NCBI GenBank assembly: GCA_905616445.1
Contig: CAJQSV010000045.1
Location: 1 to 36,702, forward strand
Source: an uncultured Pelagibacteraceae bacterium
Lineage (GTDB): Bacteria > Pseudomonadota > Alphaproteobacteria > Pelagibacterales > Pelagibacteraceae
Direction: 5' to 3'
DNA: 36,702 nucleotides
Shown here: positions 1 through 36,702 of the stretch, piece by piece
Layout of the letters: every line of letters starts with the position of its first letter
Numbering within the stretch: the first letter of the stretch is position 1
Position numbers and translations under genes: made by a program
Notes under the pieces: generated by a model
Seen by the model: the letters and a program-made list of their open reading frames with translations, nothing else
Database searches by the model: none
What the model was told of the DNA's origin: nothing

Positions 1-1
1 A

Positions 2-688
2 AAATTTATTAGACTAGAACAAGCAGAAGTTCGAAAAGAGCAAGCTGCAAAACAGAGAAGATTTTTAGAACAAATTCGTTTAGAGAAAAAAATAGAACAA
101 TTCAGAAAAAGAGAAGAATTAGAAATAAAAAATCTAGAAAAATTTGTTTTAAGCCAAGAAAGAGATTCTTATGTCGGTGTTCAAGAACGTATAGAAAAAA
201 TTAAACAAAAGTATCAAGCACTCAGGGATCAAAAAATCAGGGAACGTGTTGAACAACTAGGAATTAAAGTCGAAGAAGGTGAGGACCGATCAGTTCTCCT
301 CGAAAAAGAAAGACAATATAATCTAGAAAGACAAAAGATAGAATTTGCTCTTGAAAGTTTTTATAGATCCGCACACAGTCTTTGTTTCCAGATCAACAAA
401 AGATACATACCTAAATATTTAAACATCTTAAGGGTAATAGACAGAAGATTTGAGACTGGAGAAATATTTATTAAATGGGACGATGCTGCAGATGAAGACT
501 GGTTAATTCTTATTTATATTAAAGATAATTCTCCCACAGAAGGAATAGTTATTGAAGATAAATCTAATTCTGAAAAACATGCTTCACATGAATTTAAAAC
601 AAATGAAATTTTTAGAGCTAGTGACTTAATGGTGGATTCTTTAACAAATTTATTAGATCGAGAAAGAAAAAAAAGAAAAGTAAGCTAA
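2..688 (+). CDS. Coiled-coil protein of unknown function, 3' part only
   Basis: The reading frame is open from the window edge to a TAA at 686-688, giving 228 residues with no start in the window, so this is the C-terminal part of a longer protein. Residues 1 to about 115 are rich in Glu, Lys, Arg and Gln with Leu/Ile at heptad-like spacing, as expected of a long coiled coil. The last ~110 residues look like a small folded domain (short hydrophobic runs such as DWLILIYI) ending in a basic tail (REKKRKVS-like). I recognise no family. Its stop shares the tetranucleotide CTAA (685-688) with the stop of the convergent metallo-hydrolase gene. The coding call rests on frame length, charge pattern and amino acid composition. 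Confidence 0.75.
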   Translation, partial: KFIRLEQAEVRKEQAAKQRRFLEQIRLEKKIEQFRKREELEIKNLEKFVLSQERDSYVGVQERIEKIKQKYQALRDQKIRERVEQLGIKVEEGEDRSVLLEKERQYNLERQKIEFALESFYRSAHSLCFQINKRYIPKYLNILRVIDRRFETGEIFIKWDDAADEDWLILIYIKDNSPTEGIVIEDKSNSEKHASHEFKTNEIFRASDLMVDSLTNLLDRERKKRKVS

Positions 689-1734
689 TCTAAAATCTCA
701 TCAAGTTTCTTAACTTCCCCAATCTTGAAAATAATAGCATCAGATTTTTTAAACCCATATTGTACCGCTTTGTCTTTAAATCTAACGGGGGGTTCCATAA
801 TTGGTTCTAGAGACAAAACAACTGTTCCCCAATGCATACCTATAACTTTTTTACTATTTAAATCTCTAGCAACCTGAAGTGCCTCTTCAGGATTTGTATG
901 ATAAAGTGACTTGTCTTTCTCAGGCCTCATAGGATAAAAATTATAAGCTCCAATATTAATAAAAGTCAAATCTATCGGACCATATTTTTTTCCTAACTCT
1001 TTATAAATATCACCGATGCCGGTATCACAGGCAAAAAGAATTTTTTTATCTTTGTACTCAATTAAGAAATTTCCCCATAAAGTTTTATTAGTATCAGTTA
1101 AACTTCTTTTTGACCAATGAACCGCTGGTAATAATGTTACTTTTATATCCTTATTAACTTGAATTTCTTGGTACCAATCTAATTCATTGACATCACTGAA
1201 TCTTCTAAAATATTTAGATAACCTAAGTGGCACAAGAACTTTAGCTTTTTTATAGGGAAAGTTTCTAATGGTAGACATATCTTGATGGTCATAATGATTA
1301 TGGGTTAGTAAAAATAGATCTACCGGTGGTATTTCATTAAGTTTAATAGCTGGCTCCACATATCTTTTGGGACCAAAAATTAAGGGACCGGTATTCTTAG
1401 AAAAAACAGGATCAGTTATAATAGTTGTGTCACCTAATTTAATTAAGAAGGTTGCATGACCAATCCAAGTAACATAATTTTCACTCTTATTTTTTTCGAG
1501 GTCATCAAGCACTTTCTCTCTAGGCACAACGTGGCTAGAAGGAAACTCTATTTTAATTTTTTTTCTTTCTTTGTTAAAAATTTTATAAGACCATTTACTA
1601 GATCCAGTCCTAACTGGACTTCCTTCAGGATTCCTAAAAGTTCCGTCTGAGTTATGATGATAGGGTTTGTTTTTCATAGAATTCAAAGGAGTTATAGCTA
1701 TAAATACTACAATAATAAAAATTAATTTTTTCAT
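685..1734 (-). CDS. Metallo-beta-lactamase-fold hydrolase, NAPE-PLD/UlaG-like
   Basis: A 349-residue protein with an N-terminal hydrophobic segment (about residues 3-17) that is probably a signal peptide or anchor, so it is likely exported or membrane-attached. The HxHxDH zinc signature is THNHYDH (His145, His147, Asp149, His150). Further likely ligands are His206 (AVHW), Asp237 (ACDTG) and His301 (GMHWGT). The early WIGHATFLI and TDPVFS blocks and the HHNSDGTFRNP-type leader are typical of the N-acyl-phosphatidylethanolamine phospholipase D/UlaG-like branch. Substrate is not visible from sequence; a phosphodiesterase or lactonase-type activity on lipid or sugar esters is possible. It stands upstream of two tiny envelope genes on the same strand and converges with the partial coiled-coil gene. 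Confidence 0.88.
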   Translation of the reverse strand: MKKLIFIIVVFIAITPLNSMKNKPYHHNSDGTFRNPEGSPVRTGSSKWSYKIFNKERKKIKIEFPSSHVVPREKVLDDLEKNKSENYVTWIGHATFLIKLGDTTIITDPVFSKNTGPLIFGPKRYVEPAIKLNEIPPVDLFLLTHNHYDHQDMSTIRNFPYKKAKVLVPLRLSKYFRRFSDVNELDWYQEIQVNKDIKVTLLPAVHWSKRSLTDTNKTLWGNFLIEYKDKKILFACDTGIGDIYKELGKKYGPIDLTFINIGAYNFYPMRPEKDKSLYHTNPEEALQVARDLNSKKVIGMHWGTVVLSLEPIMEPPVRFKDKAVQYGFKKSDAIIFKIGEVKKLDEILD

Positions 1735-1747
1735 TAATGATTAGGTT

Positions 1748-1921
1748 TTAATTCAACTTATTTTTACGGGATTTTTCGTTAATCTTTTTTCCGTATGCCG
1801 CTATTTTTTCCCACTCATTTTTTTTTTTAGACTTTTCAGCTTTATAGGACACTATTAGTGGAAAGATTATTAAAGCCATTGTAATGGCCACGCACAGTAT
1901 AATTAGGATGGTTAAATTCAT
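1748..1921 (-). CDS. Small single-pass membrane protein, unknown
   Basis: This 57-residue protein starts at the ATG at 1921 (MNLTILIIL). A TTG three codons upstream (1930) is in frame, but the ATG begins directly at the hydrophobic segment and is preferred. Residues 1-24 form one membrane helix. The rest is strongly basic (KAEKSKKKNEWEK, KINEKSRKNK), consistent with an N-out, C-in tail-facing-cytoplasm protein. It lies 13 bases upstream of the metallo-hydrolase gene on the same strand, so the two may be co-transcribed. No family recognised. Confidence 0.55.
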   Translation of the reverse strand: MNLTILIILCVAITMALIIFPLIVSYKAEKSKKKNEWEKIAAYGKKINEKSRKNKLN

Positions 1922-1964
1922 ACTGTGCAATACATACCAAATTAATTACTAATTGATAGTATTT

Positions 1965-2162
1965 TTAGGTATTTTTTAAGCAGTTTTTTTTGTTTATTTT
2001 TTTATCAAAGGTTTCGATTGTTATTTTATCAACGACCCAAACAAAAGATTTTTCAAAGCTACCATCAGCCATTGGGCTAGTACAACGTTTGCCCACTTTA
2101 ACGCTATGAGCAGAACAGTTAACTAAGATTAAAAATAAACTTATTAGTGATAATGCTTTCAT
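1965..2162 (-). CDS. Small putative lipoprotein
   Basis: A 65-residue protein with a signal peptide of lipoprotein type: MK, a hydrophobic core (ALSLISLFLIL) and a VNC lipobox with Cys16. Asn before the cysteine is not the commonest residue, so lipidation is likely but not certain. The mature part has two more cysteines (Cys27 in KRCTSP and Cys60 in KKNCLK) that could form a disulfide, and a short block (SFVWVVDKITIETF) with beta-strand character. It is probably anchored in the periplasm. It is the first of three same-strand genes leading to the metallo-hydrolase. Function unknown. Confidence 0.6.
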   Translation of the reverse strand: MKALSLISLFLILVNCSAHSVKVGKRCTSPMADGSFEKSFVWVVDKITIETFDKKINKKNCLKNT

Positions 2163-2637
2163 GCTCTTAATTTAAATCATCACTTTGACTAACGATTGTT
2201 ATAAATTTGTTTGTATTGTGTATTAGGATTTATTTAAAATACTTTGTCACAAAGCCGTCACAATAGCTAAGCCGCAGATAAGGTATGTAAAATTAACATT
2301 TCTTTAATAGAAACTTAAAAAATTTTTAACTTGTAAAGTTTAAATATAAAAATAAAAAGATTTAATTTAAAATTTCTTAAAAAAATTACATTACAGTCGC
2401 ATATTTATCATGATTATTGTTTAAATATTTGTTAGATGCAATTATTAAACAAAAATAAAAAAAATTAGAGTCAAAAACAAACGTTTTAAAAACTTATCTA
2501 TGTTCCAACTACAAAATAAAGCAGACAATGATCTTTGGGGAAACTGAATTAGTAAAAGAAGTATTTAAATAAGACTATAATATTTCTAAATCGACTTATT
2601 TTATTATCTAAAAAAATGCTTTATAGCCTTAAGTACT
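2163..2637. other. 475-base gene-free stretch
   Basis: Between the divergent lipoprotein and FrnE-like genes lies very AT-rich DNA with no convincing gene. It holds a direct repeat that looks like a Pho box (2244-2261), and a plus-strand open stretch of about 35 codons just after 2450 that ends in TAA near 2570 (ending VKEVFK). That stretch has only an internal ATG (...KQTMIFGE...) and I do not call it a gene. No tRNA-like cloverleaf or strong terminator is visible. The length is unusual for so compact a window, so an undetected small RNA or gene remnant is possible. Confidence 0.5.
2244..2261 (+). promoter_or_regulatory. Pho-box-like direct repeat (tentative)
   Basis: Two 7-base direct repeats, TTGTCAC and CCGTCAC, are separated by four bases, giving the 11-base period of PhoB-binding Pho boxes (consensus half-site CTGTCAT, with CTGTCAC variants known in alphaproteobacteria). 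It is 82 bases upstream of the small lipoprotein gene (minus strand) and about 377 bases upstream of the FrnE-like gene (plus strand). The repeat is seen directly; regulation by phosphate is inference. Confidence 0.25.
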
Positions 2638-3258
2638 ATGAAGATTAAATTATTTGCAGACACTATTTGTGGCTGGTGTTACATAGGTCATTCAAGATTA
2701 TTGAAGGCACTTAGTAGCTTCGAAAATATATCATTTGATTTTGAATATGAGCCTTTTCAATTAAATCCTGGCATACCCAAAAAAGGTATTAATAGATTAG
2801 ATTATTTAAAATATAAATTTGGAAGCAAGGAAGCGGCTGAACCGATGTATGATAGTATGACTACAGAAGCATTAAAAGAAGATTTAAAATTTGATTTAGA
2901 TAAAATTCAAGTTACACCAAACACAAATCTTTCGCATATTTTGACAAAATTGGCATTTACCAAAAAAATTGGTCATCAAGTCCTAAGTGAAATATATAAT
3001 GCATATTTCTCAAAAGGAGTAAATATTGGTGATGCCGATATTTTAATTGAAATTGGTAAATCAAAAAATATGAGTGAAAAAGAAATTATTGATTCATTTT
3101 CTTCAGAGGAAGAAACAAAAAATACCTACAGAGGTGGCGACGTCGCTAGAAGTATGGAAATTAATGGAGTACCTTTTTTTGAAATAAATAATAAAACACA
3201 TATTTTTGGTGCACAAAGTACTGCTAATTTAATTGAGGCAATTAAAGTTAATCTATAA
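2638..3258 (+). CDS. DsbA-family (FrnE-like) thioredoxin-fold oxidoreductase
   Basis: A 206-residue protein of the DsbA/2-hydroxychromene-2-carboxylate isomerase superfamily, FrnE-like branch. The active-site pair is CGWC at residues 11-14, right after the first strand (KIKLFADTI). The cis-proline loop is NGVPFF with Pro179, followed by the family's closing pattern of a beta strand and helix (THIFGAQ). There is no signal peptide, so it should act in the cytoplasm, where FrnE proteins are linked to disulfide reduction or isomerisation and stress tolerance. Length fits the family. No Shine-Dalgarno site is evident before the ATG. It precedes purE by 53 bases, but a functional link to purine synthesis is not implied. 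Confidence 0.9.
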   Translation: MKIKLFADTICGWCYIGHSRLLKALSSFENISFDFEYEPFQLNPGIPKKGINRLDYLKYKFGSKEAAEPMYDSMTTEALKEDLKFDLDKIQVTPNTNLSHILTKLAFTKKIGHQVLSEIYNAYFSKGVNIGDADILIEIGKSKNMSEKEIIDSFSSEEETKNTYRGGDVARSMEINGVPFFEINNKTHIFGAQSTANLIEAIKVNL

Positions 3259-3311
3259 TATTTAATGAATAAGAATTTGTTTTTACAGTTTAAGTTGCTA
3301 AATTAATTAAA

Positions 3312-3806
3312 ATGATAATAAACAAAACAAGTAAAAAAGTGGCTATTGTAATGGGCAGTCAATCCGATTACTCTGTAATGAAGAAATGTGAGGAAATTTT
3401 AAAAATATTAAAAATTAAATATGAGACAAAAATAATTTCAGCACACCGAACTCCTGACAGAATGTTTGAATTTGCAAAAGCTGCAGCAAAAAATAATTTT
3501 GCTGTGATTGTGGCGGGTGCCGGTGGTTCTGCACATTTACCAGGCATGATTGCGTCAATTTCTACTTTGCCAGTAATAGGAGTTCCAGTAGAAACTAAAA
3601 AATTAAAAGGTCTCGATAGTTTACTTTCTATTGTTCAGATGCCAAAAGGTATTCCAGTTGGAACAGTTGCAATCGGTGAAAATGGCTCCTTTAATGCAGG
3701 ACTTCTTGCTGCTTCCATAATTGCTTTGTCAGAGAGTAAAATTAAAAAAAATCTAGAAAAGTGGCGTAGACTACAAACAATCGCTATTAAAAAAAAACCT
3801 AAATGA
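3312..3806 (+). CDS. purE: N5-carboxyaminoimidazole ribonucleotide mutase PurE
   Basis: A class I PurE of 164 residues, converting N5-CAIR to CAIR in de novo purine synthesis in the cytoplasm. Family signatures are intact: GSQSD (15-19) in the nucleotide-binding loop, SAHRTP (43-48) with catalytic His45, the glycine-rich AGAGGSAHLPG loop (68-78) and the MPKGIPVGTVAI segment that closes the active site. The 3' end overlaps the purK start by four bases (ATGA type), so translation of the pair is probably coupled. Class I PurE needs PurK, which is present next door. Confidence 0.97.
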   Translation: MIINKTSKKVAIVMGSQSDYSVMKKCEEILKILKIKYETKIISAHRTPDRMFEFAKAAAKNNFAVIVAGAGGSAHLPGMIASISTLPVIGVPVETKKLKGLDSLLSIVQMPKGIPVGTVAIGENGSFNAGLLAASIIALSESKIKKNLEKWRRLQTIAIKKKPK

Positions 3807-4861
3807 GAATAGTTGAGTCAAACCCAGTTCTAGGAATTATTGGAGGCGGCCAGTTAGGTAGCATGTTAGCTACTGCTGCCAAAAAACTTAAAATTAAAAC
3901 GATTGTTTTGAGCGATGATCCAAAAGCTCCTGCAAAAAAATTTTGCGATGAAATTATTATTTCAGAATACGATAAAAAAAAAACTATTGAAGATTTTGCA
4001 AGTAAAGTTGATATTGTTACCTTTGAATTTGAAAATATACCTTTTAAAGTTCTTAAATATATTTCAAAATTAAAGCCAGTATTTCCAAACCCATCAATTA
4101 ATCAAATTGTTCAAAACCGTTTTACCGAAAAAAAGTTTATTAATAATATAGGAATTAGAACAACAAATTACGCGTTAATTAGCAATCAATCTGACATATC
4201 AAATAATGAGGATTTGATTCCAGGATTTCTCAAGACGTGCACCCTGGGTTACGACGGAAAATGTCAATTTGTATTAAAAAACAAAGAAGAACTTAGTGAG
4301 CTAGAGATAGAATTCAATAAAGAACACATTCTTGAAAAAAAAGTAAATCTAAAAAAAGAAATATCTATTATCATTACAAGGTTTTTAAACAACGATTTTG
4401 TAATTTATGAACCTATCGAGAATCTCCACATTAATCGAATACTTAACAGATCAATAATACCCGCAGATATCAATAAGGATATTTTTGAAAAAGCACAACA
4501 GCAAGCAAAACTGATTGCAGAAAAATTAGATTATGTTGGAACTATGTGTGTTGAATACTTTATTGATGAAAAAAATAATTTGCTTGTTAACGAAATAGCA
4601 CCAAGAGTACATAATTCGGGTCATTTGACTATTCACACTCATAACGTAAGTCAGTTTGAAAATCATATTAGAGCAGTATGTAATCTTGAAAAATTAGAAT
4701 TAAAAAAAATTTGTAACGCAGAAATGATCAATGTTATAGGTGAAGAAATTAAAACGTATAGAGAGAAATCATATTCTAAAAATGAATTCTTTTCTGATTA
4801 TTTAAAGTCAGAAATAAAAGAAAAAAGAAAAATGGGACACTTAATTACCGTTAAGTTATAG
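3803..4861 (+). CDS. purK: N5-carboxyaminoimidazole ribonucleotide synthase PurK
   Basis: A 352-residue ATP-grasp enzyme that makes N5-CAIR from AIR, bicarbonate and ATP, supplying PurE. Domain order fits: an N-terminal Rossmann-like preATP-grasp domain (GIIGGGQLGSML), the ATP-grasp core with a KTCTLGYDGKCQ loop where the family has K-x-x-x-x-GYDGKGQ, an acidic metal/ATP-binding stretch (VEYFID) and the family hallmark NEIAPRVHNSGHLTI. The Gly-to-Cys change in the GYDGK(G/C)Q loop is a mild divergence. It overlaps purE by four bases and converges with the SRAP gene, overlapping it by 11 bases at the 3' ends. Confidence 0.95.
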   Translation: MRIVESNPVLGIIGGGQLGSMLATAAKKLKIKTIVLSDDPKAPAKKFCDEIIISEYDKKKTIEDFASKVDIVTFEFENIPFKVLKYISKLKPVFPNPSINQIVQNRFTEKKFINNIGIRTTNYALISNQSDISNNEDLIPGFLKTCTLGYDGKCQFVLKNKEELSELEIEFNKEHILEKKVNLKKEISIIITRFLNNDFVIYEPIENLHINRILNRSIIPADINKDIFEKAQQQAKLIAEKLDYVGTMCVEYFIDEKNNLLVNEIAPRVHNSGHLTIHTHNVSQFENHIRAVCNLEKLELKKICNAEMINVIGEEIKTYREKSYSKNEFFSDYLKSEIKEKRKMGHLITVKL

Positions 4862-5477
4862 ATTTAATTAAAGAAGAGTCGTTATTAATAGGCTTGTTAA
4901 CATCCTTGCTTACTTCATTAAATTTTAGGTCGGGCGGTCTAATAGATTGAAGAATATCTACACCTTCTTTTTTAATATTTAAATAATTTGAAATTTGTTC
5001 TTCATTTACTATTAAAGGTTCACGATGGTGAATCTCTTTTATTTTATTGCTAGCTTCTCTAGTTATTATACAAAATTGATTATTTTGATGTATGGCAGCA
5101 AAAAACATTAAACTGCTATCTGTTCTAGTAAAATAATGAGGAATTTTTTCTTCTTTTTCTCTTTTCCATTCGTAGTAGCCATCCGCAACAACTATACATC
5201 TTGAGGTTTGTATGAGTTTTTTAAATGAAACTTTTTCCATTAAAGTTTCCAATCTTGCATTAATCAATGGCCTAAAATCTTTTTTACCTTCGGCCCAAGA
5301 AGGTATAAGACCCCAGTCGCAATTTTCAAGTGCTTTACCGTTAGTGTAAGATTTAATGATCGGAAGTTCTTGAGTAGGATGCGCATTGTAATTATCTTTG
5401 TCTTCCACTTTAATATTAGTTTTAACTAAACCTGCAGTTTTAGCCACAGGTTTGGTCACTACATATCGTCCACACAT
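4851..5477 (-). CDS. SRAP-domain protein (YedK/HMCES-like abasic-site sensor)
   Basis: A 208-residue SOS response-associated peptidase that would protect abasic sites in single-stranded DNA by forming a thiazolidine crosslink. All key residues are present: Cys2 exposed after Met removal (MCGRYV), Asn73 in INARLET, Glu103 in GYYEWKR and His150 in IHHREPLIV. The WGLIPSWA block is also typical. Length matches bacterial YedK. The gene starts one base after the stop of a 36-residue basic ORF (5479-5589), so they are probably co-translated. It overlaps the end of purK by 11 bases. Confidence 0.95.
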   Translation of the reverse strand: MCGRYVVTKPVAKTAGLVKTNIKVEDKDNYNAHPTQELPIIKSYTNGKALENCDWGLIPSWAEGKKDFRPLINARLETLMEKVSFKKLIQTSRCIVVADGYYEWKREKEEKIPHYFTRTDSSLMFFAAIHQNNQFCIITREASNKIKEIHHREPLIVNEEQISNYLNIKKEGVDILQSIRPPDLKFNEVSKDVNKPINNDSSLIKSIT

Positions 5478-5478
5478 T

Positions 5479-5589
5479 CTATTTCTTTTGCTTCTCTTTT
5501 TTTATTTTTCTTTTTTCTTTAATACTTAGCTTAGCTTTCTTCATTACGCTTGAGTCTTTAAATGACTTCCCGCTATATCTTTTTGACAT
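5479..5589 (-). CDS. 36-aa highly basic protein
   Basis: An ATG-started ORF of 36 codons encodes MSKRYSGKSF... followed by a run rich in Lys (KEKRKIKKEKQKK). It ends one base before the ATG of the SRAP gene, an arrangement strongly suggesting a bicistronic transcript. I recall short basic proteins with SGKSF-type starts in alphaproteobacteria, but cannot name a family. The charge suggests nucleic acid or ribosome binding. It is too short for standard gene calling. Confidence comes from the tight spacing, a proper ATG and a non-random composition. Confidence 0.5.
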   Translation of the reverse strand: MSKRYSGKSFKDSSVMKKAKLSIKEKRKIKKEKQKK

Positions 5590-5692
5590 TTTTATTTGCC
5601 TGTTTAATTATTTTTAATATACCTTTTGTATTTCTCCTTTTTCTTTTTAGCTTTAGATACTCGACAAAGGTTCGTTTTTTCTTTCTTGGCAC
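5573..5692 (-). CDS. 39-aa basic ORF, GTG start (tentative)
   Basis: A GTG-started ORF of 39 codons (VPRKKKRTFVEYLKLKRKRR at its start, 39 residues in all) ends in a TAG that lies inside the 36-aa ORF, overlapping it by 17 bases. Composition is basic and helical, with a regular pattern of Leu/Ile between Lys/Arg. With the 36-aa ORF and the SRAP gene it would form a three-gene minus-strand unit. The GTG start, lack of a clear Shine-Dalgarno site and possible bias from AT-rich DNA (many AAA codons) keep confidence low. Confidence 0.3.
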   Translation of the reverse strand: MPRKKKRTFVEYLKLKRKRRNTKGILKIIKQANKNVKKI

Positions 5693-5783
5693 GCTATAAC
5701 TTATCAAAAAAGTTGTAAACCTTCTACAAAGGTATATAGATGCGTAATAATAATAGCTTATAAACGTCTTTCAAGCAGAGATT

Positions 5784-7256
5784 ATGGAAAATTTTAACTC
5801 ACTGAATCTAGAGAAAACTTTAATGGATTCGATTGCACTCATTAATTTTAAAACTCCAACACCTATTCAAGCACAAGCCATTCCTGTTGCACTTGAGGGA
5901 AAAGATATTCTAGGTACAGCCCAAACTGGAACTGGTAAAACAGCTGCTTTTGGTATTCCTTTAGTGAACTTTCTTTTAAAAACTCAAAAAGACACAGCAT
6001 TGGTAATGACGCCAACACGAGAATTAGCAACGCAAGTTATGCAAACGATGGTTAGTTTAATCGGTAAAGGAAATATTAGATCGGCTCTTTTGATAGGCGG
6101 AGATTCAATGCAAAAACAATTGAGACAAATGCAAAGAAACCCGAGATTAATTGTAGGCACACCAGGAAGAATTAACGATCATTTAGAAAGACGAACGCTA
6201 AAATTACAAAATACAACATTTTTAGTTTTGGACGAGAGCGACAGAATGCTCGATATGGGATTTACACCTCAGATAAATCAAGTTTTACAAACAGTTCCAG
6301 AAAAACACCAGACGTTATTATTTTCAGCAACGCTTGCAAACAACATTGTTCGTCTTGCCGAAAGATATTTAAGAAATCCTGTTAGAATATCAGTTGGCTC
6401 AACTTCCACACCGATTGATAAAATAAAACAAGAAGTTCTTCATGTAAAAGATGGAGATAAATACAATCAATTAATTAGGGAAATTTATAATCGACAAGGA
6501 GCTATTTTAATTTTTGTTAAAACTAGAAGAGGCGCAGAAAAAATGGTTAAAAGATTAAAATTTGACGATCATGATGCGGATGCTATTCATGGAAATTTAA
6601 GACAAAATAAAAGAGACAAAGTAATTAAAGCTTTTAGAAATGCACATTTTAGAATTTTAGTTGGAACAGATGTAGCGAGCAGAGGTCTTGATATTCCAGC
6701 TATAAAACATGTAATTAACTTTGACTTACCACAACTTCCTGAAGATTTTATTCACCGTATAGGAAGAACTGCCAGAGCAGGAGCAGAAGGGTCAGCTTTA
6801 AGTTTTATCGGTGGAGACGACAGAAGTAAGTGGAACGCTATACAAAGATTAATAGATCCTAACTTTAAACAGGATAAAAATAGTGGAGACAGAAGAGGAA
6901 GCGGAGGAAGAAGAGGCGGTAAATCTTTTGATAGACGCGGAAGTCGTGGCTCCGATAGATTTTCAGACAGAAAACCAGCCTCAAGATTTAAACGAGATGA
7001 TAGTAGAAGCTCATATGGGGAAAAAAGAGATGATAGAAAAGGATCTTTTAGCGACAGAAGAAGTGATAGTCGACCAGCCTCAAGATTTAAACGAGATGAT
7101 AGTAGAAGTGATAGTCGACCAGCCTCAAGATTTAAACGAGATGATAGTAGAAGCACATATGGCGAAAAAAGTGGGAAACCCTTTGAGCTCAAAAAGAAAC
7201 CTGGAGGTTTCAAAAAAAAACCTTTCAAAAAGTTTACAAAGAAATCTACTTTTTAA
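5784..7256 (+). CDS. DEAD-box RNA helicase, RhlE-like
   Basis: A 490-residue ATP-dependent RNA helicase. The motifs are in order: Q motif (TPTPIQ, 24-29), Walker A AQTGTGKT (46-53), PTRELA (77-82), GTPGR (125-129), motif II (150-153), SAT (181-183), IFVKT (243-247), VGTDVASRGLD (293-303) and HRIGRTARAG (324-333). Motif II reads DESD rather than DEAD. From about residue 365 the tail is basic, Gly/Arg/Ser/Asp-rich and repetitive (RPASRFKRDDSRS units), then ends in a Lys/Phe-rich stretch. Such tails bind RNA non-specifically. Likely roles are ribosome assembly, mRNA decay or cold adaptation. The gene stands alone between the divergent SRAP unit and the enolase-superfamily gene. Open frames on both strands inside the tail are shadows of the repeats. 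Confidence 0.95.
   Translation: MENFNSLNLEKTLMDSIALINFKTPTPIQAQAIPVALEGKDILGTAQTGTGKTAAFGIPLVNFLLKTQKDTALVMTPTRELATQVMQTMVSLIGKGNIRSALLIGGDSMQKQLRQMQRNPRLIVGTPGRINDHLERRTLKLQNTTFLVLDESDRMLDMGFTPQINQVLQTVPEKHQTLLFSATLANNIVRLAERYLRNPVRISVGSTSTPIDKIKQEVLHVKDGDKYNQLIREIYNRQGAILIFVKTRRGAEKMVKRLKFDDHDADAIHGNLRQNKRDKVIKAFRNAHFRILVGTDVASRGLDIPAIKHVINFDLPQLPEDFIHRIGRTARAGAEGSALSFIGGDDRSKWNAIQRLIDPNFKQDKNSGDRRGSGGRRGGKSFDRRGSRGSDRFSDRKPASRFKRDDSRSSYGEKRDDRKGSFSDRRSDSRPASRFKRDDSRSDSRPASRFKRDDSRSTYGEKSGKPFELKKKPGGFKKKPFKKFTKKSTF
6974..7150 (+). repeat. Tandem 45-bp repeats in helicase tail
   Basis: Two perfect adjacent 45-base copies (7061-7105 and 7106-7150) encode a 15-residue unit. An earlier partial copy at 6974-7009 matches 36 bases and lies 99 bases before the equivalent part of the next copy. 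The bases after the first and last copies also match closely (AAG C/A CATATGG-like). All spacings are multiples of three, so the frame is kept. Perfect identity points to a recent duplication. Confidence 0.9.
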
Positions 7257-7372
7257 TTTAAATAATTTTTGTCATTAAATTTAAATCAATAGAATCAACA
7301 CATTTGAAGTAATTTAAAATTTTTCTAGCCCTTGTCCGGATCGACTATTAATGAGATATTATTTTTTAAATT

Positions 7373-8545
7373 ATGAAAATTACATCTATAAAAAGCCATA
7401 TTTTACGCTATGAGTTAGATAGGGAATTAGGTTATTCACAACAGTACTATAAACACAGAACAACGCATTTAGTTTGCGTAGAAACAGACGAAGGCATTAC
7501 AGGTTGGGGTGAATGTTTTGGACCTGGAAATATTGCTTTAGCTAATAAATTTATTATTGAGAATGTAATTTCTCCAATGATCTTAGGAGAAGACCCTGCA
7601 AATAAAGAAAAAATTTGGCATAAAGTTTATAATCTACTAAGAGATAGCGGGCAGAAAGGAATGCCGGTTCAAGCAATCTCAGGTCTTGATATTGCTCTTT
7701 GGGATATATTAGGAAAAAAATCCAAGTTACCGCTCTATCAGCTAGTGGGTGGAAAATGCAATGCCGAGATAGCAGTTTATGGTTATGGAATGATGTTGCA
7801 AAAAAAGCCATTAAAAGAATTAATACCTTTGTTTGAAGCGGAAGCTGAAAAAATAAAATCTAAAAACTTTAAAGCTATGAAAATGAAAATTGGTTTAGGA
7901 CCAAAAGAAGATCTTGAATTAGTTACAGCTGTGAGAAAAGTAATCGGAGAAGATTACAAATTAATGGTTGATGCTAATCATGCTTACAACACAACAGATG
8001 CTTTATATGTTGGTAGGGGGTTAGACGACCTTGGTGTTTATTGGTTTGAAGAACCAATAGCGCCTGAAGATTATGAAGGCTATAAAGAATTAAAAAATAA
8101 ATTAAAAACAAATATAGCAGGTGGTGAAGCTGAATTTACTAAATGGGGTTGGAAACATTTAATTCAAAATCGTTGTATAGATATAGCCCAACCAGAAGTA
8201 TGTGGATTAGGTGGGATCACAGAGTATTTAAAAGTAGCAGCCTTAGCTCAAGCCAACTTTATACCCGTAGTAAATCACGTATGGGGGTCAGCTTTAAGCA
8301 TTGCTGTAAATCTACACTTATTAACTGCAATGCCAGATATGCCAGGGGGGTTATTTCCAACAAAACCAATGCTTGAATTCGATACAACGGATAATAATAT
8401 TTTTATTTCAAATTTAACTGAAGAAAGGTTTGATGTTTTTGATCAAGTAAAAAATAATAATGGTTTTGTAAAAGTTTTAGAGGGACACGGTATTGGACTA
8501 AATCCTAGTAAAAATTTTATAAAAAAATATGAAATAAGCAAATAA
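7373..8545 (+). CDS. Enolase-superfamily enzyme (MR subgroup), galactarolactone cycloisomerase-like
   Basis: A 390-residue mandelate racemase/muconate lactonizing enzyme. Catalytic residues fit the MR subgroup: KMK (Lys170, Lys172), metal ligands Asp200 (VDANH), Glu226 (WFEEP) and Glu252 (GGEAEF), and His302 (NHVWGS) as the second base. The N-terminal capping domain (VETDEGITGWGE) is intact. Blocks such as YNLLRDSGQKG, DANHAYNTTDA and PMLEFDTTDN resemble, from memory, the Agrobacterium galactarolactone cycloisomerase Gci, which opens galactaro-lactone to a keto-deoxy hexarate. A uronate dehydrogenase and a lactonase that would feed such an enzyme are encoded at 33.0-34.7 kb. Other sugar-acid dehydratases of the family cannot be ruled out. 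A possible promoter, TTGTCC (7332-7337) and GATATT or TATTAT (7355-7362), precedes it. Confidence 0.85.
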   Translation: MKITSIKSHILRYELDRELGYSQQYYKHRTTHLVCVETDEGITGWGECFGPGNIALANKFIIENVISPMILGEDPANKEKIWHKVYNLLRDSGQKGMPVQAISGLDIALWDILGKKSKLPLYQLVGGKCNAEIAVYGYGMMLQKKPLKELIPLFEAEAEKIKSKNFKAMKMKIGLGPKEDLELVTAVRKVIGEDYKLMVDANHAYNTTDALYVGRGLDDLGVYWFEEPIAPEDYEGYKELKNKLKTNIAGGEAEFTKWGWKHLIQNRCIDIAQPEVCGLGGITEYLKVAALAQANFIPVVNHVWGSALSIAVNLHLLTAMPDMPGGLFPTKPMLEFDTTDNNIFISNLTEERFDVFDQVKNNNGFVKVLEGHGIGLNPSKNFIKKYEISK

Positions 8546-8594
8546 TTTTCATGGGTATATTCAATTTTTTTTATTTAGTTAATTAATCATATAG

Positions 8595-9041
8595 ATGAAA
8601 AATACAAAAGATAAAAAAACTCGAGTAGACTTAGATAATCTCATACTATCTCTTACAAAAAATAAAATAACCGAATCTACTAGAAAAGAAACAGAATTTA
8701 AGTTGGGCGCCCTGTTTGTGTATTTATTGATGATCAAGGTTAATACAAAAAAAGGGGACAGTAATATTAAAAAGAAATTATCAAAAAAAAATATCTGCAT
8801 ATATATGGCAGAACAAATTAAGGAATTCAGAATGTTATATCTATACTATAAAAAAAGTAAATACCCACGAATGGAAAAAAGAAAACAAGTAGGGTTGGAT
8901 TTTTATAATACTATTGTTTGTGACAAACAGAAGAATTGGGAAGCAACTTTTGTTTACAAGAAACTAAAAAAACACTGTCGAACAATTTACACTATTGAAG
9001 ATATAGAAAAAAAAAAGTATAAAATTAAAATTTCTAAATAA
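8595..9041 (+). CDS. Lysine-rich hypothetical protein, 148 aa
   Basis: ATG-started ORF of 148 codons in AT-rich DNA, very rich in Lys, Tyr and Ile. There is a possible amphipathic or short hydrophobic helix around residues 38-48 (GALFVYLLMIK), and a central stretch YMAEQIKEFRMLYLYYKK likely helical. Two cysteines in the second half (CDKQ, KKHCR) are unremarkable. I recognise no domain. It ends two bases before the stop of the convergent FAH-family gene. A 73-codon antisense frame (8579-8800) overlaps it but has lower complexity; the plus-strand reading is preferred because it fills the whole gap between genes with balanced hydrophobic and charged segments. Confidence 0.55.
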   Translation: MKNTKDKKTRVDLDNLILSLTKNKITESTRKETEFKLGALFVYLLMIKVNTKKGDSNIKKKLSKKNICIYMAEQIKEFRMLYLYYKKSKYPRMEKRKQVGLDFYNTIVCDKQKNWEATFVYKKLKKHCRTIYTIEDIEKKKYKIKISK

Positions 9042-9043
9042 AC

Positions 9044-9886
9044 TTATTCAGCTACAATAGTAGAATTTTGTTCACCAAGGTGCTCAATATTTATTTTTAA
9101 TTTATTTCCAACTTTCAAGAATTGTTTAGGATTCATTCCCATTCCCACACCTGGAGGTGTACCAGTAGTAACAATATCACCTGGTTGCAGAGACATAAAG
9201 TTACTTAGGTAAGAGAGTATAAAATTCATATTAAAAATCATTTTATTAGTATTTCCAGTTTGCATTCTCTTTCCATCAATATCTAACGACATTGATAAAT
9301 TTTGAACATCTTCAAGCTCATCTTTAGTGACTAGGTAAGGCCCTGTTGGTCCAAATGTATCTCCTGATTTTCCCTTATCCCACAAACCACCTCTCTCAAT
9401 CTGCCACTCCCGTTCACTAATATCATTTACCATGCAATAACCTAAAATATGATTAGGGGCATCTTTTTCACTTATATATTTTGTATCTTTTCCAACAACA
9501 AAAGCTATCTCAACTTCCCAATCTAATTTTTTAGATAATTTAGGTAAGATGACATTATCATTTGGTCCAACTATACAGTTTGAGGCTTTATTAAAAAGAA
9601 TAGGCTCTTTAGGAATTTCTGCATTTGTTTCTGCTGCGTGGTCAGAATAATTTAACCCAATAGCAAGAAATTTTCCTGGTCGTGCAATACATGAACCTAT
9701 ACGCGTAGAAGATGAAACTTCAGGCAAAGTCTCTAAATCTAATTTTTGTAATTTTTCTAAAGTTTCGAAATTTAGTGTTAAAGGATTAAGATCAAGTACA
9801 TGTTGTGATAAATCTCTTATTTTACTGTCTTTACCTAAAGCTGCTGGTTTTTCTTTACCAAATTCCCCTACTCTTAATAATTTCAT
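9044..9886 (-). CDS. Fumarylacetoacetate hydrolase-family enzyme, probable diketo-deoxy-aldonate hydrolase
   Basis: A 280-residue FAH-family hydrolase. The core begins at about residue 70 (KFLAIGLNYSDHAAE with His83). Metal ligands are Glu124 and Glu126 (DWEVEIAFVVG) and Asp155 (VNDIS). The following ISEREWQIERGG and GDTFGPTGPYLVT blocks are typical of the ureidoglycolate lyase/2,4-diketo-3-deoxy-aldonate hydrolase branch. In the known L-fuconate and L-rhamnonate non-phosphorylative routes such an enzyme splits a 2,4-diketo-3-deoxy acid to pyruvate plus lactate, and the neighbouring SDR makes that substrate. It is the last gene of the minus-strand unit, 19 bases after the SDR, with a Shine-Dalgarno-like AAAGGA just upstream of the ATG. 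The exact substrate is inferred from context. Confidence 0.85.
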   Translation of the reverse strand: MKLLRVGEFGKEKPAALGKDSKIRDLSQHVLDLNPLTLNFETLEKLQKLDLETLPEVSSSTRIGSCIARPGKFLAIGLNYSDHAAETNAEIPKEPILFNKASNCIVGPNDNVILPKLSKKLDWEVEIAFVVGKDTKYISEKDAPNHILGYCMVNDISEREWQIERGGLWDKGKSGDTFGPTGPYLVTKDELEDVQNLSMSLDIDGKRMQTGNTNKMIFNMNFILSYLSNFMSLQPGDIVTTGTPPGVGMGMNPKQFLKVGNKLKINIEHLGEQNSTIVAE

Positions 9887-9905
9887 TTTGTTATCCTTTT
9901 TTTAG

Positions 9906-10649
9906 TTAAATTGTCATTCCGCCATCAACAGAAAAAGTATTTCCCGTTGTGAATCCGGACTCGTCACCAGCAAGATAAATAGCCATCGAGGCGATTTCAT
10001 CTGCTGTTCCCAATCTTCCCATAGGTTGTCTGGCTATAAAGTCTTTCTTAGCTTGAACAGGATCTTCACTTTGTTTCACTCTATCCTCCCAAGATGGAGT
10101 AAATACAGTACCAGGTGCAATTGCGTTACATCTGATGTTTTGTTTAACAAAGTCAGCCGCTATAGACTTAGTTAATCCGATAATTGCTGCTTTCGAAGCG
10201 CCATAAGCAAATCTATTTGGAACTCCTTTAAGACTAGAAGCAACTGAAGCAACATTAATAATGCTACCTTTTTTTTGATCAAGCATTTTTGGAAGTATTG
10301 CTTTGCACATAAAATACATAGATTTAATATTTACATCAAATGAAAAGTTCCAATCTTTTTCTTCACAATCTAAAATAGTTCCATGATGCACAAAACCAAC
10401 TGCATTAAATAATACATCAACTTTATCAAGACCATCTATAAATGTTTTGATGGCACTATTATCAGTCGAATCTAGAGTACAAATTTTTATTTTAGGGAAT
10501 TCTTTATTTAAATCGATTAAAGTTTTTTCATTTAAATCTGTAGCAGTAACATTGGCTCCTTCTTTATAAAAAGCTATTGCGGTTGCTTTCCCAATTCCTT
10601 GTCCGGCTGCGGTTACAATAATATTTTTATTTTCTAATCTACCACTCAT
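9906..10649 (-). CDS. SDR dehydrogenase, 2-keto-3-deoxy-fuconate dehydrogenase-like
   Basis: A 247-residue classical short-chain dehydrogenase. The nucleotide-binding motif is TAAGQGIG (13-20). An Asp near residue 38 (ATDLN) after strand 2 favours NAD. The catalytic set is Ser135 (NVASVAS), Tyr149 (FAYGASK) and Lys153. The stretch SLKGVPNRFAYGASKAA and the APGTVFTPS loop match the branch holding human DHRS6/BDH2 and bacterial 2-keto-3-deoxy-L-fuconate dehydrogenase. With the FAH hydrolase next to it, oxidation of a 2-keto-3-deoxy aldonate to the 2,4-diketo acid is the best guess. Its ATG overlaps the end of the upstream reductase gene by four bases, indicating translational coupling. Confidence 0.88.
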   Translation of the reverse strand: MSGRLENKNIIVTAAGQGIGKATAIAFYKEGANVTATDLNEKTLIDLNKEFPKIKICTLDSTDNSAIKTFIDGLDKVDVLFNAVGFVHHGTILDCEEKDWNFSFDVNIKSMYFMCKAILPKMLDQKKGSIINVASVASSLKGVPNRFAYGASKAAIIGLTKSIAADFVKQNIRCNAIAPGTVFTPSWEDRVKQSEDPVQAKKDFIARQPMGRLGTADEIASMAIYLAGDESGFTTGNTFSVDGGMTI

Positions 10650-11515
10650 TTTTTATTTATCCTTTCAATCTCTTTATACAATGAACTGTGATCGTCTTCA
10701 CCATGTCCATTTTCCACTAAGTTATTATACATATTTTTTACTAAAGTCGAAATAGGTAGATGTATCTTAGAATCTTTTGCACAATCTAATATATTATTCA
10801 TATCTTTTAAGTGTACTGATGTCCTACCTTTAGGAGTAAAATCTTTATCTATCATTCTATGACCATGAGTTTGTAAAATTTTGCTATCTGCCCAACCACC
10901 TGAAAGAGCTTTAATCATTTTTTTTGGATCTGCTCCAGCCTTTTCACACAGCGTTACTGCTTCAGCGACAGCTCCAATTGTCAAACTAACAATAATCTGG
11001 TTTGCTAATTTTGAAACTTGACCACTTGATAATGGACCAACTAAAGTCGGATTACCCATTACTTTTAAGATATCTATATTATTATCAAAAACTTTTTGTT
11101 CTCCGCCAACCATGATAGCTAATTTAGCTTCTTCTGCTCCAATAGTTCCACCTGAAACGGGAGCATCTAAATAATTTATATTTTCGGATTTTAAATTTTC
11201 ACCGTGAAATTTTGCTGTTTCAGGCTTTACCGAACTCATATCAATTACTGTAGAGCCAGGTTTTATATTATCTAAAAAATCCTTATCCTTCATAACTTGA
11301 TCGACAGATGTGTCGTCAGTCAGCATAGTGATAATAATATCATTATTTGAAACTACCTCTTTAATTGATTGAGAAATTTTAGCACCAAATTCTTTTAGAG
11401 GTTCAGCCTTCTTAATCGTTCTGTTAAAAGCCTTAAGCTCATATTTTGCTTTTAGTAGATTTTTAGCCATAGGCAGACCCATAAGGCCAATACCAATAAA
11501 GCCAATTTTTTTCAT
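10646..11515 (-). CDS. 3-hydroxyisobutyrate dehydrogenase-family reductase
   Basis: A 289-residue beta-hydroxyacid dehydrogenase. It opens with the Rossmann motif GFIGIGLMGLPMAKNL, has the substrate-binding DAPVSGGTIGAE block (118-128) and the catalytic lysine in GQVSKLANQ (Lys169). Relatives include 3-hydroxyisobutyrate dehydrogenase, tartronate semialdehyde reductase and succinic/glyoxylic semialdehyde reductases, and sequence alone does not separate them. In this sugar-acid operon, reduction of tartronate semialdehyde or glyoxylate-like aldehyde is plausible. It lies 10 bases after dctM and overlaps the SDR gene by four bases. A GTAGG-like ribosome site sits before the ATG. Confidence 0.9.
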   Translation of the reverse strand: MKKIGFIGIGLMGLPMAKNLLKAKYELKAFNRTIKKAEPLKEFGAKISQSIKEVVSNNDIIITMLTDDTSVDQVMKDKDFLDNIKPGSTVIDMSSVKPETAKFHGENLKSENINYLDAPVSGGTIGAEEAKLAIMVGGEQKVFDNNIDILKVMGNPTLVGPLSSGQVSKLANQIIVSLTIGAVAEAVTLCEKAGADPKKMIKALSGGWADSKILQTHGHRMIDKDFTPKGRTSVHLKDMNNILDCAKDSKIHLPISTLVKNMYNNLVENGHGEDDHSSLYKEIERINKK

Positions 11516-11525
11516 AACCTACTTT

Positions 11526-12836
11526 CTATGGGTTTTTGAATTCGTGAAAATTCTGAGTTACTTCAGGAAAGAACATTACAATAACAACTACAATTAATTG
11601 CAAACATATAAAAGGTGCAAACCCTCTAAAAATGTCAATTAGTGAGATATGTGGTGGGGTTACAGATTTTAAATAAAATGCTGCAGGTCCAAATGGAGGG
11701 CTTAAGAATGAAACTTGCATATTTACACAAAATAATATTCCAAACCAAATAGGATCAAATCCCATTGTTATAACAATAGGCAAGAAAACAGGCATTGCTA
11801 ATAAAACAATTCCAACCCAGTCCATAAAAGCTCCTAAGATTAAGAACATTATCTGCATCATAAATATTACATACATAGGTTTTAGATCGTAAGCTAAAAT
11901 CAACTCTGCAACATAAGTCGGACCTCCAGCCAATGAATAAGCTCCGGCTAAAGTAGTTGCACCGAATGTAATTGTTAAAATTGTTCCTGAAGCTTTAAAT
12001 GTTCTTGTTAGAGAATCTCTAAATAAAAACCATGTTAATTCTTTTCTTCCAAAAATTATTATCAATGTTGCAACAACACCCATTCCCGCTGCTTCAGTAA
12101 TACCTGTGATACCAGAATAAATTGAACCTAAAACAATTGTAACAATGGCTATTGGTGGTAATAAGCCTGGCAGATATGACATCTTTTCTTTAAATGTTAA
12201 AGAAGGCTCATCACTTAACGGTGCAAGATGTGGCTGTAATCTTGTTCTAATAAGAATATAAGAAATAATTAAACCTGAAATCATTAACCCAGGGACTATT
12301 GCTTCTTGGAACAACATTGTAATGGAAGTTTGAGTGGTTAAACCATAAATAATTAAGACAATTGACGGCGGTATCATTGTTCCCAAAGAACCTGATGCAC
12401 AAATAATACCAATGGACATGTCTTGGTCGTATTTTAATCTCAACATCTGAGGTAGCGCTATCAATCCTAATAAAACTATTTCTCCCCCAATAATTCCACT
12501 CATCGCAGCCATAATTGTAGCCATGATAGCTGTTACAACACCTACTCCACCTCTTGTTTTTCTTAACCAGGCATTTAAGGCATCATATAAATCTTTCGCA
12601 ATATTAGAGCGTTCAAGCAAGGAGGCCATAAATATAAATAAAGGAACTGACAAAAATGAATATGTGACTACTAGTGAATAATATCTGGCCAACAATATAC
12701 CAAGTGCATGCTCACCAACATTTACAAATATTATAACTGCAGCCATAGCACCAGAAGCAAAGCCCAGAGGCACACCTATAGCAATTAGTGCAAGCAATCC
12801 AAATATGACTAATAGTGAGAGTGTTCCTATATCCAT
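11526..12836 (-). CDS. dctM: TRAP transporter large permease, DctM subunit
   Basis: A 436-residue integral inner-membrane protein with about 12 hydrophobic segments, the translocating subunit of a sodium-driven TRAP transporter. Typical features are the N-terminal IGVPLGFASGA segment, VPLFIFMASLLERS, the SGIIGGEIVLLG loop, GSLGTMIPPSIVLIIYG, and the C-terminal FLSPPFGPAAFYLKSV block (Pro-rich half-helix conserved in DctM). It follows dctQ with a one-base gap and leads by 10 bases into the hydroxyacid reductase, tying the transporter to the catabolic genes. Confidence 0.95.
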   Translation of the reverse strand: MDIGTLSLLVIFGLLALIAIGVPLGFASGAMAAVIIFVNVGEHALGILLARYYSLVVTYSFLSVPLFIFMASLLERSNIAKDLYDALNAWLRKTRGGVGVVTAIMATIMAAMSGIIGGEIVLLGLIALPQMLRLKYDQDMSIGIICASGSLGTMIPPSIVLIIYGLTTQTSITMLFQEAIVPGLMISGLIISYILIRTRLQPHLAPLSDEPSLTFKEKMSYLPGLLPPIAIVTIVLGSIYSGITGITEAAGMGVVATLIIIFGRKELTWFLFRDSLTRTFKASGTILTITFGATTLAGAYSLAGGPTYVAELILAYDLKPMYVIFMMQIMFLILGAFMDWVGIVLLAMPVFLPIVITMGFDPIWFGILFCVNMQVSFLSPPFGPAAFYLKSVTPPHISLIDIFRGFAPFICLQLIVVVIVMFFPEVTQNFHEFKNP

Positions 12837-12837
12837 T

Positions 12838-13407
12838 TTATTTTAAATCTTTAGATGGGTCGTATTGTTTTTCTTTTGGATTTTTCCAGTCAATAATTAA
12901 GTTGTTAACTGACTGAACTGCAATAAGAAATACACATATAAGTGTAAGTGGTTTCATGACAGCAGGTATTGGCGGATCCCAAAAAGTTGCAAATCTTTCC
13001 CAAGTTGTGAATGATCTATGTGCGTCTTCCCAACCTCCATAAACTACAGCCGAAGCAAAAAACACAATAACAATAGTGCTTATTACGTCAAAAATTCTTT
13101 GTGTTGGTCTACTTACAATATCATATAACATCACAATTCTTATGTGGGCTCTCAGTCTTGTTGCGTATATTCCGCCAACTAAATAAATAATACCAGCCAA
13201 CCACAAGGATAGTTCGTTTACCCACATTGTAGGTTTTTCCATAATGTATCTCATAAAAATTTCATACATCATCACAGCTACTATAACTGGGATTAAGTAT
13301 TTAACTGTATGACTTAAAATTAAAGTAATTCTATCTAGCCAGGTAATTGGAAAATCATCTTTGCTTGCAACTTTTTCTGTTTGTTCTTGTAATGACTTAT
13401 CAAGCAT
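12838..13407 (-). CDS. dctQ: TRAP transporter small permease, DctQ subunit
   Basis: A 189-residue protein with four membrane helices (about residues 35-52, 63-82, 107-125 and 149-170), the usual DctQ topology. YEIFMRYIMEKPTMWVNELS is the family's helix 1-2 connection (R-Y-...-W-x-x-E). It pairs with DctM and is translated just upstream of it with a one-base gap. The N-terminal ~30 residues are hydrophilic and somewhat long. A terminator-like hairpin lies between dctP and this gene. Confidence 0.93.
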   Translation of the reverse strand: MLDKSLQEQTEKVASKDDFPITWLDRITLILSHTVKYLIPVIVAVMMYEIFMRYIMEKPTMWVNELSLWLAGIIYLVGGIYATRLRAHIRIVMLYDIVSRPTQRIFDVISTIVIVFFASAVVYGGWEDAHRSFTTWERFATFWDPPIPAVMKPLTLICVFLIAVQSVNNLIIDWKNPKEKQYDPSKDLK

Positions 13408-13421
13408 AAATTTTAAATTTT

Positions 13422-13450
13422 AAAAAAAGAAGGGCCTGAAAAGGCCCTTC
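13422..13450 (-). terminator. Hairpin plus T-tract between dctP and dctQ
   Basis: GAAGGGCC (13429-13436) and GGCCCTTC (13443-13450) form a perfect 8-bp stem with a 6-base loop. Read on the minus strand, the hairpin is followed by seven Ts (13428 down to 13422), the form of an intrinsic terminator. It lies just after the dctP stop and before dctQ, so it probably lets only part of transcription through and stabilises the dctP message, giving more binding protein than permease. Confidence 0.85.
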
Positions 13451-13471
13451 AAGATTTTTGTAAACTATAAA

Positions 13472-14482
13472 TTATAGAATACCGTTAGCTTTCATGTAAG
13501 CTTTGTGCATTTCTATAAGTTGAGCAGCCTCGGGAGATTTTGTCTTCCAAGTTTCCCAAGCTTTTAGAGCAGATTTTCTGAATTTAGCTCTATCAGCTTT
13601 CGACCAGTCATGAAGAGTAACGCCAGCAGCATTTAATTCTTTAACAGCTTCTGCGTTTTTTCTCTCAACTAAACTAGTGATAGTTCTACCAGCAATTTCT
13701 ATTCCAGCTTTCATAGCACCTCTTTCGTGAGCTTTTAAACCTTTCCAAACTTTAGTATTACAAGTTAGGTGGTCGGCTGGCATAGAGTGAAAACCAGGAT
13801 ATGTAGCGTACTTATTCTTTTCATAGTGTCCACCAGCAGTGTTAGTTGCTAAACTAGAATAGTCGGCTCCATCAATCAGACCAGTTTGTAAAGCAGTTGG
13901 AACTTCACCAAAATCCATTACGATTGGTTTAGCACCTAAATCTGCAAATATCATACTTTCCATTCCTGGAGGTGATCTAAATTTGAAATCTTTAATAGAT
14001 GCTACAGTTGGAATTGGCACACTTGATATAAGTGATTCATGTCCAGGTATCCACCAACCGATAAGTGTCATTCCATATTTGTTGTAAAGATTATCAACTG
14101 CTTTCTGAGCTCCTGGGTACTTTAAGAAATCATATTGTTGATAAGGAGTATCGTATCCACCCATTACATCTCCAGCAAATTGAAATGCAGCATTTTTACC
14201 AGTTTGGTAACCAGCACCAGTCATATCACAGTCAATAATTCCACTTTGTGCAGAATTAAATACTTCAGCAGATTTTCCTGAAACTGAAGATGAATAAAAC
14301 ATTTGTATTTTTAAAGTTCCGCCAGAAAACTCTTCTACATTTTTAGCGAATTGAGCTGCAACTTCACCGTTTGGCGAACTAGCAGTAAAGTGTGTTTCAA
14401 CCTTTAGGGTTTTTGCGTTAGCAGAACCCATAACAGCTATCACTGCCAAAGCAATAATAACTCTATTTAATAGTTTGATCAT
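13472..14482 (-). CDS. dctP: TRAP transporter periplasmic binding protein, DctP family
   Basis: A 336-residue solute-binding protein. The signal peptide ends with SANA before KTLKVETHF (cleavage after about residue 23). The mature protein has the family's two-lobe pattern, the conserved arginine in FKFRSPPGMES that pairs with the ligand carboxylate, and the EVPTALQTGLIDGAD segment. The ligand is therefore an organic or sugar acid. It is preceded by a good ribosome site (AAAGGA, around 14488-14494 on the opposite strand) and a 123-base gap after the hydroxyacid dehydrogenase gene, so it may have its own promoter. The downstream hairpin suggests it is the most abundant product of the unit. Confidence 0.95.
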   Translation of the reverse strand: MIKLLNRVIIALAVIAVMGSANAKTLKVETHFTASSPNGEVAAQFAKNVEEFSGGTLKIQMFYSSSVSGKSAEVFNSAQSGIIDCDMTGAGYQTGKNAAFQFAGDVMGGYDTPYQQYDFLKYPGAQKAVDNLYNKYGMTLIGWWIPGHESLISSVPIPTVASIKDFKFRSPPGMESMIFADLGAKPIVMDFGEVPTALQTGLIDGADYSSLATNTAGGHYEKNKYATYPGFHSMPADHLTCNTKVWKGLKAHERGAMKAGIEIAGRTITSLVERKNAEAVKELNAAGVTLHDWSKADRAKFRKSALKAWETWKTKSPEAAQLIEMHKAYMKANGIL

Positions 14483-14605
14483 TTTTTTCCTTTGTTATTT
14501 TTATGCGACAATTAAACTATAATACAAAGCAAGAGTCACACTTTTTCTTTTACACAACCTTTAGTTGTTTAGTTATTGTATATAGTTTTTATATGTAATT
14601 ATTGC

Positions 14606-15574
14606 TTATATTACCCTAGATGGGTATTTTTGATTATCGAAGTGAGCTTCGATATTTTCTACAGCTATCAAACTCATAGCCGCTCTTGTTTCATTATTAG
14701 CGCTACCGATATGAGGTAGAGTAAAACAGTTATCTAAATCTAAGTATCTGTTATCAAGATTGGGTTCATTGTTAAAAACATCTAAACCCGCAGCATAAAT
14801 TTTTTTATTTTTTAAAGCTTCTATTAAGGCATCATCATCCACAGTCATTCCTCTTGAAGTATTAATAACAATTGCATTAGCAGGTAGTAAATTTATTACT
14901 TCTTTATTTAATATATTTTTTGTTTCTGGAGTTGCGGGACAATGTACCGAAACAAAATCACAATGAGGCATCATTTCATTAATACTTTCATAATATTTTG
15001 CTCCAGCCTCTGTGTCAGCTGAAACCCTTTTTCTATTAAAATAAATAATTTTCATACCAAACCCTTTTGCTCTTTCAGCAACAATTTTACCTATTCTTCC
15101 CATCCCTATAATTCCTAACGTTTTCCCAGTTAAGGGTCTTCCAACCATAAAATTAGTAAAGTCTACTTTTGCATCTTTCCATTTTCCTGATTTGACTAAG
15201 GTAAGTCCTTCATATGCCCTTCGTGCCGCACCTAACATTAATAAAAGTGTAGTTTCAGCTACCGCATCGTTTAGAACGTTTGGAGCATTTGTAATTATTA
15301 TTTTTTTATTTTTTGCAGCATCAATGTCAATGTTATCATAGCCAACAGCTATACTAGCAATAATTTTAAGCTTTCCACTCATCACATTAAAAAAATTTGA
15401 ATCAAACTTATCCCAACTTGCTGCAATTACACCATCATATTCATTGCATATTTTTGCTAAATTTTCATATGGAATAGCTTCATCTTTTAGATTCAGAGTT
15501 ACGTCAAATTTATCTTTTAAATGCTTCTCAGCAATATCAGAAATTTTTCGTGTAACTAAAATTTTTGGTTTCAT
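14606..15574 (-). CDS. D-isomer-specific 2-hydroxyacid dehydrogenase
   Basis: A 322-residue NAD(P)-dependent enzyme of the glyoxylate/hydroxypyruvate reductase type. NAD-binding GMGRIG sits at 157-162. The catalytic triad is Arg241 (NTSRGM), Glu270 (VFNNEP) and His288 (LPHIGSA). ASIAVGYDNID is the substrate loop. Likely role is interconversion of glyoxylate and glycolate, or of 2-keto-gluconate-type acids, produced by the sugar-acid pathway. It starts two bases after the dehydratase stop and so is co-transcribed with it. Confidence 0.92.
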   Translation of the reverse strand: MKPKILVTRKISDIAEKHLKDKFDVTLNLKDEAIPYENLAKICNEYDGVIAASWDKFDSNFFNVMSGKLKIIASIAVGYDNIDIDAAKNKKIIITNAPNVLNDAVAETTLLLMLGAARRAYEGLTLVKSGKWKDAKVDFTNFMVGRPLTGKTLGIIGMGRIGKIVAERAKGFGMKIIYFNRKRVSADTEAGAKYYESINEMMPHCDFVSVHCPATPETKNILNKEVINLLPANAIVINTSRGMTVDDDALIEALKNKKIYAAGLDVFNNEPNLDNRYLDLDNCFTLPHIGSANNETRAAMSLIAVENIEAHFDNQKYPSRVI

Positions 15575-15576
15575 AA

Positions 15577-17364
15577 TTAGTGTGAGTTCCTTGGAATTCC
15601 TTTTTTCTTAACAATATCAAGATAAACCCCTCTTGAATTAATACAAGCACCATCTTCTAGCTGACCTACGGTGTCCCTTGAAATTTCTTGCCAAGGTGTT
15701 TGGCTAACTAGTTTTGGTAGTTTTTTCTTTTTTCTCCTTTTTTTAAACTCAGCTATAGAAATTAAAAGATCAACTCTACTTTTATTTAAGTCTATTTTAA
15801 TTCTATCTCCTGTTTTAATTATAGCTAAGTCACCACCTACAGCAGACTCTGGTGAAATATTAAGAATAGAAGGACTTTCTGAAGTACCACTTTGTCTTCC
15901 ATCACCTAAAGTAGGTAGGGCATTAATACCTTCTTTTAACAATCTATCGGGTGGTTGCATGTTAACCACTTCTGCAGAACCAGGATATCCTACAGGCCCG
16001 CAACCACGAACCATTAAAATTGAATGCTCATCAATCTTTAACTTGTTACTATTTATTCGATGGTGATAATCCTCGGGTCCTTCAAACATTACTGCTTTTC
16101 CTTCAAAAACGTTTGGATGATCGGGGTTTGATAAATATCTTTCCTTGAACTCTTCACTAATTACAGATGTTTTCATGATCGCGGAATTAAAGAAATTACT
16201 TTTCATTACTATAAATCCAGCATTATCTACCACAGGATTGTCAAAAGATTTTATAACATCCGTGTCTATATTAATTTTAATCTTTAAATTCTGTTCCAGT
16301 GTTTTTCCACTAACTGTTTTAACAGATTTGTGTAATTTTTTTTGTTTTAGCAATTCTTGCATAACAGCAGGAATACCGCCACTCCTATAAAATCTCTCCA
16401 TTAAGTGTTCTCCTGCAGGCTTGCAGTTTACCAGTAACGGAATGTCATGCCCTAACCTTTGCCAGTCATTTAAATTAATTTTTACGCCCATATGTTTTGC
16501 TATAGCTGATAAATGTGGAGGGCAATTACTCGACGCACCTATAGCACTCGCTACTACGATTGCATTCTCAAAAGCTTTTTTTGTCATAATTTTAGATGGA
16601 GTTAAATTTTCAAAAACCATCTCAACAATTCTTTTTCCAGTTTCAAAAGAAATTTGACTACGTTCTCTGTAAGGAGCAGGTATAACTGCACATCCCGTCA
16701 AAGACATTCCTAGTGCTTCAGCAACAGAATTCATAGACGAAGCCGTGCCCATTGTATTACAATGTCCAATACTTGGAGCAGAAGAAGCAACCATGTCCAT
16801 AAATTGATCGTAGTTAATTTCTCCTTTTCCTAAAAGTTTTCTAGCATCCCAAACAACTGTTCCTGATCCAACTAATTTTCCATCATGATAACCATCCAAC
16901 ATTGGTCCACCAGATAAAACAATTGCTGGAATATTTACAGTGGCTGCTGCCATTAAAGCCGCAGGAGTAGTTTTGTCACAACCTGTTGTCAAAACCACAC
17001 CATCAATTGGGTAACCATATAAAATTTCAACAAGAGAAAGGTAAGACAAATTTCTATCTAAAGCTGCCGTTGGTCGTTTCCCCGTTTCTTGAATAGGATG
17101 AGTTGGAAACTCCATAGGAATGCCGCCTGCTTTTCTAATGCCATCTTTTATTCTTGCACTTAATTGTTGAAAATGACGATTACAAGGAGTGAGGTCACTA
17201 CCTGATTGAGCTATACCAATAATCGGACTACCAGACTGCAATTCTTTTCTAGTTAAACCATAATTTAAATAACGCTCTAAATACAAAGCTGTTTGCTCTG
17301 GATCTTTAGGGTTATCAAACCATTGCCGACTTCTTAAATTTTTTTTAGTCATTTTTATTGGCAT
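15577..17364 (-). CDS. IlvD/Edd-family sugar-acid dehydratase
   Basis: A 595-residue dehydratase of the subgroup that acts on aldonates (L-arabinonate, D-xylonate, D-galactonate, L-fuconate), longer than 560-residue branched-chain IlvD. The three iron-sulfur ligands are Cys61 (DLTPCN), Cys129 (TTGCDKTTP) and Cys202 (GHCNTMGTA), compatible with a [2Fe-2S] cluster. Lys131 follows Asp130 at the metal site. The N-terminal SRQWFDNP and YLERYLNYGLTR blocks are typical of the arabinonate/xylonate dehydratases. Start at 17364 is used; a second ATG four codons later (MTKKN) is possible. It heads the minus-strand operon and is divergent from the UxaA gene across 72 bases. Exact substrate not determinable. 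Confidence 0.92.
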   Translation of the reverse strand: MPIKMTKKNLRSRQWFDNPKDPEQTALYLERYLNYGLTRKELQSGSPIIGIAQSGSDLTPCNRHFQQLSARIKDGIRKAGGIPMEFPTHPIQETGKRPTAALDRNLSYLSLVEILYGYPIDGVVLTTGCDKTTPAALMAAATVNIPAIVLSGGPMLDGYHDGKLVGSGTVVWDARKLLGKGEINYDQFMDMVASSAPSIGHCNTMGTASSMNSVAEALGMSLTGCAVIPAPYRERSQISFETGKRIVEMVFENLTPSKIMTKKAFENAIVVASAIGASSNCPPHLSAIAKHMGVKINLNDWQRLGHDIPLLVNCKPAGEHLMERFYRSGGIPAVMQELLKQKKLHKSVKTVSGKTLEQNLKIKINIDTDVIKSFDNPVVDNAGFIVMKSNFFNSAIMKTSVISEEFKERYLSNPDHPNVFEGKAVMFEGPEDYHHRINSNKLKIDEHSILMVRGCGPVGYPGSAEVVNMQPPDRLLKEGINALPTLGDGRQSGTSESPSILNISPESAVGGDLAIIKTGDRIKIDLNKSRVDLLISIAEFKKRRKKKKLPKLVSQTPWQEISRDTVGQLEDGACINSRGVYLDIVKKKGIPRNSH

Positions 17365-17400
17365 TTATTAATTTTGTAATTATGTAATTTAAAATATTGA

Positions 17401-17430
17401 TTAACTTTATAAATGGAATAATTGTATAAT
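17401..17430 (+). promoter_or_regulatory. Candidate promoter for the UxaA gene
   Basis: TTAACT (17401-17406) is spaced by 18 bases from a perfect TATAAT (17425-17430). The ATG at 17437 is only six bases after the -10 box, so transcription would start at or next to the first codon, giving a leaderless mRNA. There is no Shine-Dalgarno sequence, in agreement with that. Confidence 0.45.
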
Positions 17431-17436
17431 AAAAGC

Positions 17437-18942
17437 ATGAATAATCTTATCATTCTAAACAAAAACGACAATGTTGCCGTTACCCCTTTTGTAATTGATC
17501 CTCAAACAAAAATAGAAAGACAAGGAATTGTTAGCGTTGATCCAATTCCATTTGGCCACAAGATTTGTTTAAAGACCATCAACAAAGGAGAAGCAGTAAT
17601 CAAGTATGATCAAATCATAGGTTTTGCATCAAAAAGCATAAAGCCTGGCGAACATGTTCACTCTCATAATTTAGAATTTAAGGAATTTAGTAGAGAGTTT
17701 GCTATCACAGAAAAAAAAAATATCGCTATAGAAAAAAGTAACTTATTTTTTAATGGTATTCTTCGAGACAATGGAGACGTTGCAACCAGAAACTATATCG
17801 GAATTATAAGCACTGTAAATTGTTCAGCAACAGTTAGTAAAATGATTGCTGAAAAAATAAAATATAGCTCTATTCTTAAAGACTACCCAAATATAGATGG
17901 TATTGTTCCGATTACCCATTCAACAGGCTGTGGCATGAACACTCAAAGTGAAGGTATGCAAATTTTTCAAAGAACTATTGACGGATTTAAAAACCATCCT
18001 AACTTCTCACATGTGTTTGTAATTGGTTTAGGCTGCGAAAGTGCACAAATAAATTTATTTTCAGACTCAATGAAGAAACATAATCGTATTAACTTCTTGA
18101 CCATTCAAGAAGAAGGAGGAACTAAAAAAATTGTAGATAAAGTTTTTGGACAAATTCAAGATTTATTAGAAGAAGCTAACAATACTAAAAGAACCCCTCA
18201 AGCTGCTTACCATCTAACATTAGCATTACAATGTGGAGGGTCTGACGGTTACTCTGGTATTTCTGCCAATCCATCCTTAGGTGTTGCTGCAGATCTTCTT
18301 GTAAAAAATGGAGGAAGTTCAATTTTATCTGAGACCCCAGAGATATACGGAGCAGAACATTTATTGATTAACAGAGCTAACAACAAAGAAGTAGCAGATA
18401 AATTAATAAAAAAAATTGAATGGTGGAAGCATTATACGACCATTAACAACAGCTCAATGGATAATAACCCTGCGCCCGGAAATAAAAAAGGTGGTCTGAC
18501 AACAATACTTGAAAAATCTTTAGGTGCCGTTGCAAAAGGTGGTAATTCAATTCTTAAGGATGTTTTAAGTTATGCAGAACCTTTAAAAAATAAAGGTTTT
18601 AATTTTATGGATTCACCTGGTTATGATCCTGTTTCTGTAACTGGACAAGTTGCTTCAGGCGCTAATGTTATTTGTTTTACAACTGGGAGAGGATCTTGCT
18701 TTGGTTGTAAACCAGTTCCGAGTTTAAAACTTGCAACGAACACGATCATGTTTAATAAAATGAGCGAAGATATGGATATTAATTGTGGAACAGTTATTGA
18801 CGGAGAAGAAACAGTAGAACAAGTAGGTAAAAAAGTTTTTGAACTAATTTTAAAAACAGCATCAGGATATAAATCTAAAAGTGAAAATAATGGCTATGGA
18901 GATGAGGAGTTTAACCCATGGCAAGTTGGCGTAGTGATGTGA
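17437..18942 (+). CDS. UxaA-family dehydratase (altronate dehydratase-like)
   Basis: A 501-residue single-chain dehydratase: an N-terminal SAF-type domain (residues about 1-85, with GEHVHSHN) joined to the altronate/galactarate dehydratase catalytic region. Key blocks include GDVATRNYIGI, HSTGCGMN, GLGCES, LQCGGSDGYSGISANPSLG and TTGRGSCFGCKPVPS; the conserved cysteines and histidines bind the catalytic iron. The family removes water from altronate, galactarate, or, in recently described members, D-arabinonate and L-fuconate. The ATG at 17437 is chosen over an in-frame TTG at 17422 because the -10 box lies in that interval. The stop overlaps the start of an EamA-type transporter by one base. 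Having both this and an IlvD/Edd enzyme suggests two aldonate substrates. Confidence 0.9.
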   Translation: MNNLIILNKNDNVAVTPFVIDPQTKIERQGIVSVDPIPFGHKICLKTINKGEAVIKYDQIIGFASKSIKPGEHVHSHNLEFKEFSREFAITEKKNIAIEKSNLFFNGILRDNGDVATRNYIGIISTVNCSATVSKMIAEKIKYSSILKDYPNIDGIVPITHSTGCGMNTQSEGMQIFQRTIDGFKNHPNFSHVFVIGLGCESAQINLFSDSMKKHNRINFLTIQEEGGTKKIVDKVFGQIQDLLEEANNTKRTPQAAYHLTLALQCGGSDGYSGISANPSLGVAADLLVKNGGSSILSETPEIYGAEHLLINRANNKEVADKLIKKIEWWKHYTTINNSSMDNNPAPGNKKGGLTTILEKSLGAVAKGGNSILKDVLSYAEPLKNKGFNFMDSPGYDPVSVTGQVASGANVICFTTGRGSCFGCKPVPSLKLATNTIMFNKMSEDMDINCGTVIDGEETVEQVGKKVFELILKTASGYKSKSENNGYGDEEFNPWQVGVVM

Positions 18943-19814
18943 TGCCAGCTAAAAAGCTATCTACATCTATAATCATATTATTAGCGTCATCTGCATATTT
19001 CCTATTTGTTGCTATGGACACCTTGTCTAAATATATGACCCAACATATTGAAGTGAATCAACTTGTCTGGGGTAGGTATTTTTTTCACTTAATGGCTATG
19101 TTAGCTTATTTTGCTATTTTTAAGCCAAAACTTGACTTAAAAAAGAATTTTAAAATTCAGATAGTAAGATCTGCACTTCTTGTTTTTGCAACTTTTTTGA
19201 TGTTCAATGCTTTAAAGCTTTTTACTTTAGTAGATATATACGTTCTTTTTTTTACGGCACCATTGATTTTAGCCTTGCTTTCAGCAGTTTTTTTAAAAGA
19301 TAACCTAAGTTTGATTGGCTGGATTCTGATGGGGCTAAGTTTTATAGCTATTGTTTATACACTTAGCCCCAACATGAAAGTGATGTCAGTTAAAGTTGCT
19401 TTCCCTTTTCTTATTCCAATCTGTTGGTCGCTTTATCAATTTTTTACTAAATTGATTTCAAACAACAGAGAACCATTTGTCGCTGTTTTTTATAGTGGTC
19501 TGGTAGGTAGTATTGTTTTTTCTATTTATAGTTTCAGCAATTGGAACACCATAGAATCTAATTGGATATGGCTTGGCCTCATAATCCTTGGAGTTTTTGG
19601 TTTTATTTCCCATTTGATCCTTGTCTACGCAATTCAGCTTTCTAATCTTTCTTTTGTTGCAAACTTTCAATATTCACAACTTATATGGTCGTCTATCTTA
19701 GGTTTATTAATATTTGGAACAGCAGTTGAGCCAACTAGAGTATTAGGAATGATTGCAATAATAATTTTTGGAGTTTTATTTATTAAATTTGAACTTAGTA
19801 AAAAGCTTAATTAA
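18942..19814 (+). CDS. EamA/DMT-superfamily transporter
   Basis: A 290-residue membrane protein with ten predicted helices arranged as two five-helix EamA repeats, of the drug/metabolite transporter type. The start is placed at the ATG at 18942, which overlaps the UxaA stop (TGATG); an upstream ATG at 18918 would overlap by 25 bases. The overlap implies translational coupling to the dehydratase, so it may move a pathway intermediate or a related metabolite. N-helix MDTLSKYMTQH and the WGRYFFH segment are typical. The gene contains a 10-bp inverted repeat (19331-19370). Substrate unknown. Its stop shares TTAA with the convergent enoyl-CoA hydratase stop. Confidence 0.88.
   Translation: MPAKKLSTSIIILLASSAYFLFVAMDTLSKYMTQHIEVNQLVWGRYFFHLMAMLAYFAIFKPKLDLKKNFKIQIVRSALLVFATFLMFNALKLFTLVDIYVLFFTAPLILALLSAVFLKDNLSLIGWILMGLSFIAIVYTLSPNMKVMSVKVAFPFLIPICWSLYQFFTKLISNNREPFVAVFYSGLVGSIVFSIYSFSNWNTIESNWIWLGLIILGVFGFISHLILVYAIQLSNLSFVANFQYSQLIWSSILGLLIFGTAVEPTRVLGMIAIIIFGVLFIKFELSKKLN
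19331..19370 (+). repeat. Perfect 10-bp inverted repeat inside transporter gene
   Basis: GGGGCTAAGT (19331-19340) and ACTTAGCCCC (19361-19370) are exact inverse complements with a 20-base loop. In this AT-rich window it would be one of the most stable mRNA hairpins. It lies within codons of a membrane helix and a loop, so it may be chance, or a pausing or attenuation element. Confidence 0.7.
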
Positions 19815-20578
19815 TCTTGCCACTCAGCTTTAGTCTTATCTAAAAAAGCACTAATACCTCTTTTAGCGTTTTTACTATCTAGCAGGTTGTAGAAAGATTT
19901 TCTTTCTTTTTGCAAACCTTGTTCTAGGGTTAGACTATGACTGATAAGTTTTTTAATTTCAATTAAGCTTGTTTTAGGTTTAGTAGTAATTTTTTTTGCT
20001 ACCTTTATTGCCTCCGCTAAAAAATTATTTTTCTCCAATAAAACACTTGCCAGTCCAAGCTCATAAGCTCTTTCTCCAGTAATTGTTTCACCAGACATAC
20101 AAAGATAATTTGCGTTATATTTTCCAAGAACGCGGTTTAATCTTTGTGTGCCACCCATTCCAGGTATTAAACCAAGATTAATTTCCGGCTGTCCAAATTT
20201 AGATTCTTTTGATGCAATAATTATATCGCACAACAAAGCAAGCTCCATGCCACCACCTAAGGCATACCCTTCAACAGCAGCTAGAATAGGGATTTGAATT
20301 TCTTTAATTTTATCAAAGAAATTAAAAAGGCCTTTCGATTGTGCCGATTCCGAATCTAGATAGTTAAGTTCTTTAATATCTGCCCCAGGTGAAAAAATTT
20401 TTTCGTTACCTAAAATTAAAACGGCTCTGATAGATGAATTTTGTTCCAGTTCTTTTAAACTTTCATAAATTTCTTTTGAAGTTTCAATATCTAGTGCATT
20501 GTTTTCTTTGTGACGAGTCACTGTAAGCAGACCCAGATGGTCTTCGATTTGAAGGATTATATTTTTATATTTTTGCAA
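19811..20578 (-). CDS. Enoyl-CoA hydratase/isomerase family protein
   Basis: A 255-residue crotonase-fold protein. The oxyanion-hole segments are SPGADIKEL (Ala66) and EGYALGGGMELAL (Gly109-110). Glu112 and Glu132 (GQPEINLGLIPGMGGTQRL) sit at the two catalytic glutamate positions of true hydratases, so activity as an enoyl-CoA hydratase in fatty acid or amino acid breakdown is expected. The only usable start is TTG at 20578; no in-frame ATG occurs before residue 111 and a TAA lies close upstream. The C-terminal LDKTKAEWQD end is typical. It is unlinked to its neighbours apart from sharing a TTAA stop tetranucleotide with the EamA gene. Confidence 0.92.
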   Translation of the reverse strand: MQKYKNIILQIEDHLGLLTVTRHKENNALDIETSKEIYESLKELEQNSSIRAVLILGNEKIFSPGADIKELNYLDSESAQSKGLFNFFDKIKEIQIPILAAVEGYALGGGMELALLCDIIIASKESKFGQPEINLGLIPGMGGTQRLNRVLGKYNANYLCMSGETITGERAYELGLASVLLEKNNFLAEAIKVAKKITTKPKTSLIEIKKLISHSLTLEQGLQKERKSFYNLLDSKNAKRGISAFLDKTKAEWQD

Positions 20579-20900
20579 ATTAATTTATATAATATTTATT
20601 ACTGAATAATATAAAATATATTAATGTAAAAACAATATATTAGACAAAACTATACAACGCAAGGAATGGCAACATTCAAGAACCGGTATTGGTAATTTAA
20701 TAAACAATTAAAATACTAGCAAAATTATTTTGCAATAATGCTTCAATAAAAATCAATTTTACATATTTGAGAAACTTTTAAAACCTATTCTAGAAAACTA
20801 TATAATATAAATAAATGATATAGAGACACCACTAGAGAAAAACCCAATATGAATATGGTTTCTATATATTTAGTATTTTATAGGTTTATTGTGCGCTTAA
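20579..20900. other. 322-base gene-free stretch
   Basis: AT-rich DNA between the divergent enoyl-CoA hydratase and a 66-aa ORF. It holds only tiny frames: a nine-codon ATG frame at 20666-20695 directly after AAGGA, too close for a ribosome site, and a 26-codon frame that runs into the next gene. Several TATAAT-like strings occur near 20600 and 20800 and could serve as promoters on either strand. No RNA gene or terminator is recognised. Confidence 0.5.
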
Positions 20901-21101
20901 ATGATCGCGCCAAAAAAAAACAAGTTAAATGAGAAAAATCCAACCTTACTAAAAGAAGAGAGTGCTATTAGACCAAATATTGAACATTTAATTAAAAGAA
21001 TATCACAAGAGAGACTACAAGAAAAAAAAACTAGACTTATAATGATGGTTTTAATTTTCTCAGGGTTGACTGCTGTATCCATATTTTTTAGCCAAAGTTA
21101 A
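20901..21101 (+). CDS. Small tail-anchored-like protein, 66 aa
   Basis: An ATG-started 66-codon ORF. Residues 1-45 are hydrophilic and charged (KEESAIRPNIEHLIKRI, then QERLQEKKTR), followed by one hydrophobic helix of about 17 residues (LIMMVLIFSGLTAVSIF) at the very C-terminus. This is a tail-anchored layout with the soluble part probably in the cytoplasm. The antisense frame 20897-21082 is a shadow. It lies 181 bases before the double winged-helix gene on the same strand, and another protein of the same layout follows that gene on the opposite strand. No family recognised. Confidence 0.55.
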   Translation: MIAPKKNKLNEKNPTLLKEESAIRPNIEHLIKRISQERLQEKKTRLIMMVLIFSGLTAVSIFFSQS

Positions 21102-21215
21102 ATAAATTGCCTTTTTATAACTACTGTCTTTGAAAATTTAAATTTATTTAAGAATATAAAACCTTATAAAATTTTCTTTAATTAATTTTTCTATTAAAAT
21201 TAGGGGATTTAATTA

Positions 21216-21244
21216 TTGACTTACCGGCAAATTAAGACTTATTA
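21216..21244 (+). promoter_or_regulatory. Candidate promoter of the double winged-helix gene
   Basis: TTGACT (21216-21221) is followed after 17 bases by TTATTA (21239-21244), a fair -35 with a weak -10. The 15-base motif at 21245-21259 lies directly downstream, where a bound regulator would block transcription. The start codon is at 21283. Confidence 0.3.
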
Positions 21245-21259
21245 ACCCATTTTGAACGT
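21245..21259 (+). promoter_or_regulatory. 15-base motif, copy 1 (possible operator)
   Basis: ACCCATTTTGAACGT, 24 bases before the ATG of the double winged-helix gene. The same motif with two changes occurs at 22521-22535, beyond the other end of the locus. The repeat is seen directly; an operator role is inference. Confidence 0.3.
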
Positions 21260-21282
21260 TTAAATAAAATTATTAAAGTTGA

Positions 21283-22263
21283 ATGCCATCATTAGTATTA
21301 GCTAAAACCATTGAAAATGTAATTTTAAAAAATTATGGAGAGTATATTAATTTGTTTGAAGAATTCCAGTCTGAATTTTTGATAGGACTGAATCGAACAT
21401 ATCAAGGTTTAGAAAATGGACATCTGGTTTTGTATTTTGCAAAAAAAACTCATCATACTATTCTAAGAAAAAAAGACTACGATCTTGATTTCAATCTTAG
21501 CTTTGATAGGTTTTGGGAAAATCAAACTCATATGGAAAATGAACCAACTACTATTATAGATATTTCAAAAAATGTATTCCTACCTAAAGAAACAACAAGA
21601 AGAAAAATTTCAGAACTTATTAGTCAAAAAGTTCTAAACAGAAAATTAAAAATTATTGAATGGTTTCCGAGTGAAAAATACAAAAAAAGTTACAATGAAG
21701 CTATGGTAAAAGAAATTACTCAAATAGCAAAACTAGTTAAGTATGTAAGTGAAAAAATTAATCTTAATGTTCCGCACGATGATATAGAAAGAGAGTTTAA
21801 AAATAAATTTTCTTTTTATTGGTTTCATTATTTAGATGCTCAACTTCAATATTTAAAATTATGGAAAAAGCATTTTAATGATCTAGAAATTATTCTTATA
21901 GCGCTGCAAGTTTCAATCTTGGTAGCTTCAAAAGTAAAAAAAGGTGACGTGTCCCATGCTGCAATTTTTTCTAACGATACTAAAATTATTTCCGATATCT
22001 ACAGCTCCGATAGCGTAAATGTAAGTGTATCTTCTATATCTGAAATTACCGGCATACCAAGAGCTACATGTATTAGAAAACTTAATGCGATGATTGAATT
22101 AAAAATACTTAAGAAAGATAATAATACTAAAAGATTTTTTTTGAGTCCGGGAGGATTTGCAAAAAATATAAAGTTTAAACAAACAACCAAAGAAGTAGTT
22201 GAAATTTTTAGTAAATTTTATTTTTTATGTATAAAAAATTTAAGTGCTAAACCTTCATACTAA
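21283..22263 (+). CDS. Protein with two winged-helix domains, possible regulator
   Basis: A 326-residue cytoplasmic protein of no family I can name. Two segments look like winged helix-turn-helix domains: one at about 87-130 (IIDISKNVFLPKETTRRKI, then ELISQKVLNR) and one at about 246-290 (VSSISEITGIPRATCIRKL, then MIELKILKKD and a wing-like RFFLSPGG). Both have the form helix, turn with Pro, recognition helix with Thr-x-x-(R/I)RK, then a hydrophobic helix. Between them is a mostly helical linker (140-240) that could bind a ligand or dimerise. DNA binding is therefore likely. The gene sits between two small tail-anchored-like proteins and overlaps the second by 17 bases at the 3' ends. A similar motif flanks the locus on both sides. 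Confidence 0.7.
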   Translation: MPSLVLAKTIENVILKNYGEYINLFEEFQSEFLIGLNRTYQGLENGHLVLYFAKKTHHTILRKKDYDLDFNLSFDRFWENQTHMENEPTTIIDISKNVFLPKETTRRKISELISQKVLNRKLKIIEWFPSEKYKKSYNEAMVKEITQIAKLVKYVSEKINLNVPHDDIEREFKNKFSFYWFHYLDAQLQYLKLWKKHFNDLEIILIALQVSILVASKVKKGDVSHAAIFSNDTKIISDIYSSDSVNVSVSSISEITGIPRATCIRKLNAMIELKILKKDNNTKRFFLSPGGFAKNIKFKQTTKEVVEIFSKFYFLCIKNLSAKPSY

Positions 22264-22462
22264 TTAAAGCAATAAGCCCTAAGCACAAGAAGGAAGCAGC
22301 AATAATTTTTGTATTAGTGTAAAGATTTATTCTTTTGTTTTGATTCAGTCTTTTGTTAAGATCAACAATATCTACCTTATTAGATTTACCTCTATCTTCT
22401 CGGTGTAAATATTTGAACTTTTCTTCTCCAACATCAAAAACAACTTGATCTCTAAGTTTCAT
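22247..22462 (-). CDS. Small tail-anchored-like protein, 71 aa
   Basis: An ATG-started 71-codon ORF converging with, and overlapping by 17 bases, the double winged-helix gene. Residues 1-48 are hydrophilic and highly charged (KFKYLHREDRGKSNKVDI, LNKRLNQNKRIN), followed by a single hydrophobic helix (IIAASFLCLGLIALI) ending in MKV. The layout mirrors that of the 66-aa protein at 20901. A 15-base motif shared with the regulator's upstream region lies 59-73 bases before its start. No family recognised. Confidence 0.6.
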   Translation of the reverse strand: MKLRDQVVFDVGEEKFKYLHREDRGKSNKVDIVDLNKRLNQNKRINLYTNTKIIAASFLCLGLIALISMKV

Positions 22463-22520
22463 AATATTTATTATTGAAGACGATTAAGAATTAAGAGTCA
22501 ATATAGATAAAGTTTTATTT

Positions 22521-22535
22521 ACCCATTCTGGACGT
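22521..22535 (+). promoter_or_regulatory. 15-base motif, copy 2 (possible operator)
   Basis: ACCCATTCTGGACGT, 13 of 15 bases identical to the motif at 21245-21259. It lies in the gap between the aminotransferase end (22575) and the start of the 71-aa gene (22462), that is, upstream of the latter. Confidence 0.3.
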
Positions 22536-22574
22536 AAATTTTTAAATCTTACTGAGAAAATTATAGGAAACAAA

Positions 22575-23906
22575 TTACTGTCTCATATATTGAGTTATAC
22601 TTTTTCTTAATTTGTCAAAGATTTCATCAATATGTTTTTTTTCACAAATATAAGGAGGCGCTAAGACTAATGCATCGGCTGTAGCTTTAAGATTAACTCC
22701 ATTAGCATAACAAGACTTGTAAATTTGAAAGCCAGCCTTGCCAGGTTTGTCTTTCATTTGAATGTCAATCCCACCCATCATGCCGTAACCTCTGATGCTC
22801 TCTACACAATCGAGATCTTTTAAAGAATGTAAAACATCTTGAAAATAAGGAGTCATTTCTTTTACTCTTTTAAAAATATCCTCTTTTTCAAATATATCCT
22901 GCACAGCAAGGGCGGCTGCTACTGCAACTGGAATTCCTGAATAAGTATAACCATGAAACAATTCGATAGCTCCCTGTGGTGCTGCATTAACAATCGAATC
23001 ATAAATGCCATCTCGCACTGCAACAACACCCATAGGTACCACTCCATTTGTTGTCGCCTTAGCCATAGTCATTAAATCAGGCGTCACAGCAAACTCTTGT
23101 GCAGCAAAAGCAGATCCTGTTCTGCCCCAGCCTGTAATTACTTCATCAAAAATTAAAAGAATGTCATGCTTGTCACAAATTTTTCTTAGTCTATCTAAAT
23201 ATCCTTTTGGTGGAATTAAAGTTCCGGTAGATCCTGCAATAGGTTCAATAATACACGCTGCAATTTCACCTTCAAATTTATTTGCAATTGTTTCCAAATC
23301 ATCTGCTATCTCTGCACCGGTGTCAGGCTGGCCTTTTATAAATTTATGTTCAGGTAAAAAAGTATGGCGCATGTGTTGAACACCCGGCATCAAAATACTT
23401 GCACACATTTCTTTATAGTTATTAAAACCACCCACAGATAAACCACCAATGTTCATTCCATGGTAACCACGATCTCGGCCTACAAATCTAAATTTTTTCT
23501 TATGCCCCTCTGATGCATGATAAGCCATAGCAATTTTAATTGCCGAATCTACTGCAGTAGAACCACAAATAGTATAGAAAATTTTATTCAAATCGTCAGG
23601 TGTATGTTTTGCAATTCGAGTTGCTAGTTCAAATGATCCTCCGAATCCTTGATTAAAAGGCAAGACAAAATCTAATTCTCTTAATTGTTTGCTAACTGCT
23701 TCGGCAATTTCTTCTCTACCATGCCCTAATGGATTACAAAATAATCCAGAGCTAGCGTCAATTAACGTGTTACCCTCATGAGTTTTTAAATAAACTCCTT
23801 TTGCACCCGTAATTAGTCTTGGATTTTTTTTGAAATCTCTGTTAGCCGAGAAAGGCATCCAATGTTCATTTAAAGAGTTAGGTATATTAGTTCTATGAGT
23901 ACTCAT
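22575..23906 (-). CDS. Class III aminotransferase, omega-amino acid:pyruvate type
   Basis: A 443-residue PLP enzyme of fold type I, class III. The start is the ATG at 23906 (MSTHRTNIPNSL); an in-frame TTG at 23945 adds 13 unlikely residues. Typical blocks are NEHWMPFSANRDF near the start, the GSTAVDSAIKIA and YHGMNIG cofactor loops, IFDEVITGWGRTG with Asp254 for the pyridine nitrogen, and the PLP lysine Lys283 in TMAKATTNG. This pattern matches beta-alanine/omega-amino acid:pyruvate aminotransferases. Substrates could include beta-alanine, taurine-like or other omega-amines. It is monocistronic, with the YqaA gene divergent 60 bases away. Confidence 0.93.
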   Translation of the reverse strand: MSTHRTNIPNSLNEHWMPFSANRDFKKNPRLITGAKGVYLKTHEGNTLIDASSGLFCNPLGHGREEIAEAVSKQLRELDFVLPFNQGFGGSFELATRIAKHTPDDLNKIFYTICGSTAVDSAIKIAMAYHASEGHKKKFRFVGRDRGYHGMNIGGLSVGGFNNYKEMCASILMPGVQHMRHTFLPEHKFIKGQPDTGAEIADDLETIANKFEGEIAACIIEPIAGSTGTLIPPKGYLDRLRKICDKHDILLIFDEVITGWGRTGSAFAAQEFAVTPDLMTMAKATTNGVVPMGVVAVRDGIYDSIVNAAPQGAIELFHGYTYSGIPVAVAAALAVQDIFEKEDIFKRVKEMTPYFQDVLHSLKDLDCVESIRGYGMMGGIDIQMKDKPGKAGFQIYKSCYANGVNLKATADALVLAPPYICEKKHIDEIFDKLRKSITQYMRQ

Positions 23907-23966
23907 TTTTAATTTGTAAAGTAACGGATTACGTAAATTATTCAATCTTTAATATATATAAAAACA

Positions 23967-24386
23967 ATGGTTTATCTTTCTCTTTTTGTTATTTCTTTTT
24001 TAGCTGCCACCGTTGTACCTATGTCGAGTGAGCTAACGTTTGCAGGCTTGTTAGCAAGCAACAACTACAATATTTATTGGCTTTTAAGCAGTGCTAGTTT
24101 AGGAAATATTTTAGGCTCAGTTTTTAATTGGTTATTAGGCTACTATTTATTAAAACATTTAAGCAAAAAATGGTTTCCTTTTAAACAAAATCAAATCGAC
24201 CAAGCCTCAAACTGGTTTAAAAAATTTGGTATCTGGTCTTTATTGTTTGCTTGGGTGCCAATTATCGGTGACCCTCTTACATTTGTAGCTGGAATTTTAA
24301 GAGTAAAGTTCTCTATTTTTTTAATTTTAGTTAGTATTGGAAAAATTCTACGCTATTTAACAGTGTTAACTGTATTTAATATTTAA
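23967..24386 (+). CDS. YqaA-like small DedA/SNARE-associated-family membrane protein
   Basis: A 139-residue inner-membrane protein. The N-terminal LFVISFLAATVVPMSSE with the proline/glutamate re-entrant loop, the LGNILGSVFNWLLGYYL helix and GIWSLLFAWVPIIGDPLTFVAG block are those of YqaA, a short member of the DedA/VTT superfamily. About four to five hydrophobic segments, length as in YqaA. DedA relatives act as lipid scramblases or flippases; the role of YqaA is not known. Its stop TAA overlaps the stop of the convergent acyltransferase in a shared TTAA. Confidence 0.9.
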   Translation: MVYLSLFVISFLAATVVPMSSELTFAGLLASNNYNIYWLLSSASLGNILGSVFNWLLGYYLLKHLSKKWFPFKQNQIDQASNWFKKFGIWSLLFAWVPIIGDPLTFVAGILRVKFSIFLILVSIGKILRYLTVLTVFNI

Positions 24387-26416
24387 TTTAATTTTTTCAT
24401 TATCAAATCAGTTATCATCTCAGCACCCTTGGTTGAAAGATGATCATCATCATAATAAAAAACATCTCTTTCATCATGGGTAATGCACCTATTTTTCTTA
24501 CTAATATTACAAAAAAGTTTGTGAGGAAAAATCCTTTGAACATTATTGTTTTTAATTTCATTTAAAATGTCAAAACTTTCTTTTGATCTTGCTTTGTAAA
24601 CATCGAAACTTGTCGTAATTCTATTTTTTTTTAAATAAACTTTAGGATCTTTAATGTACCTAACAGGCATATTTTTAAAAAGTGCATAAGCAACATTTAT
24701 GCCAACTTCTGGAATTGGATAAACTAAAATTACTTTGTTCCCGTTGTTTAGAAGCTCAAGAATTGATAATTTAAAACCATCCCTCCAGTCATATAATTTT
24801 TCTATATGCGAATAGACATATTTAACATTTTCTCTTTCAATTCCTCCTTCTTGATTATTGAAATACTCACCAGATGTATAAAGTGGCAATCTTCCACCAA
24901 TGATGACTGTAGAGTTTGGATGTGATAATAATTCAACTCTTAAATCATTTAAATATTTTAAGTTACATTTATCTGTAAGTTGTTTTGTAGACACATACCT
25001 CCTGGTAAAGTTCGGTAAATATATACACCCCGCACTTGTCCTTGCATTAAATTGGAAATTTTTTTTTACTACTTTTTCTTTTAGCTCATACATAAAAGAT
25101 GCAAAATGACTGTCTCCTACTAGAAAAATTTTTGAATTACTTTTTTTATTAAAATTACAAGAATTCTCAATTTCTATAATATTATGACAACTCTGACCTT
25201 TTTCATTTTTTAATTTAAACTTTGGTTCAATATTTCCAAATTCCTTATGTAGTACCCACGCGAGGTTTTCCGAAAAACCTTTTGATCTAATTGTATAAAA
25301 ATTAAAAAATGTAATTAAAATAAATATCACTGTCAGAGATGCAACTAAAATTTTATTTGATAAAATATTTTTATTTCTAAATGGTTTCTCAATAATAAAA
25401 TAAGAAATTATAGATAAAATAATTGTTAGCAGAACCCATATTAGTTTATCCAACTCAGAAGGAGTGGGGTTATTAACTCTTCCAAAGGCCATTATTGGAA
25501 AATGAAAAAGATATAACGAATACGAAATAAGACCCACCCCCATAAAATATTTTGTTGAAAGTATTTTTGTTACCAGTTCATTTTTTTGTGAGAACCAAAT
25601 TAATAACATCGTACCCAATACTGGCACCAAAGACTTTATTGATGGTAAATTCATTTGATCATTAAAAAAAATGAATGAATAAAATATTAAAAAAATTCCA
25701 ATAGAATTAAAAATTTGACTATGAATTCTTTTATTGTTCCTTCCAAATTTTAATTCTAAAAAAGCTAAAATACTTCCCGCAAGCAATTCCCACATTCTGC
25801 TTGGCAGCATATAAAAGTTTAATGATGGATTGATAACGCTACCAAATTGCGCGAAAGTTATACTTATTAAAAAAAATAATACAAAAATTAATAAAATATA
25901 CTTCTTAAAGAACCTGTAAATCAGTAATAAAAAAATGGGAAATACTATATAAAATTGTTCTTCAACAGAAAGAGACCAGGTATGAAGAAATGGTTTTAAT
26001 AAAGAAGATGTAGCTGCGTATTCTTGAGCTTCTACCCAAAAATAAAAATTTGAACTAAAGATAAGTGAAGATAATATGGATCTACTAAAGTCTATAAATG
26101 AGTCTGGAAGCAAGTAAAACCAAGCCATTGGGTATGATAAAATCATTACAAAAAATAATGCTGGAAGAATTCTCCTTGCTCTCCTTTGATAAAAATTAGA
26201 AAATGAAAAAATGCCTGTATTGATTTTTTCCTTAAGAATTATAGAAGAAATTAGATAACCTGAAATTACAAAAAAAATATCAACACCTAAAAACCCACCA
26301 TCCAAAAAACTCTGACTAAATAAAGTAATTTTTGCATGATATAGAATTACAGAAATAACTGCTATGGCTCTTAGACCGTCAATCTCAGGTCTATAATTTA
26401 TTTTTTCATTAACCAT
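24383..26416 (-). CDS. OafA/YrhL-type acyltransferase with SGNH domain
   Basis: A 677-residue membrane enzyme. Residues 1 to about 360 are an acyltransferase-3 domain with about ten helices: PEIDGLRAIAVISVILYHA with the catalytic His, and GVDIFFVISGYLIS, then FYQRRARRILPAL. After a helix at ~355 the C-terminal half is a periplasmic SGNH domain with the nucleophile motif VGDSHFASF and a DxxH triad end in YDDDHLSTKGAEM. This architecture O-acetylates cell-surface glycans, taking acetyl groups across the membrane and transferring them outside. Its partner glycan is unknown; no polysaccharide cluster surrounds it. Confidence 0.95.
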   Translation of the reverse strand: MVNEKINYRPEIDGLRAIAVISVILYHAKITLFSQSFLDGGFLGVDIFFVISGYLISSIILKEKINTGIFSFSNFYQRRARRILPALFFVMILSYPMAWFYLLPDSFIDFSRSILSSLIFSSNFYFWVEAQEYAATSSLLKPFLHTWSLSVEEQFYIVFPIFLLLIYRFFKKYILLIFVLFFLISITFAQFGSVINPSLNFYMLPSRMWELLAGSILAFLELKFGRNNKRIHSQIFNSIGIFLIFYSFIFFNDQMNLPSIKSLVPVLGTMLLIWFSQKNELVTKILSTKYFMGVGLISYSLYLFHFPIMAFGRVNNPTPSELDKLIWVLLTIILSIISYFIIEKPFRNKNILSNKILVASLTVIFILITFFNFYTIRSKGFSENLAWVLHKEFGNIEPKFKLKNEKGQSCHNIIEIENSCNFNKKSNSKIFLVGDSHFASFMYELKEKVVKKNFQFNARTSAGCIYLPNFTRRYVSTKQLTDKCNLKYLNDLRVELLSHPNSTVIIGGRLPLYTSGEYFNNQEGGIERENVKYVYSHIEKLYDWRDGFKLSILELLNNGNKVILVYPIPEVGINVAYALFKNMPVRYIKDPKVYLKKNRITTSFDVYKARSKESFDILNEIKNNNVQRIFPHKLFCNISKKNRCITHDERDVFYYDDDHLSTKGAEMITDLIMKKLN

Positions 26417-26600
26417 TTGATTTTAGAATTTTGCTTCTGTATTTTTTAAAAAAGTCACATTTTTATCTAGAAGCAACCTGAGTTTAGTTGGATAATGTAG
26501 TTTACTAAATTTTTGTGTAAAAATTTTTTTTAAAGACATAAAAATAGTTATTATTTTATAAAATTTAAATTTTATTTTTAAGTTTCGTTAACATTAATAA

Positions 26601-26735
26601 TTATTCCTTCCAAAAAAATATTCCACTACCAGCTCCTAAAAGAATAGCTGATATAATCCAAGCATTCTCTGCATCCGAAAAAAAAATAAGTGATCCTAAA
26701 ATTGCAATCATTATACCTATTATTTTTTTACTCAT
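26601..26735 (-). CDS. 44-aa membrane protein
   Basis: An ATG-started 44-codon ORF on the minus strand, MSKKIIGIMIAILGSLIFF... then ...WIISAILLGAGSGIFFW, forming two hydrophobic helices (about 5-19 and 26-42) joined by SDAENA, a hairpin typical of small bacterial inner-membrane proteins. It is divergent from the MFS gene, whose start lies 62 bases away. The long plus-strand extension of the MFS frame over this ORF is low-complexity and is not used. Compositional balance and clean topology support it as a real gene. No family recognised. Confidence 0.5.
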   Translation of the reverse strand: MSKKIIGIMIAILGSLIFFSDAENAWIISAILLGAGSGIFFWKE

Positions 26736-26797
26736 GCTTTATTTTGTACATTAATTTATATTATGCTATCACACAAGATACTCTAGAATCTTTTAAA

Positions 26798-27973
26798 ATG
26801 AATAAAAATCTTTGGATCATTACGGTAAGTCAAATATTTAGTTTTACACCAGCACCTGTAAATGTTTTTTTAAGTGGAATTATTGGAAGCACATTAAGTC
26901 CGGTAAAATCTCTGCAAACTGTTCCCACTTCTTTAATGATAGTCGGAATCGCAGTTTTTTCTTTTTTTGCCGCTAAAATTATGAGCAAGATTGGAAGAAA
27001 AGCTGGTTTTTTATACGCTGCAATTTTTAGTTCTTTTTCAGCTTTGCTAGCAGCCTATGCAGTGTGGGATAAAAACTTTTATTTATTTTGTTTAGCTTGT
27101 TTTTTTATTGGTAACGGAATGTCTTTTACACACCAATATCGTTTTGCAGCTGCTGAAAGTGTAGAAAAATCTTTTATTCCAAAAGCACTTTCAGTAATAA
27201 TGTTAGCATCAATTTTTTCCGCTCTTCTTGGACCTAATATTGCTAACTTTAATAAGAATTTAATAGACGGACACCTGTATGTTGGATCTTATTTATCTTT
27301 AGCTATTTTAACATCTGTCCCTATTATATTTTTAAGCTTTTATGCTCCAAAAAAAGATTCTGTGAACGTTAACGAAGATAAGAAAAGAAGTTATTTTGCG
27401 CTTATTTCGCAGCCTAGGTTTTTACAAGCTGTTGTATCTGCTGCTTTTGCCTATGCTGTTATGTCATTCTTAATGACTGCAACACCCATTAATATGCATA
27501 TTATGGAAAGCTACAGTCTAAATAAAACAGCAGTTGTTATTCAATTACATATTGTTAGCATGTTTTTACCATCGTTGATTACAGGAAGTTTATTAAAAAA
27601 ATTTGGGCACAGCACAATAATTTATGCTGGTGTAGGTTTTTACTCTTTAACAATTATACTAAGTTTTTTAGAACCGTCTTTCTTTATTTATATATTAGCT
27701 TTAGTTTTCCTAGGGATAGGGTGGAATTTTTTATATTTGTCAGGCACTGGCTTACTTGTACTGTCATACAAAGAAGAGGAAAAATTTAAAGCACAAGGAT
27801 TTAATGATATTTTGGTTTTCTCTATTCAGGCTTTAGCTAGTTTATCAGCAGGATATATGTTGAGTATCGCAAGTTGGAAAACAATGAATCTAATTGCTAT
27901 TCCATTTTTAATTTTAATTATTTTCTCTTCAATTAGAGCTGATTTATCTAAAGTTAGTAAGTTAACAGATTAG
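26798..27973 (+). CDS. MFS transporter
   Basis: A 391-residue membrane protein with 12 predicted helices in the major facilitator superfamily pattern. MNKNLWIITVSQIFSFTPAPVNVF begins helix 1. The A-motif is degenerate: AAKIMSKIGRKAGFL after helix 2 keeps the GRK core, and a related KKFGHSTII follows helix 8. The ATG at 26798 is used, as the frame open from 26690 would add 36 residues that overlap a 44-aa gene on the other strand and do not fit an MFS N-terminus. The substrate cannot be told. It lies 5 bases before the stop of the convergent inositol-phosphatase-family gene. Confidence 0.92.
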   Translation: MNKNLWIITVSQIFSFTPAPVNVFLSGIIGSTLSPVKSLQTVPTSLMIVGIAVFSFFAAKIMSKIGRKAGFLYAAIFSSFSALLAAYAVWDKNFYLFCLACFFIGNGMSFTHQYRFAAAESVEKSFIPKALSVIMLASIFSALLGPNIANFNKNLIDGHLYVGSYLSLAILTSVPIIFLSFYAPKKDSVNVNEDKKRSYFALISQPRFLQAVVSAAFAYAVMSFLMTATPINMHIMESYSLNKTAVVIQLHIVSMFLPSLITGSLLKKFGHSTIIYAGVGFYSLTIILSFLEPSFFIYILALVFLGIGWNFLYLSGTGLLVLSYKEEEKFKAQGFNDILVFSIQALASLSAGYMLSIASWKTMNLIAIPFLILIIFSSIRADLSKVSKLTD

Positions 27974-27978
27974 TGTTT

Positions 27979-28773
27979 TTAATTAGAAGATCTTAATAAT
28001 TTTAAAATTTTATAGTGCAATTTTTTATTAGAAGTGGCTAATATATTTCCACCTTTTTTTACTGACATGTTATTCCAAGTGCTAACTACCCCACCTGCTT
28101 TTTCAATGATAGGAATAAGTGGAACTATATCAAAAGGCTTAAGGTTAGTCTCAATTACGGCTTCCACCTTACCTTCTGCGAGCAAACAAAAATTTAAAGC
28201 ATCAAATGTTGCTGACCCAAAATAAGAAACTGATGACATAACTTTTCTTATTTTGTTGTTATATTTTTTAAAGAAAAGCGCTTCATTCAAATGGCCTATA
28301 ACTTTACATTTTTTTAAATTTGTTTCTTTAGATGTTTTTAAAATATTTTTTTTATTATTAATTAAATAAGATTTTTTTTGACCACTTATATAAAATTTAT
28401 TTAAAGCTGGAAAATTTGCTAAGCCTAAAATGGGCTGATCTTTATAAGTTAATCCTATTAAATTTGACCAAGTTGGAGCTCCAACCATAAAAGCTCTTGT
28501 TCCATCAATAGGATCTATATACCATTTGTAATCATTGTCAGAATATTTTTCTAAAAATTCTTCACCTAGAATAGCGTCTTTGGGAAACTGTTTTACAATA
28601 GTTTTTCTTATAAACTTTTCAAAAGATTTATCTAAATTTGTTACAGGATCATAAATTTTTTTATTTTTAGACTTATTGTTAACCTTAAAACCATATTTTG
28701 ATTGTTCTGAGTAAAAATTATTAAGTTTTTTAGGTAAACTTTTTAAGAGATTAAATGGTTTGTAGTAATTCAT
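27979..28773 (-). CDS. Inositol monophosphatase-family phosphatase, HisN-like
   Basis: A 264-residue lithium-sensitive-type phosphatase. The metal site is formed by GEEF (Glu in ILGEEFLEK), DPIDGTRAF and the C-terminal KPFDIVPLIPII, where the usual W-D becomes F-D. The length and the KxP-(D)-xxPxxP layout fit histidinol-phosphatase of the HisN branch as well as inositol monophosphatase or CysQ relatives. GTRAFMVGAPTWSN at the substrate site is the pattern of the HisN branch, so histidinol phosphate is a good candidate substrate in histidine synthesis. No other his gene is near. Confidence 0.88.
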   Translation of the reverse strand: MNYYKPFNLLKSLPKKLNNFYSEQSKYGFKVNNKSKNKKIYDPVTNLDKSFEKFIRKTIVKQFPKDAILGEEFLEKYSDNDYKWYIDPIDGTRAFMVGAPTWSNLIGLTYKDQPILGLANFPALNKFYISGQKKSYLINNKKNILKTSKETNLKKCKVIGHLNEALFFKKYNNKIRKVMSSVSYFGSATFDALNFCLLAEGKVEAVIETNLKPFDIVPLIPIIEKAGGVVSTWNNMSVKKGGNILATSNKKLHYKILKLLRSSN

Positions 28774-28895
28774 AAATCAATATAACCTTATTAATTAATA
28801 TATTAACCACTAAATATAAATAGAAATTTAAGTTTTTGTAAAACGAATAGATTGTTATTTAGGTTTACTCATTTCCACTTCAGATTCCGATATTG

Positions 28896-29354
28896 TTACT
28901 TTTTTGCATTGATAAAAGAAACAATCTCTATGCATAAATTTAGAAAGTCGGTAACTAATTCTTCTGAGGGTCTAATATTTTTTACTTTACCATCTTTTCC
29001 AAGGTTTCCATCGGGAGCTAAAAGCTCATAATAACCATGTAAAATTCCATCATCAACAATTTTAGCAATAGTTTTATAAGAGTATTCAGGAATTTTTTTT
29101 GCTATTTCTTCTTTGTAAATTTCAACACCAGCCTCATTGGCGTGGAATATTTCAAGGAAAATTTTAACTCTTTTTATATTTGCAAAACACCAATTTAATC
29201 CCTCATTCGCTTCACGCATTTTAAAAACTTCATGAATAAAAGCCGATACATCGCCACCAAGTTTTTTCCAACTAAGTTCATCAACTTTAAAAGGCAACTT
29301 TTCAAATTTAAGTTTAGAAAATATTCTTTGGTCTCTCTCTTCCTGTTTATTCAT
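28896..29354 (-). CDS. Unknown 152-aa protein with possible winged-helix segment
   Basis: ATG-started, 152 residues, moderately charged. A stretch around 81-110 (KEEIAKKIPEYSYKTIAKIV) resembles a helix-turn-helix recognition unit followed by a hydrophobic helix, seen in MarR-like winged-helix proteins, then a wing-like YYELLAPDGNLGKDGKVK segment. The N-terminal FIHEVFKMREANEGLNW and C-terminal LVTDFLNLCIEIVSF helices could form the dimer interface. DNA binding is possible but unproven. It is transcribed alone, 85 bases downstream of the YczE-family gene on the same strand. A 26-codon frame overlaps its 3' end. Confidence 0.55.
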   Translation of the reverse strand: MNKQEERDQRIFSKLKFEKLPFKVDELSWKKLGGDVSAFIHEVFKMREANEGLNWCFANIKRVKIFLEIFHANEAGVEIYKEEIAKKIPEYSYKTIAKIVDDGILHGYYELLAPDGNLGKDGKVKNIRPSEELVTDFLNLCIEIVSFINAKK

Positions 29355-29439
29355 TTTACTTATTGTAGTGTAATTAAAGTAAAAACATATACAGAAAATT
29401 TGCTTTTATATTCATGTTTTACAGCTAAAAAATAAGCAT

Positions 29440-30090
29440 TTACTTAAATCTTTTAAAAGAGACCAGGTATAAGCTTGCAGCAACTGAAGGCCCAATACCT
29501 AGTGCAAAAAAAAAAGTACCTATTCCAACTATACCCCCTAAAGACCACCCAGCTAAAACTACAATTATTTCAATACAAGCTCTAACATAAGCAATCGGCG
29601 CATTAGTTTTTTTTTGTAGTCCTGTCATCAACCCATCTCTTGGTCCAGCTCCTAAGTTAGCTATTAAATATAAAGATGTGCCAAAACCAATTATTAATAT
29701 GCCAACAGCAACCATAAATAGTTGAAGAAAAAATTCATTCGGTTTGTTAAAATAGTAAATCGTTACATCGATCATAATAGCGATAATTATGAAATTAATA
29801 ATTGTTCCCATGCCTATTTTTTGATCTAAAAAATACCAAAGTAACAGTACTAAGAAACTTACAAGAAAAGCAATAGTTCCCACAGAGAGCTCAAGATTAA
29901 CAGCTATACCCTGATGAAGAACATTCCAAGGTGAAGCTCCAATACCAGAAACAATTAATAAGCCCTCACCAAATCCAAACAAAACAAGACCCAAACAAAG
30001 GTAAATTAAAGTTTCAAGTTTCGGTTTAAAGTTAGTCGAAGATTTCGAGCTCCAAGATAATTTAGGTATATTCTTAATTTTTAAAAACAT
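29440..30090 (-). CDS. YczE/YitT-family membrane protein
   Basis: A 216-residue protein starting at the ATG at 30090 (MFLKIKNIP); an in-frame TTG at 30105 gives five extra residues. About six helices. The paired GIGASPWNVLHQGI and LGAGPRDGLMTGL loops in two similar halves are the mark of the YczE/YyaS/YitT family. The role is unknown in general; members are predicted transporters of small solutes, sometimes linked to sulfur or metal metabolism. The divergent rlmN gene begins about 60 bases away. Confidence 0.85.
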   Translation of the reverse strand: MFLKIKNIPKLSWSSKSSTNFKPKLETLIYLCLGLVLFGFGEGLLIVSGIGASPWNVLHQGIAVNLELSVGTIAFLVSFLVLLLWYFLDQKIGMGTIINFIIIAIMIDVTIYYFNKPNEFFLQLFMVAVGILIIGFGTSLYLIANLGAGPRDGLMTGLQKKTNAPIAYVRACIEIIVVLAGWSLGGIVGIGTFFFALGIGPSVAASLYLVSFKRFK

Positions 30091-30150
30091 TGGTGTATTT
30101 ACCAAGCGTACAAAGTATACACAATCACTATATTGATCTATATATTAAGT

Positions 30151-31218
30151 ATGAGCCAAAAAAATTTCTTCGATTTTAATTTTGAAAGCCTAAAACTTTT
30201 TTTAAACGAAGAGTTAAATATAGAAGAGAAAAAAATTCCAATGCGTAGCAAGCAGATTTGGCAATCCGTTTATAAAAAAGGTTCTTTTGAAATTAATAAT
30301 CTAACTACATTTCCTTTAGAGCTTAGAAGTAAACTTGAAGATTTAATTAGCCTACAAAGACCTAAAATTGAAAAAACTCAAACTTCAAGTGATGGAACTA
30401 TAAAGTGGCTCATTAAACTTTTTGACGGTAACGAAGTGGAGTGTGTTTACATTCCAGAGAAAACGAGGGCTACACTATGCATATCTTCGCAAGTGGGTTG
30501 TACTTTAAATTGTAGATTTTGCCACACCGGTACTCAGCGTTTAGTAAAAAATTTAAGTTTTGCTGAAATTGTTAACCAAGTAATGATTGCAAAAGAACAA
30601 ATTAATGACTGGGACGAACAAAGAAAAATAACTAATATTGTTTTAATGGGAATGGGGGAGCCTTTTTATAATTATGATAATGTAAAAACTGCTGTTGAGA
30701 TCTTAAAAGATAAAGAGGGATTAAATTACGGAGCAAAAAAAATAACCGTATCAACAGCAGGCATTGCCAACAAAATTCCTGAAGCTGCCACCGAGATAGG
30801 CACTTATCTAGCTTTATCATTACATGCTCCAACTGACAACATAAGAGAGATGATCATGCCTATTAATAAAAAATTTAAAATTAAAGATCTCATCGAGCAG
30901 TGCAAATACTATAGCTCCGTTGTTAAAGAAAAAATAACTTTAGAATATGTTATGCTTAGAGGCGTTAATGATAGTATGGAATGCGCAAAACAACTTGTAA
31001 AACTTATGGCTCAATTTCCTTGTAAGGTTAATCTTATAGAATTCAATCCTTGGCCAGGAGTTCAATATCTACCAACAGAAAGAGAAGAAATGGAAAAATT
31101 TGGTAAAGTTATTCAAGATGCTGGATATGTTGCAACCATTAGAAGATCACGTGGTCAAGATATTTTAGGGGCGTGTGGCCAACTCAGAACTGAAAGCGAA
31201 AAAAAGAAAGCTTTATAA
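30151..31218 (+). CDS. rlmN: 23S rRNA (adenine-2503 C2) methyltransferase RlmN
   Basis: A 355-residue radical SAM enzyme that methylates A2503 of 23S rRNA and, in many bacteria, A37 of some tRNAs. The start is the ATG at 30151 (MSQKNFF); the frame is open from a TTG at 30133. An N-terminal helical domain with PMRSKQIWQ is followed by the cluster motif CTLNCRFC (Cys117, Cys121, Cys124), MGMGEPFYNY for SAM, STAGI, SLHAP and the C-terminal catalytic cysteine in DILGACGQL. A TATATA box (30139-30144) sits six bases before the start, so the message may be leaderless. Divergent from the YczE gene. Confidence 0.97.
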   Translation: MSQKNFFDFNFESLKLFLNEELNIEEKKIPMRSKQIWQSVYKKGSFEINNLTTFPLELRSKLEDLISLQRPKIEKTQTSSDGTIKWLIKLFDGNEVECVYIPEKTRATLCISSQVGCTLNCRFCHTGTQRLVKNLSFAEIVNQVMIAKEQINDWDEQRKITNIVLMGMGEPFYNYDNVKTAVEILKDKEGLNYGAKKITVSTAGIANKIPEAATEIGTYLALSLHAPTDNIREMIMPINKKFKIKDLIEQCKYYSSVVKEKITLEYVMLRGVNDSMECAKQLVKLMAQFPCKVNLIEFNPWPGVQYLPTEREEMEKFGKVIQDAGYVATIRRSRGQDILGACGQLRTESEKKKAL

Positions 31219-31226
31219 TTATTTAA

Positions 31227-31991
31227 TTACCTAAAAAGCCTTAAACTTTTAATAGCTGTTTTTGTACTATAATTTAAAAACTTGCTCAGAAAATTATTAT
31301 TAATTTTTTCTATACATTTTTCAAAATTAATTATTTTATTATTATTCTTTAAAATAAAATCTTCAAAACGAGTGTAATCTTCTTCATTCCAATAATTTAA
31401 ATGAATTTGCGTTGATTGAATTCCAAAAGGAAGCATAATTTCTTTATAAAATAATTGGGGAATAAAGTTTAATTTTTTTTCTGTATATGGCACCAGGCCA
31501 TACCCATCTATGATATTTTTAACACCTAACTCCTTTAAAGCAGCAAAAGTATTTTCATCGTACGTGTGATTAGGAGCAAAAAAAGATCTGATTTTTATCT
31601 GTTCATCTTCAAATTTTTTAAGTCCTTTTTTTATTCTAGAGAATTGTATTGAATAATCGTGTCCACAAAATTCAGATCTTCCTCCGTAATTAAAATAATC
31701 CTTCTTATTTGTTTCTCGATCATAAACATGTGAAAAACCATGCATGGAAATCTCCCAGCCTTTCTTTTCCCAAGATCTTACCTTATTCCAGAAATCATAA
31801 TTTTTTTCATAAGAATAAAGCTCTTTGTCCTCATTGCAGGGAATTACTCCCAAGAGAGGCCTAATATTGTATCGATCAAATAAAATTTCACATTTATTCA
31901 TCAATTTCCAATTCATATTTTCCGCAATATCGTCAATGCGTATCAACAATCCAGTATGTTGGTTTAAAAAATTTTTGATTGAATTATTCAT
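31227..31991 (-). CDS. Polysaccharide deacetylase-like protein, DUF2334 type
   Basis: A 254-residue protein with the NodB-like deacetylase fold. The metal-site pattern is RIDDIAEN (Asp pair), then SMHGFSHVY (His-x-x-x-His), then FFAPNHTYD late in the barrel, characteristic of DUF2334 deacetylase-like proteins. There is no signal peptide, so it is probably cytoplasmic. Likely substrate is an N-acetylated sugar or glycan precursor. It diverges from the GNAT gene with 25 bases between their starts, so they may share control. Confidence 0.85.
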   Translation of the reverse strand: MNNSIKNFLNQHTGLLIRIDDIAENMNWKLMNKCEILFDRYNIRPLLGVIPCNEDKELYSYEKNYDFWNKVRSWEKKGWEISMHGFSHVYDRETNKKDYFNYGGRSEFCGHDYSIQFSRIKKGLKKFEDEQIKIRSFFAPNHTYDENTFAALKELGVKNIIDGYGLVPYTEKKLNFIPQLFYKEIMLPFGIQSTQIHLNYWNEEDYTRFEDFILKNNNKIINFEKCIEKINNNFLSKFLNYSTKTAIKSLRLFR

Positions 31992-32004
31992 TTAAGCTTA
32001 TAAT
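31975..32004 (+). promoter_or_regulatory. Candidate promoter for the GNAT gene
   Basis: TTGATT (31975-31980), 18-base spacer, TATAAT (31999-32004). The GTG start at 32017 is 12 bases further on, leaving a leader of about five bases. It overlaps the first codons of the divergent DUF2334 gene. Confidence 0.4.
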
Positions 32005-32016
32005 TTAGATCATATA

Positions 32017-33018
32017 GTGAAAAATTATATTATCAAAAAAATTTCTGCAATTAATGAAAATCAATTACTTGAATTCTACAACAAAGTTTATAGCAATTTG
32101 AGAAATATGAGTGGAAAAAACTTAAAATGGTATTACAGAGTTGGTTATAATGTATTTGAACCTATAGTAATCATTGTAGAAGATAAAATTATTGGTCACG
32201 CAGGACTAATTCCAGGGGAAATTGAAAATAAAGGTAAAAAATATTCAGTAATCTGGTTTACTGATTTTATTATTTTGCCTGAGTATAGATTAAAAGGTTA
32301 TGGAAAAATATTAACAGAAGAGTGGATGAAAATTTGCCCGCACCAAGTTACTTTTTGTAATGATTTTTCCCTAAAGATTTTTAAAAAATTAAAGTGGAAG
32401 TGTAATTTTTTAGTTAATCGAAATATTTACACAATTAATCCTTTTAAAGTGATGCCTGTTATTAAGAATTTTGGTTTAAACACAGCAGATAATTTAACAA
32501 GATATTTTTTAAAAAAAAATCTAAAAGAAAAAAAATTAATTAAGCCTGAAGAAATTTCAACAAGAATCATTCAAAATCTTGTAAAATCAGAAAAAGAAAA
32601 AAAATTAAATACAGCATCTATCGCTAGAGATGAAAGTTGGTTTAGGTGGAGGTTAATTGAAAATCCTTATAGAGACGACATATATTTTTTTGAAGATGGA
32701 GGCGAATTTATTATTGCACATATTTTTAATCAAGGTAAAATAAAAAGACTAAATATTCTTTACAGTAATTCGACTAACAATAAAGAGGGTATATTTAAAA
32801 CTGTAATTAAATGGTCAATAGAAAATAAAATAGATTTTATATGGTATTTAAACTCTAAATTTAAAAATTCTAATAATTTTTTTTCTATATTTTATGAAAA
32901 AAATTTAAACTTTGCGTTCAACTCCTCTAGCTCTGATCTATCTGAAGCTTTAGACAAAGGACTAGTAAATGCTCAGGGTATAGATAGTGATATTGATTAT
33001 ATAGCTAGGGATAGATAG
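32017..33018 (+). CDS. GNAT-family N-acetyltransferase, 333 aa
   Basis: An N-terminal GNAT domain (residues about 1-150): a long helix, then IIGHAGLIPGEI, the strand VIWFTDFIILPEYRLKGYG with the acetyl-CoA-binding R-x-x-G-x-G/A loop, and the FCNDFSLKIFKKLKW helix. The remaining ~180 residues are less like GNAT and include WFRWRLIENPY, a pattern of the C-terminal extension in GNATs of surface-polysaccharide clusters. The start is GTG; no in-frame ATG precedes the core, and the first Met inside (residue 31) would cut the fold. The neighbouring deacetylase-like gene suggests amino sugar modification. Upstream of the uronate genes by 12 bases. Confidence 0.8.
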   Translation: MKNYIIKKISAINENQLLEFYNKVYSNLRNMSGKNLKWYYRVGYNVFEPIVIIVEDKIIGHAGLIPGEIENKGKKYSVIWFTDFIILPEYRLKGYGKILTEEWMKICPHQVTFCNDFSLKIFKKLKWKCNFLVNRNIYTINPFKVMPVIKNFGLNTADNLTRYFLKKNLKEKKLIKPEEISTRIIQNLVKSEKEKKLNTASIARDESWFRWRLIENPYRDDIYFFEDGGEFIIAHIFNQGKIKRLNILYSNSTNNKEGIFKTVIKWSIENKIDFIWYLNSKFKNSNNFFSIFYEKNLNFAFNSSSSDLSEALDKGLVNAQGIDSDIDYIARDR

Positions 33019-33030
33019 TATTCAATTAAC

Positions 33031-33906
33031 ATGAACAAAAAACAATTTGGAGAATATACCAAAAATCTTAATCTAAAACGAATACATACAGGCAGTGTTT
33101 GGACTGAAGGACCTTGTTATTTAAAAAAAATAAATAAAGTGATTTGGAGTGACATCCCAAACAATAGAATGTTAAGTTTTGATTTTAAAAAAGTTGAAAT
33201 TTTTAGATCACCTTCAAATTTTTCAAATGGTAATACAACAGATAATCAGGGCAACCTTGTAACTTGCGAACATGGAGCAAGAAGAGTTACCACAACAAAT
33301 CAAAATAATGTCATTACTCTAATTGCAGATGAATATAACAACAAGAGATTAAATTCTCCAAATGATGTATGTGTGCATTCGAACGGAACAATTTTTTTTA
33401 CAGATCCTCCTTACGGAATTATTAACCCTAAACGTGTCGAGGGTTTTCCAGGCAAGATGATGTACGACGGATGCTATGTTTTTAAATACGATCCAAAAAC
33501 AAAATTATTAGAAGCTTTTATAACCGATATGGATCGTCCAAATGGTATTGCATTTTCACTTGATGAATCTAATTTATTTATATCAAACACGGGTGATGAG
33601 AAATATATTAGAAGATACGATATAGATAAGAATTTAAAAATTACCAACCCGATAGAATTTGCAAAAACAGATCCTGATTATGTTTTTGATGGCTTTAGAT
33701 TTGATGCTGATAACAATCTATGGACAAGCTATGGTGATAGGGTAGCATGTTACGCTCCCTCAGGTGAACAAATTGGATTTATAAAAATACCAGAGCGAGT
33801 ATCTAATGTTGATTTTGGAGGTATAGATGGAAAAATATTGTTTATTACAGCCAGCAGCTCTTTTTACATGGTCAGTTTAAATATTAAAGGGGCAAAGTTT
33901 AAATAA
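33031..33906 (+). CDS. SMP-30/gluconolactonase-family lactonase
   Basis: A 291-residue six-bladed beta-propeller sugar lactonase. Metal-binding residues are Glu26 (WTEGPCY), Asn111 (NSPNDVCV), Asn171 (DRPNGIAFS) and Asp220 (FDGFRFD), the SMP-30 set. Blade motifs such as FTDPPYGI and LFISNTG recur. The gene ends three bases before a uronate dehydrogenase gene, so it probably hydrolyses the aldaro-lactone that dehydrogenase makes. No signal peptide, so cytoplasmic. Gluconolactone is the alternative substrate. Confidence 0.92.
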   Translation: MNKKQFGEYTKNLNLKRIHTGSVWTEGPCYLKKINKVIWSDIPNNRMLSFDFKKVEIFRSPSNFSNGNTTDNQGNLVTCEHGARRVTTTNQNNVITLIADEYNNKRLNSPNDVCVHSNGTIFFTDPPYGIINPKRVEGFPGKMMYDGCYVFKYDPKTKLLEAFITDMDRPNGIAFSLDESNLFISNTGDEKYIRRYDIDKNLKITNPIEFAKTDPDYVFDGFRFDADNNLWTSYGDRVACYAPSGEQIGFIKIPERVSNVDFGGIDGKILFITASSSFYMVSLNIKGAKFK

Positions 33907-33909
33907 CAT

Positions 33910-34716
33910 ATGAATAAAAAAGTTTTAGTTACAGGAGCTTCTGGACATTTAGGTGGAGTGCTTTTTAGATCCTTAGCAAACCTTGGATACAAAAACCTTG
34001 TAGGTACAGATTTAAAAAAAAAAAATATAGGAAAAAATCAAAAATTTATATTAGCCAATCTTAAAAATCTTAAAGCGATTACAAAAATGAGCAAAGGAGT
34101 TCACGCTATCGTACATTTCGGTGCTATACCTATTGAAGACACTCAGCCCAATATTTTACAAAATAATATTATAGGTACCTACAATCTCTTTGAGGCAGCA
34201 AGAATAAATAAAGTAAAAAGAATAATTTTTGCAAGTTCAAACCATGCTATTGGGTTTCACAGAAGAACAACAAAGTTAAATGAGTTTTCAAACCAAAGAC
34301 CAGATAGTCATTATGGTTTAAGTAAAGCTTTTGGAGAAGAATTGTCTCGATTTTACGCTGATAAATTTAACATTAAATCTATGTGCATTAGGATTGGATC
34401 GTGTTTGAAAGTACCGCAGGATAGAAGGCATGTATCAACTTGGATTAGTTACGACGATCTTACTCAACTAGTTGATATTGGAATTAAGCATAAAGCTATT
34501 CATCATGTAATCGTTTATGGGGCTTCCAAAAATAAAAAATCATGGTGGAATAATTCACGAGCTTATCAACTTGGCTATAAACCCAAAGATAGTTCCGATA
34601 AATTTGATATTCATTTATTAAGTAAAAATGAGCATAAAAATAAAATGGCCTTACTTTTTCAAGGAGGTGTTTTCACTTCTGCCAATTTTAAGGGTGATAT
34701 CAAAAACATTAAATAA
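33910..34716 (+). CDS. Uronate dehydrogenase-like extended SDR
   Basis: A 268-residue NAD(P)-dependent extended short-chain dehydrogenase. Cofactor loop is GASGHLGG (9-16); catalytic Tyr135 and Lys139 are in YGLSK. From memory, many stretches match Agrobacterium uronate dehydrogenase Udh: NNIIGTYNLFEAAR, FASSNHAIGF, STWISYDD, WWNNSRAY with GYKPKD and the closing FQGGVF. Such enzymes oxidise galacturonate and glucuronate to the aldaro-lactones. Three bases after the SMP-30 lactonase gene. UDP-sugar epimerases are related but lack these blocks. Confidence 0.88.
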   Translation: MNKKVLVTGASGHLGGVLFRSLANLGYKNLVGTDLKKKNIGKNQKFILANLKNLKAITKMSKGVHAIVHFGAIPIEDTQPNILQNNIIGTYNLFEAARINKVKRIIFASSNHAIGFHRRTTKLNEFSNQRPDSHYGLSKAFGEELSRFYADKFNIKSMCIRIGSCLKVPQDRRHVSTWISYDDLTQLVDIGIKHKAIHHVIVYGASKNKKSWWNNSRAYQLGYKPKDSSDKFDIHLLSKNEHKNKMALLFQGGVFTSANFKGDIKNIK

Positions 34717-34740
34717 AATTAATTTAATAGTATAACTAAT

Positions 34741-35712
34741 ATGTTCTTTAAAAAACTTCTGCGAGAAATTAAAGATGTTGCAATCCCGTTATATAAAATT
34801 TTAATTCCTTTTATTTTTATTATTAAATTATTAGAAATTACAGGTGTAGTAGATCTAATTGCTAAAGCTTTTGCGCCTTTGGTGGGATTAATTGGTCTAC
34901 CACCAGAGTTAGGAATTATTTGGGTGACAGCTTTAGTGGTAAATATATATGCAGCCTTAATTTTACTTGTAAATATTCTTCCATCTCTTGATATCAGTGT
35001 TGCTCAAATTACTATTTTAACGGTAGCTATGTTGCTCTGTCACAATCTTTTAGTAGAGTCAGCTATATCAAGATCAGCTGGTGTCTCTTTCTTATTTACT
35101 TCTTTTTATAGACTTGTCTCAGCTTTTTTTGTTTGTTGCATTTTAAATTTAATTTATTCTAAATTTAATTATCTACACGAACCATTCACAACTTCTTTTA
35201 CATTAGAAATGCCACAACCAGGTTTTTGGTTTTGGTTAAAAAATCAAATACTTTATTTGTTCTACATTTTTATTATTGTGGCAGCACTTATTACAATATT
35301 AGAAATTCTGAAAGTTATAGGCATAGAGAGTTTTTTAAAAAAAATATTAGCTCCTCCATTAAAATTTTTTGGTATCAGTGAATCAGCAATGAATATTATT
35401 ATTGTAGGAATGACAATTGGACTCCAGTTTGGAGGCGGGATCCTAATTAAGGAAGTTAATTCTGCTAAGATAGACAAACAAAGCGTTTTTCTTTCGATTC
35501 TAATGATTAATCTTGTTCACGCTATTGTTGAAGATACGTTATTGATGCTTGCTGTAGGGGGGCATTTTTCAGGAGTCATTTTTGCAAGAATTATCTTTGG
35601 CTTATTAATTTCTTTATTAATGCTAAAGATTTATCAAATCTTTAATTTATTTTTTGAAAGGTATATTTTTAATAAAAAACTAAAACTGTTGCCAAATTTT
35701 AAAACAGATTAA
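34741..35712 (+). CDS. Nucleoside-recognition (Gate domain) membrane protein
   Basis: A 323-residue inner-membrane protein with about eight helices in two halves, each carrying a nucleoside-recognition/Gate-domain layout: KILIPFIFIIKLLEITGVVDLIA, then helices near 55-110, and a second copy with ITILEILKVIGIESFLKKILAP and QFGGGILIKEV. The family includes spore maturation proteins SpmA/SpmB and YjiH, with unknown substrates. Located 24 bases after the uronate genes on the same strand and possibly co-transcribed; a role in sugar-acid movement is only a guess. Its stop lies two bases before the convergent acidic protein's stop. Confidence 0.8.
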   Translation: MFFKKLLREIKDVAIPLYKILIPFIFIIKLLEITGVVDLIAKAFAPLVGLIGLPPELGIIWVTALVVNIYAALILLVNILPSLDISVAQITILTVAMLLCHNLLVESAISRSAGVSFLFTSFYRLVSAFFVCCILNLIYSKFNYLHEPFTTSFTLEMPQPGFWFWLKNQILYLFYIFIIVAALITILEILKVIGIESFLKKILAPPLKFFGISESAMNIIIVGMTIGLQFGGGILIKEVNSAKIDKQSVFLSILMINLVHAIVEDTLLMLAVGGHFSGVIFARIIFGLLISLLMLKIYQIFNLFFERYIFNKKLKLLPNFKTD

Positions 35713-35714
35713 AA

Positions 35715-35990
35715 TTATTTTTCCTCTTCGTCATCAAAATCTAAATCATTATCATCATCATTATCTAGATCGTCTTCCTCTTCATCGTCTAAATCTTCTT
35801 CTGTATTAGAGTTATTAAGCTCTACAAACTCAACTTTTTCTTTTTTAACCCATTTTTCTGCAGACTTTGGAATCTCTTCCTCTTCTTCCCAGGCTTCAAT
35901 ATCTGAGATTTCTAAATCTAAAGCCTCAGCAGCTGAATCTAAGTCTAATTGAAGTTCCTCAAGAGTTTCTAAAAATTCTTTGTATGTCAT
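35715..35990 (-). CDS. Small HTH-like protein with very acidic tail
   Basis: A 91-residue protein. Residues 1-45 (KEFLETLEELQLDLDSAAEAL, DLEISDIEAWEEEEEIPKSA) follow the outline of a small helix-turn-helix protein: helix, turn, helix with Trp, then a Pro-ended loop. In place of basic recognition residues it carries Glu and Asp, so DNA contact would be unusual. Residues 60-91 are almost entirely Asp and Glu, a disordered acidic tail. It might mimic DNA or bind a basic partner. ATG start at 35990. It faces the nucleoside-recognition gene. Function unknown. Confidence 0.6.
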   Translation of the reverse strand: MTYKEFLETLEELQLDLDSAAEALDLEISDIEAWEEEEEIPKSAEKWVKKEKVEFVELNNSNTEEDLDDEEEDDLDNDDDNDLDFDDEEEK

Positions 35991-36034
35991 TTTATTCTTT
36001 ATTTAATTTACTAACTGCCATGTACACTAATTTT

Positions 36035-36615
36035 TTAATTATTAAAAGCACATCTAAAACCAATATAAGTTGGGTAAATTAGATGGATTATATTGAGTAC
36101 CCTCTTTTTTGGTTTTTTTTTACTTCTATGCTACCAAGGTCCTCCGCTGCTAAAGAATTATTTTCTTTTTGATCTTAAACCCACACCCAAATATTTTACA
36201 TACAGCAACTAATCTATTGATTCACTGCGGCAATAAAATTACATTCACATGTTTATTTTATTCTAAAAGCCTTTAGGAGTACTTTTTCCAGTAGAATTTC
36301 TACTTTGAAAGATATAGTTTTTTTCAAAATCAACAGAGTTAGATAATTGGGTATATGTAGCTAAAGACTACTTCTTGAAAGTTGGCAACCGCTCACTTAT
36401 TGAATTACAATATTGCTCATCTTCAAATTGAATAACATGAACACTAAACTCTAGATTTGACGAGGGATGTTTTCTGCACAGCATTTTATAATTTAAATTT
36501 TCTCCCCACAAACATCATACTATTCATAACCAGCGCCTGTCTATTCAGCTTTTGTTATAATTTTATTTTTCTCAGAATAATTTTTAAATGCTTTTGATAT
36601 AGTTAAAAATAATAA
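36035..36615 (-). pseudogene. Decayed formylglycine-generating-enzyme (SUMF1/FGE-sulfatase) domain
   Basis: No frame is long, yet the motifs of an FGE-sulfatase domain occur in order across three minus-strand frames broken by stops and shifts. From 36615 downward: SKAFKNYSEKN then ITKAE-stop-TGAGYE (compare TGYxTEAEKxG); LCRKHPSSNLEFSVHVIQFE then DEQYCNSISERLPT (compare WRHP, HVSWxDAxAYCxW, RLPTEAEWE); NSTGKSTPKGF (TxPVG); NIWVWV-stop-D (GNVWEWxxD); SSGGPW-stop-HRS (RGGSxxxHRS); and YIGFRCAF before a TAA at 36035-36037 (GFRCA, the domain end). The order and spacing match an intact domain of 200 or so residues. An FGE converts a cysteine of sulfatases to formylglycine; this copy cannot be translated as one protein. 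The 5' end may lie beyond 36615. Confidence 0.7.
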
Positions 36616-36702
36616 AAAAAAATTTAAAGTAAAAAAGTTTTATTTTTTAATAATTATACATTTTAATTTATCTTTAAATTTTAGTATTTCTTTATATTTA
36701 AA

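Follow-up and report, generated by a model that had tools for sequence, protein, structure and literature searches.

A decayed SUMF1/FGE-fold protein gene in a variable gene slot of SAR11 genomes

The end of the window, i.e., the whole stretch of DNA analysed here (contig C45, 36,702 bases, of the 48-contig, 772,895-base assembly G000, with an estimated completeness of ≈64%), holds a dead gene. With very high confidence, which applies to our explanation as a whole, positions 36035–36604 of the minus strand are a gene relic, no longer functional, that once encoded an apparently secreted, single-domain SUMF1/FGE-fold protein. The relic and its neighbours are arranged as follows:

36640–36702, minus strand: truncated class I methyltransferase gene just upstream of the relic, of which the contig end leaves the 20 final codons and the stop (16 of 19 residues shared with the G096 protein)
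36035–36604, minus strand: pseudogene of a putatively secreted SUMF1/FGE-fold (PF03781) protein, with 3' end and original stop kept (frame-tolerant alignment)
35991–36034, minus strand: 44-bp spacer from the relic stop to the next gene, equal in length in G190 and G003 and related in sequence in G096
35715–35990, minus strand: intact gene, conserved downstream of the relic, for a small acidic protein (77–87% identity to orthologs)
34741–35712, plus strand: intact gene of a Gate-domain (nucleoside recognition) membrane protein, used as synteny anchor (PF07670)

Translation of positions 35991–36702 gave FGE-family pieces in all three minus-strand frames, in the correct order and with stops. A plain search of the window genome with the Pfam model PF03781 returned no match, and the most obvious concatenated reading scored 13.7 bits, below the cut-off of 23.3. 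Since plain Pfam searches gave nothing above cut-off, a frame-tolerant aligner was written, using as reference P0001, an intact 230-residue homolog from G024, a genus-mate of the window genome (CP.27 MAG, VTPM01000043). The local alignment of P0001 with the relic reached a score of 416, with 103 of 197 residues identical and six in-frame stops, whereas the null maxima were 51 for base shuffles, 67 for other 712-base segments of the window, 56 for first-order Markov DNA, 52 for the shuffled protein and 36 for the opposite strand. The optimal path held nine frameshifts, seven of which recurred with most other family members, the count varying slightly with the reference protein (7–11 with ten family members). 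Positions 36038–36604 alone, scoring 414, represent the solid part of the match and are followed by the conserved stop codon at 36035–36037; the first ≈38 codons, signal peptide included, are unrecognisable. The relic thus joins PF03781 only via frame-tolerant alignment to intact homologs. The dead FGE-family gene that the first-pass annotation had read at 36035–36615, from motifs in order interrupted by stops and frame changes, is therefore borne out, although its upstream end was set about 10 bases too far; the last 63 bases of the tail described there as gene-free are not empty, since they carry the methyltransferase 3' end.

The lesions, all on the minus strand, were mapped as follows:

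36541–36543: in-frame stop where the intact homolog has K58 (frame-tolerant alignment)
36368–36370: in-frame stop at the family-invariant W117 (RLPTFxEW; frame-tolerant alignment)
36258–36267: frameshift plus in-frame stop near residue 155, the exact base depending on the alignment
36222–36224: in-frame stop at the family-invariant G168 (alignment)
36175–36177: in-frame stop where the intact homolog has E184 (alignment)
36131–36133: in-frame stop TAG at W199 (GGSWWY motif), the candidate ancestral lesion, common to G190 and G003
36077–36522: seven recurrent frameshifts, near 36522, 36500, 36268/36259, 36197, 36150, 36119 and 36077 (alignment)

The same six stops were recovered with other family members as reference, so that several independent disabling lesions, six stops and seven recurrent frameshifts, mark the sequence as a pseudogene. 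This is in accordance with the substitution pattern. Between the relic and four intact homologs, mismatches at codon positions 1, 2 and 3 amounted to 0.32–0.34, 0.22–0.27 and 0.49–0.54, respectively, against 0.15–0.19, 0.12–0.16 and 0.42–0.44 between intact copies; those at positions 1 and 2 are thus ≈1.5–2 times as frequent as in intact pairs, while position 3 is nearly unchanged, again as expected for a pseudogene. Constraint on codon positions 1 and 2 of the relic has been lost, and its additional changes sit where purifying selection once acted. That the gene is instead intact, its stops and frameshifts being sequencing or assembly errors, might be thought of for a locus at a contig end of a fragmented assembly, but is extremely improbable: at least 13 lesions fall within 570 bp, yet the neighbouring window genes are uninterrupted, and the amino acid divergence of the relic far exceeds that among intact copies even outside the lesions. 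Indeed, it is the constraint lost at positions 1 and 2, together with the recurrence of the W199 stop in two further assemblies, G190 and G003, that rules out sequencing error, and with it the intact gene that the first-pass annotation had kept as an option.

The same locus was found more deeply eroded in these two relatives, and not occupied by unrelated intact genes. G190 retains, in the same place, the last ≈39 codons of the same gene, with two stops (score 103, null maximum 40), and G003 a short relic of its last ≈40 codons (score 82, null maximum 49); in the window, G190 and G003 alike, 44 bp separate the relic stop codon from one and the same downstream gene, that of the acidic protein. 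The W199 codon, TGG in intact copies, reads TAG in the window and in G190, and TAA in G003. The window frameshifts at 36150, 36119 and 36077 are absent from both relatives, and are therefore later events. Since the flanking proteins are 80–90% identical among the three genomes, the shared lesion, if of single origin, predates their split; flanking-protein identities were the only guide to the branching (for the Gate protein, 89% between the window and G190, 81% with G003 and 69% with G024). The loss, initially proposed as recent, is thus not so, the W199 stop being common to several species. As judged from these sequences, the FGE-fold gene probably died once, in the common ancestor of G000, G190 and G003. 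Inactivation in that ancestor would have come from the W199 nonsense change or from a lesion preceding it; further stops and indels would then have entered the relic in the window lineage, with the methyltransferase gene staying open as far as it is readable, and in G190 and G003 the methyltransferase gene and most of the relic would have been lost, putatively by deletion, leaving ≈40 codons.

Two other accounts of this pattern were weighed. Parallel decay, with a separate death of the gene in each lineage, would suit the largely lineage-specific lesions, as the three final window frameshifts are missing from G190 and G003, each of which carries extra changes of its own, and the patchy distribution of the gene across SAR11, which implies frequent losses; a repeated origin of the W199 stop is also conceivable in such AT-rich DNA. 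Nevertheless, we consider it quite unlikely, since the same residue is stopped in all three genomes, which also keep the same 3' end and an identical 44-bp spacer, and the Gate genes of G000, G190 and G003 are closer to one another than to that of G024. With the single ancestral death as the preferred reading, vertical descent at the slot is not proven, because the intact copy of G024, near the same dehydrogenase gene, lies in the opposite orientation. The persistence of the fragment might also be due to co-option of the relic 3' end as promoter or 5' leader of the acidic-protein gene: the last ≈40 codons and the spacer are precisely the part retained in all three relics, and the spacer is related even in G096, a genome without relic. 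This appears unlikely, as G096 manages without the relic, which is thus not needed in itself, no Rfam match was found in the region and promoter-like sites occur there at chance level; the 44-bp spacer could possibly be a promoter region.

The slot between the acidic-protein gene and the dehydrogenase gene is variable. In the window genome the methyltransferase gene is split: its residues 1–148 open contig C8 (G000:C8:3-446; 72% identity). Because of this split, and because the gene order on C8 then follows that of the relatives, C45 and C8 are very probably neighbours with ≈220 bases missing between them, as far as the sequences can tell. Beside the methyltransferase, C8 carries a tiny ORF, MKEAYLYLLTGIALGLIIYLAGKYIF, which is also found next to the dehydrogenase gene in G096, G190 and G003. 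It is conserved over 26 codons (MKExYxYLLTGIAxGLxIYLxxKYIF; in the window genome at L077 (G000:C8), ≈424–504, minus strand, and further at L008, L013, L027 and L083), with one likely transmembrane segment; it adjoins the dehydrogenase gene in four genomes, and a similar ORF occurs in G148. The tiny ORF is followed on C8 (L077, ≈505–550, minus strand) by MNKFDLSSGRATY and a stop, a 13-codon scar in which the start and the end of the dehydrogenase (SDR) are joined without the middle; both ends of the dehydrogenase protein read FDLS, which suggests a deletion between short repeats. Beyond the scar lies the same EamA-like gene (so named by sequence inspection) as in G190 and G003. The occupants of the slot differ among relatives: G096 holds the methyltransferase, the tiny ORF and the dehydrogenase, with no FGE gene and 36 bp from the methyltransferase to the acidic-protein gene, and G190 and G003 have no methyltransferase at the slot and have lost most of the relic. 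In G195 and G198 (≈99% complete, from another genus) the intact FGE-fold gene starts inside the methyltransferase gene upstream of it; the two genes adjoin in some strains and are apart in G024. The relic is probably the former second gene of such a methyltransferase-FGE pair.

Some rearranged or misleading reading frames were observed as well. Near the slot in G003 (L003, 666–1475, plus strand), the ≈32 first residues of another small protein (beginning MEEQKLRDKRILAKLNLNKLPFE, like that at window positions 28896–29354) are joined to the remainder of an epimerase, whose gene is complete in the window at 33910–34716; this junction may be a deletion fusion or a chimera. At a locus different from that of the relic, G031 carries (L009, 1177–1632, minus strand) an FGE-fold N-terminal piece (≈residues 5–66; first ≈45–65) in frame with an apparent ABC-transporter ATPase tail, explicable by a deletion that fused the two or by chimeric assembly. 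Within the window, long opposite-strand or other-frame ORFs at 6752–7278 lie over the repetitive basic tail of a DEAD-box helicase and, rather than genes, are shadow ORFs arising from the repeat.

Intact homologs belong to the PF03781 family with 91.8 and 85.3 bits, above the cut-off of 23.3; P0001 matched the model with an E-value of 7e-26, and the homolog of HIMB058 (G192, ATTF01000001), likewise from the genus of the window, is 71% identical to it. Intact copies in the genus were found only in G024 and HIMB058 among 169 genomes, many of them incomplete. Throughout the order, 20 of the 397 sampled genomes gave a match, the relic counted, of which 16 were full-length and strong and three were weak, lying inside 410-residue frames and probably belonging to other FGE-fold proteins; a weak match was also recorded in G125 (E 0.04). 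Four further genera of the Pelagibacteraceae have close relatives of the intact protein, and no relative of it was found in a viral contig collection. By inspection, the family members have a hydrophobic N-terminus resembling a signal peptide and look secreted. Two cysteines, C104 and C226, are invariant and lie away from the FGE active-site position. A structure predicted for the intact protein on the basis of two sequences was of low confidence (pLDDT 34).

As to the lost function, a link to sulfatases had been put forward in the first-pass annotation. Sulfatase activation by a true formylglycine-generating enzyme would be in line with the PF03781 match of the intact homolog, with HIMB058, where a gene of the sulfatase superfamily (L016, 4509–5993, a membrane protein with a weak PF00884 match) overlaps by 14 bases the intact FGE-fold gene (5980–6678), and with a CxPxR protein encoded in G024. 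It is, however, highly improbable. The family reads GASWWYG where FGE has GGSxxCHxSYC, i.e., a tyrosine replaces the first active-site cysteine and the second is absent, so that the copper-binding cysteine pair of FGE (CxxxxC after GGS) is missing from the SAR11 members. Moreover, no PF00884 sulfatase was found in G195, G198, G202 and G197, four genomes ≈99% complete and all with the intact gene. The CxPxR motif was found only in the G024 protein, which does not point to a partnership with Cys-type sulfatases; it is missing from the HIMB058 neighbour and from the single PF00884 gene detected in the ≈64%-complete window genome, whose product looks, on reading its sequence, like an EptA-type phosphoethanolamine transferase. 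The ergothioneine role also suggested finds no more support, the intact homologs having PF03781 as their only domain, with no DinB: the EgtB and SenA models gave 38.5 bits against a cut-off of 360 and 40.5 against 420, respectively, and the OvoA model scored far below its cut-off. The same holds for PvdO (15.2 bits against the NCBIfam NF051459 cut-off of 500). Among the papers searched, none named both Pelagibacter and formylglycine-generating.

The case is of value as a documented one in a compact, pseudogene-poor lineage, with a lesion common to several genomes of species level and a single locus seen at different degrees of erosion. Two tempting inferences are corrected as well: the loss is not recent, and it has no bearing on sulfatases or ergothioneine. 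A wider proposal, possible but rather doubtful at present, is that SAR11 clade II, in which a passage of PMC4771312 places HIMB058, retains recognisable gene corpses in variable slots through speciation. If so, living species could be compared for how far the decay has gone, from an intact pair through a dead partner and a 40-codon stub to clean absence, and the comparison could gauge the speed at which dead DNA is erased from a streamlined genome, countering the view of such genomes as nearly pseudogene-free.

Among known systems, the best solved-structure match of the family is CalU17 (PDB 7ml6 and 6vqp; E 5e-25 over residues 26–229), which is longer (317–335 residues). SUMF2 (pFGE, the FGE paralog), a eukaryotic ER protein, also ranks among the top solved structures matched by the family profile (E 3e-19); it shares a single SUMF1 domain, a secretory nature and the lack of the FGE active-site cysteines, but is longer and distant in sequence. 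The sulfoxide and selenoxide synthases EgtB, SenA and OvoA have an N-terminal DinB domain. Their likeness resides in the FGE-like domain, all 18 family members matching the SenA and EgtB models weakly, whereas the SAR11 protein has 230 residues and a hydrophobic, signal-peptide-like N-terminus. As a dead gene, the relic resembles ordinary bacterial pseudogenes of patchy accessory genes in its stops, frameshifts, relaxed constraint and eroded counterparts in relatives; it differs in its occurrence in SAR11, where few pseudogenes are mentioned in general (in a passage of PMC10308909) and none for HTCC1062 (in a statement of PMC4285135, citing Giovannoni 2005). It is thus an ordinary pseudogene, sitting in a slot of variable gene content, and exceptional for SAR11 in degree and not in kind.
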